From positions 124,001 through 188,000 of the forward strand of contig CALUSR010000004.1 of NCBI GenBank assembly GCA_944323485.1: 64,000 nucleotides of DNA, in the 5' to 3' direction. This DNA comes from Candidatus Gastranaerophilales bacterium. GTDB lineage: Bacteria; Cyanobacteriota; Vampirovibrionia; Gastranaerophilales; CAJFVJ01. Made by a program: the position numbers and the translations under genes. Below are positions 1 to 64,000 of this stretch, piece by piece. Each line of letters starts with the position of its first letter. Position 1 is the first letter of the stretch. The notes under the pieces are model-generated. The model saw nothing but the letters and a program-made list of their open reading frames with translations, did no database searches and was not told where the DNA came from.

Positions 1-252
1 ATGCAGACGTTCATCAGAGTTTTTTATCTCTTCGATTGTTTTGTTTATTTTTTTCTGCAAATCTTCATCAAGAGTTTTGAAACCATACATAAGATATTCG
101 AACTCAAGATCGGATATAGGGTATTCTCCCTGCTCACAGCATAGAGAGCACCCTTCTTTACAGCAGAGATATTCTTTTTCTCTTTCAAAGATTGTATGCA
201 GAGTACCGTCAAGTATAAACAAAAACTTTTCGTATTCCTTAAGCTGATGCAT
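1..252 (-). CDS. YkgJ-type Cys-cluster protein, C-terminus outside window
   Basis: Reading the minus strand from the ATG at 252, the frame stays open for 84 codons to the window edge, so the 3' end of the gene is missing. Residues around 33-42 carry the cluster CCKEGCSLCC, the CxxxCxxCC signature of the YkgJ/UPF0153 family of putative zinc- or iron-chelating proteins. The rest is charged and soluble. It starts 9 bases after the flavodoxin stop, so it is probably the last visible gene of the lar operon. The metal-binding role is family knowledge; a link to lar is inferred only from position. The start is supported by position; I see no strong ribosome binding site. Confidence 0.7.
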   Translation of the reverse strand, partial: MHQLKEYEKFLFILDGTLHTIFEREKEYLCCKEGCSLCCEQGEYPISDLEFEYLMYGFKTLDEDLQKKINKTIEEIKNSDERLH

Positions 253-261
253 ATTCTGCCT

Positions 262-999
262 CTATCTGATAAAGTTTGTCGCAATTTTTTCAGGCAGAAC
301 AGGATGGTTTATGCCTTCTTTTTTTGCAGCTTCAAATGCTCTCAGGTACCATGTCATATTTTCTGCAAGAATTTGCATAATCTGTATACCTTCTTTATCT
401 TCATATACATCTTCTGCTTTTGAACCATGCACCATATTCCAGTAATTTGATGAAACAACAGGCATGTTGTTTATGGTAAAGTGTTTGTTTATAACGTCAA
501 AAGACGCTGTTGTTCCGGCTCTTCTTGCAGAGAGTACGGCTGCAGCAGGTTTAAATTTGAAATATTCTCCTCCTGCAAAGAAAGCTCTATCCATAACTGA
601 GAGCAATCTTCCAGTAGGGTGTCCGTAATATACGGGAGAACCGAAGACAAAGCCGTCTGCTGTTTTTGCTTTTTCTATTAAAGTATTTACAATATCATCA
701 TCAAATACACATCTCCCGCTGTTATTTTTTCTGCAAGCATAGCATCCGATGCAGTCTCTTATCGGTTCTGAACCAAGCTGGATTATCTCTGTATCAATTT
801 CATTTTTATTCAAAACTTTTGCAACTTCAGATAGTGCGGTATAAGTGCATCCATTTTTGTGCGCACTGCTGTTAATCAATAGTACTCTCATATTATTTCC
901 TCCATTACATTTATCAACCATTTTATTGCTGCATCCGCTCAAAAGAGCCATTGCGCTGATTGTGATTATAGAATTTTTCAAAAACTCTCTTCTTTTCAT
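262..999 (-). CDS. Flavodoxin/NADPH-dependent FMN reductase family protein with Tat lipoprotein leader
   Basis: 245 aa. Residues 1-23 read as a twin-arginine leader (KRREFLK) ending in a lipobox (LLSGC). Residues from about 37 form a flavodoxin-like NAD(P)H:FMN oxidoreductase: LLINSSAHKNGCT is the phosphate-binding loop, CIGCYAC the Cys pair typical of iron-sulfur flavoproteins, and FGSPVYYGHPTG the flavin-binding loop. Its ATG overlaps the larE stop (ATGA), so it is translated with the lar operon. A strong Shine-Dalgarno sits in frame before Met37 (ATG at 891), so a 209-aa cytoplasmic form could be made as well as the exported lipoprotein. Tat genes are present in the neighbouring unit. The substrate is unknown. 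Confidence 0.82.
   Translation of the reverse strand: MKRREFLKNSIITISAMALLSGCSNKMVDKCNGGNNMRVLLINSSAHKNGCTYTALSEVAKVLNKNEIDTEIIQLGSEPIRDCIGCYACRKNNSGRCVFDDDIVNTLIEKAKTADGFVFGSPVYYGHPTGRLLSVMDRAFFAGGEYFKFKPAAAVLSARRAGTTASFDVINKHFTINNMPVVSSNYWNMVHGSKAEDVYEDKEGIQIMQILAENMTWYLRAFEAAKKEGINHPVLPEKIATNFIR
889..903 (-). promoter_or_regulatory. Internal ribosome binding site and alternative start in flavodoxin gene
   Basis: On the minus strand GGAGGA (898-903) is followed by six bases and an in-frame ATG (889-891), the exact start expected for a leaderless flavodoxin. The upstream ATG at 999 is coupled to larE. The arrangement would allow an exported and a cytoplasmic product from one gene, or it shows that a Tat leader was fused onto an older cytoplasmic gene. 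Confidence 0.6.
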
Positions 1000-1778
1000 C
1001 TGTCCATACTCCCAGAGCGAAACCCCTCGAGGTCAAGAGTAAGATAGTGAAATCCTGCTGATTTTAGTTCTTGAGTTATCTTATCGCTGTTTTTCAATAA
1101 TTCTGCGAATTTGTCTTTTTCGATTTCTATCCTTGCTACATCTCCATGCATTCGCAGCCTGTTCTGCAAAAAACCGTTGTTTTTGAGAATATTCTCTCCC
1201 GTTTTTACCTGTTTTATTTTAGAAGCTTCAAGCAGCGTTCCGTAAGGAAATCTTGTTGCAAGACATGGAGTTGATGGTTTGTCGAATATATCTATTCCGC
1301 ATTCTTTTGCGTAGAGTCTTATTTCTGCCTTGGTTATTTTATGTTCCGCAAAAGGAGAAATAATATTCAGCTCTTTTAAGGCTTTTAACCCCGGTCTGTA
1401 TTCTTTCAGGTCATCATAGTTTGTTCCGTCAAATATATTTTCTAGATTGTTTGCTGCTGCGTATGCTTTGATTTGCTCAAAGAACATTTTTTTGCAGTGA
1501 TAACATCTGTCTTTAGGATTATTTTTAATGCTTTCATCATCAAGCGGGTTAAGTTCAAGAATTTTATGTTTGATATTATAGCGTTTGCAGAGTTGTTTTG
1601 TAAGAGCTGTTTCCTCTTCAGGCTGAAATATTGAAGAGAATGTTACCGCATGCAGGTTCTTATCTCTGCAGAGATATAGCAGAAGAGTACTGTCTATACC
1701 ACTTGAGAAAGCAAGACAGATGCCTTGCTTTCCCAAATTTTCGATAGTATTTTGAAGTTTTTGAAATTTATTATTCAT
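996..1778 (-). CDS. larE: LarE, ATP-dependent sacrificial sulfur transferase for nickel-pincer cofactor
   Basis: 260 aa from the ATG at 1778, which overlaps the larMN stop by eight bases; a longer reading to 1838 would run deep into larMN and is not used. The PP-loop motif SSGIDSTLLL lies near residue 25 (ATP pyrophosphatase family), followed by CYHCKK near residue 94 and a conserved PCLATRFPYG block. In the characterised LarE family the enzyme adenylates pyridinium-3,5-biscarboxylate and donates sulfur from its own cysteine. It acts in the cytoplasm in synthesis of the LarA nickel cofactor. Order here is larB, larC, larMN, larE. Family assignment is firm; the sulfur-donor cysteine was not mapped. 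Confidence 0.92.
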   Translation of the reverse strand: MNNKFQKLQNTIENLGKQGICLAFSSGIDSTLLLYLCRDKNLHAVTFSSIFQPEEETALTKQLCKRYNIKHKILELNPLDDESIKNNPKDRCYHCKKMFFEQIKAYAAANNLENIFDGTNYDDLKEYRPGLKALKELNIISPFAEHKITKAEIRLYAKECGIDIFDKPSTPCLATRFPYGTLLEASKIKQVKTGENILKNNGFLQNRLRMHGDVARIEIEKDKFAELLKNSDKITQELKSAGFHYLTLDLEGFRSGSMDR

Positions 1779-2682
1779 ATATTTCGACTGTTTTGTAAGA
1801 TAAAATATATCCGACAGCAGCCATAAGAATTGCCGCAATTATTATACCTGATATATTTGCGGTGATAGGCTGTATTTGCCCCAGAACAGCGGTTTTTGCC
1901 TGTATTGCTTCAGATACTGAATACAAAACGCCCTGAGTTTGCATAACCATAGAATCAGACATCTTAATCAAAGACCACTCGAGTCCGTCTGGTTTTTGAG
2001 AAGCATATTGTGCTAAGAATGCTCCGATAACAAGAGATGATATTGCAAAAACTGATGTCAGTATGCTTTGGCGAATTTTAGTGTTCATAACCGCATACAC
2101 GACAGCTGCCGTAAACAGTCCTTCGGCAGCACCTATGGCAAGATGTATTCCCTGCATAAGAGCTGCAAACGATGCGAGGTTAGAAGTTATTGAACCTGAA
2201 AGATATGCTTCTGCAACAACGGCAATAGAACCGAGTTGAAGTGCTGCTACTGAAGATAAAAATGCTCCGAGAGCATATTTTTTGTTATTGACAAGAGGCT
2301 TATAAACAAGAGGGTATACGACAAAGCAGGCAAGAAAACCCATATTGAATATATTGCATCCCAATGCCATTAAACCGCCATCAGCAAAGAACACAGCCTG
2401 TACTGTCAGGATTGCGCATATTGCAAGAAATGCAGCATATGGACCAAGAAGCGCAGCCAGTAATACTGCTCCGATAATATGTCCGCTCGATCCTGTTGAC
2501 GGTATTGTAAAGTTAATCATTTGCAGAGCAAAGACAAAAGCTGTCAACGCTGCAGCCTGCGGAATGTTTTCTCTTTTGAAATCTTTTCTTGCTTTTTTCA
2601 ATGCCCAGATTGCTGATACTCCTGCTATTGCCAGCATCGGAATACCTGTTACGGGACAAATTATACCGTTTCCTAAATGCAT
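1771..2682 (-). CDS. larMN: LarMN/CbiMN-type nickel (or cobalt) ECF transporter membrane protein
   Basis: 303 aa, several hydrophobic helices. It begins MHLGNGIICP, the N-terminal metal-binding signature of CbiM/NikM proteins (Met1, His2 and a downstream His). TGSSGHIIGAVL in the third segment matches the family. The C-terminal part contains a PDGLE block near residue 232, typical of the CbiN/LarN partner, so M and N are fused as in lactobacillar larMN. No larO/larQ (T component and ATPase) genes follow; the gene overlaps larE directly. Either the ATPase lies elsewhere or the MN unit works alone, as described for some CbiMN proteins. Nickel specificity is inferred from the lar context. Confidence 0.88.
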   Translation of the reverse strand: MHLGNGIICPVTGIPMLAIAGVSAIWALKKARKDFKRENIPQAAALTAFVFALQMINFTIPSTGSSGHIIGAVLLAALLGPYAAFLAICAILTVQAVFFADGGLMALGCNIFNMGFLACFVVYPLVYKPLVNNKKYALGAFLSSVAALQLGSIAVVAEAYLSGSITSNLASFAALMQGIHLAIGAAEGLFTAAVVYAVMNTKIRQSILTSVFAISSLVIGAFLAQYASQKPDGLEWSLIKMSDSMVMQTQGVLYSVSEAIQAKTAVLGQIQPITANISGIIIAAILMAAVGYILSYKTVEIYE

Positions 2683-2699
2683 ATGTATTCTCCTTTATT

Positions 2700-3437
2700 T
2701 TAGCTTATAACCATAACTCTAAGAAGAGGATTTTCATATTTCCTCTTGCCTGCTCCATAGCCTGTTTTTTCTATGACAAATTGTTCGGGCAGTTTTTCTC
2801 CAGTGTATAATGCTGCAGCTATTGCAGCACCTGTAGGTGTAACCATTTCTCCGTCATTATCAGTTATTTTGAGAGGGAGCTTATATTTTGATGCAATTTC
2901 GCATACGGCAGGAACCGGAACCGGAAGTTTTCCATGCTGGCATGTGACAAATCCGCGACCTTCCGCCAGTGTCGAAAAGAAAGTTTTTTCAGGATTCAAA
3001 TCATCATAAAGAACAGCAAAGCTTACTATATCGACAATTGAGTCAATAGCTCCGACCTCATGGAAGTGGACTTCTGAAATATCCCTGTTGTGGACTTTTG
3101 CTTCCGCATCCGCTACGATTGTGAATATTTTTTTTGCAAGTGTTTTTGCTTCATCTGATATATCTGCTCTATCTATAATTTTATTTACATCCTCAAGGTT
3201 TCTGTGTTCATGGTGATGATTATGCTCATGATGGTGATGGTGTTTGAGAGTAACATCAAAATCTGTTGCATGGATTGAGTTGATGAGAACATCAGAAATT
3301 TTGTAAGAAAATTCATCATCAAGGTTCATTGAATTCAGAGCTTTTTCAAGTTTCTTTCTGTCTGCGCCCAAATCAAGCAATGCCGCTACTGACATATCTC
3401 CGCTTATTCCCGATGCACATTCGAAGTATAAATTCAT
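2700..3437 (-). CDS. larC: LarC N-terminal half (LarC1), nickel-pincer cofactor nickel insertion
   Basis: 245 aa. It starts MNLYFECASGISGDM, the LarC family hallmark. A His-rich stretch near residues 66-78 (HHHHHEHNHHHEH) is typical of nickel proteins, and VHFHEVGAIDSIVD and VTPTGAAI are conserved. The protein stops right after GYGAGKRKYENPLLRVMV, where LarC1 ends in Lactobacillus plantarum. The LarC2 part, reached there by programmed frameshifting, is absent: larMN starts 17 bases after the stop. Full LarC proteins are usually about 400 aa. It is therefore a short LarC, or LarC2 lies elsewhere. It starts one base after the larB stop. Confidence 0.88.
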   Translation of the reverse strand: MNLYFECASGISGDMSVAALLDLGADRKKLEKALNSMNLDDEFSYKISDVLINSIHATDFDVTLKHHHHHEHNHHHEHRNLEDVNKIIDRADISDEAKTLAKKIFTIVADAEAKVHNRDISEVHFHEVGAIDSIVDIVSFAVLYDDLNPEKTFFSTLAEGRGFVTCQHGKLPVPVPAVCEIASKYKLPLKITDNDGEMVTPTGAAIAAALYTGEKLPEQFVIEKTGYGAGKRKYENPLLRVMVIS

Positions 3438-3438
3438 T

Positions 3439-4122
3439 TTATTTTGCCCCCGATATTTTTCTGTTAATCTGACTTGCGCTGTATCCGGCGTTGAATCCGT
3501 TATCTATATTTACAACAGTCATCCCCTCAGCGCAAGAGTTGAGCATAGTCAGTAAGGCAGATAAACCGTTGAAAGAAGCTCCATACCCGACTGATGTAGG
3601 CACCGCAATAACAGGAATATCGACAAGACCTGCTATAATTCCTCCAAGAGCTCCCTCCATGCCTGCTACAGCGATTATGACATTTGCCTTTTTGATTTCT
3701 TCTATGTTTGAGAGCAGACGATGAATGCCAGCAACTCCTATATCATAATATCTTTTGGTGTTGCTTCCGAAAAATTCGGCAACTGCTCTTGCTTCTTCTG
3801 CTACCGGAACATCTCCCGTTCCACCTGTGCAGATTGCAATTTCACCGACTTTTTCAACAGGATTTTGAATAAGAGTTATGACTCTTGCTGCTTCGTTGTA
3901 TTCGAGATTTTTGAATTTGACTTTGAGAAATTCAAACTGCTCTGCGCTGGCTCTTGTACCGATTATGTTTGAGTCGTTGTTTTTAAATGCAGTAAAGATA
4001 GTTTCGAGCTGTTCGTTTGTTTTGCACTCGCAAAAAACAGCTTCTGAAGCTCCTCTTCTTTTGAATCTGTCTATATCTAATTTGGCAAATTCCAAGTCTA
4101 TATATTTTTCATTCTTATCCAT
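3439..4122 (-). CDS. larB: LarB, nicotinate adenine dinucleotide carboxylase/hydrolase
   Basis: 227 aa. The C-terminal half resembles PurE-type AIR carboxylase: ICTGGTGDVPVAEEA, YYDIGVAGIHRLL, AVAGMEGALGGIIAGLV and AVPTSVGYGASFNG. These are the conserved blocks of LarB, which carboxylates and hydrolyses NaAD in the first step of nickel-pincer cofactor synthesis. It is the first gene of larB-larC-larMN-larE-flavodoxin. The promoter with a palindromic operator lies immediately upstream, inside the 3' end of the preceding gene, and its -10 ends only a few bases before the ATG, so the message may be leaderless. No larA is seen in the window. Confidence 0.93.
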   Translation of the reverse strand: MDKNEKYIDLEFAKLDIDRFKRRGASEAVFCECKTNEQLETIFTAFKNNDSNIIGTRASAEQFEFLKVKFKNLEYNEAARVITLIQNPVEKVGEIAICTGGTGDVPVAEEARAVAEFFGSNTKRYYDIGVAGIHRLLSNIEEIKKANVIIAVAGMEGALGGIIAGLVDIPVIAVPTSVGYGASFNGLSALLTMLNSCAEGMTVVNIDNGFNAGYSASQINRKISGAK

Positions 4123-4126
4123 AATT

Positions 4127-5224
4127 TTATCTTATAATTTGATAGCTACTATCAGTCAAGTATTTTTTATGCTGAACATTTATGTTTGTTTTTTCATGTT
4201 CTTCTTTTAGATATTGTTGTTTTGTTTTTATCCTGTTTAACAGTGATATTGCAGCAGATATAGCCATTGTATTTATGATAAAAGTCAATCCGTAAGATAA
4301 ATTTTTGCTCTTTAGATATTTTGTTTGTTTTTCAAGAGGCATTTTGAAGATATCTTTATACGATTTAATTTTATTATTTTCGATAACTTTTGTTTTGAAA
4401 ATTTTATCAACAGTTTTGTGTATCGGGCGTTCAATTATTTTTTCTCCAAAGAACATAAGAGGAACTGTTGTAGCAAATCTTCGGGCATTTTCCCTTTTTT
4501 CATATTTATCTCTGCTTGCATAGAAATAACTTGCTATGCTTACAGGGTATATGAGCGCACCGTAATGTGCGAGTTTCAGATCTCCGTCTTTTGTGAAATC
4601 AAGATGTTGAACAACTTTATCAATAAAAGGTTTCAGTTTTCTATAGGAGTTTTTATTTTTTGCAGATGCTAAAATTACAGCCGTTGCGCTTAATCCTGCT
4701 GCACCTGCCAGAACAAGCTTTTTTGTTAAATCAACGGCTTTCTCTTTTGCTTCTTTTTTCTGTTGTTCACTTTTATCTTTTTGCAGCCCTACGACAGATG
4801 TAAACTTTTCTTTCCCTGAATTTGATAAGGTCATTAAATTTCTCATAGGAGCAATAGCGAAAACTAAAGGAAGTATTAAACTAAAAGTTGCAGCTATCTG
4901 TCCGAATTTTCCAAGTTTAACCCGTTTTAGCAGATTTTTATCATTCCTGTTTATTTCAGTAACAGGAGAAGAAAGTTGTTGTTTGGGAATATCATAAATT
5001 TTTGAGAAAACTTTTGACGTTGCTTTTGCGGCTGCCGGAGCTGAAAAATAGAATAAAGCCGATTCAGAAAGTTCTGCAAATCCTATTTCTATAGATTCTT
5101 CCCTGCTTCTTGACAGTGCAAGTTTTGAGATAAGGCATCCTCCGGTATCTCTTGCAAACATTGCTATTGAAGAACTGTTTTCAAAACTGTTCAGTATTTT
5201 TGTCGGTAGTGATAAATTTGTCAT
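4127..5224 (-). CDS. Hypothetical multi-pass membrane protein
   Basis: 365 aa. I do not recognise the family. Hydrophobic segments lie near residues 106-125, 166-190, 222-238 and 312-330; between them are Lys-rich stretches (QKDKSEQQKKEAKEKAVD). There is no signal peptide, and the N-terminus is Ser-rich. It has its own promoter with the regulon palindrome at 5232-5262, and its 3' end contains the larB promoter. It lies between tatC and larB, so it belongs to the co-regulated block by position and operator. Function is unknown. Confidence 0.75.
   Translation of the reverse strand: MTNLSLPTKILNSFENSSSIAMFARDTGGCLISKLALSRSREESIEIGFAELSESALFYFSAPAAAKATSKVFSKIYDIPKQQLSSPVTEINRNDKNLLKRVKLGKFGQIAATFSLILPLVFAIAPMRNLMTLSNSGKEKFTSVVGLQKDKSEQQKKEAKEKAVDLTKKLVLAGAAGLSATAVILASAKNKNSYRKLKPFIDKVVQHLDFTKDGDLKLAHYGALIYPVSIASYFYASRDKYEKRENARRFATTVPLMFFGEKIIERPIHKTVDKIFKTKVIENNKIKSYKDIFKMPLEKQTKYLKSKNLSYGLTFIINTMAISAAISLLNRIKTKQQYLKEEHEKTNINVQHKKYLTDSSYQIIR
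4131..4159 (-). promoter_or_regulatory. lar operon promoter with 15-bp palindromic operator
   Basis: Minus strand: TTGACT (-35, 4154-4159), 17-base spacer, TATAAG (-10, 4131-4136), ATG at 4122. The spacer is filled by the perfect inverted repeat TGATAG-TAG-CTATCA (4140-4154). The same arrangement occurs at 5232-5262 and 8786-8814. The site lies inside the last codons of the 365-aa membrane protein. A repressor bound here would block polymerase; the regulator is not identifiable in the window. Confidence 0.72.
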
Positions 5225-5231
5225 AATAAAA

Positions 5232-5262
5232 AATATAGAACCTGATAATAACTATCAGTCAA
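5232..5262 (-). promoter_or_regulatory. Promoter with palindromic operator upstream of the 365-aa membrane protein
   Basis: Minus strand: TTGACT (5257-5262) and a weaker -10 TATATT (5232-5237) with a 19-base spacer. The spacer holds TGATAG-TTA-TTATCA (5243-5257), one mismatch from the perfect palindromes at 4140 and 8795. It lies between the tatC stop and the next start. Confidence 0.55.
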
Positions 5263-5269
5263 GAAAAAT

Positions 5270-5977
5270 TTATTTTCTTCTGGCGAAGAAAAGACCGATT
5301 TCAAAAAGCATATAAGTAGGCAGAGCTAATAGAATTTGGCTGACTACATCAGGCGGGGTCAAAATTCCTGCAATGATGAGAATTCCGACAATAACATATG
5401 AACGTTTATCGCTGATTGAGTCATAGGGAATTATATCAGATTTTATCAGAGAATATGTAATCAGAGGAAGCTGGAACATTAATCCGAATGATATTGACAT
5501 CCACAAAGACAGGTTAATTATGTTTGATATTCCAAATACGGCTTTAATATTTGATGAAGAAAAGCTCATACCGAACTTTATTATCAGAGGAAGTATGAAA
5601 AAAATGCAGAATAAAACTCCTAAAACGAACAGAAAACTTGAGGTTAGAACTGTTGTTTTTATGAATTTTCTCTCATTTTCATAGAGCGCCGGAAGAATAA
5701 AGTCCCATATTTTCTTTGCTATATAAGGAAAACAAACAACTAAATCGAGTACTGCAGCTGTTTTTATCTGTATAAGAAACACTTCTGCAGGGGAAAAATA
5801 GTTCAGCGAGATATTACTGTCAGAGATTATTATCCCTGTGAGCCACTCCAAAACTTTTGGTGAGGCAAAGAGCATAAACGGAAATACTAAACCAAGCACC
5901 AGCAAGCACTTCAAAATAGTTTCCCGAAGTGCTTCAAGATGTGCAATCAAACTTTCGTCATTATCCTGATTTGTCAT
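5270..5977 (-). CDS. tatC: TatC, twin-arginine translocase receptor subunit
   Basis: 235 aa, six hydrophobic helices. The N-terminal LIAHLEALRETILK matches the TatC signature (HLxELRxR-like), followed by YFSPAEVFLIQIK, and a conserved block FVLGVLFCIFFILP. It is the membrane receptor for folded proteins carrying twin-arginine leaders. It starts three bases after the tatA stop. The two Tat-type lipoprotein leaders encoded in this block (MKRREFLK and MKRRDFI) make local substrates likely. It is downstream of the polyferredoxin and aldo/keto reductase genes, in the same orientation. Confidence 0.95.
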   Translation of the reverse strand: MTNQDNDESLIAHLEALRETILKCLLVLGLVFPFMLFASPKVLEWLTGIIISDSNISLNYFSPAEVFLIQIKTAAVLDLVVCFPYIAKKIWDFILPALYENERKFIKTTVLTSSFLFVLGVLFCIFFILPLIIKFGMSFSSSNIKAVFGISNIINLSLWMSISFGLMFQLPLITYSLIKSDIIPYDSISDKRSYVIVGILIIAGILTPPDVVSQILLALPTYMLFEIGLFFARRK

Positions 5978-5980
5978 GGT

Positions 5981-6196
5981 TTAGACATCTTTGGGTTTGT
6001 ATTCTTCAGGCTTTTCACCTGCGTCTTCTATTGCATCTTTCAAACCTTGAGCTTCTGTTTTTATGATATCTTTTGCTTTTTTGTATTCATAAGATGCTCT
6101 GCCGAGAGCTCTTGCAAGTTCAGGAATTCGTTTTCCTCCGAACAACAAAACTATTACGACAAGAATCAGTATTATTTCTGTTATACCAAGTGACAT
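5981..6196 (-). CDS. tatA: TatA/TatE-type twin-arginine translocase pore subunit
   Basis: 71 aa. A single N-terminal helix ([19 protein letters not shown]) is followed by the [14 protein letters not shown] hinge and an amphipathic helix, then a charged tail. This is the standard TatA/E layout. A Shine-Dalgarno GGAG precedes the ATG. Only one TatA-type gene is present beside tatC, with no separate tatB, suggesting a minimal TatAC system, at least locally. It is 27 bases downstream of the polyferredoxin gene. Confidence 0.93.
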
Positions 6197-6223
6197 TTGT
6201 TTTCTCCTTAAGATAATAATATA

Positions 6224-7495
6224 TTATATTACTCTTTGTTCTTTTACTGCAAATATTTCAATTGCATCAAATTTGCAAGCATTTTTGCAGGCTCCGCAGC
6301 CGATACACTTTGATGCGTCCAAAACCGGATATTCGCCGTCGTTCTTTGATATGGCTCCTGTTGGACAATCTATGGCGCATATTCCGCATTTTGTGCATGA
6401 TTCATTGTTGATATAAGCCATGGCGATTCTTGTTTTTTTCTTTTCATCAAGAGTTATCCTCTTTATGGCTCCTGAGGGGCAGACTCTTGAGCATTCATGG
6501 CAGTCATATTTGCAGAAGCTATTTGAATAATCAATATATACGGCTCCAAATTTATTATCTGCTTTTTTGATAATTTTTTGAGGGCAGTGTTCTGCGCAGA
6601 GGTTGCAGTTGAGACATTTATTCAGAAACCTTTCGGGAGAAATACCACCCGGAGGCAGAATGATTTCAGAAATTTTTTCTGATATTTTATTTTTAAATTC
6701 TATACCTGCTTTTAGAGCTGCTCCAAATATTACAACGACTGAAGATGCAAGAATAAGGCTTCGTCTTTTCAGACTGAATTTGACAGGTTCTTTTTTTTTA
6801 ATACCATATTGAACACCGTGTCTCGGGCATGAATCAAGGCATCTGAGACATTTTATGCAGGTTTCATTGTCAACTGTTTTTTCTTTCGGATTTATGCTTC
6901 CGGTCGGACAGCTTGTTGCGCATTTTCCGCAGGATACACAGATATCTTTCGGAAGATATATTTTATTCAACGAATATTTTGATAATAGTCCGAGAATCGT
7001 TCCGACAGGGCATATATTTGAGCAGAAAAATCTGTTTTTGAAGAAGACTATCGCAAGAACAATAATTGCACCGACTATTCCTGCAAGTGATAAAGTCATG
7101 GCGGAACCAAAAAGTGTATACGGGTCGAGATATCTTATTACAATAGCGCAGCCGCCAGCCAGAACACCAAAGCATACAGCTGCGATAAAGTATTTAACGG
7201 GATAGTTTTTTTGTGTCTTATTTTTTTTTCTAAAGATTAATGCAGCGAGTTCCTGAAATATTCCAAAAGGACAAATCAGTGAACAATAAAATCTTCCGAA
7301 TATAAATGTCAGAAGAACAATGCCAGCAAATAAAACGGCTGTTATTATTGAAAAGTCGGCAAATGTTTTTTGCATGACAGGTGTGAACTGAATATCAAAT
7401 ATCTTTAGGGGATAAAATATTCCAAAGATACCAAGTATTGCCAGAATAAAAATAACAGAGGCTATGAACAGTCTGATTTTGTAAGCATATTTCAT
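6224..7495 (-). CDS. Membrane polyferredoxin, NapH-like domain fused to NapG-like ferredoxin repeats
   Basis: 423 aa. The N-terminal half has four to five membrane helices with two Fer4_5/NapH motifs, CSLICPFG (about residue 90) and CSNICPVG (about 157). Then come CxxCxxCxxxCP clusters: CVSCGKCATSCP, CIKCLRCLDSCP, a hydrophobic segment preceded by LKRRS, CLNCNLCAEHCP, CHECSRVCP, CTKCGICAIDCP and CIGCGACKNAC. Six [4Fe-4S] sites are likely. NapH and NapG are normally separate quinol-oxidising and electron-relay proteins; here they are one chain. The start overlaps the aldo/keto reductase stop by one base, so it probably moves electrons between the membrane pool and that exported reductase. The partner assignment is inferred. 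Confidence 0.85.
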   Translation of the reverse strand: MKYAYKIRLFIASVIFILAILGIFGIFYPLKIFDIQFTPVMQKTFADFSIITAVLFAGIVLLTFIFGRFYCSLICPFGIFQELAALIFRKKNKTQKNYPVKYFIAAVCFGVLAGGCAIVIRYLDPYTLFGSAMTLSLAGIVGAIIVLAIVFFKNRFFCSNICPVGTILGLLSKYSLNKIYLPKDICVSCGKCATSCPTGSINPKEKTVDNETCIKCLRCLDSCPRHGVQYGIKKKEPVKFSLKRRSLILASSVVVIFGAALKAGIEFKNKISEKISEIILPPGGISPERFLNKCLNCNLCAEHCPQKIIKKADNKFGAVYIDYSNSFCKYDCHECSRVCPSGAIKRITLDEKKKTRIAMAYINNESCTKCGICAIDCPTGAISKNDGEYPVLDASKCIGCGACKNACKFDAIEIFAVKEQRVI

Positions 7496-8736
7496 TATGC
7501 CATACCCTTTTCTGCTTCTTTTACTTCTTTTGCCACCGTTTTCAAAAGTTCAGGTATATCCAAATTTTGAGGACAGTTTTTGTTGCATAATTTACAGTCA
7601 ATACATTTGTCCGCTTTTTCTGATTCTTTAAGTGCTTTGTAGTTATAAACAAACATAAATGACCTGTTTGGCTGGGTGCTTCCCTTGTACATGTTGTAAA
7701 GACCGAAAATAGCAGGGATGTTTATGCCTCGAGGACAAACCTCCATACAGTATTTGCAGGCAGTACAGCTTATAGCTCCCTGAGATTGAATAATCTGGGC
7801 AATTTCATGAGCAACTTTTTCTTCTTCTTTGCTGAATTCTCGGTAGTTTACAAAAGTATCTATGTTTTCCTTCACTTGCTGGAGATTACTCATACCGCTC
7901 AGGATTGTAAATACTCTTTCTTTTCCTGCAACCCAGCGCAGCCCGAAAGAAGCTTGAGTATCATTCGGGCATTTTTCTTTGAGTGTTTGGACTGCTTTCT
8001 CTGGGAGATTACACAAAACTCCACCACGAAGCGGTTCCATAACAATAACGGGAACACCAGCTTCGTCTGCTATTTGATACAAATCATCGGCATTCACAAC
8101 TTCCCAGTCGAGATAATTCAGCTGCAGCTGGCAGAAATCCCATTTATGTTCGTTTATAACCTCTTTAAGCATTTGAGGATCTCCATGGAAAGAAAATCCC
8201 AAGTGTTTTATTTTTCCTTCTTTTTTCAGTTTGAGGATTTCTCCGTACATATCATTATCTCTATAATTTGAAAGAGTGTTCTGGTTGATGTTGTGAACCA
8301 TATAATTGTCGAAGTATTCAACCTGACATTTTTTCAGCTGTTCTTCGAAAAGTCTGCGGACATCTTCAGGTTTATTTACTAGATAAGCAGGACACTTATC
8401 TGCGAGTATAAAACTTTCTCTCGGGTATTTTTTGAGAACTTCTCCTATCGCATTTTCTGATTTACCTTCGACGTACATATAAGCGGTGTCAAAATAATTT
8501 GCTCCATGTGCCATTGCATACTCGACCATTTTGTCGAGTTCAACCATATCTATTTTTCCGTTGCGCATAGGAAGGCGCATGCACCCGAGAGCAATCAACG
8601 GGGTATCAGTGTTGTCAAATTTACGTCTTACAACCTGATTTTGTGCTTTTTTGATTTCTTTTTTTGAGCATCCGGAGAGGAGTGCTGCTCCTCCTACTGC
8701 CAGAGCTGAGTTGATGATAAAATCACGGCGTTTCAT
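7495..8736 (-). CDS. Tat-exported lipoprotein aldo/keto reductase with C-terminal ferredoxin domain
   Basis: 413 aa. The leader MKRRDFIINSALAVGG with lipobox LLSGC predicts Tat export and lipidation. Residues about 38-320 are an aldo/keto reductase-like TIM barrel: LGCMRLPM, NYFDTAYMY (catalytic Asp/Tyr), GEVLKKYP and LGFSFHG. The C-terminus has two Cys clusters, CTACKYCMEVCP and CIDCKLCNKNCP, binding two [4Fe-4S] centres. Such predicted reductases use iron-sulfur electron transfer; substrate is unknown. The gene starts the unit with the polyferredoxin and tatA-tatC and is preceded by the palindrome promoter at 8786-8814 and an AGGAGA ribosome binding site. Confidence 0.88.
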   Translation of the reverse strand: MKRRDFIINSALAVGGAALLSGCSKKEIKKAQNQVVRRKFDNTDTPLIALGCMRLPMRNGKIDMVELDKMVEYAMAHGANYFDTAYMYVEGKSENAIGEVLKKYPRESFILADKCPAYLVNKPEDVRRLFEEQLKKCQVEYFDNYMVHNINQNTLSNYRDNDMYGEILKLKKEGKIKHLGFSFHGDPQMLKEVINEHKWDFCQLQLNYLDWEVVNADDLYQIADEAGVPVIVMEPLRGGVLCNLPEKAVQTLKEKCPNDTQASFGLRWVAGKERVFTILSGMSNLQQVKENIDTFVNYREFSKEEEKVAHEIAQIIQSQGAISCTACKYCMEVCPRGINIPAIFGLYNMYKGSTQPNRSFMFVYNYKALKESEKADKCIDCKLCNKNCPQNLDIPELLKTVAKEVKEAEKGMA

Positions 8737-8785
8737 ATATAAAAGTTCTCCTATATTATTCCATAAACCATTTATTTAATTTTAC

Positions 8786-8814
8786 AATACAATTTGATAG
8801 TTACTATCAGTCAA
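8786..8814 (-). promoter_or_regulatory. Promoter with perfect palindromic operator upstream of aldo/keto reductase unit
   Basis: Minus strand: TTGACT (8809-8814), 17-base spacer, TGTATT (8786-8791). The spacer contains TGATAG-TAA-CTATCA (8795-8809). This site and the lar site match over 24 bases with one difference. It implies joint control of the reductase/Tat unit and the lar operon. Confidence 0.7.
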
Positions 8815-8929
8815 GAAGAATTTTTCTTAATAATAAAAAATTTTAACGTAAAAGATTATCGAAGATAAAAATAAAATAATTCATTTTGTTAAGATTTTGA
8901 AAATTGTTTTTTAAGATAAAAATAAATTT

Positions 8930-9648
8930 TTGCCTCTGGTAGTTTGTGCATTTTTAATGTCTTTTAAAATTATCAAGATATATTCAGAAATAGTGATAAA
9001 TCCTGAAGTTTTGGGCATTATAGGTATAGTTCTTTTAATGTTCATAACAATTGTTTCCCCATTAAAAATGTCCGGTTATGAGTTTGATGCAAAGTCTTTG
9101 ATGTTTAATAAAATTTTGTCTTTTTTAGGCAGCTTTGAATACAGTTCTTATGTATCCGATTATTCACGTATACCTGCAGAATACCTAAAATCGCTTTGTT
9201 TGTTTGATGATTTTGATGATTATAAAGTAAAGAGTATTATTGAAGGAAAGTATAATGGTATAGATGCCAAAATAGAAGATATAATACTAAAAAATAAAGT
9301 TTACACAAAGTTCAAATAGCATCATCTGAGTTTAATAGATTATTCATAGTTTATTCTGATAATCCTGAATCTGTCAAAGACTTTTTGACACAGGATTTTA
9401 TGCAGCGTCTTGTTTATATTGCAAAAAAATATTCGGACTTAAAAATCTCATGTTCTTTTGAGGGAAAACAGCTTAATGTTTTTATACAGGGAAAATTCAC
9501 CGGGTGTGATATATTGAAAAATTGGTGCAAAGTTTCTGTCTGGAAATCTATAGACAGGCTTAGAGAATATCAAAATCAGGTAGGTTTGATAGCATCATTT
9601 TTATCGCTGGCAGACACTGCAAATTTTTCAGATGAGGCAGAGAGCTAA
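8930..9648 (+). pseudogene. Frameshifted DUF3137-family membrane protein
   Basis: Two adjacent reading frames encode successive parts of one DUF3137-like protein. The first (TTG 8930 to stop 9319) has a hydrophobic segment and the block YLKSLCLFDDFDDYKVK. The second, open from 9298, continues with KVQIASSEFNRLFIVYSDN and LTQDFMQRLVYIAKKYSDLK, the family's C-terminal signature. The shift must fall between 9298 and 9319, near a short A-run. The N-terminus also looks shorter than the family's usual form. It could be a true pseudogene, a sequencing error or, less likely, programmed frameshifting. The end overlaps the next gene tail to tail by four bases. Confidence 0.68.
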
Positions 9649-10241
9649 ATAGTATAACTCATCACAAAATAACATCCGATTAATAAAAACAATATTATCA
9701 AGAGTACTATCAGAAGTTTGCATAGAATATTATTTTTTTGTTTATTGTCTTTCTTTATGAAAAATATATCATTATTAAGTTTGTTGATATCCATTTTTTC
9801 TGCTGCGTTCAAAAGTTCTTCGTATTTTTTATCAAGCTCGGCAGCTTTTTTTATATTTTCCAGTCCGCCATGTTCATCTTTTAGAATAAAGAGTTTTATT
9901 TGCCCGAGAAGAACCTGCATATCAGCATTTGCAGGATAAACTTTCAGGATGTTTTCTATTTCGTTTTTTATTTCAGATACGGTTTTTTCAGAAAGTGAGC
10001 CGTTGCTGCACAAAAATTCCGCCTTTTTTTGAACAGCAGGTATATAAAAAGGATTTTGCTCTATAGCTTTGTTATAGCAGTCAAGAATAGTTTGTGAATT
10101 TGTTTTTTTATATTTCCCTTTTTCTCCGAATTGAAGCTCATATAGCCTTCCTAATTCATAAAAATCAGTTTCTTCTCCCGCTCCGTATTTTAGTTCTTCT
10201 TTGAGAGATTCAATTTTATTTGATATTTCATGTTTATTCAT
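9645..10241 (-). CDS. TPR-like protein with C-terminal membrane anchor
   Basis: 198 aa. Helical repeats of TPR type are visible: a block near residues 27-62 (FYELGRLYELQFG, then AIEQNPFYIPAVQKKAEFL) and another near residues 95-130 (VYPANADMQVLLGQIKLF). A hydrophobic helix near residues 171-192 (LCKLLIVLLIILFLLIGCYF) closes the chain, so the repeats face the cytoplasm. No signal peptide. It is convergent with the DUF3137 pseudogene. It probably acts as a membrane-tethered scaffold; the partner is unknown. Confidence 0.7.
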   Translation of the reverse strand: MNKHEISNKIESLKEELKYGAGEETDFYELGRLYELQFGEKGKYKKTNSQTILDCYNKAIEQNPFYIPAVQKKAEFLCSNGSLSEKTVSEIKNEIENILKVYPANADMQVLLGQIKLFILKDEHGGLENIKKAAELDKKYEELLNAAEKMDINKLNNDIFFIKKDNKQKNNILCKLLIVLLIILFLLIGCYFVMSYTI

Positions 10242-10366
10242 ATTCTAAATTCCTCTATCGTTCAACTATTATACATAAAAATTTTTGAAATACCCTATAT
10301 GGCGATGAAAAATTTTTTGTTTTTATTTATCTTAAAAACAGTAATGATATGGATAAGGAGTTTTTT

Positions 10367-11026
10367 ATGTCTGATAAAAGCATATTGATAATAACAACAA
10401 ATACCTCGAAGGTAAACGAAGAAATATCAACAGGTGTTTGGCTGGAAGAATTTGCCGTTCCATATCTTGTTTTTCGAGATACGGGATATGACATAACCGT
10501 TGCAAGTCCTCTTGGCGGAGTATCTCCCGTTGATGAAAAAAGTTATTCATGTTCAAATCCTGAAGAGTGGGATAAGACAAAAAAAATTCTCGATAATACC
10601 GTTCGTCTTAGTACAGTAAATTATACCGAGTTTGATGTTGTGTATTTTCCTGGTGGTCATGGACCTATGTTTGACCTTCCTCAAAATGATATGGTCAGAG
10701 AAGTTGTCGAATATTTTTATAGAGAAAACAAAGTTGTTGCAGCTGTCTGCCATGGACCATGTGCTCTTTTATCGGCAAAGAAAGAAAACGGTGAGTCTAT
10801 TTTGAAGGGAAAGAGAGTAACATCTTTTACGAACAGAGAAGAAAAAATTGTAAAAATGGATGAATTTATGCCTTTTCTCCTTCAAAGCCGTATAGAAGAA
10901 CTTGGAGCTGAGTTTGAAGAAGAAACTCCATGGAGTGAACATGTGGAAGTTGACGGAAATCTTATAACGGGTCAAAATCAAAATTCAGCTCTTTTGATAG
11001 CAGAGGCGATAGTTGATAAACTATAA
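10367..11026 (+). CDS. DJ-1/PfpI family protein (Hsp31-like, predicted glyoxalase or chaperone)
   Basis: 219 aa from the ATG at 10367, preceded by AAGGAG with six bases' spacing; the ATG at 10349 includes that ribosome binding site and is rejected. The type-1 glutamine amidotransferase fold is shown by YFPGGHGPMFDL and the nucleophile elbow AAVCHGPCALL (Cys followed by His). STGVWLEEF holds the Glu that pairs with the Cys in DJ-1/Hsp31 proteins. Known members detoxify methylglyoxal or act as holdases. It stands alone, upstream of the cobalamin riboswitch. Confidence 0.88.
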   Translation: MSDKSILIITTNTSKVNEEISTGVWLEEFAVPYLVFRDTGYDITVASPLGGVSPVDEKSYSCSNPEEWDKTKKILDNTVRLSTVNYTEFDVVYFPGGHGPMFDLPQNDMVREVVEYFYRENKVVAAVCHGPCALLSAKKENGESILKGKRVTSFTNREEKIVKMDEFMPFLLQSRIEELGAEFEEETPWSEHVEVDGNLITGQNQNSALLIAEAIVDKL

Positions 11027-11084
11027 AAAATTATAATTAAATGTAAACTTTTATACAAAATAATATTCATATGATATCATCATA

Positions 11085-11175
11085 CATATGGTAAGGAAAT
11101 CCTGTGAAACTCAGGTACTGTGCCGCAGCTGTAAAGTCAGAATACTTGCCGTTGGAATATTTCGCGAGCACGAGG
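11085..11175 (+). promoter_or_regulatory. Cobalamin (B12) riboswitch
   Basis: The leader contains the conserved elements in order: GTAAGGAA near 11091, TCCTGTGAAACTCAGG, then GTGCCGCAGCTGTAA (11120-11134) and TTGCCGTTGG (11147-11156), equivalent to the 3' B12-box region. It ends just before the GAGGG ribosome binding site of btuB, suggesting control of translation: cobalamin binding would sequester the start region. Boundaries are approximate. Confidence 0.88.
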
Positions 11176-11179
11176 GTTT

Positions 11180-13180
11180 ATGATGATTAAAAAATTATTT
11201 TTTTCTTCCCTGTTCTTGGTATGTGCACTATCTCAAATTGCTTCCGGTGTTGAAGACCTTGAGAACAAGAAATCAGAGAAAGAAACAACAAGGCTTTTTG
11301 GTCAGGTCGGCGAAAAACAGATTTACTCTCTTGATAATATTGTTGAATCAAAAGAAAGTGCAAGTGCAAACATAGATGTTGTTACTCTTGAAGATATAAA
11401 AGAGCAGGGTTCTCCTATGCTCACAGAAATACTTAACCAGCTTGGAAGCGTAACTATACAAACATCAGGCTCGACGGGAGATATTACATCTTTTCGTATC
11501 AGAGGAACAGACAGAGTCAGAGTAACAATTGACGGAATCAGAGCCGATAGTCCCGTTGATAACAAATTTTATCTCAACAACTATCTGAGTGATGATATAG
11601 AACGTATTGAAGTAATCAAAGGTCCTCAGGGAAATGTCGGAGGGGTTAATGCTTCAGGAGGACTGGTCAGTATGAGTACCAGAAGAGGGTATGGAAAACC
11701 TTCAATTGAAATAGAATCAGGCATGGGCAATCTCGGAACTTTCAAAGAGCGATTTGCTGTTATGGGAGGTGATGAGGATAAGGATTTTTATCTCGGTGTA
11801 AACTGGCTTAAGACTGATGGCGGGCTCAGGATTAATGAAGGAGAAAAAATAAAAAACGATGATTATAATTCTTTGAGTGTTACTGCTAATGTCGGGAAAA
11901 GACTTCTTGAGGGTAAGGCAGAAATTCGTGATATTTTGAGATTTTCAAATTCAAGAAAAAATGTAGGTGTGAACGGTTTTGGTGATTATATTCTTCAAGA
12001 TCCGAATGATTACAGCAGAAATGTTGATGTGTTTAATACAACTGTTTTTAATTATAAGCCCAATGATTGGTATGATTCTTCTACAAGATTCGGGGTGTTC
12101 AGCACCGTTAATAATTTTTATCAAAGACCTGATGGTTATGATACCGGTATAGGCAGCGATAAATTCAGAAGCACAAGATTGAGTTTTATTTCACAGCACA
12201 ATCTTCACTATAAAGATTGGAATACACTCTCTTTCGGGTATAATTTGGAGTCAAATTTTTTCAACTCGGTATCTGATTATTCACTTGATCCTTACTGGCC
12301 ATCATACAACGGATTCAGTGGAGATACGCTTCAGAATGACGTCTTTGTGAATGATGTAATCAATATCAAAGACAGATTGTTTCTTCGTGGTGGGGCAAGA
12401 CTTACCCATCATTCGCAGTTCGGAACTTATGTCAGTCCGAACGGGTCTGCCGCTTTGATACTTCCTGCGTACAAAATGGAAGGTGATTATACGAAATTCA
12501 GGTCATCATGGGGACAGAGCATCAACACTCCTACGTTATATCAGATGTTCGGGCGTTTATCAGGCATGATGGATCCAAATCCTGATTTGAAAGCAGAAAA
12601 ACTCAACGGATGGGATGTCGGAGTTGAGCAAACATTTTTCAACAAAAAATTGAGTGTTGATTTCGGATATTTCTCAAATTCTTATAAGGATTATATCGGC
12701 TGGCAGAGTGATCCTGTTACATGGATAGGAACTTATATGAATGTTGATGAGGCAAAAATCAGAGGGTATGAAGCCAGTATAAAATGGCAGCCGAATTTGA
12801 AGTTTAAGACAATATTAAACTATACATATACTGATTCTGAGGATGCAAATACCGGATATCAGCTTGTAGGCGTTCCGAAAAACAGATTGAATGCTACTGT
12901 TGTTTACACACCAAAAGAACGGTTCAGTGCTTATGCCAGAGTAGAAACATCATCTGACAGGGTTTATTCAGGCAATGATAGAGTCGGAGGGTATACAAAT
13001 GTTTCTCTCGGCACAATAATCAGACTATTCAGCATAAAGAATGTTCATGTTTATCTCAAAGCGCAGATGTATAATCTGCTTGACCATAAAATATCCATGT
13101 ATAAAAATTATTACCAGCCTGGGATACATTTTATGACAGGAATTTTTATGAAAGTGAATACGGGAAAAGATTCGTTATGA
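11180..13180 (+). CDS. btuB: BtuB-type TonB-dependent outer-membrane cobalamin receptor
   Basis: 666 aa with a cleavable signal peptide (KKLFFSSLFLVCALSQIASG). The plug domain lies at about residues 65-165: SFRIRGTDRVRVTIDGIRAD, then RIEVIKGPQGNVGGVNASGG. A long beta-strand-rich barrel follows, with repeated aromatic strand ends, and the C-terminus lacks a typical terminal Phe. Two ATGs in tandem (11180, 11183) share the GAGGG ribosome binding site. The riboswitch upstream and the btuCDF genes downstream identify cobalamin (or a precursor) as the substrate. A TonB receptor shows that the cell has an outer membrane. Confidence 0.92.
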   Translation: MMIKKLFFSSLFLVCALSQIASGVEDLENKKSEKETTRLFGQVGEKQIYSLDNIVESKESASANIDVVTLEDIKEQGSPMLTEILNQLGSVTIQTSGSTGDITSFRIRGTDRVRVTIDGIRADSPVDNKFYLNNYLSDDIERIEVIKGPQGNVGGVNASGGLVSMSTRRGYGKPSIEIESGMGNLGTFKERFAVMGGDEDKDFYLGVNWLKTDGGLRINEGEKIKNDDYNSLSVTANVGKRLLEGKAEIRDILRFSNSRKNVGVNGFGDYILQDPNDYSRNVDVFNTTVFNYKPNDWYDSSTRFGVFSTVNNFYQRPDGYDTGIGSDKFRSTRLSFISQHNLHYKDWNTLSFGYNLESNFFNSVSDYSLDPYWPSYNGFSGDTLQNDVFVNDVINIKDRLFLRGGARLTHHSQFGTYVSPNGSAALILPAYKMEGDYTKFRSSWGQSINTPTLYQMFGRLSGMMDPNPDLKAEKLNGWDVGVEQTFFNKKLSVDFGYFSNSYKDYIGWQSDPVTWIGTYMNVDEAKIRGYEASIKWQPNLKFKTILNYTYTDSEDANTGYQLVGVPKNRLNATVVYTPKERFSAYARVETSSDRVYSGNDRVGGYTNVSLGTIIRLFSIKNVHVYLKAQMYNLLDHKISMYKNYYQPGIHFMTGIFMKVNTGKDSL

Positions 13181-13212
13181 TATAATGGAATAGCTGAATA
13201 ACGGGGTTAGGG

Positions 13213-14196
13213 ATGAGAAAAAATAAAATATTTTCTATTGTTATTCTTTTATTTTTGTTTCTGGGATGTTTTTATCTTTCAGTCTTTGCCGGTCATGACG
13301 GATTTGGAGTTGACCTTTTTTTGAAATCTTTTCAGCTTAATGACCGTTCTGAGGATGCTGTTATTCTCGAGCTTATTCGTTATCCGAGGGCAATTAAGGC
13401 AATAGTTGCAGGAGTATGTCTTGCTCTTGCCGGTCTTTTTTTGCAGACCGTATCAAAAAATCCTCTTGCAGAACCATATATTACCGGTATATCATCAGGT
13501 GCCGGGCTCGGGATTGTTTTGTCCGTATTGTTTTTTAACAGTGCGAATTATTCTTTCTTCGGTTTTTTAGGAGCGATGGTTTCTTCTTTGCTTGTTATAT
13601 CTTTTGCGGGGTTTCGCAAGTTTTCGATTACCAAGTTGATTCTTGTCGGCTTATCCATAAACATCTTTGTAAGCGCACTGATATCAATGATTATACTCAT
13701 GAATTCAGAGAAGTCTTATTCCATGTTGTATATCCTATCAGGAAATTTGACAGAGAATAATCTTGTATCAGATAAGCATCTTTTGTTGATATTTTTTGTT
13801 ATATTGCTTTTTTCGGCGTTTCTCATTCCAAAATTGAATTTTTTGAGGCTTGATGAGGGGATGGTTTTTTCTTCTGTGAAACATAAAAATATGTATTCTA
13901 TATTCTTCATTATCTGCTCGGCGCTTTTGACATCATTGAGTGTTTTAGCCGCAGGAATTTTAGGTTTTATCGGGATTATAGCTCCTCTAATCTCGAAGAT
14001 GATTGTCGGGCAGGATTTCAGATATTTGTTTTTTGTGAACATATTTCTTGGCGCATCGCTTATTTTGTTTGCGGATTTTTTATCAAGAACATTGATTTAT
14101 CCGATGCAGATACCTCTCGGGCTTGTTGTGGCATTTATCGGAGCTCCTGTTTTTGTTTTCTTTTTGACGAAGAAAGGAGACATTCTCAATGATTGA
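13213..14196 (+). CDS. btuC: BtuC-type FecCD permease for cobalamin
   Basis: 327 aa, nearly all hydrophobic with about nine to ten helices. The FecCD/BtuC motifs are present: [20 protein letters not shown] near the N-terminus, [26 protein letters not shown], and [20 protein letters not shown], the ATPase-contact region. It begins 33 bases after btuB and overlaps btuD by eight bases, so all are one operon under the riboswitch. Confidence 0.93.
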
Positions 14197-14920
14197 TATA
14201 AAAAATTTGTATCTGACATTTGGAGATAATATCTTCTTTGAAGATGTTGAACTCTCTCTTCGTGAACATAAGATTAATGTAATCCTCGGTCCGAACGGAG
14301 CAGGAAAAACTACCATTCTGAAAATTCTTACGGGCATTCTCAAGCCTGATAAGGTTTCAGAATTCGGTCTGATATCAAAAAAGATTTTTTATTTACCTCA
14401 AAAAATCAGTTATCCAAAAGGGCTTGATGTTGAGGAATATATTTCGTCAGTTTTTTTCAAAGACAGTATGGTCAAATGGTTTTTGACAAAGGAAGAAAAA
14501 AACAGGCTTGATGATATTATCAACAAACTCGGATTGAGTCATATCAAAAATTTGTCGATGGAAAAATTGAGTGCAGGAGAGCTGCAAAAAACAAATATAG
14601 CAATTGGACTTTTATCCGGAGCAGAAGTTTTTTTCCTTGATGAGCCTACCTCCAATATGGATTTGATAAACCAGATAAAAATCCTTGATATGATAAAGAA
14701 ACTTACGGAGCAGAAAGAAATTACGGCTGTTGTAATCCTCCATGATTTGAATCTTGCCGAGTCTTACGGGGATTATTTTATCGGTATAACAAAAGAACAT
14801 AAAATTTTTTGCAAATCAAAAGAGGGGTTTTTTACCAAAGATATGCTAAAAAATATCTACGGGATAAACTTTAGAATAACAGATGATGGTGAAAGGGTTT
14901 ATGTTCGGGTTGATAAGTAA
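14189..14920 (+). CDS. btuD: BtuD-type ABC transporter ATP-binding protein
   Basis: 243 aa. Walker A is GPNGAGKTT (about residue 34), the signature is LSAGELQKT (variant of LSGGQ), and Walker B is VFFLDEPTSNMD, followed by the H-loop VILHDLNLA. It is a single ABC domain of the FepC/BtuD class. The substitution LSAGE for LSGGE is tolerated in this family. It lies between the permease and binding-protein genes with overlaps on both sides. Confidence 0.93.
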   Translation: MIDIKNLYLTFGDNIFFEDVELSLREHKINVILGPNGAGKTTILKILTGILKPDKVSEFGLISKKIFYLPQKISYPKGLDVEEYISSVFFKDSMVKWFLTKEEKNRLDDIINKLGLSHIKNLSMEKLSAGELQKTNIAIGLLSGAEVFFLDEPTSNMDLINQIKILDMIKKLTEQKEITAVVILHDLNLAESYGDYFIGITKEHKIFCKSKEGFFTKDMLKNIYGINFRITDDGERVYVRVDK

Positions 14921-15680
14921 AATAATCTGTTTGTTTTTCGGCGTATTTTTTTTCTGCTCATACGCTTATGCGGAGAAGACGACTTATGTCAGTCTAACAC
15001 CGTCGATAACAGAGATAGTTTATGCTCTCGGTGCTCAGGATAATCTGGTAGGCGTATCAACCGAATGTAATTATCCTAAGGAAGCATCCCTAAAAACAAA
15101 GATAGGAAATACCTTTTTTGTCGACAGAGAAAAAATAATAAGATTAAAACCGGATTATGTCTTTTCGATGGAGTCAACGCAATATCTCCTTGCAAGCTTC
15201 AAATATTCACAAATAAAACCGATTTTCTTCAAATTTGACACAATCGATGATGTATACAAAAACATAGAATATATAGCCAGGCTCTCAAATAAAACTCAAC
15301 GGTCAGAAAAACTTATATCTGGTATAAAAAAGCAAATATCTGAGTCAAAAACGAATTCTCCGAAGAAAATACTCTATCTTGTTCAGGTAAATCCCATGAT
15401 TTCTATAGGGAAAAAGAGTTTTATAACCGATATAATACAAAAATCAGGACATGTTTCTGTTACGTCTAATCTGAACGCATATTATCCGACAATATCAGAA
15501 GAGTTTGCTGTGAAATCCTCTCCTGATATTGTGGTCGTAAATTTTTTCGACGATACAAGACGTCTTGGACAGCTGTTCCCTCATTCAGAGATAATAATAT
15601 TATCCGATGAAGAAAGAGATATCATAAACCGTCCCGGACCGAGAGTTTATAAAAGTGTGCAATATTTTTCAAAACTTTAG
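14901..15680 (+). CDS. btuF: BtuF-type periplasmic cobalamin-binding protein
   Basis: 259 aa from the ATG at 14901, preceded by GAAAGGG; it overlaps btuD by 20 bases. The signal peptide is ISKIICLFFGVFFFCSYAYA. The mature part begins with the class III binding-protein motif SLTPSITEIVYALGAQDNLVGV and includes EECNY-like TECNYPKEA, typical of BtuF/helical backbone proteins. It has no lipobox, so it is probably free in the periplasm. It delivers corrinoid to BtuCD. Confidence 0.9.
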   Translation: MFGLISKIICLFFGVFFFCSYAYAEKTTYVSLTPSITEIVYALGAQDNLVGVSTECNYPKEASLKTKIGNTFFVDREKIIRLKPDYVFSMESTQYLLASFKYSQIKPIFFKFDTIDDVYKNIEYIARLSNKTQRSEKLISGIKKQISESKTNSPKKILYLVQVNPMISIGKKSFITDIIQKSGHVSVTSNLNAYYPTISEEFAVKSSPDIVVVNFFDDTRRLGQLFPHSEIIILSDEERDIINRPGPRVYKSVQYFSKL

Positions 15681-15910
15681 TGCAGAAATTTTTTCTTTCT
15701 GATAGCTTCCTCAAAAATGTCTTCCATTGAACACTCTAGCAGATGACATATCCTCAAAAGATTTTTGTAATTTGGTTGTGTTTTATTCCACGCCCAACTG
15801 TATACAGTCTGTTGAGGAAGGTCAAGTTCCTGAGCGAGCTTGTAAATGCTCCAGCCTTTAGTCTTCATTGCTACCTCTTTGATACTGTTTTTTACTGTGT
15901 TATTAGCCAT
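15677..15910 (-). CDS. Small XRE/Cro-type HTH regulator
   Basis: 77 aa from the ATG at 15910, preceded by GAGGAT; a longer reading to 15991 lacks this support. Residues about 18-65 form a helix-turn-helix: WSIYKLAQELDLPQQTVYSW, then NLLRICHLLECSMEDIF. The layout resembles small Cro-like regulators encoded in chromosomal islands. It is convergent with btuF (four-base overlap) and divergent from the second XRE gene, so the intervening 364 bases probably carry operators for both. Confidence 0.78.
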   Translation of the reverse strand: MANNTVKNSIKEVAMKTKGWSIYKLAQELDLPQQTVYSWAWNKTQPNYKNLLRICHLLECSMEDIFEEAIRKKKFLH

Positions 15911-16274
15911 GTTTCTATCCTCTCTTTGTACAATGAGCAAATTTCCTTTCTTTGAAATCCCTTCCATATCTTGATAAAAAAACATCCACACGGGCTATAC
16001 AACAAATTAAAATAGTATATTTGTACCTATTTCAACTTATTGTTGTCTTGTAAATATATCTTTTATCCCCTAAAATAGGCATAGGGAATAAGATAGTAAA
16101 TTTATTCAGATAAATTTACCTATATTTTAAGAAAAGTGCTTCTTGAATTTATTCTCAACATATAAAAGTGAATTCTTTTTTAATTTACCCGTTAATTATA
16201 TATTACACAATCGTGAAAGAAATATCAACCCTTTTGTGTAAATTATTATAAGTTAGTTTAAATTAGAGTAAAAA
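15911..16274. promoter_or_regulatory. Divergent AT-rich promoter region between two XRE genes, with perfect hairpin
   Basis: There is no gene in these 364 bases. They contain a perfect inverted repeat GTAAATTTAT-TCAG-ATAAATTTAC (16096-16119) and an imperfect one around 16061-16093 built on TCTTTTATCCCC and AGGGAATAAGA. The motif ACCTAT recurs at 16025 and 16118. The sites suit dimeric XRE regulators controlling divergent genes. Their function is inferred. Confidence 0.45.
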
Positions 16275-16817
16275 ATGTTTAATGAAAATCTTCGAAAACT
16301 CAGAAAATATTTGAATTTTACGGTTGAAGAATTTGCGGAAAAACTGGAGGTTCCGCCAAGAACCCTCGGAGCTTATGAACGTCTTGAGAGGACACCTTCA
16401 ATTGAACTGGCTGTTTTATTGAATAAAAAATTCAACGTAAACATAAACTGGCTGATAAGTTCAAAAGGAAATATGTTTCAAAATGCAAATACTTTGATGT
16501 TTTCTGTTTCTCAAGAAAAAGTAAAACCCATGAAAAACTGGGGAAGACGACTCCAAAAAATTCAGACAGCCAACAAAATGACAGATGAAGAATTTTCGAA
16601 AATTCTTGACATATCTCAATCAAGGCTCTGTGATTTGTGTTTGCACAGCAAATTCCCCAGAGCAGAGGAGTTATATAAATTAAAAGAACATTTTGATCTC
16701 TCTGTTGACTGGTTGTTGTTTGATGAAGGCGAAATAAATCCGAAAAAAAATAAGTTAAATACACTTGGACTCAGCGAAAAACAGCTCTCAAAATTGAAGG
16801 AAATGCTCAACGATTAG
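16275..16817 (+). CDS. Tandem double-XRE helix-turn-helix protein
   Basis: 180 aa. Two Cro/C1-type HTH domains follow one another: residues 1-62 (LRKLRKYLNFTVEEFAEKLE and TLGAYERLERTPSIE) and residues about 92-155 (WGRRLQKIQTANKMTDEEFS and QSRLCDLCLHSKFPRAEELY). Both end in a conserved sequence (VNINWLI and LSVDWLL). The second copy is more divergent and may read a different site or mediate dimerisation. A Lys-rich tail follows. Ends overlapping the next convergent gene by 11 bases. Confidence 0.8.
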   Translation: MFNENLRKLRKYLNFTVEEFAEKLEVPPRTLGAYERLERTPSIELAVLLNKKFNVNINWLISSKGNMFQNANTLMFSVSQEKVKPMKNWGRRLQKIQTANKMTDEEFSKILDISQSRLCDLCLHSKFPRAEELYKLKEHFDLSVDWLLFDEGEINPKKNKLNTLGLSEKQLSKLKEMLND

Positions 16818-17088
16818 TTTTTGTGCTGTTTATCACACGACCTTGTTTTGTTTCTATTTCAACATCAAAAATATCCTGAAGAGATCTTGTTGTGTTGAAA
16901 TATCTGAAATCTACTTTTTGTTCGGTTTCTTTCTGGTGATTTGAGATTGCTTTGACTTCTTCTCTGAGTTTTAAGAGGTGAAACAATAATATTCCAAAAC
17001 AAATAAGTATTATTAAAGTCAGCCTGTTTATTTTATCAGATAAGACCTGTTTGGTACTTTTCTCTATCAAATAGACAACATCTTCCAT
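16807..17088 (-). CDS. Small single-pass membrane protein, unknown
   Basis: 93 aa from the ATG at 17088 with an AAGGG ribosome binding site; the codon at 17091 is TTG. One hydrophobic helix near residues 23-42 (LTLIILICFGILLFHLLKLR) is followed by a charged, coiled-coil-prone stretch and a short tail. I do not recognise the family. It is convergent with the double-XRE gene. Confidence 0.55.
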   Translation of the reverse strand: MEDVVYLIEKSTKQVLSDKINRLTLIILICFGILLFHLLKLREEVKAISNHQKETEQKVDFRYFNTTRSLQDIFDVEIETKQGRVINSTKTNR

Positions 17089-17173
17089 CAAATATCCCTT
17101 TCATGACTAATAAACAATAATACTATCCTAAAATAATATTATTATAGACATATCATTTATCAAAATTCTTATT

Positions 17174-17206
17174 AAAAAAAAGATACTCATATGGAGTATC
17201 TTTTTT
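17174..17206 (-). terminator. Rho-independent terminator
   Basis: AAAAAAGATACTC-ATAT-GGAGTATCTTTTTT-like hairpin with flanking A- and T-runs, so it can work in both directions. It lies 11 bases after the stop of the 65-aa gene at 17217. Confidence 0.8.
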
Positions 17207-17216
17207 ATCTAAAGTT

Positions 17217-17414
17217 TTAGTTTTCAGCGACAACTATTGACTCCGGTTCTCCGTAGATGTTTACATGTCCGCCTAGTTTTTCAACAGTATATTTACCGTT
17301 TTTTAGATTTTTGATTGCTTCTTCTGCTGCATCAATAGCTTCGTCTATATCATCAAATTCTCCGACCAAATTTTTTGAAAAAGCGTCTTTTTCCTGTGCA
17401 TAAACCTGATACAT
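17217..17414 (-). CDS. Small acidic protein, unknown
   Basis: 65 aa with an AGGAG ribosome binding site and its own terminator, so it is a real monocistronic gene. The sequence is acidic and helix-forming (FDDIDEAIDAAEEAIKNLKN) and then beta-prone (YTVEKLGGHVNIYG). There are no membrane segments or Cys. I do not recognise the family. It is divergent from the AAA+ gene. Confidence 0.65.
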   Translation of the reverse strand: MYQVYAQEKDAFSKNLVGEFDDIDEAIDAAEEAIKNLKNGKYTVEKLGGHVNIYGEPESIVVAEN

Positions 17415-17565
17415 CTTAATCTCCTTATAAAAAGTGATAAGTACATTTATATATTACCCTAAAATCATTGAAAAAAATATATTAAAATTTTGTAAAAAAA
17501 ATTTAAGAAAATTCTACATTTGTAGTATTATGTTTTTATGTTTTTATGACTTGAGGAGATTTGAA

Positions 17566-19113
17566 TTGAATATTACCCCGATACAAAATTTTTCCATGAA
17601 AAATACTTCAGATTATACCAGGTTTCAACAAAGGAATACGTCTAATACAGCTCTTGAAAAAACTGAATATAAAACACTTTCTCTGCTTGATACCAACTAT
17701 AATCGCCTTCTTATCAAGTCTTCTCCGATAACTTTCAGACAAAAATCGCAGGGCAGCATAAAAGATATGCCGCTTGATGAAAAACTCAGCACCGCATCAT
17801 CAATTCTTGCTCCAAATGAGATTGTTCTTGCCGGGAAAAGTCTTGATGAAGCAAAATCAAATTTACTTGATTCTCTGCCAGCTTTTCCTGATTTGATATC
17901 AAAGATTTATTTTGTCGAGGATGATAATCTAAGCGGTTCTTTTGCAATAGGTTTGCAGAATGGAGATATACCCTATATCAGAAATCTTTCAAAGGAACCG
18001 ATTTTTGGAGAGGTTGATGATAAAAACTTTTTTATAAATAAAGGGGAAACAAGATTTATCTATGAGAATTCGAGTTTTAAATCCGGTGCTTCAGGAGAGC
18101 CTTTCTCAATTAATTATGGTCTTGATGTGAATAAAAATAATCTTGATGAAACAGGAGTGAGAGTTTTTGATTTTTCGGATATGGATAATGAAACTGTCAT
18201 GGGTTTGAACAAAAAGCATATCGAGAGTATTGCAACCGGAACCGAAGAAGAAAAAAAAGAAGTTAAAAAAATTACTTTTGCTGATGTCGGAGGTCAGGAT
18301 AAGGCTATAGATGAAATCAAAAAATCAGTAATATACCCGCTTAAATATCCGAAAGCATTCAAAGTTATGAACCATGGAGTTATGCTTGTGGGCGGACCAG
18401 GAACAGGAAAATCACTTCTTGCCGAGGCAGTTGCAAATGAATCCGGCGCCAGTTTTATTAAACTTAACGGGCTTGAGATGGAATCAAAATGGGTCGGAGA
18501 ATCGGAAGAAAACTGGAGAGTCTTGTTTGCTTCTGCAAAAGAAAATCAGCCGAGTATTATTTTTATTGATGAAATAGATGCCGTTGCAAAACAAAGAGAA
18601 GGCTCAACAACCTCCCGTCATGATGATAAAGTCGTAAATCAGCTTCTCACCCTGATGAGCGACCTTGAAAAAAATGGAGATAATATTTTTGTTATCGGTG
18701 CAACAAACAAAGATGAGCTGTTGGATGAGGCTCTTGTTCGTTCAGGACGTTTCGGAAAAACTATTTCTGTCCCTAATCCTGATTTAGAAGGATGCAGAAT
18801 GATTTTTGACATACATTCAAAAGATAAGAAACTCTCAGATGACTTTGACAGAGATTTCTTCGCAAAAGAACTGTATGATACGGGAGTAAACGGCGCTGAT
18901 ATTGCAGCTGTTGTTGAAGATGCACAGACAAATGCTTATTTAAGAAACGGTATTTTTGATAAGATGGAAAACGGAACTTTTGACTATTCTGATATCGAAG
19001 AGCTGACTATTGAACCGGAAGATTTTGAATTTGCCCTTGAGGCTCTAAAACAGCAAAAAAAATCTTCGAATAAGAATCCTATAGGTTTTATTGCTCCTTC
19101 AAAAGTAAATTAG
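17566..19113 (+). CDS. AAA+ ATPase (FtsH/p97-like module) with lineage-specific N-terminal domain
   Basis: 515 aa. I chose the TTG at 17566 because GAGGAG lies seven bases upstream; the sequence further upstream is not protein-like. Residues 1-230 are a unique region with a short motif PITFRQKSQG near residue 55. Residues about 240-440 are a AAA+ core: FADVGGQDKAIDEIKKSV, Walker A GGPGTGKS (about 275), Walker B IIFIDEIDA (about 331), sensor 1 IGATN and arginine finger RSGRFGK. There is no peptidase domain and no membrane segment, so it may be a standalone unfoldase. Substrate unknown. It is alone on the plus strand. Confidence 0.85.
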   Translation: MNITPIQNFSMKNTSDYTRFQQRNTSNTALEKTEYKTLSLLDTNYNRLLIKSSPITFRQKSQGSIKDMPLDEKLSTASSILAPNEIVLAGKSLDEAKSNLLDSLPAFPDLISKIYFVEDDNLSGSFAIGLQNGDIPYIRNLSKEPIFGEVDDKNFFINKGETRFIYENSSFKSGASGEPFSINYGLDVNKNNLDETGVRVFDFSDMDNETVMGLNKKHIESIATGTEEEKKEVKKITFADVGGQDKAIDEIKKSVIYPLKYPKAFKVMNHGVMLVGGPGTGKSLLAEAVANESGASFIKLNGLEMESKWVGESEENWRVLFASAKENQPSIIFIDEIDAVAKQREGSTTSRHDDKVVNQLLTLMSDLEKNGDNIFVIGATNKDELLDEALVRSGRFGKTISVPNPDLEGCRMIFDIHSKDKKLSDDFDRDFFAKELYDTGVNGADIAAVVEDAQTNAYLRNGIFDKMENGTFDYSDIEELTIEPEDFEFALEALKQQKKSSNKNPIGFIAPSKVN

Positions 19114-19976
19114 GCTTTCTTAGATATACTAACAACGAGAGTATCTGTTTTTGATATAAGCTTTAGGAAATTTTTGTAGAAAAAGTTTAGAATAGGATTA
19201 TCCAGCTTTTTCCAAACATTATGCCCGCCTTTTTCTCCTCTTATCAGCCAGTATAAGTGGTTAGCAATACCGTATCTTTGAACGGGTTTAATGTAGTTAA
19301 TTTTTGCACCTGTATTTTCAAGTAGTCTTTTTAGAGTTTTTTTGTTAAAAGAATACAAATGACAGCTCCAGTGCGTGAAATCTGCAAACTTTTTGCATCC
19401 ATAAAGACTCAAAAGAGCATCATCCTCATTAGGCACTTCAATTATTAAACAGCCGTCATTTTCGAGTTTCTCAAGAAGTTCTTTTATGACGGATTTCGGA
19501 TCAGGCAGGTGTTCCAGTACATGGAACATTGTTATTACATCAAATTTGTCCTGTATTTCATCCGAATTATCGAAGACTTCAATATTATTTTCTGAGAAAA
19601 ATGTTCTCATTGATTCTTGCTTTTCAATTCCTGCAACCCTTGATGCATAATCTTCAGCCATCATCAAAAAACCGCCTGCACCGCAGCCAAAATCAAGAAT
19701 TTTTTTCCCTTTAATAGTTTTTTTCAACATCATAAGACGTCGTCTGTCATCATTGTAAGATGCTTCTAACCACTTCTTATGGTCAAAATTTCCTGAGTGC
19801 ATTTTTCCGTCTTTGTAAAAATCTTTGTTTATATGCTCAAAAGACGAAAGAAACACTAAGGAACATCTCTTGCATCTGAGTACTTTGATTGATTCATCAT
19901 CTCTCAGAGAATATCCTGTGTTTTCTATTTCGCAGCTGCCGCAGACATAACACTTTTTATTTTCAGAACTCTCCAT
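19110..19976 (-). CDS. SAM-dependent methyltransferase with N-terminal zinc ribbon
   Basis: 288 aa. Residues 9-41 hold two CxxC pairs (CYVCGSC and CKRC), a zinc ribbon as in sugar C-methyltransferases and related enzymes. The class I methyltransferase fold follows: GKKILDFGCGAGGFLMMAED (motif I), FDVITMFHVLEHLPDPKSVI (motif with the catalytic-region Glu-His), and LIIEVPNE. It resembles UbiG/COQ3-type or TylF-like glycolipid enzymes. It is 41 bases after a small membrane-protein gene in the five-gene cluster 19110-23202. Confidence 0.82.
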   Translation of the reverse strand: MESSENKKCYVCGSCEIENTGYSLRDDESIKVLRCKRCSLVFLSSFEHINKDFYKDGKMHSGNFDHKKWLEASYNDDRRRLMMLKKTIKGKKILDFGCGAGGFLMMAEDYASRVAGIEKQESMRTFFSENNIEVFDNSDEIQDKFDVITMFHVLEHLPDPKSVIKELLEKLENDGCLIIEVPNEDDALLSLYGCKKFADFTHWSCHLYSFNKKTLKRLLENTGAKINYIKPVQRYGIANHLYWLIRGEKGGHNVWKKLDNPILNFFYKNFLKLISKTDTLVVSISKKA

Positions 19977-20017
19977 AACAGGCTAATTTTAGGCTATTTG
20001 GAAAACAAAGTCAAACT

Positions 20018-20362
20018 TCAAATATTTATGAAAAAAAGTGCAAGAAACAAACTCAGAAATAATGCAAACAGCTGCAAGTTTGAATAGAAGGAGAGTTTTT
20101 CATAAGAAACATATTTACCTATAATAAACGGGATGGCAATAAATAAAACAAGACTCAATATAATATATTCTTTTTTTAATAAGGCAACTGCGGCAGCTGT
20201 CAATATGGCTGTGAAATATATTAGAAACAAAACTGCAAGCAAAACGGAATACCACGCCATTAACTTTGGCTGTTTTTGCATGTTAATGAAGTTGGTAGCA
20301 ATGATGAACACTACAATCAACACAAGATTTATCAATGCTAATCCTGATAAGACTGTATTCAC
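20018..20362 (-). CDS. Small four-helix membrane protein, unknown
   Basis: 114 aa, about four hydrophobic helices: near residues 5-25, 36-62, 66-84 and 91-113. It is short and nearly devoid of charged residues except in loops. No recognised family. Its start overlaps the stop of the hydrolase gene by four bases (ATGA type), so it is translationally coupled to that cluster. Confidence 0.65.
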   Translation of the reverse strand: MNTVLSGLALINLVLIVVFIIATNFINMQKQPKLMAWYSVLLAVLFLIYFTAILTAAAVALLKKEYIILSLVLFIAIPFIIGKYVSYEKLSFYSNLQLFALFLSLFLALFFINI

Positions 20363-21183
20363 AGAAGTGCCTCTACTTTTTTATGAATACAGTTGTTCAA
20401 AAATTCCACTGACTCTTTGAAGACATTTTCTCTCTCATTATCATGAATGATGAGGTGATAACTGTTTTTGAGTATAACCATCTTTTTCTTTCTTGATGAT
20501 ATTCTGTTAAATACAAGCTCTGCACTTTTTATACTTGTCAGATCATCGTGTTTTGAGTGAATTAACAATACAGGAGAAGTAATTTTATCAAGATATTTTC
20601 TTGTATATTTTGACAGCCTCAGAAGTTCATATATAGCATTCATCGGATAGTGATCAAGCGCAACATTGTTTTTTGACGTAAGCTTTTGTATTATCCGTCT
20701 GTAATTCTCATTTTTTATCCCGAAAGGTTCTCTTTCAGGAAATGTATAGTAGTAACGCAAAATCGTATACAATCCGATTGGCATGAGAAAGTTGTATTTA
20801 GGAATAGTCCATCCGTCAAGAAACAAGGTTGTGGACAGACATATTATTCCTGATATATTGTTATATATTTCACATAAATTCAGAGAAATTACGGCTCCAA
20901 GACATAAACCTCCAAGGAAAAAATAATCATATTTACTTCGATGCTCAGAGAATTTTTCTTTCGAAAACTCAATCCAATCCTTCCAGCTGACGCAGTATAT
21001 GCTGACAGGATGATTTCCATGCCCGGGTAAACAGTAGCAGTAGACATCAAAACCGTTTTTGAACAGGAAAGACGCATATTTTTTCATCTCAAATGGCGTT
21101 CCCGTCATTCCATGAAATAACAAAACAGCTTTGTTTGAGCTGTTTTCATGCACCAGCTCAAAATCAAAAGAAGAAAAAATCAT
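20359..21183 (-). CDS. Alpha/beta hydrolase with Cys nucleophile, unknown substrate
   Basis: 274 aa. Strand and oxyanion region LLFHGMTGTP (about 21-30); nucleophile elbow GGLCLG at residues 91-96, with Cys94 in the place of the usual Ser (GxSxG). The acid is probably in HSKHDDLT and the catalytic His in SYHLIIHD. It resembles bacterial carboxylesterase/monoacylglycerol lipase proteins (Hydrolase_4-like). A Cys nucleophile is known in dienelactone hydrolase but is unusual here. It overlaps the aminotransferase by four bases, so it is in that operon. Confidence 0.78.
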   Translation of the reverse strand: MIFSSFDFELVHENSSNKAVLLFHGMTGTPFEMKKYASFLFKNGFDVYCYCLPGHGNHPVSIYCVSWKDWIEFSKEKFSEHRSKYDYFFLGGLCLGAVISLNLCEIYNNISGIICLSTTLFLDGWTIPKYNFLMPIGLYTILRYYYTFPEREPFGIKNENYRRIIQKLTSKNNVALDHYPMNAIYELLRLSKYTRKYLDKITSPVLLIHSKHDDLTSIKSAELVFNRISSRKKKMVILKNSYHLIIHDNERENVFKESVEFLNNCIHKKVEALL

Positions 21184-22568
21184 GAAAACCTCGCAAAGAG
21201 TTGGTCGAGCAAAATTAGTGCCATATCTATCTCTTCATCAGATATGACAACCGAGGGCACAAGAGTTATAACATTTTTGTAATACCCTCCGTTATTCAAA
21301 ACAATTCCGCATCGTTGATTTTTATATGTAAGATGTCCTCTCAAGCCTTCTTCCAAAATTTCGTCACATAATTTTTTATTAGGGGTGAATCCATCGTCCT
21401 CACAGCATTCTATCCTCAGAGCAAGTCCTAATCCGTCAACGTTGCCTATTTTTTTGTATTTTAATTTCAGCTGTTTGAGACCATCCAAAAATTTTTCGCC
21501 TTTTCGTTTTATTTCTCTCTCAAAAAATTCTTCTTTCTCTTCGAATATACTCATAACTTCATAACCTGCTCTTGTACCTATAGGATTTGAGGAATAAGTA
21601 GAATGAGTTCTCCCCGAGGGCCATATCTGAGGATTTATCATCTCTTCTTTTGCCCATAATCCTCCAAGAGGATTCATCCCGTTTGTCAGCGACTTTCCGA
21701 ATGTAATAATATCGGGTGTTACTCCAAAATGCTCTATTGACCAGAGTTTACCGGTACGATAGAACCCCATTTGTATTTCATCAACAACAAGAAGTATTCC
21801 AAATTTATCAAGAACTCTCTTCAGTTCTCTGAAATACCCTTTCGGAGGAACAATATATCCGCCGGTTCCCTGTACAGGTTCTGCGATAAAGGCGACATAC
21901 TCTGATTTTTTTGTTGCCCGGTCATAAAAAGAATGATACTCATTCTCAAAGTTTTTCTCAAACTGCTTCACACAATAGAAGTTACAGCTTTCGCATTGTT
22001 TACCGTAATGGCATCTGAAGCAATAAGGATATGGAACAAAATGAGCCCTATCTCCAAAATGACCGTAGTGTTCTCTGTATCTGAAACTAGAGGTTACCCC
22101 TGAAACTCCGATTGTTCTTCCATGGTATCCTCCCATGAATGCAAATAAAAGATTTTTGCCGGTAAAATTTCTTACAAGTTTGAGCGCATCTTCAACTGCC
22201 TGCGCTCCTCCGACATTAAAATGCACCCTGCCTTTTTTTTCAAATCTTTTTTCGCAGGCAACCGCAATCTTTTGTGATAATAATACTTTATAATCATACA
22301 AAAATCTTGAAGCTATTTGAGGGAGTGTATTAATCTGCTCAACTACGGCATCAGACACCCTTTTGTTTTTATAACCCAAATTGCATGATGCATACCACAT
22401 CTGTAGATCAAGATATGGAATATCTTCAGTGTCAAACATAAAATTTCCGCTGCATCCTCTGAATACTTTCGGATTTTGAGAATAATGGACAGTATCTCCA
22501 TGCGAACAGTATTTTTCATCTAATGTAAGAATTTCTTCATCTGATACGAATCCCCTCAACTTTTGCAT
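21180..22568 (-). CDS. Class III PLP aminotransferase with Cys-rich insert
   Basis: 462 aa from the ATG at 22568, which has GAGGAGG five bases upstream; it overlaps the HAD gene by 32 bases. Family motifs: MGGYHGRTIGVSGVTS, AEPVQGTGGYIVPPKGYFRE, the PLP-site Asp in LVVDEIQMGFYRTG, and the PLP lysine in ITFGKSLTNG (about residue 290). A Cys-rich insert near residues 190-210 (CFRCHYGKQCESCNFYC) looks like a metal-binding loop and is uncommon. It is an omega-type aminotransferase; substrate unknown. Confidence 0.85.
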   Translation of the reverse strand: MQKLRGFVSDEEILTLDEKYCSHGDTVHYSQNPKVFRGCSGNFMFDTEDIPYLDLQMWYASCNLGYKNKRVSDAVVEQINTLPQIASRFLYDYKVLLSQKIAVACEKRFEKKGRVHFNVGGAQAVEDALKLVRNFTGKNLLFAFMGGYHGRTIGVSGVTSSFRYREHYGHFGDRAHFVPYPYCFRCHYGKQCESCNFYCVKQFEKNFENEYHSFYDRATKKSEYVAFIAEPVQGTGGYIVPPKGYFRELKRVLDKFGILLVVDEIQMGFYRTGKLWSIEHFGVTPDIITFGKSLTNGMNPLGGLWAKEEMINPQIWPSGRTHSTYSSNPIGTRAGYEVMSIFEEKEEFFEREIKRKGEKFLDGLKQLKLKYKKIGNVDGLGLALRIECCEDDGFTPNKKLCDEILEEGLRGHLTYKNQRCGIVLNNGGYYKNVITLVPSVVISDEEIDMALILLDQLFARFS

Positions 22569-23202
22569 TAAAGCCTCCTCTGTCTGCAAAATAGTTCAAA
22601 ATATCTTTGAACGATTTAAACGACACATAATCTATTTTGTTTTCATCGCAATATTTTTTCAGATTATGTTTAGCAAACAATGTTTGAGCTTTTTTTGCAA
22701 TGCACACATCGGATACGCCATCTCCGATATAATAAAAATCCGGTCGGGTAATTTTTGAACACTTGCATGTGCCTGATGAACGCAGGCAATTTGGATTTGA
22801 ATTTGGGAAACTTACAGACAGCTTATTATTATTGAGTTTTAGAGCATTTGAATAAAACGGAATATCAGATAAATTATATCTCTTTAAAACACTCTCTATG
22901 AATAAATCAAAACCATCACTTAAAATAACAAAATCATAGTTTCTGTTTTTTATAAACTTATAAAATTCGCAAAAATACTCATCAATTTCGATAGTTTCAA
23001 GGAATTCTTCCAGCTCTTTTTGAGATATATTTTTTATCAAATTCAACTCTGAGATAAGACATTCTTGCGAGTTGATTTGTCCTTCTATCCACAATTGTTC
23101 GGCTTCCAACCATTTATCGCCTGTGAATAAAGTAAAAAATTTCCTAAGAGTATCTTCTTTGGTGATTGTACCGTCAAAATCACAATAAATTATATTTTTC
23201 AT
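22537..23202 (-). CDS. HAD-IB phosphatase (MtnX-like)
   Basis: 221 aa. Motif I IIYCDFDGTITKEDT, motif II ILSDGFD, and motif III/IV YYIGDGVSDVCIAKKA match MtnX/SerB-type HAD phosphatases. Around residues 137-148 a Cys-rich stretch (CLRSSGTCKC) may bind metal. MtnX acts in methionine salvage, but no salvage genes are near. The gene leads the five-gene cluster with an aminotransferase, hydrolase, membrane protein and methyltransferase, so a small-molecule or lipid modification pathway is possible. Confidence 0.82.
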   Translation of the reverse strand: MKNIIYCDFDGTITKEDTLRKFFTLFTGDKWLEAEQLWIEGQINSQECLISELNLIKNISQKELEEFLETIEIDEYFCEFYKFIKNRNYDFVILSDGFDLFIESVLKRYNLSDIPFYSNALKLNNNKLSVSFPNSNPNCLRSSGTCKCSKITRPDFYYIGDGVSDVCIAKKAQTLFAKHNLKKYCDENKIDYVSFKSFKDILNYFADRGGFNAKVEGIRIR

Positions 23203-23309
23203 TCTGTTGCACCTATAGAGTTTTACAAGTTCTTAATAATTATACTTTTTATTATCAAAAAAAAATATTCATCATTTTAAATCAATAAAGGACATTATGA
23301 GGCTTTATC

Positions 23310-25697
23310 ATGATTAATACTAAAGACTGTTCTGCCGGTCTTTCTTCATATTTTAGAACAAATTTATACAAAGAAAACGTAAATAAAACTCCTCACTATC
23401 CGTTTTTAGAGAAAACAGACTCTTTTGAACGAAGTATTCCAAACACGCCTGTTCAGCTGATAAGAAATAAAAATGTTATACAAATAAATTTCTCGGGACA
23501 GTTGAAAGACCCTCAACGCCCCGGGATACAGATGAGAGTCAGAGGCGTATCTCTTCATCAAAAAGGTTCTTTAGGGGCTGGTTCTGGAGCAAAAGATAAA
23601 TCAGTTATCAAACTTGCTGAGAGCAACTGGAAAGACGGTCAAAAACTTAATCACAGAATAGAAACAAGACCTGATAATACAAAAATGATTATTCTTGATG
23701 ACCCAAAATATGGAGAAATAGGGCATGTTCCGGAAGATATTACTCCATTTATTGTGAAAATGATTGAACGTCATCCGAATGATTTTAGATTTGAACTCTC
23801 AAATGTTGTTGCAGGAACATCAAAAGGGGCGGCAACTATTGGGCTTCGGGCAAATCTTTTATATACCGGCAAAGATGAGACGATGAAACAAAAAGTCGAA
23901 AGAACTTTTGACAGACTTCTCAACTCTGATGATAAAGATATAAAAGATGTTATAATTCCTTATCAGCCAAAAGCTTCTCCAAAAGAAGTTTTGCAGAGAA
24001 TTTTTGATATAGAAACTCAAAAAAATGGCACTCATGCAGCAAAAGCTATTGAAGATACTATTGATGCAATAGTTGAAGAAATAAACAATCCGAATAATAA
24101 AAATATTTTGCTCATAGGTCATTGTCTGCCTGATGGTGATACCCTCGGATGTGTTTTGGGGATGCATGCAGCAATCAAAGGTGCTTACCCTGAGAGAAGG
24201 GTAGATTGTTCCGTAGATGATAAAATCCCCGGCTTATTCAGGGATAAAATGCCCGGTATAGAAAATGTGAAAAGACCATTTAATCAGGAAAAAATAAACG
24301 AACTTGAAGAAAACATAAAAAAACTTAAATCCGAAAAGAACACAAAACAAAACTATGAGCAAAGAAGAATTTTTGAAAAAGAACTGGCAGCACTGAAAAA
24401 GAGCAGAAATTTGTTTGACCCTGATGTCGCAAAAGGGGAAGCACCGAAAAAATATGATTTGGTAATCCTCATGGACATACCGACTCCAAGTAGGTTTAGT
24501 GCTGCATACAAAGATTATATTGAAAATGCTGGCAAGGTTATCTATATTGACCATCATCCTTATCGCCCATCAGAGTGGAATGAGGCTAAGGAGCAAACAG
24601 GAATAGATATGAAAAAAATCGAAAAAGATAATCTTTCTCTCGTTTGCGAAGCTGTTCCTTCGGCAACTCAACTTGTTACCGTTGTAGCTGACAGAGCAGG
24701 CATACTCAATGGAGTTTTGAAGAATAATCTTGATTATGCAAAACAATTTGTTGCAGGTATCATAACAGGCACTTCAACCGATACCGGTTCTTTTATCAGA
24801 AGCGCAAACCTTACTCCTGATGATATCAAAAAACCGGTTAAGGAACGTCCGAATTTTCTCCCTGAGGGTATGTCAAAATGGTTGATATCTAAACTCGGAA
24901 ATAAAGTTGATAAAAAATGGCTCAGAGAACATATAGTCTATGACATATCTGACAGCAACGCTTCTGCAGCAATCGGGTCATCTCCGAGAGAAAAAATGAT
25001 AAAATATTCTCTCAGCGGACTATCTGTTTCCCCGGATGCAGGCGTAGGATTTGTTGAAGTAGATTATGACAAAATGTATGACATCTGGCAGGAAGCAATG
25101 AAAACGGATAAGAAAGTTACTCTTCTAGATGTCCAAAATAGTTTTAAATACTCTGAAGTTATGAGTGCTTTAAGAGAAAATCCTATTTTCAATGAAAGAA
25201 ACAAAAATGATTACCAAAATGGTCTGAAAAGATTTATAGAAGCATATCGTTCTCCATATGAAGATGATAAAATTGCCGTTTTGATGATACAGGATAAAAA
25301 AGAGGGCTGTATTGATGAAAAATCAAATATATCTGACCAAAACGGTATAAGACTCTCATTCAGATCACAACCAGGTACAATTTATGCTGAATTGCTTGCC
25401 AATTTATTTGGAGGCGGAGGCCATGGCGGTGCTGCAGGCGGCAGAATTGACCTTGATGGTGTAACTCTAAATTCTCCTCTTGTTGTTAAAATTGATGGAA
25501 AAACAGAAAAAGACCCTCAAAAAATTTATCAAGCTCTGAAAGAAAACTATGACATAAATCATGACAACTCAATATCTCACAGTGAAAAGGAATCGCTGCG
25601 AAAAAAAATCTCTTTAGAAATAGACAAAAACGGAGAAAAAGCGAGACACATCATAATAGATTTAGTTAGGGAAATAAGAAAAGACAGTGAGAACTAA
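23310..25697 (+). CDS. Large DHH/DHHA1 phosphoesterase with unique N-terminus and EF-hand-like loop
   Basis: 795 aa. Residues 1-200 are a unique domain with QINFSGQLK near residue 65. Residues about 264-560 are DHH: GHCLPDGDTLG (about 270), VILMDIP, YIDHHPYRP (about 415) and GIITGTSTDTGSF. An inserted Lys/Glu-rich coil lies near residues 325-365. DHHA1 is shown by GGGGHGGAAGG (about 701). The C-terminal part carries DINHDNSISHSE, spaced like a calcium-binding EF-hand loop. It resembles NrnA/GdpP nucleases (nanoRNA or c-di-AMP/pAp), but the additions are unusual. A weak GAGG precedes the start. Confidence 0.82.
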   Translation: MINTKDCSAGLSSYFRTNLYKENVNKTPHYPFLEKTDSFERSIPNTPVQLIRNKNVIQINFSGQLKDPQRPGIQMRVRGVSLHQKGSLGAGSGAKDKSVIKLAESNWKDGQKLNHRIETRPDNTKMIILDDPKYGEIGHVPEDITPFIVKMIERHPNDFRFELSNVVAGTSKGAATIGLRANLLYTGKDETMKQKVERTFDRLLNSDDKDIKDVIIPYQPKASPKEVLQRIFDIETQKNGTHAAKAIEDTIDAIVEEINNPNNKNILLIGHCLPDGDTLGCVLGMHAAIKGAYPERRVDCSVDDKIPGLFRDKMPGIENVKRPFNQEKINELEENIKKLKSEKNTKQNYEQRRIFEKELAALKKSRNLFDPDVAKGEAPKKYDLVILMDIPTPSRFSAAYKDYIENAGKVIYIDHHPYRPSEWNEAKEQTGIDMKKIEKDNLSLVCEAVPSATQLVTVVADRAGILNGVLKNNLDYAKQFVAGIITGTSTDTGSFIRSANLTPDDIKKPVKERPNFLPEGMSKWLISKLGNKVDKKWLREHIVYDISDSNASAAIGSSPREKMIKYSLSGLSVSPDAGVGFVEVDYDKMYDIWQEAMKTDKKVTLLDVQNSFKYSEVMSALRENPIFNERNKNDYQNGLKRFIEAYRSPYEDDKIAVLMIQDKKEGCIDEKSNISDQNGIRLSFRSQPGTIYAELLANLFGGGGHGGAAGGRIDLDGVTLNSPLVVKIDGKTEKDPQKIYQALKENYDINHDNSISHSEKESLRKKISLEIDKNGEKARHIIIDLVREIRKDSEN

Positions 25698-26905
25698 ATT
25701 CTGTCTTTAAGCGTATTCCCGACAACAAAACCGCTGCTCCAGCAGTTTTGCAGGTTAAATCCCCCCGTTAAGCCGTCAATATTCAAAATTTCTCCGCAGA
25801 AAAAGAGATTTTTGATAATTTTTGATTCTAATGTTTTTGGATTAAGTTCATTCAAATCGACTCCTCCTGCCGTAACAACTTCTCCTCCCTGATGTGTTTT
25901 GATTGCATTAAGCTCAAAACAGCAAATGGCAGATACAATTTTTTTCCTTGATACTTTATTAACCTCGGATACTTTTTTTTCACAGTCTTCATTGATTGTT
26001 CTGAGAATTTCTTTTGCTAATTTTTTGGGAATATATTCTGAAATAACATTCAAAAGAGATTTTTTTCCGTTGTTCAAAAACTCTGAAGTTAAAATTTTAT
26101 CAAACTCATCTTCAGCTTTATTAACAAGGTTGAGTTTTATGGTTAGCGGTGTTATTTCTGAATAATCTAAGAAAGCAGCATAAGAACTTATCTTATAAAC
26201 AAGCGGGCCGCTTACTCCAAAATGTGTGAATAAAAAATCACCGCTTTGCGTAAACTGTTTTTTACCTCCAAAATATACATCAGCTTTGATATTTTTCAAG
26301 GTAATCCCGCTCAATTCTTTGAGAGCGGTCTCTTTTATAACAAGCGAGCAGAGAGCAGGTTTTAGAGGGGTGATAGTGTGTGATAATTTTTTTGCCAGTT
26401 TATGCCCTTCTCCTCGTCCTCCTGTTGAGATTACAAGACTGTCAAACTCCATTGTTTTGCCGTTTTGCTCGGTCAGATGGAATTTGTTGTTTGAATATTC
26501 GACATCCGATATTGATATTTTTTCTGTTTTTATATTCGGTTTGTTGAGCGCCTTTAGAAGAGCATCTCTGATATCTGATGCTTTGTTTGACTCAGGAAAA
26601 ATTCTGTTATCTGCTTGAATATAAGTTTCGATACCCAGGTTTTTGAAAAATTCAACGGTATCTTCAACAGAAAACTGCGAGAAAACAGAAAGAAGAAATT
26701 TCTCACCCCTAGGATAAAATTTTGCAAGTTCTCTGTTGTCAAATTCTGCATAAGACAAATTGCACCGACCCCCGCCTGTGCAAAGAAGTGTTTGCAGCGG
26801 AGAAGATTTATCGAATAATGTAATTTGATTTGCGGCATTTTCTGATGCTATGATAGCAGCCATTGCACCTGAAGGGCCTGCGCCGATTATTGCTATATTG
26901 TTCAT
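25694..26905 (-). CDS. BaiN/HI0933-like flavoprotein (NAD(P)/FAD oxidoreductase)
   Basis: 403 aa. N-terminal dinucleotide-binding motif IAIIGAGPSGAMAAIIASEN, then LLCTGGGRCNLSYAEF, the HI0933/YhiN signature, and STGGRGEG; the C-terminal FFCGEILNIDGLTGGFNLQ closes the FAD site. The family includes BaiN, a flavin reductase of bile acid dehydroxylation, though most members have unknown substrates. It is convergent with the DHH gene (four-base overlap). Confidence 0.9.
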   Translation of the reverse strand: MNNIAIIGAGPSGAMAAIIASENAANQITLFDKSSPLQTLLCTGGGRCNLSYAEFDNRELAKFYPRGEKFLLSVFSQFSVEDTVEFFKNLGIETYIQADNRIFPESNKASDIRDALLKALNKPNIKTEKISISDVEYSNNKFHLTEQNGKTMEFDSLVISTGGRGEGHKLAKKLSHTITPLKPALCSLVIKETALKELSGITLKNIKADVYFGGKKQFTQSGDFLFTHFGVSGPLVYKISSYAAFLDYSEITPLTIKLNLVNKAEDEFDKILTSEFLNNGKKSLLNVISEYIPKKLAKEILRTINEDCEKKVSEVNKVSRKKIVSAICCFELNAIKTHQGGEVVTAGGVDLNELNPKTLESKIIKNLFFCGEILNIDGLTGGFNLQNCWSSGFVVGNTLKDRI

Positions 26906-26948
26906 TTTTATATTCTAGCGTGAGAGAAGAAAAATATAAATATGGTAC

Positions 26949-26977
26949 TTGACATTGAGCTGTGGTGTTAATAAAAT
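26949..26977 (+). promoter_or_regulatory. tRNA-Gln promoter
   Basis: TTGACA (26949-26954), 17-base spacer, TAAAAT (26972-26977). Near-consensus sigma-70 promoter, with transcription likely starting about 14 bases before the mature tRNA. Confidence 0.8.
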
Positions 26978-26997
26978 GAAAAATGTCACAGACGCAA

Positions 26998-27070
26998 TGG
27001 GGCGTCGCCAAGTGGTAAGGCAGCTGGTTTTGGTCCAGCCATTCCGGAGGTTCGAATCCTTCCGCCCCAG
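26998..27070 (+). tRNA. tRNA-Gln (TTG)
   Basis: 73 bases. Acceptor arm TGGGGCG pairs with CGCCCCA; anticodon stem GCTGG/CCAGC holds the loop TTTTGGT, anticodon TTG (reads CAA). The T-loop is TTCGAAT. CCA is not encoded, and must be added. A near-consensus promoter lies upstream and a terminator immediately after. Confidence 0.95.
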
Positions 27071-27075
27071 TTTTT

Positions 27076-27108
27076 AAAAGACCTGTTCTTTAGAACAGGT
27101 CTTTTTTT
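27076..27108 (+). terminator. Bidirectional Rho-independent terminator
   Basis: AAAGACCTGTTCT-TT-AGAACAGGTCTTT hairpin with a T-run after it and an A-run before it. It ends tRNA-Gln and, in the other direction, the kelch-like gene at 27113. Confidence 0.88.
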
Positions 27109-27112
27109 GTGT

Positions 27113-28438
27113 TTATTTTCTAAAAAGCAATTCGATTCCCTTTGTAGATATAATAAGGGCACTGCCGTTATCAAGCGAAAATGCGTCATATATCATATAA
27201 GATGGAGGTATAATAAACTTCCTGATAACGGAAGATTTACCTGTTTTTATATCAAAAATTTCCACTCTATTTTCTTCTACACTACCCATAAAAGGATTAG
27301 ACCATGAATCATTTATACCTCCATATATAAGTATTTTATCGTTATTTAATGGCAACATACTCCATCCATAATTGCTTCTGGGAATTAATATTTTTCCAAG
27401 TGTTGAAATTTCTCCGGTTATAGGATTGGTAACTTTTATCTCAGATGTCATAAAATCCAGAGAAACAATTCTTCCATCATCTAATTTTACAGGTCCATAC
27501 CCTTCCAGTTTTACACTTTTTTTATATAAATCTGTTTCAGGGTCATAAATTTTTCCAAGGGAATAATAGATTGTTCCATCATTAAGAAGAAATTCATAAC
27601 CACTCCAGATTATCGGATCATCTTTTTTTAAAAATCTCGGAATCAAAGAGAATGTCTGAGTTTTAGGATTATAAACTTCCATTTGGGTTGCTCTTTCATT
27701 TACCTCATCGCTAACTCCTATAGGTAGTCTCTTATCTCTTGGAATGAATCCTCCCATAATCAGAACATTTCCGTTCTTCAATAATACAAGCCTTGCATTT
27801 CTTCTGCGTATATTTAACTTTCCCTTTGTAAATTCAAAAGTTTCTGTTACCGGGTCATATATTTGTCCATACATTGACTGTTCATACCTTGCAACACAAT
27901 CATTATACTTTTTCAGCAACTCCGGATTTTTCTTCAGATAAGGCATGAATAGTTTTTCTCTTTCATGTTCATATCGTGTAAAATACTCATTTTCATACAC
28001 CTGTCTCCTAAACTCTCTTATTTCTGAAACTGTTAGAGTTGATTCAACTATTCTGTATTTTTTCAATTTCTTTTTAAATAAATCATCAGAAATTAATGAA
28101 TATAAGTCAAGTTTATCAGAGCAAGATGGATAAATATAAGGATCAATAAAAAGTACTTTTCCATCTTCCAATAATATTGAAGACTTCCCATGTAAGCTTG
28201 GAGCAAGCTTAAAATCTGCTGTTTTTTTAAATGTATTTGTTTTTGAATCAAAGATATCCGCATGTATCCCTCTAGGGCACAAGAACCTGCCATCTTTTAA
28301 TTTTATTGCATAATCGTACCTAATAATATCTTCACGCAGTGTTTTGAAATACCATTTTTCTTCAGCAAAAGAATATCCTGTTGATACCAGAAAAATTATT
28401 AAAATCAGTAAAAATAATCTGTAAATTTCTCTTAACAT
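27113..28438 (-). CDS. Exported kelch-like beta-propeller protein A
   Basis: 441 aa from the ATG at 28438 (AGGA five bases upstream); a longer frame to 28492 is not supported. Signal peptide: YRLFLLILIIFLVSTGYSFA. Blades with kelch/galactose-oxidase flavour recur: LKDGRFLC, LLEDGKVLFI, LLKNGNVLIMGG, LPLNNDKILIYGG, each followed by IYDPxTxxF. An inserted helical module near residues 120-200 (LKKYRIVESTLT, PYLKKNPELLKKYNDCVA) is nearly identical in the paralogue at 35238. It is secreted or periplasmic; ligand unknown. Confidence 0.78.
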   Translation of the reverse strand: MLREIYRLFLLILIIFLVSTGYSFAEEKWYFKTLREDIIRYDYAIKLKDGRFLCPRGIHADIFDSKTNTFKKTADFKLAPSLHGKSSILLEDGKVLFIDPYIYPSCSDKLDLYSLISDDLFKKKLKKYRIVESTLTVSEIREFRRQVYENEYFTRYEHEREKLFMPYLKKNPELLKKYNDCVARYEQSMYGQIYDPVTETFEFTKGKLNIRRRNARLVLLKNGNVLIMGGFIPRDKRLPIGVSDEVNERATQMEVYNPKTQTFSLIPRFLKKDDPIIWSGYEFLLNDGTIYYSLGKIYDPETDLYKKSVKLEGYGPVKLDDGRIVSLDFMTSEIKVTNPITGEISTLGKILIPRSNYGWSMLPLNNDKILIYGGINDSWSNPFMGSVEENRVEIFDIKTGKSSVIRKFIIPPSYMIYDAFSLDNGSALIISTKGIELLFRK

Positions 28439-28503
28439 ATTCCTAACAAGTATAAGTAATATTATAAATATTATACAACATTTTATACCCAAACAACATG
28501 ATT

Positions 28504-28513
28504 GTGCTATAAT
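28504..28513 (+). promoter_or_regulatory. tRNA-Gly promoter, extended -10
   Basis: GTGCTATAAT gives an extended -10 (TG-C-TATAAT, 28508-28513), 17 bases before the tRNA 5' end. No clear -35 is visible, as is common with an extended -10. Confidence 0.6.
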
Positions 28514-28529
28514 CTTTAGCGTAACAAAT

Positions 28530-28604
28530 GCGGACGTAATTCAGTGGTAGAATGCAACCTTCCCAAGGTTGACGTCGCGAGTTCGAGCCTCGTCGTCCGC
28601 TCCA
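28530..28604 (+). tRNA. tRNA-Gly (CCC)
   Basis: 72 bases plus an encoded CCA (28602-28604). Acceptor arm GCGGACG/CGTCCGC; anticodon stem CAACC/GGTTG with loop TTCCCAA, anticodon CCC; T-loop TTCGAGC. It has its own extended -10 promoter. It ends 14 bases before the convergent ispE stop. Confidence 0.95.
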
Positions 28605-28617
28605 TCTGAAAATTTTA

Positions 28618-29484
28618 CTAAACCTGCGTCGTAACGCCATGTTTTACGGTCTTCACAACAAAATGTTTTGCATTTTCTATCTCTGGCATTGAGAACTCAT
28701 CAGATAAAATCCCGAACACAGATGAGCCGCTTCCTGACATCAGAGCATTTTTGCACCCGGAAGAAATTAACAGATTCTTGATTTCTTCTATCCTCGGATA
28801 ATCCCTCAATATCGGCAGCTCAAAGTGATTCAAAAGCAGATGAGATATATCTTCATGCCTGTTCAGTGCCATAAAAACTTTTAGCGTATTATTCGTCTTT
28901 GGTTTTTCTTCTAACTCCGAAAATTTTTGATAAGCCTCTTTGGTTGATATTGATACATCATCAGGCTTTACTATAACAATGTCACAATCGGCTGATTCGA
29001 CACGTTCAAGGATTTCTCCCCGTCCTGAGGCAAGTTTTGCACCGCCGAACAGGCAAAAACTTACATCAGAGCCGATTTGAGCAGCGAGAGCAGAAAGCTC
29101 CGTTCCTGATAGAGGAAGTCCGAAAATCTTGTTTAAGCCATGCAGCACGCCTGCTGCATTCGAACTGCCGCCTGCAAGCCCCGCTTCAACAGGGATATGT
29201 TTTTCTATGTATATATCAACATTTTTTCCGCTTATGCCAGTTTTCTCAAAAAACAATTCAGCCGCCTTATGAGCAATATTTCTCGAGTCATACGGAATTT
29301 CACGACTGTTGCCGGAGATTGAAATTTTGTTTTCTTCACTATCTTCGATGTTGATTGTAAGAAAATCGAATAAACTTACAGCCTGCATAATACTCTGGAT
29401 GTTGTGGAAGCCGTCAGGGCGTTTGTTGAGAATCTCGAGTGTAAGATTTATTTTGGCGGGAGTTTTCACTTTTATACTTTGCAT
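28618..29484 (-). CDS. ispE: IspE, 4-diphosphocytidyl-2-C-methyl-D-erythritol kinase
   Basis: 288 aa GHMP kinase. N-terminal VKTPAKINLTLEILNKRPDG is the IspE start signature; the ATP loop is PVEAGLAGGSSNAAGVL (about residue 91); the C-terminal motif ALMSGSGSSVFGI is present. It phosphorylates the MEP-pathway intermediate CDP-ME in the cytoplasm. It follows rsmA by nine bases, an ispE-ksgA pairing common in many bacteria. Confidence 0.96.
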   Translation of the reverse strand: MQSIKVKTPAKINLTLEILNKRPDGFHNIQSIMQAVSLFDFLTINIEDSEENKISISGNSREIPYDSRNIAHKAAELFFEKTGISGKNVDIYIEKHIPVEAGLAGGSSNAAGVLHGLNKIFGLPLSGTELSALAAQIGSDVSFCLFGGAKLASGRGEILERVESADCDIVIVKPDDVSISTKEAYQKFSELEEKPKTNNTLKVFMALNRHEDISHLLLNHFELPILRDYPRIEEIKNLLISSGCKNALMSGSGSSVFGILSDEFSMPEIENAKHFVVKTVKHGVTTQV

Positions 29485-29493
29485 AAGACACCT

Positions 29494-30321
29494 CTATAAC
29501 TTTTGCGCTAAGTTTTTGAAATCTTCTATCGATAAATTTTCCGCTCTGATATTTTCGCTGAAGCCTAATTCAGCGAGTGCCGATTTTATTCTCTCCTTTG
29601 AAAATCCTGAAGAAGAAAGAGAGTTCACAAGAGTTTTTCTCCTCATTGCAAAAGCTCCTTTTATTACTCTTCTGAATTTTTTAGGGTCATCAAGCTTAAA
29701 GAGCGGAGTTTCTCTTACTCTCAGCCGAACAAGAGCCGAGTCGACTTTCGGCTTCGGATAAAAAGCAGAAGCTGGCACTTTCTCGAGCACCTCTGTTTCT
29801 GCCCAAAAATTGCACAAAATCGAAAGCAGACCATAATCCTTTGAATGACTTTCATTTGTCGCGACAATCCTCTTTGCCACCTCATATTGCACCATAAGAA
29901 TAATTTCTGAAATCAGGTTTCTGTTTTTGTTTGTTTGTTCATCGATTTCCCCGAGCAGATGCACCAAAATCGGTGATGTTATATAGTATGGGATATTTGC
30001 AATTATTTTTACACGTTCTTCAACAAGCAGAGAAAAGTCGGTTTGTAAAATATCCTTGTTTATAATATCAATATTATTGAAGGGCAAATCAGAGAGGACG
30101 TCTATGGCATCTTTATCAATTTCGACTGCAATTAGTCTTTTGACTTCAGGTGCCGCTTTTTCGGTAACAAAGCCTATCCCGGGACCTATTTCAAGGACTG
30201 TATCATCTTTTGAGAGGTTAGCATATTTGATAATAGAGTTGATTACCTGCCCGCTTATCAAAAAATTTTGTCCGAGTTTCTTTTTTGTCCGGAAACTTCT
30301 CGCCCTTGAGAAATAATCCAT
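29494..30321 (-). CDS. rsmA: RsmA (KsgA), 16S rRNA adenine dimethyltransferase
   Basis: 275 aa from the ATG at 30321 (GGGGG upstream); 42 further codons upstream are open but unrelated to the family. N-terminal RTKKKLGQNFLISG is conserved; SAM motif EIGPGIGFVTEKA; catalytic motif NIPYYITSPIL; C-terminal AFYPKPKVDSALVRL. It dimethylates A1518 and A1519 of 16S rRNA. Upstream of ispE in the same unit, divergent from gshA with an 87-base gap. Confidence 0.96.
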   Translation of the reverse strand: MDYFSRARSFRTKKKLGQNFLISGQVINSIIKYANLSKDDTVLEIGPGIGFVTEKAAPEVKRLIAVEIDKDAIDVLSDLPFNNIDIINKDILQTDFSLLVEERVKIIANIPYYITSPILVHLLGEIDEQTNKNRNLISEIILMVQYEVAKRIVATNESHSKDYGLLSILCNFWAETEVLEKVPASAFYPKPKVDSALVRLRVRETPLFKLDDPKKFRRVIKGAFAMRRKTLVNSLSSSGFSKERIKSALAELGFSENIRAENLSIEDFKNLAQKL

Positions 30322-30408
30322 ATCAGCCCCCGCAAGGATAATGTAAACAAATAATATTTTACGATAAAAATAACTTATAATAACAATATAAATAAAAGCC
30401 GGCAATAT

Positions 30409-31746
30409 ATGAAAGAAATTCTTGAAAAGAACAAAATTATTACACATAAATCACAACTCTGCGAGATTTTCTACAGCGGAATAAAATCTCCTGATAAATT
30501 CAAAATAGGAGTAGAATATGAAAAACTTGCGGTAAAGAAAAAAAACTATCGAGCTGTTGAATATAAAGAAATCAAAGAGTACCTGAAAAAACTTAAAGAA
30601 AAAATCAACGCTGAAGACATAACGGAAAATAAACATCTCCTTGGATTGCAAACTGAGAATGAAAAACTTTCTCTCGAACCGGGAGCTCAGGTTGAGCTGA
30701 GTCTTGCGCCATATCAAACAATTCATGAGTGCAAAGCCAAAATAGACAGTTATAATATGCTTACCGATGAGATAGCTGATGATATGGGATTTCTGTGGCT
30801 CGGGTACGGCATACAGCCTTTTTCAACTTATGAGAACATCAATCTTATTCCAAAGATGAGATATCGCCTTATGGACAGTTATTTTAAATCAATCGGCACA
30901 AATGCAGAAATTATGATGAGAGAAACGGCAGGTCTTCAGGTGAATATTGATTATTCTTCAGAAGAAGACGCCATAAATAAACTCAGATGCGCCACTTTCT
31001 TATCACCGATAGTCAGTGCCATGTTTGCAAACTCGCCGATAAGAGGCGGCAAACTCTCAAATTACAGATCCTGCAGAACAAATGCCTGGCTGCATGTGGA
31101 TGAAAACAGATGCGGACTGATTGACAGCAGGCTGTTCCATAGAGAACTCGAGTACTCTTTTGAAAACTACTGCAATCTGCTTCTTGCAAAACCTGTCATA
31201 TACAATCAAAAAACGGGTAAAAACTCAAAATCAACGTTCAAGGAACTTCTGAATCGCGGCGAAGTTGATATGGACGATTGGTTTATGCATATGAGCTTAT
31301 ATTTTCCTGATGTCCGTCTTAAAGATGTTATCGAAATAAGAAACTGTGACTGCCAGAATACTGATTTGATGTATTCGTTTTTTGCTCTATGGAAAGGGCT
31401 TATGTACGATAAAGAATCTATAGACGAAGCATTCTCTACTGTTGAAGATTTCAACTGGATAACAATTAATATCCTTCGAAAATCTCTCCCTCATATAGGT
31501 TTGAACGTGAATTTTATGGGAGTAAATCTCTTTGATATTGCAAATAATCTTGTTGATATTGCAAAAAAATCTCTCAAAAAACAGGCAGAAGAGGGAGGAT
31601 ATAGGGATGAGAGCATATATTTAACTCCGATTGAAAAACTTGTTTCTCACAGACAGACTCAAGCTGATATCATTGCAAAAAAATGGACTTATGAATGGAA
31701 TAAAGATCCTGATAAATTTATTGACTACATAAGAATAAGGATATAA
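30409..31746 (+). CDS. gshA: Glutamate-cysteine ligase, plant/proteobacterial GCS2 type
   Basis: 445 aa. The N-terminal FKIGVEYEKLAV and LSLEPGAQVELSLAPYQTIH match GCS2 glutamate-cysteine ligases (plant-type); MMRETAGLQVNIDYSSEEDA and the C-terminal CDCQNTDLM-like IRNCDCQ region follow. It makes gamma-glutamylcysteine. No gshB is nearby. The family also includes EgtA and YbdK-like enzymes, so the substrate is not certain. Collinear with the HAD and nth genes (23- and 8-base gaps), probably one operon. Confidence 0.86.
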   Translation: MKEILEKNKIITHKSQLCEIFYSGIKSPDKFKIGVEYEKLAVKKKNYRAVEYKEIKEYLKKLKEKINAEDITENKHLLGLQTENEKLSLEPGAQVELSLAPYQTIHECKAKIDSYNMLTDEIADDMGFLWLGYGIQPFSTYENINLIPKMRYRLMDSYFKSIGTNAEIMMRETAGLQVNIDYSSEEDAINKLRCATFLSPIVSAMFANSPIRGGKLSNYRSCRTNAWLHVDENRCGLIDSRLFHRELEYSFENYCNLLLAKPVIYNQKTGKNSKSTFKELLNRGEVDMDDWFMHMSLYFPDVRLKDVIEIRNCDCQNTDLMYSFFALWKGLMYDKESIDEAFSTVEDFNWITINILRKSLPHIGLNVNFMGVNLFDIANNLVDIAKKSLKKQAEEGGYRDESIYLTPIEKLVSHRQTQADIIAKKWTYEWNKDPDKFIDYIRIRI

Positions 31747-31769
31747 GCATAACTCAGGCTGGTAAGAAA

Positions 31770-32456
31770 ATGAAAAGATATAAAAGTGTAATTTTTGATT
31801 TTAACGGTACGCTTGTTTTTGACACAAAAAATCATGACAGAGCGTGGAAGATTATTACATCAAAATACAGAGATACTCCTTTTTCTGATGAAGAACTCGA
31901 AAAAAACATTCATGGAAGAACAAACAGAGCTATTTTCGAATATATTACAAATCGAAAACTTTCAGAGAGTGATGTTGAAAAATTCTCGGAAGAAAAAGAA
32001 CTTATCTACCAGCAGCTATGCCGTGAAGATAAAAATTTTCATCTGATTCAAGGAGCAGAAGACTTTTTGAACTATCTCAGAGATAATAAAATACCTCGAA
32101 CCATTGCAACGGCTTCAAATCGTATGAATGTTGATTTTTATGTCGAGATGCTTCATCTTGAGAGATGGTTTGATTTGGATAAAATTGTCTACGACGACGG
32201 CACACTCGAGGGTAAGCCCAAGCCAGATATCTATGAAAAAGCAGCAAAAATCCTTCAAACAAAACCTGAAGACTGCATAGTGTTTGAAGATGCAATCCTC
32301 GGGATTGAATCAGCCTGCAGAGCTGGAATTGGGGAGATTATTGCGGTAGTCGGAGATAAGAGCAAACAACTGAGCGGTGAAAAAAAATTCGGGGTCAAAG
32401 AGAGAATAGAAAATTTCTCGGATTTTAAGAGAAATAAACTTCTGTTTGGCTTATAA
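31770..32456 (+). CDS. HAD family hydrolase, beta-phosphoglucomutase-like
   Basis: 228 aa. Motif I is FDFNGTLVFD: the nucleophile Asp is kept, but the second Asp of DxDGT is Asn, a variant seen in some HAD phosphatases. Cap domain follows. Motif II PRTIATASN, motif III Lys in EGKPKPDIYEKAA, motif IV CIVFEDAILGIESACRAG. It resembles beta-phosphoglucomutase/phosphatase YcjU or Gph. Substrate is not predicted. It lies between gshA and nth. Confidence 0.85.
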   Translation: MKRYKSVIFDFNGTLVFDTKNHDRAWKIITSKYRDTPFSDEELEKNIHGRTNRAIFEYITNRKLSESDVEKFSEEKELIYQQLCREDKNFHLIQGAEDFLNYLRDNKIPRTIATASNRMNVDFYVEMLHLERWFDLDKIVYDDGTLEGKPKPDIYEKAAKILQTKPEDCIVFEDAILGIESACRAGIGEIIAVVGDKSKQLSGEKKFGVKERIENFSDFKRNKLLFGL

Positions 32457-32464
32457 TAAAGAAC

Positions 32465-33103
32465 ATGAAAATTGATGAAATAATACAACTTTTGAAAAAA
32501 GAAGACTCACCTCGGAGTGAATTTGTCAAATACATGGAAGATGTCCACGATCCTTTTTTGGTACTGATATCTTGCATCTTGAGTCTTCGCACAAAAGATG
32601 AGACAACATATCCTGCGACCCTCAGGATGCTTAAACTCGGAAGAACTCCGGAAGATTTTGCTTCGATGGAGGAAGAAACGCTATCTCAAGCTATATACCC
32701 TGTCGGATTTTACAGAAATAAAGCAAGACAGATTATTGAATTATCAAAAGAATTAGTCGAAAAATACGACTCAAAAGTTCCTTCAGACATCGATGAGCTT
32801 GTTAAATTCAACGGCGTCGGACGCAAAACAGCAAACCTCACCCTTGCAAAAGGTTTTCAAATTCCTGCAATATGCGTTGATGTTCATGTTCACAGGATAT
32901 CAAACCGCCTCGGGTATGTAAGTACAAAAACTCCTGATGAAACAGAGATGGAGTTGAGGAAAAAACTCCCGAAAAAATACTGGTTAGATATAAACACAAT
33001 CCTGGTTACTCACGGGCAGAATATCTGCAAACCTCAAAGACCGCTCTGTGAGAGATGCTGTATTGCAAAATATTGCAAAACTTTCAACTCATTTAAGACT
33101 TAA
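32465..33103 (+). CDS. nth: Endonuclease III (Nth), DNA glycosylase/AP lyase
   Basis: 212 aa. HhH motif with catalytic Lys: LVKFNGVGRKTANLTLAKG; catalytic Asp in VDVHVHRISNRLG. The iron-sulfur cluster ligands are spaced C-x6-C-x2-C-x5-C (CKPQRPLCERC then CIAKYC). It removes oxidised pyrimidines. It starts eight bases after the HAD gene. Ends overlap the convergent TPR gene by 11 bases. Confidence 0.95.
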   Translation: MKIDEIIQLLKKEDSPRSEFVKYMEDVHDPFLVLISCILSLRTKDETTYPATLRMLKLGRTPEDFASMEEETLSQAIYPVGFYRNKARQIIELSKELVEKYDSKVPSDIDELVKFNGVGRKTANLTLAKGFQIPAICVDVHVHRISNRLGYVSTKTPDETEMELRKKLPKKYWLDINTILVTHGQNICKPQRPLCERCCIAKYCKTFNSFKT

Positions 33104-33851
33104 GTTTTTCAAGAATTTTTTCTATTTCTTCTCTTTCTTTTACATCAGGAGTATCAAACTTGAGATAGTCTTCGAAAAACTCTGCTGCGCTGACTTTATC
33201 ATCCTGAGCCATATAGCATAATCCGAGTTTTTTATATGATGGATAATACATCTCGTTCTTTGAAATTGAACGGAGATAAGCAAATATTGCCTTATCAAGG
33301 TTGCCTGCTGCTGCATAAGACTCACCAAGCCAGAAAAAGATATCCGCGTTCTCAAGTTTCTCACTAATGCTTTCATAATACTCAGCTGCTTCTTCATAAG
33401 AACCCTCGTCATAATAAATCTTTGCAAGTTCATATTTTGCTTCAAGATTATCAGGATTGTGGTCGAGTATTTTTTGAAGCTCATCAACGGCTATATCCTG
33501 ATGACAGTCTTTGATGTAAAGTTTTGCAAGAGCATATCTGAGATAATCTTCATCAGGCATTGCTGATACTGCGTCTTGAAGAATACCTATTGCACTCATG
33601 ACATCACCTTTTTCAACATAGATATCTGAGATGTTTTTATAGAGTTGTTTGAGTTCTCTATCGGCTTTTAACCCTCTTTGATAAAACTCGAGAGCTTTAT
33701 CAAGATTACCGAGTTTGAAATAGCATGTTCCGATATTATTCAAAAGCCCTGCATTTTCTTCTTCTTGAAGCAGTTTTTCAAAAATTTCAAGAGCTTTTTC
33801 ATATTCCATCTTCTGAAAATAATCAAGCGCTTTTTTTATATCTTCGTTCAT
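33093..33851 (-). CDS. TPR-repeat protein
   Basis: 252 aa from the ATG at 33851 (GGGGAG upstream); a reading to 33893 adds 14 codons without support. About seven tetratricopeptide units follow one another, e.g. AGLLNNIGTCYFKLGNLDKA, DYLRYALAKLYIKDCHQDIA, LEAKYELAKIYYDEGSYEEA. No signal peptide or membrane helix. It is a cytoplasmic scaffold; partner unknown. Convergent with nth. Confidence 0.85.
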   Translation of the reverse strand: MNEDIKKALDYFQKMEYEKALEIFEKLLQEEENAGLLNNIGTCYFKLGNLDKALEFYQRGLKADRELKQLYKNISDIYVEKGDVMSAIGILQDAVSAMPDEDYLRYALAKLYIKDCHQDIAVDELQKILDHNPDNLEAKYELAKIYYDEGSYEEAAEYYESISEKLENADIFFWLGESYAAAGNLDKAIFAYLRSISKNEMYYPSYKKLGLCYMAQDDKVSAAEFFEDYLKFDTPDVKEREEIEKILEKLKS

Positions 33852-33960
33852 CTCTTTACTCCCCGAGTTTATTTTCCTTAAAAATTTTAACAATCAAATA
33901 GTGAAATGTAAAATTTTATATTAAAATAAAACTTATCAGATACAAAATAGAGGAAAAACT

Positions 33961-34704
33961 ATGTCAGGACATTCAAAGTGGTCAACCATTAAACATAAAA
34001 AAGCCAAAATAGATGCACAAAAAGGTGTTGCTTTCGCAAAATTTTCAAGAGAAATCACTGTAGCTGCCAAAATCGGCGGCCCTGATCCTGATAGCAACTT
34101 CAGGTTGAGAACAGCTATCGATAAGGCTAAAGAATCAGGTTTGCCGAATGATAACATCAAAAGAGCCATCGAAAAAGCTCAAGGCTCTGGTTCATCAGAT
34201 AATATAGAAGAAATTTCTTATGAAGGCTACGGTCCTGGCGGTGTTGCCATTTTCATAGAAGCGATGACCGACAACAGAAACAGAACTGTCGGAGATATCA
34301 GAAGTTATTTCAGAAAATTCAACGGTAACCTCGGAGAATCAGGCTGCGTAGGTTGGATGTTCAAACCACAGGGAGAAATCTTTATCTCAAAAGACGGATG
34401 CGATTTCGACAAACTATTTGAGGATGCTATCAATGCAGGAGCTGAAGATATTCAGGAAGAAGATGAGGATTACAAAATAGTTACAACAACAGACACTCTT
34501 CAGGCTGTTGCCGAGGAACTCGAGAAAGCCGGATATAAATATCATCGGGCTGAGTTCACAAGAGTTCCTGAAAATACTATTGAAATCACAGATCCCTCAA
34601 CTGCACAGACTCTTTTGCGCCTGATGGATGCAATTGAGAACCATGATGATGTTCAAAATGTCTATGCAAACTTTGATATGAGCGATGATTTGATTCAGGA
34701 ATAA
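33961..34704 (+). CDS. yebC: YebC/PmpR-family translation/transcription factor
   Basis: 247 aa. N-terminal MSGHSKWSTIKHKKAKIDAQ and REITVAAKIGGPDPDSNFRL are the family hallmarks; YEGYGPGGVAIFIEAMTDN and the C-terminal domain follow. YebC proteins help ribosomes translate proline stretches, or act as DNA-binding regulators (PmpR). A single-gene unit. Confidence 0.95.
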   Translation: MSGHSKWSTIKHKKAKIDAQKGVAFAKFSREITVAAKIGGPDPDSNFRLRTAIDKAKESGLPNDNIKRAIEKAQGSGSSDNIEEISYEGYGPGGVAIFIEAMTDNRNRTVGDIRSYFRKFNGNLGESGCVGWMFKPQGEIFISKDGCDFDKLFEDAINAGAEDIQEEDEDYKIVTTTDTLQAVAEELEKAGYKYHRAEFTRVPENTIEITDPSTAQTLLRLMDAIENHDDVQNVYANFDMSDDLIQE

Positions 34705-35237
34705 ATTTTTTATTGCGAGGGATTCTTGCTTCAGCTTTCAGACTCAGAAATACGTAGCATATTTAACACAGGTGTTTTTTTACTGTCACTTTGAGCGAAG
34801 CGAAGAGTCTTTTTGAGGCGGCGACTAAAATAGAGCGACCTGGTATTTTGTTCATTTCTTTCTTTTTGTTGCAGGCAAAAAGAAAGAAACGCAACCAAAG
34901 AAAGAAAAAACGCCTCAGAAACGAAATCTCGAATTTTTCTTCTGAAACTCTGAAAAGTCGCATAGCTCCTCAGAGTTTCAACAAAAAAATTCCGATTTCG
35001 TAATCATATCTACAACCAGACTATGTTTGAAAGAGAAATATCCTGTCACTCTTCTGCATAGACTCAACGATAAACAGAGGCAGAAAAAGACGTGGATGTG
35101 AGCAAACAACCCCCCGCCTTGTCACTCTGAGCGAAGCAAAATATCTTTGTTGACGAGTTTTCTCCCTTTGAATGACAAGGATAGCAAAAATATGCTAAAA
35201 TAATTTATACTTTTAGTTTTTTTAGGGGTATGTCTGA
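34705..35237. repeat. Gene-free repeat region with two dispersed repeat copies
   Basis: 533 bases with no supported gene. Copy 1 starts near 34784 with TGTCACTTTGAGCGAAGCGA, followed by a perfect inverted repeat TTTCTTTCTTTTTG / CAAAAAGAAAGAAA (34855-34868 and 34876-34889). Copy 2 (35117-35180) has terminal arms CCTTGTCACTC and GAATGACAAGG (10 of 11 paired). The TGTCA(t/c)TCTGAGCGAAGC family is a common REP-like intergenic repeat in many bacteria. A third copy is at 38354-38420. Confidence 0.7.
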
Positions 35238-36683
35238 GTGTACAAGAAGTTTTTGAAGAAAGTTCTATTATTATTACTAATTTTATTAGTAAGTATAACC
35301 CTATCAAATTGTGCATATTCTTCAAAAGAAAAAGGCGGATATTTTAAAAAACTACATAGTAATATTCCTGTAGCAGGAAGTGCCAGAAAGGTGAATGATG
35401 GAAAAATATTAATCTATGGAGAAGTTGGTAATATTATTTTTGACCCCAAAACAGATACTTTCAGAAAAACAGTACTGGCTAAAAAGGGTATAGGGCTTGT
35501 ATCATCAGTATCATTAGCAGATGGGAGAGTATTATTTGTAGGACCAAATGCTATAGAAGATGCACCGACTGATGAACTTAAGCTATATTCATTAGTTGCG
35601 GATGATTTATTTAAAAAAAGATTGAAAAAATACAGAATAGTTGAATCAACTCTAACAGATTCGGAAATAAGAAATCTAAGAAGACAGGTATATCTTGAGG
35701 AGTATGCTTCACTATATGAAGATGAAAGAGAAAAATTATTACTTCCTTATCTGAAAAAGAATCCGGAGTTGATGAAAAAGTATAATGATTGTGTTGCAGA
35801 GTACGAACAATCAATGCATGGTCAGATATATAATCCTGTAACGGAAACTTTTGAATATACCAAAGGAAAGTTAAATATACGAAGATTCGATACAAAACTT
35901 GTACTGTTGAAAAACGGAAATGTCCTGATAATGGGTGGAAAAACTCCACGTGATCGAAAGATACCTATAGGAATTGCTGATGAAGGAATGAGTACAAGAG
36001 CCGGCAGGATGGAAATTTATAATCCGGAAACAGAAACCTTTTCTTTGGTCAACAATACTACTCCTATATATAATGTAGTAGATGCATTTCTCCTTAAAGA
36101 CGGACGGGTATTTATTATTTATTCAGGTAAATATACTATCTATGACCCTGAAAAGAATATTTTTTCAGAAACAGGGCGTCTTATTAAGTATAAACAACAT
36201 TTAAAATTAAGTGATGATAAAATATTATTTTTTGTAGGTCCTGATACTACATTTGAGACATTCAAACTGCCCAAACATTCTCACAATCATCAATCATATT
36301 TATATTATTTTAAAGAATACAACATTTCAGAAATTGTCATCTATGACATTAATAAAAAAGAATATAAAGATGGAGGACATTTGCTTATTCCTCGAGGAGG
36401 GAGTGATCTGTTCACATTTGGTTTGATAGAGTTGAAAGATGGAAATATTTTAGTTTTCGGAGGGGAAGATAAGGCAGAAGAAAGAAAATTAGGTGATACA
36501 GTCTTAGAAAAAAAAGATGCCGAAATTTATAATCCAAAGACAGGCATATCTAAAGTGATAAAAAAAATGAACTACGGAAGAGTCAATGATAAGGCTATTT
36601 TGCTTGATGATGGACGAGTCCTTTTATATGGTAGCAACTATTTAGAACCAAAAAGAATAGAACTATATATTCCTGAAAAATAA
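35238..36683 (+). CDS. Kelch-like beta-propeller lipoprotein B (paralogue of 27113-28438)
   Basis: 481 aa from a GTG start at 35238, with AGGGG about 10 bases upstream. Signal: KKVLLLLLILLVSITLSNC, so a lipobox LSNC makes this a lipoprotein, unlike paralogue A. Kelch-like blades (NDGKILIYG, LADGRVLFVG, LKNGNVLIMGG, DDGRVLLYG). The helical module (LKKYRIVESTLT, REKLLLPYLKKNPELMKKYN, YEQSMHGQIYNPVTETFE) is nearly the same as in A. Function is unknown; the module is likely the functional part. Confidence 0.82.
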   Translation: MYKKFLKKVLLLLLILLVSITLSNCAYSSKEKGGYFKKLHSNIPVAGSARKVNDGKILIYGEVGNIIFDPKTDTFRKTVLAKKGIGLVSSVSLADGRVLFVGPNAIEDAPTDELKLYSLVADDLFKKRLKKYRIVESTLTDSEIRNLRRQVYLEEYASLYEDEREKLLLPYLKKNPELMKKYNDCVAEYEQSMHGQIYNPVTETFEYTKGKLNIRRFDTKLVLLKNGNVLIMGGKTPRDRKIPIGIADEGMSTRAGRMEIYNPETETFSLVNNTTPIYNVVDAFLLKDGRVFIIYSGKYTIYDPEKNIFSETGRLIKYKQHLKLSDDKILFFVGPDTTFETFKLPKHSHNHQSYLYYFKEYNISEIVIYDINKKEYKDGGHLLIPRGGSDLFTFGLIELKDGNILVFGGEDKAEERKLGDTVLEKKDAEIYNPKTGISKVIKKMNYGRVNDKAILLDDGRVLLYGSNYLEPKRIELYIPEK

Positions 36684-36702
36684 TAAATAAGGAGAGTATA
36701 AT

Positions 36703-36762
36703 ATGGCTTCAAAATATGCAAAAAATACTATCGAATGTGTAGCAAAAGAACAGGGAAAATAA
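36703..36762 (+). CDS. Possible 19-aa peptide
   Basis: ATG at 36703 with GGAGAG eight bases upstream and a TAA at 36760: MASKYAKNTIECVAKEQGK. It has no recognised match and might be a leader remnant or a small peptide. Kept because of the strong ribosome binding site after the kelch lipoprotein gene. Confidence 0.3.
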   Translation: MASKYAKNTIECVAKEQGK

Positions 36763-36813
36763 ATAATTAAGGTATTTTTATGGACATAGTAACTTTTTTT
36801 CAAAATTGAAATA

Positions 36814-38034
36814 TTATGAATTAAACTCCTCAAACATCGCTTTCAAAAACTTGTAACCCTTCTCATAAGATGCGATATCAATTTTCTCTTCAGGCGAGTG
36901 CATATTGTAAATATCAGCAACCCCAAGCAGAACGGGCTTAAATATTTTGCCGTATTTGTTCTTCTCATTCGCATAAATATGTGTTTCAGCACCGGCATGA
37001 AATGAGCCTATGCTCAGCGGAATATTGGTCATTGCAGACGCCTTTTTTGCTGTTTCGATGAGATATTCATCATCAGATTTTTCAAAGGCCTTGAGATGTT
37101 CTGATACTTCTATTTCACAGCGTGCAAGACCGTCATATTTGCGGTTGAAATCTGCTGCAATATTTTTTATTTCTTCGATAAGCATCTGCTCAGCTGCCTC
37201 CTCAGAACTTCTGATGGAATAATGCGCCTGTGCCCTTTGATTAATCAGGTTAGACATGGAATTTCTTGCAATATAGTCAGTATACTCATTTGAAGGGATA
37301 TTTGCAGGAAGATTGCTGATTGCTGATTCGACGCCTCCTCCGATTATCGAACCTATGTTTATTGATGTAACAACACCGTATTCATCTTTTTTATAAACGC
37401 CCTGCGGAATTTGGCAAATCAACTCGGCTATCAATTTGGCTGCATTAAGTCTTGTTTTATCAGCGATATCCAGTCCCGAGTGTCCGCCTTTCGGGGTTGT
37501 AACAACGAGGTCCAGTTTTGTATAGCTTGCACCTGAGATTTCGAGTCTTGCAAGTCTATCAGAGTCAAGAACAAGTACATATTCAGACTCAAGAGAATTA
37601 AATTGCAAGTTGTGTATGCCGCTCATATCATGTTCTTCATCTTTTGTAAAAACAAGTTCCAAGCCTCCATGAGAGCGTTCTGTATTTTCTGAGACATATT
37701 TAGCAAGCATTATTGCTGCAGCAACACCAGCTTTATCATCAGCGCCGAGAGTTCGTTTTTTATCAGTTTCAAAGAATTTCCCGTCATCACTTTTGTGAAT
37801 AACAACAGGTGAGTCATCGCCGACAACATCCATATGAGCAGAGAGAAGAAGAGGTTTATTCATCTCTGATGTCGGAGCTATTTTGGCAATGACATTGCCA
37901 AAGGTATCTTTCTTCGCATTGATATTTGAGTTTGTAAGAATTTCTATAATTTTATTCGCAACTGAATCCTCTCTCAGTGAAGGAGATGGAATTTTTGCAA
38001 GTTCAAGAAATATATCATTCAGTTCGTTATTCAT
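36814..38034 (-). CDS. M20 family peptidase, tripeptidase T-like
   Basis: 406 aa from the ATG at 38034; the preceding codon is TTG. M20 zinc site: LLLSAHMDVVGDDSP, TLGADDKAGVAAAIMLAKYV, FTKDEEHDMSGIH and LVLDSDRL; the dimerisation domain follows, and GSFHAGAETHIYANE closes the site. The layout resembles PepT/PepT2 tripeptidases. It would act in the cytoplasm on short peptides. The leader region upstream contains a possible structured RNA (38108-38216). Confidence 0.9.
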   Translation of the reverse strand: MNNELNDIFLELAKIPSPSLREDSVANKIIEILTNSNINAKKDTFGNVIAKIAPTSEMNKPLLLSAHMDVVGDDSPVVIHKSDDGKFFETDKKRTLGADDKAGVAAAIMLAKYVSENTERSHGGLELVFTKDEEHDMSGIHNLQFNSLESEYVLVLDSDRLARLEISGASYTKLDLVVTTPKGGHSGLDIADKTRLNAAKLIAELICQIPQGVYKKDEYGVVTSINIGSIIGGGVESAISNLPANIPSNEYTDYIARNSMSNLINQRAQAHYSIRSSEEAAEQMLIEEIKNIAADFNRKYDGLARCEIEVSEHLKAFEKSDDEYLIETAKKASAMTNIPLSIGSFHAGAETHIYANEKNKYGKIFKPVLLGVADIYNMHSPEEKIDIASYEKGYKFLKAMFEEFNS

Positions 38035-38107
38035 CAAAAAACTCTGGTTTTATGTTTTGTTTTTCTTTATTATCTGTTTTTTTAGAACATATTCAAGGGG
38101 AGAAAGG

Positions 38108-38216
38108 AAATTGCCGGTAGTCACTCTGCAGGTGCAATACCTACCCAATACCGGCAACCCTAATGTCGACCGTATCTATAGGTATCCCTGAAAGCAGGTG
38201 GCATATCCATAGTCGA
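38108..38216. ncRNA. Possible structured RNA with two hairpins
   Basis: Two stable stems: TTGCCGGTA / TACCGGCAA (38111-38119 and 38149-38157, nine perfect pairs, with an inner hairpin AGGTGCAATACCT), then CTATAGGTAT / ATATCCATAG (38176-38185 and 38203-38212) enclosing CCTG-AAAG-CAGG, flanked by TCGAC/GTCGA. Strand is uncertain: it could be the leader of the peptidase on the minus strand or an independent RNA. I do not recognise it as SRP, 6S, tmRNA or a known riboswitch. Confidence 0.4.
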
Positions 38217-38353
38217 TAGCTAAACGTCAGTATAGCAGATTAGAAAAGCAATTTCAACAGGAATGATAATTCCTTTATATAAGCGGTCTATTTTTATATA
38301 AAAAACAAAATGGATTTATATAACAAATTCCATCCCAAAATTTTCCAAATAAC

Positions 38354-38420
38354 GTCATACTGAGCGTTAGCAAAGTATCTAAACAAAAAGGATTCTTCGG
38401 GGTAAGGACCTCAGAATGAC
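38354..38420. repeat. Dispersed inverted repeat, copy 3
   Basis: Ends GTCATACTGAG and CTCAGAATGAC pair at 10 of 11 bases. It belongs to the same family as the two copies in 34784-35180 (GAGCG, TCTGAGC, AATGACA). Intergenic. Confidence 0.7.
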
Positions 38421-38458
38421 AGACTTTTATAGTATCTGTGGAATTCCAAACAAAGGGG

Positions 38459-38486
38459 TTGATTTTTGTTTTTTAGCATTTAATAA
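38459..38486 (+). promoter_or_regulatory. Possible tRNA-fMet promoter
   Basis: TTGATT (38459-38464), about 16 bases, TAATAA (38481-38486). Placed correctly, 19 bases before the mature tRNA. Confidence 0.5.
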
Positions 38487-38505
38487 TAATTGTACAGAAG
38501 TTCAT

Positions 38506-38582
<77 letters not shown>

Positions 38583-38590
38583 AGTATATC

Positions 38591-38626
38591 AAGGGTTTTA
38601 AGATTTTGCTTAAAATCCTTTTTTTA
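38591..38626 (+). terminator. Rho-independent terminator after tRNA-fMet
   Basis: AGGGTTTTAAG / CTTAAAATCCT hairpin with loop ATTTTG, followed by a T-run. It ends just before the convergent glucanotransferase stop. Confidence 0.8.
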
Positions 38627-38636
38627 TTCTTGCCCC

Positions 38637-40580
38637 CTATTTGCCCGCCCCAGGTAACTGATACTCAAAATGAGATTTCAGCTCACCTTTTTTTGCAGCC
38701 TCATCAGCGTCCTGAGTTGTCATTGGGCCGTCGCTTCTTAGAATCTCTGCAGCTTCATTGCATTTGTTGATTAATTCAGGATTATCAACATTTTTCATTT
38801 CCATGGCATTAGCGAGAGCTTTTGGAAGATTCAGCCCGTAACCTTTTGCGAGCTGGGAGAAATAGAATCTTTCATAATCAGAAGGTATTCTGACAGTCCA
38901 GTTATCAGGATGGGCTTTACCTGAGATATTCACACGCTCTGACATCCCGAACATATCAGGAAGAGTAAAGAACTGTTTTGGAGTTGTATAAATTTCAGCA
39001 AGTTTTGCTGTCCTAAAATCTTCCTGTATTTTTTGTTCTTTGCATTGAGCCTGATAGCCTTCATCTTCAAACGCAAGTTTTGATGTATCCAAATCATAAT
39101 CACGCTTCATCCCTGAGATATGCAGATTTCTTTTATGAGTATCTTTAGCCATATTTACAAGTGAATCATTGTCGTGGCATCCTACTCCGACATAAAATTT
39201 ACCGTCTTTATATCCTTTTTTCCGAAATTTTTCAGGTGTTTCATCATATTCAGCGTATGCTGTTGTGTAAAGATGAGGATAAGTATTCAGCGTCACCTCC
39301 CTGCTCTTACCTGCAGAAATCCCGACAAGTTCGAGCATAATATTATCGGGATTATTTTCGTCAAACTTATCACCGAGAGTATTTTTTGCGGCAGCTTTCA
39401 TAATATTAAATATGGTAAAATTTATTTCAGGCAATTTGAACTCTTCATAATTCCCGTTTACTGCCTGATAAATAAACGGTGTCACAAACTGCCATGCGGC
39501 ATCCATTCTTATTCCGTCATAACGTTTGAAAAATGTGGAATATTTATCGTATAAAAATTTTCCGACTTCGCCAAGTTTTGATAAGTCGCCATCTTCGCCG
39601 CATTCTCCGAGTTTTGTATAGTCAAGCGCAGGCAATCCCCAGGCCTGGATATTATTTGTTTCCGGGCACCCGGGGTCTGGACCTCCATAGTATAAATTTT
39701 TTCTGAAACAATCTATGTTTGCCCACATTTCGCCTTGAGAAAAGCCTATCAGACAATCGCCATAGAGCTTTATATTTTCAGCATTCAATGACTTACGGCT
39801 ATCCTGTTGTTGTTTGTCTGCAATAAACTGCTTAAAGTTTTCAAAATCAATAATATCAGAGTACTCTTTTTCTATTTCCGATATTCGTTGATTTCTTGAT
39901 GATTCAGGTGTTTTGGAGCTGTATAGGAGTCTGTCTTTTTCTTTCCATTTTGAAATATCCTGTGTAGAATAATGCTTTGATAAGGCTGCAAATAATCCAT
40001 TCTTCTGAAGCCAGTCAGAATTTTCTGATTTGAAGATTTCAAAATCAGCTTTTAGTTTATCATTTGATAAAAAAGCAGCATAAGCTTTCTTCAACAAAGC
40101 TTCCTGTACATTGAGGGCATAATCATAATCAGTCTTGTATTCTCTTGTCTGTTTATCTTTCGAATAGTCTTCATCGGCTTTTTGAATATCATCTAATGTT
40201 AATAACTCGCCGTATTCAGGCAGGGTTAATTTTCTTAAGTCTATAATATGCTCACCGTAAGCATAATTCGTTCCAGAATAAGGCGATTTATTAGTTGGTG
40301 TAATTTTCCCCTGCGGCTGCAGCTGAATGGAAGTTATACCGACCATTGTTTTGAGAAAATCTGTAAATTTTTGCATAGACTCGGAGAATGTTGAGCCTAT
40401 TCCGATATTATATCCCTGTTCTGATGGAACATTGAAATCAAAAATAATCGCCGTTGTATCTTCTGTTCCCAAGGCAGATTTTGAGTCTTTAATCAAATTT
40501 GAATATGACTTTTTCTCTTCTGTTGTTAACGCTCTCCCGAAATTGGCAGCATAAACATTGCTATTTGGACTTATTCGCAT
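38637..40580 (-). CDS. malQ: GH77 4-alpha-glucanotransferase (MalQ-like), divergent
   Basis: 647 aa. The GH77 catalytic segments are visible: IGFSQGEMWANIDCF (family VSxDSADVWA-like), YDGIRMDAAWQ with the nucleophile Asp (about residue 358), IMLELVGI with the acid/base Glu (about 414), and GCHDNDSLVN, equivalent to GTHDNDT. The N-terminus is lineage-specific and includes NVYAANFGRALTTEEK near residue 8. It rearranges alpha-1,4-glucans, in maltose/glycogen metabolism. Convergent with tRNA-fMet. Confidence 0.85.
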   Translation of the reverse strand: MRISPNSNVYAANFGRALTTEEKKSYSNLIKDSKSALGTEDTTAIIFDFNVPSEQGYNIGIGSTFSESMQKFTDFLKTMVGITSIQLQPQGKITPTNKSPYSGTNYAYGEHIIDLRKLTLPEYGELLTLDDIQKADEDYSKDKQTREYKTDYDYALNVQEALLKKAYAAFLSNDKLKADFEIFKSENSDWLQKNGLFAALSKHYSTQDISKWKEKDRLLYSSKTPESSRNQRISEIEKEYSDIIDFENFKQFIADKQQQDSRKSLNAENIKLYGDCLIGFSQGEMWANIDCFRKNLYYGGPDPGCPETNNIQAWGLPALDYTKLGECGEDGDLSKLGEVGKFLYDKYSTFFKRYDGIRMDAAWQFVTPFIYQAVNGNYEEFKLPEINFTIFNIMKAAAKNTLGDKFDENNPDNIMLELVGISAGKSREVTLNTYPHLYTTAYAEYDETPEKFRKKGYKDGKFYVGVGCHDNDSLVNMAKDTHKRNLHISGMKRDYDLDTSKLAFEDEGYQAQCKEQKIQEDFRTAKLAEIYTTPKQFFTLPDMFGMSERVNISGKAHPDNWTVRIPSDYERFYFSQLAKGYGLNLPKALANAMEMKNVDNPELINKCNEAAEILRSDGPMTTQDADEAAKKGELKSHFEYQLPGAGK

Positions 40581-40637
40581 AATTTCCCTATCAATAACTC
40601 TCTGAGTTATTATTATAAAATCGATGAAGAAAAAAAT

Positions 40638-43169
40638 TTGCTAATGTTATCAAAGCTTGCAGAAAAATCTAACCGCAATATTGATGAGCTGGTTGAAGAA
40701 TATTTGCCGTCTGTAGGGGAGTTGAAGGGGTATGTTTATATTGACAATGATGGAAACGGTTATAAATCATCTCAGATAGAGAGCAGGATGAATGAGCTCA
40801 TTGAAGAATTTAATTCGATTCCTGAGGATTATAAAAACAGCGAGCATGTCAATGTTCTGCTTCGAGATATAGAAATTCTTGACAATCTGCTCAAGGATAA
40901 TTTCAAGGAAGAAGAGGCACCGAGAGCTTATGAATTGTTGAGTAGGTCTAAAGTTTATTATCAAAGTGCAGCTATGCATAAGAATGATAAATTTGGTTCA
41001 ATGAAAGATTTTGTACAATCTGTACAGAATAATATTAAAGAACATAAAAATGAAAAAAGACAGATAAAAAATAAAAAATTGAGTGTTCCTGCCGATGTTA
41101 TACAACATGATAAAAAACATAAATTATCTCCGGATGAATGGACGGAAATTGAAGATAATATTGATAATATTTTTATTGCAAAAAAAACTGAAGAGAAAAA
41201 TTCTTTCAGTATAAATAATTATAAAGTGGGAATCCAAACCCAATCCGGAAATTATTATGCGCTGGTTATCGGTATAAACAGGTACGATAATTTAATTTGT
41301 ACAGCGATGAAAACCACTAAAAACGGAGCTATAGCTTTTGTTGAAGAAATCGGAAAAAAAGACAAAAGAAAGAACCCATCTATGATGCCGTCCAGCCAAC
41401 CAACGGCTCCCATTAGCAATAGTGCTAATTCTGTAGTTTCCCATAGCCAGGGTTCAAATAATATTATATCATATATAAAATCGGAATTAAACCCTAATAA
41501 TATTTTTTATCAAAGTGCTATGGTGTCAGGGATAAACCCCTTTCAAAAAGTTGATATTATTGATTTGAGTTCTAAATTTCCAAATGATTCAACTTTATCA
41601 AAAAAAGATTTGAGCAAATATATACAATCTCTAATAAATAGCAAGCCTCTTCAATCAAAGGACAAGAAAGCATTATTTTCATTTATCGGACGTTCAAAAA
41701 GAGTTGGAAAAAGAGATGTTTTTATTCCGGACCATATAGCGGCATCAAGCAAAGTTGAAACTCAACATAAAGGTGCTAGAAATACTGTTGTAAATAATAT
41801 TGTTGATTTGATAAAAAATTCAGTATTAATTGATAGCGAGCCGAACAGAAATAAAAAAGTAATGCCGAATGTTGATAATTATTTGAGATTTTATGTTCCG
41901 GTAAAAATAGATAATGATGTTTATACTGTCAGAATTACTGCAGAAAATAACAGAAGTAAAGATATATTTAATATATTAAACGCAGATGTATATGATGTGA
42001 TTATTGATAAGAAAATGACGGCTTCCACACATTCACCTGTAAACAAACAGGGCAGTTTAATGAAGCCGCCATCTGATAATAGTATAGCAAACTCTAATAG
42101 CAATCTCAATCCTGATCAGATAACGATTGATGAAATGTTAAAAGGTGTAGCAGGAGCAGATGGAAAGGTTTATTATCAAAGCTCAAAGAAACACGATGAA
42201 TATAATTATATAAATAATCAGGTTACGGGTAAAAAAATAGATATTGAAATGAACGAAGATATTAAGGTTGATAAAATAACTCCACAGGAAATATCTTCCA
42301 ATCTGCCGTTTGTGATTTCTAATAAACCTTCAGACAATAAGAAAAGTTTAATTAAAATTCTTAATTTGAGAAACGGTGCTAAAATAGAAACCGTAAATAA
42401 AAATACACAAGAGAAAAGCGTTATAAACAAAGAAACGATTGAGAAATCACTATCTAATTTTTATAGATTTGATAAAAACTATACTGATAAAATAATTATT
42501 TTGAATAATATTCAAGAAATTTTTGAAAATTCTCATCTTATACTATCTCACAGTGATGCTAAAAATGATACGTCAATGAAAGTTAAACGATATGCAAACA
42601 TTGTGAGTATTGAAGGTCGAGACTATCTGATTGAAATTGTCGGCAAAGATAACGGTGCATTGAGAATTTATTCAATTAATTCAACAGATACAAAAAATGA
42701 CGGTAATCAGAAACGCCTTGAAAATTCTCAGCAACTTGATACCGTCAATTATAGTATATCAAATATTCAAGACTTTTTCAAGACCAAGCTCATTGGAAGG
42801 TACAATAATGATTATAAAAATCTAAAGTCAGGAAAGAGTATACCAAAATTTCAGGAAGAGCAGCAGAATCTTTTTCCCGGTAATCGTGAAGCTAAAAAGA
42901 TACATAAAGTTAAGGGGGCATATTTGCCTGCAGAAAAGTTCATTGAACTATATAAAAATGCGGATGAGTCTACAATAATCCATGAAACAGCGCACTGGTG
43001 GCTTGTTCTTGAAGCAGCAACCGGATATAAAAGACAGTTTCTTGCAAATCCTAAAAACTGGGAAAAAGTTCAGGATGCAATTGACAAAGCTGATGATAAG
43101 ATTAGTGTTGACGGAGGGATTAATCTGCGAGTTGCTGCTAATTCGTATAAGTTAGTTTTAATAGGTTAA
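40638..43169 (+). CDS. Remnant of a phage/mobile-element polyvalent protein (repeated modules, YYQS motifs, zincin)
   Basis: 843 aa, starting at a TTG with no clear ribosome binding site. Three similar beta-rich modules occur: around residues 185-240 (YALVIGINRYDN), 390-460 (DNDVYTVRITAENN) and 630-700 (GRDYLIEIVGKDNG). After each comes a Ser/Asn/Pro-rich linker and, near residues 108, 290 and 513, a motif FYQSA or YYQSS. Near residue 781 is STIIHETAHWWL, an HExxH zincin motif. YYQSA-type junctions and such modules occur in polyvalent proteins of phages and conjugative elements. Both ends look truncated; I suspect a remnant. Confidence 0.65.
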   Translation: MLMLSKLAEKSNRNIDELVEEYLPSVGELKGYVYIDNDGNGYKSSQIESRMNELIEEFNSIPEDYKNSEHVNVLLRDIEILDNLLKDNFKEEEAPRAYELLSRSKVYYQSAAMHKNDKFGSMKDFVQSVQNNIKEHKNEKRQIKNKKLSVPADVIQHDKKHKLSPDEWTEIEDNIDNIFIAKKTEEKNSFSINNYKVGIQTQSGNYYALVIGINRYDNLICTAMKTTKNGAIAFVEEIGKKDKRKNPSMMPSSQPTAPISNSANSVVSHSQGSNNIISYIKSELNPNNIFYQSAMVSGINPFQKVDIIDLSSKFPNDSTLSKKDLSKYIQSLINSKPLQSKDKKALFSFIGRSKRVGKRDVFIPDHIAASSKVETQHKGARNTVVNNIVDLIKNSVLIDSEPNRNKKVMPNVDNYLRFYVPVKIDNDVYTVRITAENNRSKDIFNILNADVYDVIIDKKMTASTHSPVNKQGSLMKPPSDNSIANSNSNLNPDQITIDEMLKGVAGADGKVYYQSSKKHDEYNYINNQVTGKKIDIEMNEDIKVDKITPQEISSNLPFVISNKPSDNKKSLIKILNLRNGAKIETVNKNTQEKSVINKETIEKSLSNFYRFDKNYTDKIIILNNIQEIFENSHLILSHSDAKNDTSMKVKRYANIVSIEGRDYLIEIVGKDNGALRIYSINSTDTKNDGNQKRLENSQQLDTVNYSISNIQDFFKTKLIGRYNNDYKNLKSGKSIPKFQEEQQNLFPGNREAKKIHKVKGAYLPAEKFIELYKNADESTIIHETAHWWLVLEAATGYKRQFLANPKNWEKVQDAIDKADDKISVDGGINLRVAANSYKLVLIG

Positions 43170-43173
43170 GACT

Positions 43174-43272
43174 TTATTCGTGATTGGTCACAGACTGATA
43201 AGTATCAATACCAAATTTTACCATACAGGATACAAGCCCAATAAGAAGCACAAACAAGATAACATTCAGCAT
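43174..43272 (-). CDS. 32-aa membrane/lipopeptide-like protein
   Basis: ATG at 43272 with AGGAG nearby, two bases after the stop of the next gene. The peptide is a hydrophobic helix (VILFVLLIGLVSCMVKFG) with a short tail; LVSC resembles a lipobox, or the helix is a simple anchor. Coupled to the 83-aa gene. Confidence 0.5.
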   Translation of the reverse strand: MLNVILFVLLIGLVSCMVKFGIDTYQSVTNHE

Positions 43273-43274
43273 TA

Positions 43275-43526
43275 TTATTTCTCCTTTGAATAAAGATATT
43301 TATTTAATTCTGCAGACATTTTTTTCAAGCTTGATAATATTAACCACATCAAGAATATACCTGCAGCAAGAAATATTACCTTAAAAAATATCGTATATGA
43401 ATTTGTATCATTAAAAACAGTCAGAATTACACCGCAAACACCGCCTATTAAAACTATTAAGGCAGTATACAGGTTTGTTCTCAGTTGTATGAGATTTTGT
43501 ATTCTCAGTTCAATTTCTTTCTCCAT
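43275..43526 (-). CDS. Small two-helix membrane protein, unknown
   Basis: 83 aa from the ATG at 43526; a TTG at 43562 is an alternative. Two hydrophobic helices (LYTALIVLIGGVCGVILTVF and IFFKVIFLAAGIFLMWLI) after a coiled-coil-like N-terminus and before a Lys-rich tail. It precedes the 32-aa gene by two bases. Family is not recognised. It lies between the polyvalent remnant and the sigma-helicase pair. Confidence 0.6.
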   Translation of the reverse strand: MEKEIELRIQNLIQLRTNLYTALIVLIGGVCGVILTVFNDTNSYTIFFKVIFLAAGIFLMWLILSSLKKMSAELNKYLYSKEK

Positions 43527-43854
43527 ATCACGAATTATACAGTAATTTTGACAATCGAACAATATATAAATAGGCGGATTAAAAATAACAAGCAGTTTGA
43601 ATTTAGGCTCACATGATGGTTATGTATGTCTTCAATGCGGAGAAGAGCATTTTTCTAAAGAGGGGTTGAAACATACTGCTCAAAATTAATAGTTGGAGAA
43701 AACATAATATTTTTGTCATTTTTGATTTATATCAGGAAATACAACAATACATATGAGTTTAATCAGATAATCTAAAAAAAGAGAAAATGTTTCATAAAAC
43801 GACAAATATAGATGTATTATTCATGCTAAAATAAATGTAAATAGGGTTGGGTGT
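43527..43854. other. AT-rich spacer with a short CxxC fragment
   Basis: No supported gene in these 328 bases. At 43597-43689 a TTG-initiated 30-codon frame encodes YVCLQCGEEHF, a possible zinc-ribbon remnant, without a ribosome binding site. A TGCTAAAAT extended -10 (43824-43832) sits before the sigma-factor gene and is its likely promoter. Confidence 0.35.
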
Positions 43855-45159
43855 ATGAATAAAGATTTAATATTTAAAGTTATTAAGCCACATCTTAACT
43901 CAAAGAAAGAATTAACTTATTCTGATTTTGAAAGTCTTTTTTCTTCATTGGAAAATCAGGAAAAATATGCTGTTTGTGATTTACTATTTGATTTAAATAT
44001 TGAACTTGTGGATGAAAAAAGTACAAAGGATCCTTATGAAGAAGATTATAAAAAAGAGGATATCTATAAAAGCACATCTGTAAAAAATAAAAAGATATTA
44101 AATCAGTATAAAAATGTGTCTAATGAATATTTAGTCGAACTATACCAAAGAACAAAAAAAGATGAAGTTTTAAATACTTTGATTAAGAAAAATCAGAAGT
44201 ATATTATAAAAAAAGCCAATCAAGTTAGTGATTATTATAATCATAATTTATCAAAAGAAGACTTATATCAAATAGCAGGCATGGGATTTATATGTGGTTG
44301 TAAAAGATTTGACCCAGCAAAAGGTTATAATTTATTAACATATGCAACTTTCTGGATCAATCAAGTGTTACGGCGAGAGATTATGAATACGGGTTTTTTA
44401 ATTAGATTACCTATTCATAAGTGGGAAACAATTAACAAAATTAATAAAATTATGACAAAATATTCATCAGATGAAGATCTTTGTTTAATATTAGAAAATG
44501 AAGGATTCTCTAAAAAAACAATAGCAGAGGTTATGAATTTAAAAAACAATTACATTAATCCTAAATTTTTAGATTCATATGCTTTTAATGATAGTGATAT
44601 CACATTATTAGATACCATCTCTGAGGGGGGAGAATGTTTTATTAGCAAGGTGCCTAATCCTGTTGAAAAAATAACCTATAAATTATTGAGAGAAGACCTT
44701 GCAGAAGTATTAAACTGCTTATTATCTCTAAAAGAAAGAGATGTCCTGAGTTTGCGTTTCGGTCTGGACGACGGTCGTCAAAGAACTCTTGAAGAAGTCG
44801 GACAGCGCTTCTGTGTATCAAGAGAAAGAATCAGACAAATCGAAGCAAAATCTATGAAAAAACTCCGTAAACATAATATGAGTAAGCGATTAAGAGAATA
44901 TATAGACTTTTCTGCAGCTAATACATTAGAAGTAGATAATAGGTATTTGTTTAAAAATAAAATGGGAGCTTCTTATATACCAGAAATTTCTGAAATTATA
45001 AAAAGAATAATAAAATTATTCCCCGGTGAAACAAATAAGGATGTGTTATATGAAAAAATTTGTTCTTGTGCTAGCCAAAATTCATATAGAATATCTTCAT
45101 TATCAAAAGACAATATATTATATAAGCTAGAAGAATATTTAACAAAGAGGTTGTCATGA
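43855..45159 (+). CDS. Sigma-70-like factor paired with a helicase
   Basis: 434 aa. The N-terminus (KKELTYSDFESLFSSLENQE) resembles region 1.1. Region 2 is at about residues 100-180: EDLYQIAGMGFICGCKRFDP and LLTYATFWINQVLRREI (core binding and -10 melting). Region 3 follows. Region 4 lies at about residues 290-340: LKERDVLSLRFGLDDG, RQRTLEEVGQRFCVSRERIR. About 90 further residues form an extra C-terminal tail. Its codon use is much AT-richer than its neighbours, except for the region-4 segment. Stop and next start overlap (ATGA), so it is coupled to the helicase. Preceded by AGGG. Confidence 0.86.
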   Translation: MNKDLIFKVIKPHLNSKKELTYSDFESLFSSLENQEKYAVCDLLFDLNIELVDEKSTKDPYEEDYKKEDIYKSTSVKNKKILNQYKNVSNEYLVELYQRTKKDEVLNTLIKKNQKYIIKKANQVSDYYNHNLSKEDLYQIAGMGFICGCKRFDPAKGYNLLTYATFWINQVLRREIMNTGFLIRLPIHKWETINKINKIMTKYSSDEDLCLILENEGFSKKTIAEVMNLKNNYINPKFLDSYAFNDSDITLLDTISEGGECFISKVPNPVEKITYKLLREDLAEVLNCLLSLKERDVLSLRFGLDDGRQRTLEEVGQRFCVSRERIRQIEAKSMKKLRKHNMSKRLREYIDFSAANTLEVDNRYLFKNKMGASYIPEISEIIKRIIKLFPGETNKDVLYEKICSCASQNSYRISSLSKDNILYKLEEYLTKRLS

Positions 45160-48100
45160 ATAAAATAATAAATAAAAAATTGGAACAATGTTTATCTAAA
45201 ATAGAATTAAATGATAATTGTATCGTTGTTTTAAAGGGAATTAATCAAAGTAGATTTGCTGATATAAATTTACAAAATCTGTTTCAAAGTGGAACAATAA
45301 AGTCATGGTTAAATTTATACCAATCAAACATTAAATTAATTTCGTATGAAGAATTCTTATATTTGTATAATTTCATAGAAGAGGAATATAATGATATTTA
45401 TATAATTGACAATAATCTCTTCCATAATTTATATCCATTAAATATAAATGTTCCTATTGATATTAAACTCCAATTAAAAGACTTTTTTGATAATGAAACT
45501 GATGACAATGTATCGGGTGTTCAGATTTATGATGGAGAAAAATATACCAAAATATATTCAAATTTTAAACAAATAAATGAATTATATTTCGTAAGATATA
45601 ATGACGAAAGCGAGTTAAAAAATCATAAAATAACAATCATAAACCTTTTTGAAGAAGAAAATTTAAAAGAACTAACTAGCAAAGCTATTGTTGCTGGAAA
45701 AATAAAAGAAATTTCAATTATACAAGAAATGGATGATTTTCTATATATTATTGAAAAACTTTTAAATACAAATGAAACTTTGGCAATAAATATTGAGAGT
45801 TATTCAGGCGATGTAGACATTCTAAAGAAAAAAATACAATTAATTCAAACAAATTTCTCAAATCTTAATTTATACAACATTGAACGAGAATACAAAGAGT
45901 ATAAATCTAATTCGAGATTTAAAAAAATTTTAGAAGAATATTGGGGGCATAAAAGTTTTAGAAACCTAAAAGTATACAACCAAAAAGATATTAAACAAGG
46001 TAAAAAGACCGTAGACGAGATTTCTCAAGAAAAGATAATTAGTGATATTGTTGATCAAGTTGAAATGATTCTTGAGGATAAAGATGCAGATTACAGCGAT
46101 GTCTTTGTTACAGCACCGACAGGTGCTGGAAAATCTGTGATGTTTTTAATCCCTGCTATGTATTTGGCTGAAAAAGGTTTAGTAACTCTTGTTATATCTC
46201 CATTAATAGGTCTGATGAATGATCAAATCTCAAATCTGGAAAAAATTTCTTATAAATATGCAAAAACAATAAATTCTGATATATCACAAGTAGAAAAAGA
46301 AGAAATTATGGAAGATATTAAAAATGGAAATTGTCATATTTTGTATCTTTCGCCTGAATCACTTTTAGCAAGAAGTGATATATCTCAAATTATAGGAGAC
46401 AGAAAAATAGGCTTAATTGTTATTGACGAAGCCCATATTGTTACAACTTGGGGTAAACAATTCAGACCTGATTATTGGTATCTTGGTGATTATATTAAGA
46501 AATTAAGAAAAAAACAAAAAAGTTTACATCACCCATTTGTAGTTGCAACTTTTACTGCAACTGCTATATACGGCGGTATAGAAGATATGTATACTGAAAC
46601 TTTAGATAGTTTAAATATGAGAAAACCAATTACATATTTAGGCTATATCAAGCGAGATGATATAGAAATTAAAATATCTGAATTAACAACAAAAAAACAA
46701 AGAGCACAGTATCAACTAGATAAGTTTGAAGCTTTACTAAAGGTTATTGAACGAGCCCGTTTAATGGATAAAAAGACTTTAATTTATTTCCCGAATATCC
46801 CTCTTATTGAATCATTTTACAGCTACTGTAAAATAATGGAGATAGGTAATTGTGTTACTAAATACTATGGTCCAATGCTATCAGAAGAAAAGAAAGAAAA
46901 TGCAGAATTATTCAAAACAAAAGAAAAATTAGTAATGTTGGCAACTAAAGCTTTTGGAATGGGCATCGATATAAGTGATATAGAGATTGTTTGTCATTTC
47001 GCACCGACAGGAAATGTTTGCGATTATGTACAAGAAATTGGTAGAGCAGCTCGAGATCCTAAATTAAAAGGTGAAGCTATTTATTCTCATATGAAAAACG
47101 ATTTTCAACATATAAATAGATTACATGGCTTATCTACAGTTAAAAAATACCAATTAATAAAAGTTATTGAAAAAGTTTATGAGCTTTTTGAAATGAAGTT
47201 AAAGAATGAAAATATTAGTAACATTCACCTATCTAAAAAACGAAACGAAATGCTTGTAGATGCAGAAAACTTTACTTATATATTTGAAGGCTCAAGGGAT
47301 TCTTCACAAGAAGAATTAATTGCAAAAGTAAAAACCGCATTGTTATTGATTCAAAAGGATTATACATCAAAAATGGGTTTTTCTCCTTTTGCCATGCGCC
47401 CATCAACTTTGTTTGCTCAAGGATATTTTCAAATTGCCAATAATATAATTGATAGTCTTGTAAATCGTTACGGATATTCAACTTTTAGAGAATGTTCTTA
47501 TGGTAATAAGATCTATCTTGTTAATTTACAAACGATATGGGAAAAAGATTATAGTAAAAGTTTATCGTTTCCTAAATTTAAGTATTTATTGTACACATCG
47601 TCTGAAGAATTAAAACAATACAATCTGAATAAAATCGTTCCAGCAACTTGTATCAGCACGAGCATAATTGAAGATGAAAAAAGTGATAAAATTTATAAAA
47701 CAATAAAATATATAATTAGAAAATCTATATATGATGATGTTCAACTAAAAATTGAATCCGAAAAAGAAAAAAATCCAGAAAAAAATATCTCAGATTGTAT
47801 TGCTTCAAGAGCCAATATTTCAAGCTTTAGAGCAAATAGTATAGCAAATATATTAGTTTCTACAATAAAAAACTATGCAAGAAACTATAATAAAACTATG
47901 AACTCAGCAGAAATAATTAAACCGCGACCTCTCAAAGATGGTACCGAATCTTATGAATTCAATAGATCTGCAGAAAACTTTATATTGTGGATTGATGATA
48001 TCAAGCAATATATCAAAGATAATTCTGTTAATGGGGTTTTGTACATAACAAGAGGGAACAATAGAATTAGTGACAAAGAGATTATCACAGCACTTGGTTT

Positions 48101-48392
48101 TCTAGAATCTATTGGATATTTAAAGTTTAAAGCAAGTGGTGGTAGAGATAGTCAAATTTATATATATGTTAACCAAACAAAAACAATGTTTGAAGTTACA
48201 AAAAAACCACAATACTACAATAATAGTCTTTTGAATAAAGTTGCTGAACGGCATAAGATTTCAGTTGCTATGATGACATTCTTATATCAAAATAACTTTG
48301 ACAGTGATACTATATGGAATTATATAGAAAATTATTTTTTGGGAATTATAGAGCCTCAAGTTATTAAATTAATTAGAGATAGTATGATTTAA
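45156..48392 (+). CDS. RecQ-like DEAH helicase with large unknown N-terminal domain
   Basis: 1078 aa. Residues 1-300 have no recognised domain. Walker A APTGAGKS is at about 322, DEAH (VIDEAHIVTTWG) at about 422, motif III ATFTATA, and motif VI EIGRAARDP at about 626: the RecQ order. A C-terminal winged-helix/RQC-like part is suggested (SDKEIITALGFLESIGYLKF). No HRDC is clear. Low-G+C codons fit recent transfer. The start overlaps the sigma-factor stop. Candidate defence or stress system with that gene. Confidence 0.85.
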   Translation: MNKIINKKLEQCLSKIELNDNCIVVLKGINQSRFADINLQNLFQSGTIKSWLNLYQSNIKLISYEEFLYLYNFIEEEYNDIYIIDNNLFHNLYPLNINVPIDIKLQLKDFFDNETDDNVSGVQIYDGEKYTKIYSNFKQINELYFVRYNDESELKNHKITIINLFEEENLKELTSKAIVAGKIKEISIIQEMDDFLYIIEKLLNTNETLAINIESYSGDVDILKKKIQLIQTNFSNLNLYNIEREYKEYKSNSRFKKILEEYWGHKSFRNLKVYNQKDIKQGKKTVDEISQEKIISDIVDQVEMILEDKDADYSDVFVTAPTGAGKSVMFLIPAMYLAEKGLVTLVISPLIGLMNDQISNLEKISYKYAKTINSDISQVEKEEIMEDIKNGNCHILYLSPESLLARSDISQIIGDRKIGLIVIDEAHIVTTWGKQFRPDYWYLGDYIKKLRKKQKSLHHPFVVATFTATAIYGGIEDMYTETLDSLNMRKPITYLGYIKRDDIEIKISELTTKKQRAQYQLDKFEALLKVIERARLMDKKTLIYFPNIPLIESFYSYCKIMEIGNCVTKYYGPMLSEEKKENAELFKTKEKLVMLATKAFGMGIDISDIEIVCHFAPTGNVCDYVQEIGRAARDPKLKGEAIYSHMKNDFQHINRLHGLSTVKKYQLIKVIEKVYELFEMKLKNENISNIHLSKKRNEMLVDAENFTYIFEGSRDSSQEELIAKVKTALLLIQKDYTSKMGFSPFAMRPSTLFAQGYFQIANNIIDSLVNRYGYSTFRECSYGNKIYLVNLQTIWEKDYSKSLSFPKFKYLLYTSSEELKQYNLNKIVPATCISTSIIEDEKSDKIYKTIKYIIRKSIYDDVQLKIESEKEKNPEKNISDCIASRANISSFRANSIANILVSTIKNYARNYNKTMNSAEIIKPRPLKDGTESYEFNRSAENFILWIDDIKQYIKDNSVNGVLYITRGNNRISDKEIITALGFLESIGYLKFKASGGRDSQIYIYVNQTKTMFEVTKKPQYYNNSLLNKVAERHKISVAMMTFLYQNNFDSDTIWNYIENYFLGIIEPQVIKLIRDSMI

Positions 48393-48525
48393 TTTGTACA
48401 GAAATTAACAAAATTATAGTAATTGGCTTCCGTCTAAAGAAATATCAAACTTTCTGTTTATACCACTCAAACGTAAAGTCTTTACATACCGATGAACTAC
48501 TGTACATCTGAATAACTATTATAGT

Positions 48526-50595
48526 TTAATCTTTCAGCTTTTCTGCGATAACTTCCTCTTTTTCTCCTCTGTAGTTTATATGAGAAGATGTTACAGGCTG
48601 TTTGTAGTCCGCTTTCAATATTGACCTCGGCTCTACAATCACTGATGGTGGCAGCAGCGTCCATTTGAAGAGAGCTCTCGACATCCTGTGATAAAATTTA
48701 TCAAGCCATTGAGTTTTCTGCTCTTTTGATATGTTAGTTTTCTTTTCATATAAAAATTCTGAGTTCAACATATCTGAATAACTCTCATGTTTGTTTTCTA
48801 TTCTCCAGATAACTTCATCCAAAAACTCATATGGCATAAGTGCATCTTCTGCAATAAGCGGCTTGCCTGTTTTGGGATTGATTGCAAGCTCTGCCCCTGG
48901 CTTCTTTTTGATGATAACTTCAGGAATTGCATTTTTTTGAGCACGATTTTTGTTGAGCCAGCGGGCAAAGGCAAAGAGTTTTGTTTTCGGAACATCAGCT
49001 ATTGGTGCAAAACCTCCTGACATATCACCGTTTATTGTGGCATATCCCATATATAATTCTGATTTATCAGACGTTGCAATCGGTACACATTTTGCAAACT
49101 CATTGCTGACACCCCACAAGAACATAGCTCTTGAACGAGCCTGAATATTATCCTGAGTGAATGTTTCCTTATACCTGCAGCTCCATTTGTCTTCCACCTG
49201 AGAGAATAAGTCGTTGAGAGCGTCATTTGTCGTAACGACCATATTTTTTATTGAAGTTTCAGCAAAGTTTATACCGAGATTGTTTGCCAAATCTCTTGCG
49301 TCGTTCCTGCTTTCAGAACTCGTAATCTTCGATGGCATACTGACTCCGAATACATTTTCAGGTCCCAGAGCATCTGCCATCAAAACAGCGCTGACAGTGG
49401 AGTCTAGTCCTCCTGATAAACCAAGAACAGCCCGTTCAAAACCGTTTTTTCTGAAATAATCTCTTATACCCTGTATAATAGTTTTGTACGTTCTTTCTAA
49501 ATCAGGTTCATAATCAAGAGTGAATACCTTCTGTTCTGTCAATGTTTCTTCAAGCCCTTTCGGAAGAGGATAAACAGTTCCGAAAGAAAGTTTCGGATTG
49601 ATTATCATGAATTGTTCTTCAAAAGATTTTGCTCGGGCAAACAGTTTTCCATCCTTATCAAAAGCTCTGCTTACACCATCAAAAGAACTGTCATCTATTG
49701 CCCCTACCTGATTGACATAAACTACGGGAGTTTCGTATTTTTTTGATATAAAAGATAACATATTATGCTTAAGTTGTTCTTTTTTAGCACGTGAAGGAGA
49801 TGCTGAGCAGTTTATCAAAACATCCGGATTATCTTTGCACAGTTCTGAAACGGGGTCTTCTTTGTAGAGAGGATTTGAGAAAAATTCGTCATTATTCCAG
49901 CAATCTTCACAAACTGATATCCCGTAAGATATGCCGTGAATGTTATTTGTTTTTGGCATATTTACAACATTGTCGGGAGAAAATTTTCCGAGTGTTTCAG
50001 GGCTCTGGTTACCGGCAACAGGAGATGGTTCAATATACCGGTAGTCATTGAATTCTGAGTAGGTGGGAAGAAGAGATTTTCTGATTATACCTTTTATTTC
50101 CCCTTCTCCGAGAACAGCGAGTGAGTTATAATACCTCTTTCCTCTACCATCGGTTCTTGGTTCGATAAAGCCGACTACCGCATAAGTGTTTTTTGTCAGT
50201 TTTGCTATTTCCTTGAGCCATTTAAGGTTTTCTTCAACAATAACAGGATGTCTGTCTATTGTATCCTGGATAGGATATCCCATTAAAGTAAGTTCAGGAA
50301 ACACAATCATATCAACGCCTATTGATGTTGCCGAGTTTATGTATTTCATAACTTTTTTAGAGTTATATTCAATATCTCCTACAATAGGATTTATTTGAGC
50401 AAGAGCAATGTATCCGTTGTTATTTTTCAGAAGATTATTCAACGCATTAAGCAGCATCTTTTTTTCTTCGAAATATATTTTTTCATCCAAGTTTCCTTGC
50501 AAGAAGAAATCGAGGATTTCACACAACCCTGATATTGATGTTTGTTCTGTTAATAACTTTATTTTATCGATCAATTCCTGTTTAGATAATTCCAT
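48526..50595 (-). CDS. nadE: NadE, glutamine-hydrolysing NAD+ synthetase
   Basis: 689 aa. The nitrilase-like glutaminase triad is Glu in FPELTLMGYP, Lys in IRKSLLPTYSEF and Cys in SVCEDCWN. The synthetase domain has the PP-loop LGLSGGLDSTVSAVL and SKITSSESRNDA. About 60 residues precede the first glutaminase strand (LAQINPIVGD), a longer N-terminus than usual. It makes NAD+ from NaAD, the same precursor LarB uses. Downstream is the accessory island. Confidence 0.95.
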   Translation of the reverse strand: MELSKQELIDKIKLLTEQTSISGLCEILDFFLQGNLDEKIYFEEKKMLLNALNNLLKNNNGYIALAQINPIVGDIEYNSKKVMKYINSATSIGVDMIVFPELTLMGYPIQDTIDRHPVIVEENLKWLKEIAKLTKNTYAVVGFIEPRTDGRGKRYYNSLAVLGEGEIKGIIRKSLLPTYSEFNDYRYIEPSPVAGNQSPETLGKFSPDNVVNMPKTNNIHGISYGISVCEDCWNNDEFFSNPLYKEDPVSELCKDNPDVLINCSASPSRAKKEQLKHNMLSFISKKYETPVVYVNQVGAIDDSSFDGVSRAFDKDGKLFARAKSFEEQFMIINPKLSFGTVYPLPKGLEETLTEQKVFTLDYEPDLERTYKTIIQGIRDYFRKNGFERAVLGLSGGLDSTVSAVLMADALGPENVFGVSMPSKITSSESRNDARDLANNLGINFAETSIKNMVVTTNDALNDLFSQVEDKWSCRYKETFTQDNIQARSRAMFLWGVSNEFAKCVPIATSDKSELYMGYATINGDMSGGFAPIADVPKTKLFAFARWLNKNRAQKNAIPEVIIKKKPGAELAINPKTGKPLIAEDALMPYEFLDEVIWRIENKHESYSDMLNSEFLYEKKTNISKEQKTQWLDKFYHRMSRALFKWTLLPPSVIVEPRSILKADYKQPVTSSHINYRGEKEEVIAEKLKD

Positions 50596-50731
50596 ATTTC
50601 CAAAGCCTTAAAGAAAGATTTTTACAAAAGATATTATAGGATAAAAAAACAAAATCATCTATTTGAACCATTTTCTCTTCTTTTCAAGGGAGGGCTATAT
50701 GTTGTATAATAGGGCACAAAAGGAGGCTGTT

Positions 50732-51670
50732 ATGGAAAAAAGCAAGCAAAAATACAGATTAGTAACAAGAAGTGATTTCGATGGTTTGGTTTGTGCCGTA
50801 CTTTTGAAAGAACTTGATTTAATTAACGATATAAAGTTCGTACATCCGAAAGATATGCAGGATGGGAAAATAGAAATAACAAATATGGATATCACAACAA
50901 ATCTGCCCTATGTAGACGGTGTCCATCTTGCATTTGACCACCATTTGAGCGAAACAATCAGAGCAAACGGCAAAAAATCAAATCATATCATTTATCCGGA
51001 TGCTCCATCAGCAGCTCGTGTTGTATATAACTACTATGGCGGCGAAAATCGTTTTCCAAGAGCCTGGGATCAGATGATGCTCGCAGTTGATAAAGCTGAT
51101 GCCGCTCAATTTACCGTTGACGAAATTCTTAATCCGAAAGATTGGGTTTTATTGAATTATTTGATGGATCCAAGAACCGGTCTCGGACGATTCAGAGATT
51201 TCAGAATTTCGAACTATTCATTGATGATGGAATTGATTGATTACTGCAAAAATCATACAATCGATGAAATTATGAAAGTTCCAGATGTACAGGAGAGAAT
51301 TAAGTTATATTTTGAGCAGGCTGAAGAATTTAAAGCTCAAATAGAAAGATGTTCAAAAATTTATGGAAATCTGATTGTTCTTGATTTGAAAAACGAAGAA
51401 GTTATCCACGCCGGAAACAGATTTATGATTTATGCGCTCCATCCTGAGTGTAATATATCTATCCACTGTATGTGGGGGCTTAAAAAGCAAAATACCGTGT
51501 TTGCTGTCGGAAAATCAATTGTCAACAGAACATCGAAAACAAATATCGGTGAACTTATGCTGAAATACGGCGGCGGCGGACACGTCAACGCCGGAACATG
51601 TCAGGTTGATAATGATAAAGCCGACGATGTTTTGAAAGAGTTAATCAAAAAGATTAACGCAGACGGATAA
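50732..51670 (+). CDS. DHH-family phosphoesterase
   Basis: 312 aa from the ATG at 50732, AGGAGG seven bases upstream; the earlier frame from 50663 is unsupported. DHH motif I TRSDFDGLVCAVLL, motif III FDHHLSETI, and the C-terminal GGGGHVNAGTCQV (DHHA1-like). It resembles exopolyphosphatase/oligoribonuclease-like proteins. Substrate unresolved. Ends before a clear terminator (51694-51724). Confidence 0.85.
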   Translation: MEKSKQKYRLVTRSDFDGLVCAVLLKELDLINDIKFVHPKDMQDGKIEITNMDITTNLPYVDGVHLAFDHHLSETIRANGKKSNHIIYPDAPSAARVVYNYYGGENRFPRAWDQMMLAVDKADAAQFTVDEILNPKDWVLLNYLMDPRTGLGRFRDFRISNYSLMMELIDYCKNHTIDEIMKVPDVQERIKLYFEQAEEFKAQIERCSKIYGNLIVLDLKNEEVIHAGNRFMIYALHPECNISIHCMWGLKKQNTVFAVGKSIVNRTSKTNIGELMLKYGGGGHVNAGTCQVDNDKADDVLKELIKKINADG

Positions 51671-51693
51671 AAATAGGTAAACAAGAAGAAAAA

Positions 51694-51724
51694 GAACTGT
51701 CTGAAAACAGACAGTCCTTTTTTT
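51694..51724 (+). terminator. Rho-independent terminator
   Basis: ACTGTCTG-AAAA-CAGACAGT hairpin, then a T-run. It ends the DHH gene. Confidence 0.88.
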
Positions 51725-51857
51725 GCATAAGATTCTTTGCTTACGCTTAACAAAATGTAATAAAAATTATATAGTAAAGCAATAATTTTTATTTGTATGT
51801 TTTTATAAAAATATAAATTATTTAGTATGATATTAGAGAAAAAAGAGGAGAAAACAC

Positions 51858-52253
51858 ATGGGAAACTTTATTTCAAACATCGGTAATACACTTGCTAATA
51901 ATACTGCTATCGGCAGAATGGTTACTAAAGGTGAAAACTTTATGGAAGCACATGTCAATGCAAGCAAAGAAAATTTAGAGGGCATTGGAGAATCTGTTTC
52001 TGACCATACTATTCCTGGAAGAATGGCAACAAAAGGCGAAAATATTTTCGAAGCTCATGTTAATACATACAAAGAAAATGCAGGGCTTGCCGTACAAAAT
52101 TTAGCAGATTTAGGTGAAACTTTTGCAGACAGTACAGTATTTGGCCGAATGGCAACAAAAGGCGAAAATATTTTTGAAGCTCAGATGAATACATTCAAAG
52201 AAAATGCCGGTCTTGTAGGAGAAGTTATTGTAGACAATATGTCAGAAGCATAG
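51858..52253 (+). CDS. Three-repeat small protein, unknown
   Basis: 131 aa with a strong GAGGAG ribosome binding site. Three tandem units share GRMxTKGENxxEAxxNxxKEN: residues about 19-39, 54-74 and 96-116 (e.g. GRMATKGENIFEAHVN). The units vary in the tail (LADLGETFADSTV). No signal or membrane helix. I know of no family. Its isolated position and good ribosome binding site suggest high expression, possibly a structural or stress protein. Confidence 0.65.
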   Translation: MGNFISNIGNTLANNTAIGRMVTKGENFMEAHVNASKENLEGIGESVSDHTIPGRMATKGENIFEAHVNTYKENAGLAVQNLADLGETFADSTVFGRMATKGENIFEAQMNTFKENAGLVGEVIVDNMSEA

Positions 52254-52278
52254 AAGCATAAGCAAAATAATTTTATAG

Positions 52279-52308
52279 AAAAGAGGACTTCTTATGAAGT
52301 TCTCTTTT
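52279..52308. terminator. Bidirectional terminator overlapping the hydF 3' end
   Basis: AAAAGAGGACTTC-TTAT-GAAGTTCTCTTTT: 13-base arms with one G-T pair. It lies 25 bases after the repeat-protein stop and covers the last codons of hydF. Confidence 0.8.
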
Positions 52309-53509
52309 CGTTTATACTAAACGGCTTCAGCGCTCTATCAAGAATGCCTAAACACTTGGCAATAGTTATACCGTAGTTTGTAATAGGCACCCCCGAGTCA
52401 TAAGCTTTCATAATACGGGATAGTACTTCTCTTCTGTTGGTCATACAGGCGCCGCAGTGGATTATCAATTTGTAATCAGATAAATTCTCTGGGAAATCAT
52501 GACCTCTTGAATACTCAAAGATAAGTTCTTTTTGAGTATATTTTCTCAATAAATTCGGTATTTTTACCCTTGCAATATCATCTTCTATCTGATGATGGGT
52601 ACAAGACTCACTGATAAGTATTCTATCGCCGTTTTGAAGAGAGTCTATTGCGTTTGCTCCTTGGGCAAAAGATTTCAAATCACCCTTCAATCTGGCAAAA
52701 GCAATTGAAAAAGAAGTCAGCAAAACATCATGAGGTACAATCTCAGAAACTGTTTTGAAAGCCTGAGAGTCTGTTACAACAAGTTTTGGACGGATTTTTA
52801 GTATATCAAACGATTTGTTCAACTCAGTTTCTTTCACAACAAGGCAGATTGCATTTTTATCAAGTACATCCCTGATAGTTTGCACCTGAGGAAGAATAAG
52901 ACGCCCTCTCGGTGCTTCTTTATCAATCGGGGTTACAAGGAGGCAGATATCGCCTTCATTCAAGAAATCAGAAACTATTTGAGGATTATCAAGATATTCC
53001 TGAGGAACAGAGTCAATAATTTTCTTTTTCAATTCATTTATTGAAGCTTGGTCATTTGCTGAAACGGATATGACATTTGCTGTATAGTTTCTTATTTCTT
53101 CCAGTTTTTCAGGTTGAATATTTTTTATGTCGTTCTTGTTAATTACAACAACTGATGGTATTTTTCTTTTGGCAAATTCTTCAAATAACTCCTTTTCAAA
53201 ATTGCCAAAACCGTTATAATCACAAACAATCAAAGCCAAATCAGTACGTTCATAGGCTTGTTTTGTTTTTTCAATTCTCTTTTCACCGAGAGCACCTTCA
53301 TCGTCGATTCCTGCAGTATCTAGAAACAAAACAGGTCCTAAAGGGAGCATTTCCATTGATTTTTGAACTACATCAGTGGTTGTTCCTGCGATATCAGAAA
53401 CAATTGAGAGCTCCTGACCTGTCAATGAGTTTATAATACTTGATTTGCCTACATTCCTGCGTCCAAAAACGCCTATATGCAGCCTCATCCCTCTTTGAGT
53501 ATTATTCAA
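52292..53509 (-). CDS. hydF: HydF, [FeFe]-hydrogenase maturation GTPase
   Basis: 405 aa. GTPase domain: GRRNVGKSSIINSL (P-loop, residue 16 on), SDIAGTTTD, DTAGI and VVINKNDI. The C-terminal cluster domain has CTHH (about residue 308) and HCGAC, matching the C-x-H...HC-x2-C ligands of the [4Fe-4S] scaffold. It assembles the 2Fe H-cluster, with HydE and HydG elsewhere. It implies a hydrogen-evolving or -using anaerobe. Confidence 0.95.
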   Translation of the reverse strand: MNNTQRGMRLHIGVFGRRNVGKSSIINSLTGQELSIVSDIAGTTTDVVQKSMEMLPLGPVLFLDTAGIDDEGALGEKRIEKTKQAYERTDLALIVCDYNGFGNFEKELFEEFAKRKIPSVVVINKNDIKNIQPEKLEEIRNYTANVISVSANDQASINELKKKIIDSVPQEYLDNPQIVSDFLNEGDICLLVTPIDKEAPRGRLILPQVQTIRDVLDKNAICLVVKETELNKSFDILKIRPKLVVTDSQAFKTVSEIVPHDVLLTSFSIAFARLKGDLKSFAQGANAIDSLQNGDRILISESCTHHQIEDDIARVKIPNLLRKYTQKELIFEYSRGHDFPENLSDYKLIIHCGACMTNRREVLSRIMKAYDSGVPITNYGITIAKCLGILDRALKPFSINEKRTS

Positions 53510-53582
53510 TATTTATACCCTCTCTTCTTTGTTTAATATCCTTATTATAGGAGTAATACATCCTTTTGTCAGCAAAAATATT

Positions 53583-53603
53583 TGAGCCCTTTTTAAGGGC
53601 TCA
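53583..53603 (-). terminator. Possible terminator of the pilin operon
   Basis: TGAGCCCTT-TTT-AAGGGCTCA hairpin 15 bases after the last prepilin stop. On the minus strand the following tract is AAATATTTTTG, a weak T-run, so termination is less certain. Confidence 0.6.
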
Positions 53604-53617
53604 GTATAAATTTATTA

Positions 53618-55102
53618 TTATCTTAGAGATACATCAATCATTCGACAGATTCTTCTTTTGCGTGCCTGATTGTAAGCATTGGCATCATTCAATCTGCAAT
53701 AATTATTATTGGAAATAACTGTTATTCTATCTATAAGGTTGTTTTCTTCAAGATAGCGTCTGTCATTTTCGTTGATAGCAGCAAGCCTTCTTTGGACACA
53801 TCTTTTTGTCTCGGCTTCATCAATTCCGTCTAGTGCTCCTCCCGTGCAGGTATCAACACCGCATTGAGCAGGATTAGTAAAATCATTCCTATGATGAGTT
53901 CTGAAAGATATAAACTCCAGTCTGTTTTTGACAGCAAGCGCCCTTCTATAAGGTATTTTGAAGAACAAAACATTTGCATCATTCATCTGTTTTTGTCTGT
54001 AATCAGGGATAGCTATTGTTTTTGCCTGAGTTTGACCGTTTTCATCAGTTTCTGTTGCTACTACATTATCTTGAAAACCAACCCGGCAAGCCATACCGAA
54101 TTCACAGAAGCTTCCGTTTACATCATTTATTATAACCGGTTCAACGAAATTCAAAGCTGTAGATTGTTCTGATACCGGAGTTTTACCATTGTTTGTTGTT
54201 GTAAAATAATTCAGCGTATCTGTATTATGAAACTGCAAAGGCTCGTCGCCTTTATTTTTATTACGAATATCACAGTCATTGCAATCATTTATGCCATGTT
54301 CGATAACATCAGCAAGCAAGTCTACGTGTGTTCTATAGGCATCATCAACAGAATCAACAATAACATCAACGGTAACCATATCGGCCGCTACACCGTAAGG
54401 TGTAATACGAGTGCCGTCTGCACCCGCTACTGTTTCAATCATCGGTTCCACGTCACCATTTTCATAAATATTAAATCCAAAATGATCCACGGGACCATCC
54501 GGAGAGGCTAAATTCCCATTTTTGTCTATCTCGCCTTTAGATCTGAACATAGGGGTGTCATTTGCATCCTGTTTGATAGAAACATAGACTTTTATGCATT
54601 GACGACCATCCCAGCAGGTAGTAGGAGCATTTGAAAGTCCTATAATATACATTTCATTGCCGATATCACCGCCGCCTCTTTGTTGTCTATTGTCTACCGT
54701 ACGAGTCACCGAACACCACTGGGCGCTGTCTCTTGTCGGGTTTGCTATCTTTTTGAACGCATCACAATAAGAACCATTGCCGGTACCGCCAAATGCAGGG
54801 AGTTTTTTATCCCCTGGGATAAAACTGTTTTCTACATCAAGATTTTCACCATTATTATAAGCGGAATCATCAGTATATCCTGATCTTTTTTCCTGAGGAT
54901 TACGGGCAAGAATTTCGGCATTTATTGTCTTTAGGTTGTTATACATAGTCTGCGGTAATTTTCTCTGCGCATAATCTTTGCTCATCAGCCTGACAGCAAT
55001 TAAGCCAAAAGCTACCAAAATACCGATTATTACAATAACGACCAGCAACTCCATCAGAGTCATACCGCTTTTTTTGTTGTTATATTTTATCAAAATATTC
55101 AC
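53618..55102 (-). CDS. Prepilin-like protein, Cys-rich, last of the pilin operon
   Basis: 494 aa. Class III leader SGMTLMELLVVIVIIGILVA with Gly before the cleavage site and Glu5. The mature protein has no S74 domain. The long globular part is Cys-rich (about 17 Cys), with an Asn/Asp-rich core (NDCNDCDIRNKNKGD). The starts are close: 3 bases after the previous stop. It may be a minor pilin for the filament tip. No match to a known family beyond the leader. Confidence 0.82.
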   Translation of the reverse strand: MNILIKYNNKKSGMTLMELLVVIVIIGILVAFGLIAVRLMSKDYAQRKLPQTMYNNLKTINAEILARNPQEKRSGYTDDSAYNNGENLDVENSFIPGDKKLPAFGGTGNGSYCDAFKKIANPTRDSAQWCSVTRTVDNRQQRGGGDIGNEMYIIGLSNAPTTCWDGRQCIKVYVSIKQDANDTPMFRSKGEIDKNGNLASPDGPVDHFGFNIYENGDVEPMIETVAGADGTRITPYGVAADMVTVDVIVDSVDDAYRTHVDLLADVIEHGINDCNDCDIRNKNKGDEPLQFHNTDTLNYFTTTNNGKTPVSEQSTALNFVEPVIINDVNGSFCEFGMACRVGFQDNVVATETDENGQTQAKTIAIPDYRQKQMNDANVLFFKIPYRRALAVKNRLEFISFRTHHRNDFTNPAQCGVDTCTGGALDGIDEAETKRCVQRRLAAINENDRRYLEENNLIDRITVISNNNYCRLNDANAYNQARKRRICRMIDVSLR

Positions 55103-55105
55103 CTC

Positions 55106-56614
55106 TTATTTGATTAATTTTTCTTCAAGTTTAGATATTCTTGCTTCAAGCTCATCTTCCTGCTTATCAAGCTCTTTTACTGCGTTTACCATAGCCATAT
55201 CAATATATTGATACTGAACACCATAGTAACCGTTATTTTCAATAACGACAGCTTCCGGAATAACTTTTTTCAAGTCCTGAGCGATTACTCCGACATGTCT
55301 TTTTGAGCCGATTTTTTCATCTTTCATATAATAAGTTACGGGTTTTATTTTGAGAATTTCCTCTAAACCCCTTTCATAATTACCTTTTATATCTTTCATT
55401 CTTGCATCTGAATAAGTAATTTTTGCTTTTGCTTGAATATTATTTGCATGAAGGTTTCTTGTCCACATTATATAATATGCTGTTGTGGTTGAATTAAAGA
55501 CGGCACTGGCGGCTGCAGTTCTTGCCGTATCAGGATACATCAACAAAAGCGGTGTTTTATAAAGTGTAGACTGCGATTGTTCTCCCAATATATTTTGTTC
55601 AGGAGATGTTGTAGGTCCGTTTGAAATAAGAATCATACCGTTGACATTATCAGTTCCCCTAGGAGAAGCATTAGCTCCGATAAAAATATTGTAGTTCCCA
55701 GTTGAAATCCCTTGAGCAATAACACACTCATCTGCTGCGTCAATACCTGCACACAACCCTGGGTCACCTGTTGTCCAGTTATTTTCTCTAATTACTGCAC
55801 CTCCGGCATTAGCTCCGATAAAAATATTTCCGCTGCCTGCTGAAAGAGTTCTTCCTGCATTGTTTCCAACAAAAATATTGTCACTTCCGAGCTCAAGTCC
55901 TCCGCCTGCACCGCTTCCGACAGCGTAGTTGCCTTTGCCGGCTTCAACAAGAGCAAGAGCCTCGCTGCCAATTGCTACGTTTTGGAAATCATCATGATTT
56001 CCGCCTCCAACCTCATCAGTTCCCAATCTTGCAAGTGTATTTGAACCGATTGCAATATTTGCTTGACCGTTGGTAGTTGTATTTTGTCTAATAGAACTCA
56101 GAGCGTTTGTTCCGATTGCTATATTATTTTTAGCGGTGTCACTATCTTCAGATTCAAGACTTGATAGAACATTGCGCCCTATACCTATATTTGATCTTTG
56201 GTCAAACATAACCTTGCTCATATTTTTAAAGCTGTTGACTTCATATTCTTCCGCATCAAGAGGGATACCATCGCCGAGAATTCCGAGAACAGTCCAGTTG
56301 CTCACTGTCGACTGCAATATAACATCAGCTGTCCGCCCTTCCATAGTTTTGCTTCTCCATGGTGAGCCTTCAACAGTCAATCTGGCATCTTTTTCATTTG
56401 TACCGATTGAAACATCCTGTTCTCTCGGATTTGCCGATGAAGCGCTATAGCTAATATTATACGGCATAATACCGTAGTCCCATTTTTCGCTGGTATCAGA
56501 ATTTTTTTGTCTTGTTATCGCAGGCATTGTAAGAGCAAGTACAATACCGATTACAAGCATTGAAACCAATACTTCTACCAGTGTAAAACCTCTTTTTGCG
56601 TTTTTATTTATCAT
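55106..56614 (-). CDS. Prepilin fused to YadA-like beta-roll and S74 intramolecular chaperone (C)
   Basis: 502 aa from the ATG at 56614 (AAGGA upstream). Class III leader RGFTLVEVLVSMLVIGIVLA. Then SIGTNEKDARLTV, and many repeats with NIAIGxNAL (NNIAIGTNALSSIRQ, ANIAIGSNTLARLG, NIFVGNNAG). Near residue 402 is SDARMK, the self-cleavage site (Ser402, Lys407), followed by the chaperone (VGVIAQDLKKVIPEA, VQYQYIDMAMVNAVKEL) and a coiled-coil end. S74 domains release themselves after trimerisation of phage tail-spikes; combined with a pilin leader this is unusual. Confidence 0.85.
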   Translation of the reverse strand: MINKNAKRGFTLVEVLVSMLVIGIVLALTMPAITRQKNSDTSEKWDYGIMPYNISYSASSANPREQDVSIGTNEKDARLTVEGSPWRSKTMEGRTADVILQSTVSNWTVLGILGDGIPLDAEEYEVNSFKNMSKVMFDQRSNIGIGRNVLSSLESEDSDTAKNNIAIGTNALSSIRQNTTTNGQANIAIGSNTLARLGTDEVGGGNHDDFQNVAIGSEALALVEAGKGNYAVGSGAGGGLELGSDNIFVGNNAGRTLSAGSGNIFIGANAGGAVIRENNWTTGDPGLCAGIDAADECVIAQGISTGNYNIFIGANASPRGTDNVNGMILISNGPTTSPEQNILGEQSQSTLYKTPLLLMYPDTARTAAASAVFNSTTTAYYIMWTRNLHANNIQAKAKITYSDARMKDIKGNYERGLEEILKIKPVTYYMKDEKIGSKRHVGVIAQDLKKVIPEAVVIENNGYYGVQYQYIDMAMVNAVKELDKQEDELEARISKLEEKLIK

Positions 56615-56647
56615 CAAAAGTATCCTTTTTTATTAAATAATATTTAC

Positions 56648-58075
56648 TCATTGACATGCACAAGTTTTTGATTCAGATACAATTTTTTTGAGTTTTTCAA
56701 CTCTTTGCTTCAACTCTTTGTTTCTTTTTTGCAGGTCTTTTACGGCATTTAGAGTTGCCATATTTATATAATTATAATTAACCATATAAATATCTTTTTT
56801 ACCTCTTGTCGTAACTGCATCAGGAAAGACACTTTTTATTTCCTGTGCAATAACTCCCGAAGATTCAAGACCGTCAGGTCCGTCTGATTTATATTTGTAT
56901 CTGTAGACAGATATTTTTTCCAGGTCATCAAGAGATTTTTTGTATTCACCGACTATATTTTTATATCTTTTATCTGAAAGTTCGTATTCCTTAAGGCTTG
57001 ATGTATTTGTATATACATTGTTAGCTTCAACATCAGCATACCTTATGGTGGTAGTATTACCGTTTACATCTATCACACCGCCTACAATACGACCTTTCGC
57101 TGTTTGGCGCAAAGAATTACCATCCATTGCCCCCCAAACCGGTTTCCCTGTCTCTTCTGAGTACTGTGGGGCATTCGGATACTGTATCAAATTATTTATT
57201 CCTGAGACATAAGAACCTGTTTGAGTTTCTGAACCGTAGCTGCCGATTACTATTCTGCCTGAGCCGCTGGAACCGTAATAACTCGCATAGTTGCCGATTA
57301 CAATATTGCCGCTATGCGAGCCGCTTGTACAGGAAGAATTTCCTATACAAATATTTTCACACCTAAGACTATTGTTTTCACCTGCGCTATCACCTATGAG
57401 AATATTTCTATATGAGCTAGTTTTAATATCATTACCATCGTCGGTAATATGATTAGAAACTATGTAATTTCTAGACAAGGTTGAATAATTATAAGGTGCA
57501 TTCTCTGCGATATTACCTCCGATGATAACATTCCCCTGTGTTCTAATCGCATCTTTATAGGTATTTTCTCCAATAATAACGTTATCTGCAGAATTTTCCA
57601 TATTTCTCATTGCATTCACGCCAATCGCAACAGAGTTGGTCGGAGATATATTGTCAATACCAAGATTGTTTGCAGCCCCCGCACCTATTGCAATTGATGT
57701 ACCGTCTCTTGTTGTTGCGGCAAGGCGTCCTACTTCGTTCAAATTGCTGTCAGCAAACACAAAGTTGACAGAATGATCACCTGTGTTGTTGGCTGCCCGA
57801 ATTGTCATTACAGGTGTTGTAGGTCTGTCTTCGTAGCCTCTGACATGAAGTCTTGTTCTAGGTGTTGTTGTACCTATTCCGACTTTCAAATTATCTTTCG
57901 GAGAACCATAAAAAACATCAGCCCCGCTTTGATTTCTGTTCCATTTCTCGATATGACCGTAGTTTTTCTGAACGGTAAGAATGGGAACCGAGGCAACCAT
58001 TACCACACATGATATTACAAGTGCAAGCAGCACTTCCATTATTGTAAAACCGTGTTTATTTTGATAATTCATCAT
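56648..58075 (-). CDS. Prepilin fused to beta-roll repeats and S74 intramolecular chaperone (B)
   Basis: 475 aa. Class III leader HGFTIMEVLLALVISCVVMV. Then VGIGTTTPRTRLHV, the tail-fibre-like opening of S74 proteins, and repeats (NSVAIGVNAM, NVIIGENTYK, NILIGDSAG, NICIGNSSC, NIVIGNYAS). Cleavage Ser367-Lys372 in SDKRYK; then SGVIAQEIKSVFPDA and YNYINMATLNAVKDLQ; the end is KTCACQ. The ATG pair (58075, 58072) follows the previous stop by one base. Part of a trimeric fibre candidate. Confidence 0.85.
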   Translation of the reverse strand: MMNYQNKHGFTIMEVLLALVISCVVMVASVPILTVQKNYGHIEKWNRNQSGADVFYGSPKDNLKVGIGTTTPRTRLHVRGYEDRPTTPVMTIRAANNTGDHSVNFVFADSNLNEVGRLAATTRDGTSIAIGAGAANNLGIDNISPTNSVAIGVNAMRNMENSADNVIIGENTYKDAIRTQGNVIIGGNIAENAPYNYSTLSRNYIVSNHITDDGNDIKTSSYRNILIGDSAGENNSLRCENICIGNSSCTSGSHSGNIVIGNYASYYGSSGSGRIVIGSYGSETQTGSYVSGINNLIQYPNAPQYSEETGKPVWGAMDGNSLRQTAKGRIVGGVIDVNGNTTTIRYADVEANNVYTNTSSLKEYELSDKRYKNIVGEYKKSLDDLEKISVYRYKYKSDGPDGLESSGVIAQEIKSVFPDAVTTRGKKDIYMVNYNYINMATLNAVKDLQKRNKELKQRVEKLKKIVSESKTCACQ

Positions 58076-58076
58076 A

Positions 58077-59486
58077 TTATTTCAACCTTATAAAACTGAG
58101 AAATTTATCAAACAGAGATTGTTTTTTACAGCTGCATAAAGAAAAAGAGGGGTCGTTTACCTGTTTTTCGAGTTCATCAAGTTCTGCGCTAAGTGCATCA
58201 TTTTCTTTCTTGATATCTTTTGCAGCATTGACCATTGCCATATTTATATATTCATAATTTACGACATATCTGTTTTCTTCATTCAAAGAAACAGCCTCGG
58301 GCATAATTTTTTTCAAATCCTGAGCGAGGATACCGACTTTCATCGGTTCACCTTTTTCATCAGATTTATAAAAGAAGTTGTATGTTTTGAGATTTGCAAG
58401 TTCTTCTATGCTATTTGTATAAGGTTTTATGTCTTTTTTGAGGCGGACATCAGAGGTCCCCACGTTAATTCTGTAATATAAAACCCCGCTGTTAGCACCG
58501 GCTCCTCTTATATTGAAGCTTGAGGTTTTAAAATAGAGGTCTTCTTTATCAAAATTGCCGTTGTTTGGTGAAAAACGCCCTACAATTTTATCACCGATAT
58601 TCAAATAAGCTCCGCCGGCAACAGGTGCAGTAACACCGGAAGGCTGACCAATATCTTCTCCGATAAAGACATTCCCCCCATTTGCACTGCCCGTTGATTG
58701 AAGAAGATGTTCACCTGTAGATAGGAAAACGTTATATTGGGTATTAATAGATTTATTGATTTGACCTATTGAGACGTTACTGTTCCCGCATATATTTTGA
58801 GAATTCAGTGTAGCAATAGTAACATTATTCTCAACATTGTTGCAGCTTGCCATTGCATCAGCTCCAAGAGCAACGTTGTTGCTGCCTGTTTGAAGATTTC
58901 TCAAAGCATCATGGCCTATTGCAATGTTTCCTGTTCCGTCACGAAGATTTCGAAGGGTTCTATATCCGAGAGCTATATTGTTTTGAGTTCTTAGATAGTC
59001 GCTGTTTTCATCAGCTGCATTTCCTTCTGCTGATGCGTTAATATTACGATTTAGAGCTTCTTCACCAAAGCCTATGTTGTTTACTTCAGAGTTCAAATAA
59101 AAATCAACATTACGTGCGTTTATACTAAAGCGGAGAAGCGGTGCCCTTGTAGTTGATTCTAATATCATATCGGCACCTTTTTTCTGAACATTTTGTCCGT
59201 CTGTGGTGCAGTAATCACCATCAGCACAGTCATCTATAATTCGTTTGGCGCTTACGACATGCAATCTTGCCTTCGGATAAGGTGTTCCTATACCTACATT
59301 GCTTGAATTTGATCTTGTTCCGAAAAAGACATTAAGATTGTTTGAATACAGCCATTTTTCTCCACCTCCGCTTTGTTTTTTTACGGTAAGCCATGGCACG
59401 GCAACAGCCATAAGAATAGCCGTTACCAGTAAAATAACAAGAGCTTCTATCAAAGAAAAGCCTCTTTGGCATTTTTTATTATTCAT
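58077..59486 (-). CDS. Prepilin fused to beta-roll repeats and S74 intramolecular chaperone (A)
   Basis: 469 aa from the ATG at 59486; an upstream frame to 59543 is not protein-like. Class III leader RGFSLIEALVILLVTAILMA. Then NVGIGTPYPKARLHV and repeats (NNIALGYRTL, GNIAIGHDAL, NNVALGADAM, NVFIGEDIG). Cleavage Ser345-Lys350 in SDVRLK; then VGILAQDLKKIMPEA and YEYINMAMVNAAKDI; a Cys pair (LCSC) and a hydrophobic end follow. First gene of the operon, behind a good promoter (59525-59553). Confidence 0.85.
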   Translation of the reverse strand: MNNKKCQRGFSLIEALVILLVTAILMAVAVPWLTVKKQSGGGEKWLYSNNLNVFFGTRSNSSNVGIGTPYPKARLHVVSAKRIIDDCADGDYCTTDGQNVQKKGADMILESTTRAPLLRFSINARNVDFYLNSEVNNIGFGEEALNRNINASAEGNAADENSDYLRTQNNIALGYRTLRNLRDGTGNIAIGHDALRNLQTGSNNVALGADAMASCNNVENNVTIATLNSQNICGNSNVSIGQINKSINTQYNVFLSTGEHLLQSTGSANGGNVFIGEDIGQPSGVTAPVAGGAYLNIGDKIVGRFSPNNGNFDKEDLYFKTSSFNIRGAGANSGVLYYRINVGTSDVRLKKDIKPYTNSIEELANLKTYNFFYKSDEKGEPMKVGILAQDLKKIMPEAVSLNEENRYVVNYEYINMAMVNAAKDIKKENDALSAELDELEKQVNDPSFSLCSCKKQSLFDKFLSFIRLK

Positions 59487-59524
59487 ATTATAGAAATATC
59501 CCTTTTTCTGTATATATACATATA

Positions 59525-59553
59525 ATTTTAATAACGTACTCAAATTAAGACAA
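59525..59553 (-). promoter_or_regulatory. Promoter of the pilin operon
   Basis: Minus strand: TTGTCT (59548-59553), 17-base spacer, TAAAAT (59525-59530). It fits a sigma-70-type promoter, about 40 bases before the first start. Confidence 0.65.
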
Positions 59554-59611
59554 CAAATAATATTGCCATGGTTATTATCGACAGATTATTTCTCAACTTT
59601 AAGGATTTCAC

Positions 59612-60913
59612 CTAAAGTGTAGCATTTCTTAACAAATTTTTTATGTAATTGACGATGTGCTCACCCATTGCAAAACAATTTGGCTGTATTCTCAGGGCGC
59701 CCTGCGCATAAAAATCAGCGCCGATACATCTTCCAATGACAAAGAGATTTTTTGCATATCTATTCAAGCAACATTCATATGGCGCCCCGAATTGTTTTCT
59801 TTCTGTTGATATAGTTTTATCTTTTTGATGAATATCTACAGGATAATCGCTTTCAAAAATATTTTTATTAAAAATTTTTCCACTCTCTATATCATTCTTT
59901 GTCAAAATATATTCGGAACAAATCCTGCGTGAATCTCTTATTCCGAGTTCATGAGCAACTGATGATACGAAAGATTCTTTAAATCCCGGTATATAGTTTC
60001 TAAAAAATTTTTCAAGACGCACTATAGCTGCTCTTCCTTTTATAAGCGCTTTTGTTGTATCTTCCGATGAGAGAGGATTTAGCGGAGAATTTATTCTGGG
60101 AGCGTTGAATGACAGTATTCCACTTTTCCCTGGAATTGAAAAAAATTGGATATAATTTACATCATCTTCATTAATGATACCATCTTCGATTGCTTTATCG
60201 ATAAGCTTATTTATCGCTGGGTAAGGAGATTTTTTTTCTCCGTAAGAAAAGCCGATAGAAAGATATATTTCCCTTTCATTCTTGCAAAAAACATTCGATA
60301 CATCATCATCAATTTTTTGTTCTATCATCCAGTTTGCAAGTAGTTTGATATCAACACCTCCCATCTCAAAACGAAGCGACATAAATTGATTCTTTCCATC
60401 AAGACCGTTTTCAAATTTAACGCCGCTCATAGCAGCAAGAGTCGCATCACCCGTTGCATCAACAAAGTATTTTGCCCTGTACTCTGATGTTATACCTTTA
60501 TAAAAGGTTTTTATTCCGCTTATTATATCGCCTTCTTTTACAACATCAACTACAACAGTGTCATAAAGAATTTTTACTCCTGATTTTATTGCAAAAGATT
60601 CAAGTACAAATTTCATTTTTTCAGGATTAAACCACCCGGGATTTCCGTCTTTGTAAACAACACCATCTCCTGATGAGTATAATGTTGATAATATCTCCGC
60701 CAGAATTGATGATTTATAATCTTCGTTTCTGAAAGAAATATTATTCATCATCGGCATCACAAGCTGAGAAGTCATTGCTCCGCCAAGATAAGAGTTTTTC
60801 TCTATGAGTAATGTTTTTATACCGCACCTCGCCGCAGAAATAGCCGCTGCAGCTCCTGATGTTCCACCGCCTACCACAATCAAATCATAAGTTTTTTCTT
60901 TGTCACTATTCAC
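59612..60913 (-). CDS. FAD-dependent oxidoreductase (FAD_oxidored family)
   Basis: 433 aa. N-terminal FAD motif LIVVGGGTSGAAAAISAARC and KTLLIEKNSYLGGAMTSQLV; a conserved DATGDATLAAMSG (Rossmann-end) and the C-terminal FVIGRCIGADFYAQGALRIQ. The family (PF12831-like) has mostly unknown substrates. It overlaps the MnmC-like methyltransferase by four bases, so it may complete a split MnmC-like activity, though the fold differs from the usual MnmC oxidase. Confidence 0.82.
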   Translation of the reverse strand: MNSDKEKTYDLIVVGGGTSGAAAAISAARCGIKTLLIEKNSYLGGAMTSQLVMPMMNNISFRNEDYKSSILAEILSTLYSSGDGVVYKDGNPGWFNPEKMKFVLESFAIKSGVKILYDTVVVDVVKEGDIISGIKTFYKGITSEYRAKYFVDATGDATLAAMSGVKFENGLDGKNQFMSLRFEMGGVDIKLLANWMIEQKIDDDVSNVFCKNEREIYLSIGFSYGEKKSPYPAINKLIDKAIEDGIINEDDVNYIQFFSIPGKSGILSFNAPRINSPLNPLSSEDTTKALIKGRAAIVRLEKFFRNYIPGFKESFVSSVAHELGIRDSRRICSEYILTKNDIESGKIFNKNIFESDYPVDIHQKDKTISTERKQFGAPYECCLNRYAKNLFVIGRCIGADFYAQGALRIQPNCFAMGEHIVNYIKNLLRNATL

Positions 60914-61983
60914 TTTAAAATATCCTTATTTTTATTTTTAAAACTTTTTAGATAGCTGCTTGAGGAAGCAAGAGAAGAATTTTTTACTTCTTCTTCCCTC
61001 CTTTTGATAATTTCATCATGATTTTGAACCAAGCCTTCATCATGATAAACAATGCCCGCTCGTGTTTTTAATAAACCAATTTCTTCATCTGAAAGCGGTA
61101 TTTGAGAAAACTCTTTTGAAAGAGAAGCAAAAGTCCCCGATGTTTTTCTGTTTTCTGAAGAAATTTTTGAAACATGAAAACCGTTCTGAATTAATGCAGC
61201 CCTCACAGGCGCACTTGATGAATAAGTTGTAATATTCCCTGATGAAGATATAATTCTTTTTAGCTCGTTAAAAAACTCATAACTCCATAATACAGACTGC
61301 TTTGCCGGTGTAAAACCATCATGAAATATAAAATCATACCTGCCTTCAAGATGTTTAATAGAAGTGCGGGCATCATCAAAAAAAACTCGAAGCCTATTTT
61401 TAGAGAATTTCAATCGACTTTTCGGAGTATATTTATTTCTATTAGACATATACTTATAATATATATTATGTATTTTTTGATTATTTTGACACTTACCCAT
61501 TAATTCTATCTCGGACAATTTATTCTCCACAAAAAACAGGGCTAATTTTTCATCCAAAAATTGACAAATTTCATCATTCTCAAGAAGCTCTACCATGCAC
61601 TCAGACACAACAGAATTGTCCCAAAATTTTTCCAAAAGAAAATAATGCACGTCATAATCAATTTGCGCAACCTTATATAAAAGTCCGAAAGAAAAGACGT
61701 AAGAATCAATTTCCAAGCAATCTATTTCGATACAGCAATCAGGATTAACCCTAAAGACAGTATCAACAGCAGCTTTCAAGTTGTATCCCATCCCTGAACA
61801 TATATCAAGAATTTTAATTTTGTTGTGTGTTTGCAAAAAACTTTCCAAGCCTGATGGATTAATAAATTTATCAACGGCTTCGTTATAAGCTCCGTAAGTA
61901 CTATGGTAAATATCATCAACTTCTTTATTATATAAGCCGATTGAACCGTCATTTGTTTTATTTACACTAAAATTCAATTTCAT
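60910..61983 (-). CDS. MnmC-like methyltransferase domain protein
   Basis: 357 aa. Class I SAM fold with KILDICSGMGYNLKAAVDTV (motif I) and the MnmC C-terminal signature FIFHDGFTPAKQSVLWSYEF and ITTYSSSAPVRAALIQNGFH. MnmC methylates the wobble uridine of tRNA (mnm5s2U). The N-terminal substrate-binding part is longer than usual, and the C-tail is Lys/Ser-rich. It is first in a two-gene unit with the FAD oxidoreductase. Confidence 0.83.
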   Translation of the reverse strand: MKLNFSVNKTNDGSIGLYNKEVDDIYHSTYGAYNEAVDKFINPSGLESFLQTHNKIKILDICSGMGYNLKAAVDTVFRVNPDCCIEIDCLEIDSYVFSFGLLYKVAQIDYDVHYFLLEKFWDNSVVSECMVELLENDEICQFLDEKLALFFVENKLSEIELMGKCQNNQKIHNIYYKYMSNRNKYTPKSRLKFSKNRLRVFFDDARTSIKHLEGRYDFIFHDGFTPAKQSVLWSYEFFNELKRIISSSGNITTYSSSAPVRAALIQNGFHVSKISSENRKTSGTFASLSKEFSQIPLSDEEIGLLKTRAGIVYHDEGLVQNHDEIIKRREEEVKNSSLASSSSYLKSFKNKNKDILK

Positions 61984-62052
61984 AAAATTTTCTTCTTTTT
62001 CAAATATTCTTTATAAAAAAATTATAGGACAAAACTTTTTTAAAGACAGAAA

Positions 62053-62173
62053 ATTAAGTTTACGTCATAATTAATGTTTAAGTTTATGTCATTATTAATT
62101 AAAAAACTTCTTAATATTTACGCATTATTTTTAACATAAAAATATTTACGTGAATATATTTTTATGTTAAAAT
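62053..62173 (+). promoter_or_regulatory. Repeats, palindrome and promoter upstream of coiled-coil/winged-helix gene
   Basis: Two direct repeats TTAAGTTTAYGTCATNATTAAT at 62053-62074 and 62078-62099. A perfect palindrome TTAACATAAAAATAT / ATATTTTTATGTTAA (62131-62145, 62156-62170) overlaps a promoter: TTTACG (62145-62150), 17-base spacer, TAAAAT (62168-62173). This looks like an operator for autoregulation. Confidence 0.55.
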
Positions 62174-62203
62174 TTAAACATAAAATAAGAAAGGATTTGC
62201 AAA

Positions 62204-62803
62204 ATGGATATAGAAACACAATCAATCTTAGACCCGTCAAGGCTAGAAAAACTCTTACAAGAAGCCGAAGCAGAGCTATCAAAAATCAAACCAGAAATAG
62301 AATATCTGGAAGAATGCGTAAAAAAAATACATGCACTAAAAGAAAAAGAACATAAACTAAACTCTTTAATTATTAGCCTTAAAAGTATTCAAGGTTCTTT
62401 TGACACAAACATAAATATAGACATAAATAATTCATATATTCAAACCCAAAATACGACTACAAAACAACTTAACAAAATAGACACAATTTATCAAAATGAA
62501 CGTAAAATATTTATACCGGAAGTTGCGTTAAATGACGTCAAAAAATCACTCAGAACAAAAAATAATTTGAACTACGAAATTTATAAAGCTGTTGTATTCA
62601 ACACCGGCACAGCAACAACAGAGCAGATAAAAGAATACCTGGTAAAAAATAAAATAAAACAGCCCAAAACACAAAAAGGATTTGAAAATACAGAATTGAA
62701 GGAAATATCTTCAAGGGCAAATTATCTTGTGAGAAAAAATCTTCTCATATCACTTACCCCCGGAGTGTTTTCTACCGTTTACGGCTGGAGTGAAGCGGAA
62801 TAA
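62204..62803 (+). CDS. Coiled-coil protein with C-terminal winged-helix-like domain
   Basis: 199 aa, ATG at 62204 with AAGG upstream. Residues about 12-70 are a coiled coil (EKLLQEAEAELSKIKPEIEY, LKEKEHKLNSLIISLK); an Asn/Thr-rich linker follows (residues 70-90). Residues about 115-195 look like a winged helix (NYEIYKAVVFNTGTATTEQI, NYLVRKNLLISLTPGVFSTV). I do not recognise the family, but it fits a DNA-binding protein. A perfect palindrome overlaps its promoter. Confidence 0.68.
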   Translation: MDIETQSILDPSRLEKLLQEAEAELSKIKPEIEYLEECVKKIHALKEKEHKLNSLIISLKSIQGSFDTNINIDINNSYIQTQNTTTKQLNKIDTIYQNERKIFIPEVALNDVKKSLRTKNNLNYEIYKAVVFNTGTATTEQIKEYLVKNKIKQPKTQKGFENTELKEISSRANYLVRKNLLISLTPGVFSTVYGWSEAE

Positions 62804-62911
62804 ATCATCTCTATTGCTTTAGTGGATAATAGAAACTCTACCAATGAAAAGCCTTGTCTTAGCTTCTACAATTTTAGTGGTACATACACACAGTTAGAAG
62901 AGAGAGAGACA

Positions 62912-63577
62912 ATGGAAGGCAAAACAAAAATTCTTATGGTCGAAGATCACAAACTTCTAAGAATGGGGCTGAAATCCATACTCGAAAAATATCCATCAAT
63001 TGAAGTTATAGGAGAAGCTGAGGATGGCGAAGAAGCCATAGAAATGGCAAAACGCCTGAAACCCGATGTAATTCTCATGGACATAGGTCTCCCAAAAATA
63101 GATGGTCTTCAGGCTACAAAAAAAATAAAAGAATCAAACCCTAATATAAAAATAATAATACTAACATCGCATACGGACAGAAAAGATGTCCTTCAAGCTA
63201 TATCTTACGGCGCAAGTGCTTATGCTGTGAAAGATATAAAAACAGACTACCTCATTATGGTAATCAATTCTGTAAAAGAGGGCGCTATATGGTTTGATCC
63301 GGCTATTGCACCTATTGTACGTTCAAAAAATATGTCAGACTCATCAGATAAAGTAAGCTCCCGTTCCGCATTCAAAGCAGAACATGCTAACCTTACAGAA
63401 AGAGAATATGAAGTCTTAAAACTCGTCGTAGACGGTCGTTCAAATGCAGAAATTGCAGATGAACTCAAAATAAGCGAACATACAGCAAAAGCCCATGTTT
63501 GCAATATTATCCAAAAACTGGTTGTGGATGACAGAACACAGGCTGCAGTTAAAGCAATAAAAGAAGGACTTGTCTAA
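62912..63577 (+). CDS. NarL/FixJ-type response regulator
   Basis: 221 aa from the ATG at 62912 (GAGAGAG upstream); a GTG at 62822 gives a longer form but lacks a ribosome binding site. Receiver: ILMVEDHKLLRMGLKSILEK (acidic pocket), VILMDIGLPKIDGLQ with the phospho-Asp, IILTSHTD and AYAVKDIK (conserved Lys). The LuxR-type HTH is at about residues 155-215: NLTEREYEVLKLVVDGRSNA, EIADELKISEHTAKAHVCNI. No histidine kinase is adjacent. Confidence 0.93.
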   Translation: MEGKTKILMVEDHKLLRMGLKSILEKYPSIEVIGEAEDGEEAIEMAKRLKPDVILMDIGLPKIDGLQATKKIKESNPNIKIIILTSHTDRKDVLQAISYGASAYAVKDIKTDYLIMVINSVKEGAIWFDPAIAPIVRSKNMSDSSDKVSSRSAFKAEHANLTEREYEVLKLVVDGRSNAEIADELKISEHTAKAHVCNIIQKLVVDDRTQAAVKAIKEGLV

Positions 63578-63579
63578 CC

Positions 63580-64000
63580 CTAATCACGATCTATATCGTG
63601 AAAAGAGTGAACTTCAGGCTCATGATAATGATGCTCATGCGAGGCATCAAGAACTGAAAAGAAATTTGAAATTCGCAAAACTATTGCCATAAATATCAAC
63701 AAAAGCGCTATAACGGTAAAATATAAATTCTGTGAATGGACAAATATTGCAGCTATTGCACCTGCTGATACTGCCGTTACAACAAATACAAAAACAGTAT
63801 TGTTATGAGAAACCCCAAGGTGAATGAGTTTATGATGAATATGCTCGGAATCCGCTTTAAAGGGGTTTTTCCCTTTTAAAATTCTCCTGAGTACTGCATA
63901 TGTTATGTCTAATATAGGCACGGCAAAAATAAATATAGGAAGAAAGACGCTGAATGTAACGGTCTTCATCAACCCGACAACAGACAGAGAAGCAAGCGTA
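63580..64000 (-). CDS. WecA/TagO-type undecaprenyl-phosphate sugar-1-phosphate transferase, N-terminus outside window
   Basis: About 140 C-terminal residues; the frame stays open to the window edge. Motifs: GLMKTVTFSVFLPIFIFAVP, LDITYAVLRRILKGKNPF, and the family's HIHHKLIHLG (HIHH motif). Two further helices and a His-rich tail (HEHHYHEPEVHSFHD) follow. The family loads a sugar phosphate onto undecaprenyl phosphate for surface polysaccharide. Convergent with the response regulator. Confidence 0.85.
   Translation of the reverse strand, partial: TLASLSVVGLMKTVTFSVFLPIFIFAVPILDITYAVLRRILKGKNPFKADSEHIHHKLIHLGVSHNNTVFVFVVTAVSAGAIAAIFVHSQNLYFTVIALLLIFMAIVLRISNFFSVLDASHEHHYHEPEVHSFHDIDRD

Follow-up and report, generated by a model that had tools for sequence, protein, structure and literature searches.

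What would a pilus machine make of a protein that begins as a type IV pilin and ends as a phage-type, self-cleaving fiber? This question is raised by four adjacent genes in the 64,000-nucleotide stretch of DNA analyzed here (the window), three of which encode proteins of this kind. Our data identify these pilin-S74 proteins as a real, conserved, and under-studied family, and from their sequences we lean toward reading them as modular minor pilins that would trimerize through a C-terminal S74 domain, cut this domain off, and be shown by type IV pili as adhesive fibers. They are a variant of the modular pilins rather than a new principle; what is new is the order-wide linkage of leader and S74, its lineage specificity, and the pattern of constant ends and a variable middle.

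Organization of the operon

The four genes run in one direction on the minus strand, from 59486 to 53618, with intergenic gaps of at most about 40 bases (Table 1). Gene starts were chosen by the leader and the position of the ribosome-binding site; the start first proposed for gene 1, at 59543/59553, lies too far upstream, while the ATG listed in Table 1 fits both. The sequence-only reading had described a class III pilin leader with Glu5 joined to S74 in three adjacent genes, and both modules indeed score above the cutoffs in Pfam hmmscan, N_methyl in all four proteins (23.8 to 32.5 bits; cutoff, 21.2) and Peptidase_S74 in genes 1 to 3 (41.6 to 54.5 bits; cutoff, 22). Gene 4 gave no Peptidase_S74 match in the same scan. 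With its N_methyl match above the cutoff, its cysteines, and the terminator-like hairpin that follows it, this gene is the Cys-rich, pilin-like member that had been said to close the operon.

The operon has as neighbors HydF, an FAD oxidoreductase, an MnmC-like methyltransferase, and NadE. HydF, the [FeFe]-hydrogenase maturase (window positions 52292 to 53509, minus strand), adjoins the pilin-S74 cluster in family f1 and is also found near such a cluster in one f7 genome (L051:11410-12651). Just upstream of the operon (59612 to 61983, minus strand), the FAD-dependent oxidoreductase and the Methyltransf_30 (MnmC-like) genes overlap by 4 bases. On the plus strand, positions 51858 to 52253 encode a 131-aa protein made of three repeats of about 45 residues (GRMATKGENIFEAHVNTYKEN), which has no match in Pfam and is kept in Candidatus Adamsella avium.

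Table 1. Features of the pilin-S74 operon (window positions)
Feature	Position	Strand	Basis or remark
Gene 1, pilin-S74 protein, 469 aa	58077..59486	-	ATG at 59486; first gene of the operon; N_methyl 1.6e-6, Peptidase_S74 6e-14 (Pfam)
Gene 1 class III leader (9 aa, Gly9/Phe10) and hydrophobic helix, Glu+5, Pro+22	59385..59486	-	Sequence, family columns
Gene 1 head, NxxIG repeats at residues 170/187/204, 17-residue spacing	58455..59354	-	Motif count
Gene 1 S74 chaperone with coiled-coil tail; predicted cleavage site N-terminal to Ser345	58077..58454	-	Pfam, dyad Ser345/Lys350
Gene 2, pilin-S74 protein, 475 aa	56648..58075	-	N_methyl 3.2e-5, Peptidase_S74 1.6e-10 (Pfam)
Gene 2 class III leader and hydrophobic helix (Gly9/Phe10)	57974..58075	-	Sequence, family columns
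Gene 2 head, NxxIG repeats	56978..57943	-	Motif count
Gene 2 S74 chaperone with coiled-coil tail; predicted cleavage site N-terminal to Ser367	56648..56977	-	Pfam, dyad Ser367/Lys372
Gene 3, pilin-S74 protein, 502 aa	55106..56614	-	ATG 56614; N_methyl 5.6e-8, Peptidase_S74 1.4e-14 (Pfam)
Gene 3 class III leader and hydrophobic helix (Gly9/Phe10)	56513..56614	-	Sequence, family columns
Gene 3 head, NxxIG repeats at 229/246/263, 17-residue spacing	55412..56482	-	Motif count
Gene 3 S74 chaperone with coiled-coil tail; predicted cleavage site N-terminal to Ser402	55106..55411	-	Pfam, dyad Ser402/Lys407
Gene 4, Cys-rich pilin without S74, 491 aa, 13 Cys	53618..55093	-	TTG start at 55093 within AAGAGGTGA..TTG; N_methyl 9.7e-7 (Pfam)
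Gene 4 class III leader and hydrophobic helix (Gly10/Met11)	54989..55093	-	Sequence
Strong intrinsic terminator-like hairpin 3' of gene 4	53583..53603	-	9-bp stem, then AATATTTTTG

The N termini are type IV pilin segments

All four proteins begin as type IV pilins do, with a 9- to 10-residue leader ending in Gly, followed by Phe or Met, a hydrophobic helix, and Glu at position +5 of the mature chain. Among the sampled relatives (fetched loci), every one of the 66 distinct, complete S74 proteins carries the leader; the leader motif is present in them by construction, having been used for the search, but Pro22 (65/66) and Thr25 (63/66) are not part of that motif. In type IVa pilins, Pro22 marks the canonical kink of the helix. 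Since both residues are nearly fixed outside the search motif, the N terminus is a real pilin segment, and the family columns (n = 66) show the full T4a signature. The one leaderless S74 ORF among the sampled relatives (L049) is truncated at its 5' end, as its upstream frames show. A tree built from the leader alone (48 columns) did not resolve the branching.

Past the first approximately 25 residues of the helix, no clear alpha1-C or pilin globular domain is evident in the sequence. Packing within a filament would therefore differ from that of normal pilins, and this is our main ground for caution. The same feature lends weight to an explanation that we regard as unlikely but take seriously, namely, that the pilin-like helix just anchors an S74-folded trimer in the inner membrane as a periplasmic fiber, its leader cut or not, with no pilus involved. 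Such an anchor would also suit the several S74 genes that stand alone, away from pilus genes, as well as the AlphaFold monomer model of full-length gene 3, which at low confidence (pLDDT, 39; 5 sequences) has only a short helix at residues 12 to 29. However, a plain anchor needs none of Glu5, Pro22, and Gly/Ala-1, which are kept across the order, and the variable heads described below suggest surface exposure.

Distribution and pilus machinery

The combination of N_methyl with Peptidase_S74 is not due to chance, because a search of genomes found it to recur across the order. S74 is present in 58 of 117 relatives; about half thus do without pilin-S74 genes, which are therefore dispensable. The leader is absent from all 51 control S74 ORFs (36 from Planctomycetota and 15 from photosynthetic cyanobacteria, a Patescibacterium, and others), which were read to the N terminus as far as the contig reached, a few being cut at the 5' end by the contig; viral contigs, likewise, held no protein with both leader and S74. 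Within the samples read, the N_methyl-S74 fusion is a trait of this lineage. One of the 15 controls outside Planctomycetota comes from a genome of the same order (G012; 7% contamination), where an S74 protein with DTINEKTTDQGVTIESVPVKDG repeats lacks the pilin leader (L138; G012:C99:7000-13000); its contig is possibly foreign.

In a scan of named genomes with the S74 cores (three loci), the nearest relative was Candidatus Adamsella avium, of the Cyanobacteriota/Melainabacteria group, and the genome is that of a Candidatus Adamsella. The machinery genes, which had been placed outside the window, are indeed found elsewhere in the same genome. One cluster encodes PilB (MshEN plus T2SSE), PilC, and the secretin, and the genome also encodes two PilT-like ATPases, a type IV prepilin peptidase (A24; L094:5364-6329), and seven further N_methyl sites, so that prepilin peptidase and assembly ATPase/platform, as expected for type IV pilins, are both at hand. 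Given these seven other sites, the S74 pilins are not the sole candidate subunits, which fits a minor-pilin role. The co-occurrence of prepilin peptidase and pilin-S74 genes is itself uninformative, because the peptidase is also present in 14 of 15 genomes without such genes. On contig C2 of the same genome are two further proteins with a pilin leader, of 1151 and 655 aa (L096:3164-6619 and L097:4514-6481, both on the minus strand); their N-terminal parts are almost identical, and Pfam recognizes N_methyl only.

Paralogs with constant ends and variable heads

Three S74 pilins stand in tandem in families f1 and f7, two plus one in genus g21, and single genes in the others; clusters of exactly three occur in f1, f7, g21, and genus g34. 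A Cys-rich pilin without S74 follows the S74 genes in f1 and in two f7 loci. Within f1, f7, and g21, the three paralogs form separate orthologous clades, and the families do not interleave. The exact trios and their orthologous clades would be in keeping with one heterotrimeric tip, like GspI-J-K, in which S74 serves as a hetero-assembly domain. We consider this rather improbable, as the clades do not correspond between families, from which it follows that the trio arose more than once or that its copies were homogenized, and as the single S74 pilin of many genomes, should it trimerize, could form only a homotrimer.

Two genomes with 11 copies each reveal where the copies diverge: leaders are 93 to 97% and S74 domains 84 to 94% identical, and the heads, with large gaps and differing lengths, only 46 to 60%. 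Between two Adamsella species, dN amounts to 0.055 to 0.082 in the heads versus 0.004 to 0.021 in S74, and dN/dS stays below 0.4 throughout, in heads and S74 alike, indicating purifying selection. Constant ends flanking a variable middle would be the pattern expected if the copies shared one system for assembly and folding and differed in exchangeable binding parts. In G042, G301, and G374, with 11 to 12 S74 copies per genome, the copies are dispersed and many are broken at contig ends, which suggests either repeats defeating assembly or recombination among copies.

The S74 domain and the head repeats

The residue numbers first given for the intact Ser-Lys dyads proved exact (Table 1). Each of the three proteins ends in an S74 domain with the SDxxxK dyad, and SDxRxK is found in all sampled S74 ORFs of the order. 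Among proteins of solved structure, the family profile matches self-cleaving S74 trimers (MYRF ICA, 7dc3, at 1e-14; phage fibers 8jov, 6f45, and 3gud) as well as pilins (9egp, PilA, and PilE1). The position of S74 is always C-terminal, after the repeats and before the coiled coil, as in phage fibers. This placement argues against an effector pilin, that is, a pilus-borne S74 protease acting on other proteins, a role suggested by the entry of N_methyl-S74 under "peptidase activity" in the part of a 2021 survey available to us (PMC8179133). Characterized S74 domains, moreover, cut their own chain only, releasing the chaperone, and the S782A change in Bd3182 blocks this self-cleavage (PMC10769870); we give the effector explanation very little credence.

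In the heads, NxxIG motifs are far more frequent than in shuffled sequences (493 observed versus 77 expected; 69 family heads), most commonly spaced by 17 residues. The repeats that the sequence-only reading called YadA-like are thus real, but at the level of sequence the label denotes a resemblance only. Pfam hmmscan matched the proteins to no YadA head model at an E value of ≤1 and to no trimeric autotransporter anchor model, the C terminus being S74 plus coiled coil. The family-wide profile matched YadA (1p9h) at an E value of 2.8e-4, no better than LpxD left-handed helices, and a head-only profile search gave no YadA match. The tail-fiber-like opening VGIGTxxPxxRLHV holds for two of the three proteins, the third having VSIGTNEKDARLTV. 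Phage tail-fiber families match along the head region and S74. A phage origin was examined by tblastn and rejected, the best phage matches having just 25 to 33% identity and being confined to head and S74; plasmid matches covered only S74 and the residues immediately preceding it. The gene 3 head modeled alone as a monomer, again at low confidence, reached a pLDDT of 59 (AlphaFold), and fold searches returned nothing below an E value of 0.1.

That the operon is a prophage remnant, in which tail-fiber genes gained a leader by chance, is scarcely credible: heads and S74 do resemble phage tail-fiber families, but the neighbors named above are chromosomal housekeeping genes, synteny is kept in Candidatus Adamsella avium, selection is purifying, and no viral contig carries both domains.

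A model for fiber assembly and display

For modular minor pilins displayed as fibers, we infer trimerization, cleavage, pilus incorporation, and adhesion in the following order. First, Sec would export each protein, the pilin helix holding the chain in the inner membrane, and prepilin peptidase would cut after Gly-1. Three chains would then meet through their C-terminal S74 domains, nucleating a trimeric beta-repeat fiber, after which S74 would detach by self-cleavage N-terminal to the dyad Ser. With its pilin helices still attached, the completed fiber would be primed into a type IV pilus, the tip being the most likely site, as for CofB and TcpB, and passage through the secretin would bring it to the surface as an adhesive, phage-tail-fiber-like tip. 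Gene 4 probably contributes its Cys-rich pilin as an adaptor or accessory tip subunit. More tentatively, the retractable pili of Gastranaerophilales-type gut bacteria might be tipped with phage-style, self-cleaving trimeric fibers on three pilin-helix feet, with interchangeable heads between constant ends setting the binding specificity.

If true, this model would join modular pilins, trimeric tip pilins, and phage-type self-cleaving fibers, which have hitherto been studied apart, and would offer a concrete test of how a trimeric subunit folded by a chaperone fares in the type IV pilus machine. The view of this common modular-pilin architecture as a "peptidase" would also need correction, and the fibers would be a likely means of attachment for a gut order that is largely uncultured and whose surface biology is almost unknown.

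Comparison with known systems

The sequence-only reading had seen a possible new assembly principle in this locus, a claim that gives way before the N_methyl-S74 architecture of the 2021 survey (PMC8179133), the trimeric tip pilins CofB and TcpB (PMC9565799), and the S74 fibers (MAT) of Bdellovibrio (PMC10769870). The survey, based on InterPro (Raynaud et al. 2021, PMC8179133), ranks N_methyl-S74 (IPR012902-IPR030392) as one of the 15 most frequent architectures of modular pilins, of which the best studied, PilB (vWA) of Streptococcus sanguinis, serves as a tip adhesin. The domain pair is the same as here, and the part of the survey available to us gives its count and the peptidase reading, without the operon, the distribution, the dyad, the chaperone role, or the head repeats.

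Trimeric autotransporter adhesins such as YadA and UspA1 share NxxIG-type repeats with our proteins, and the family profile matches their heads weakly. In contrast, the proteins described here match no YadA head or anchor model and lack the C-terminal beta-barrel, and their export route would differ. The S74 tail fibers and spikes of phages (endosialidase and T5 pb1) and the ICA domain of MYRF resemble our proteins, by profile match, in their C-terminal, self-cleaving trimerization chaperone, but stand in the context of a virion or a eukaryotic membrane and without a pilin leader, whereas the present genes lie among chromosomal housekeeping neighbors and not in a phage or prophage.

The MAT fibers of Bdellovibrio (Bd3182 and others) are chromosomal, surface-located, adhesive, phage-fiber-like trimers that end, as here, in S74 with SDxxxK, and their self-cleavage has been proven by S782A (PMC10769870). 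They begin with a Sec signal peptide, after which comes a conserved beta-rich domain of about 130 aa, unlike the class III pilin leader found here, and the word "pilin" is absent from that paper, which draws no link to a pilus machine.

CofB and TcpB of type IVb pili are homotrimeric minor pilins located at the pilus tip, where they start assembly (PMC9565799). They combine a pilin N terminus with long beta-rich domains; here, the leader is observed, and the beta-rich fold, trimer, and tip location would follow by analogy. They differ in having other beta domains without S74 or self-cleavage and in being type IVb, as opposed to the short, T4a-like leader of our proteins. Because the models of TcpB and CofB place the trimer on top of the filament, trimeric pilin feet may be compatible with a helical filament.
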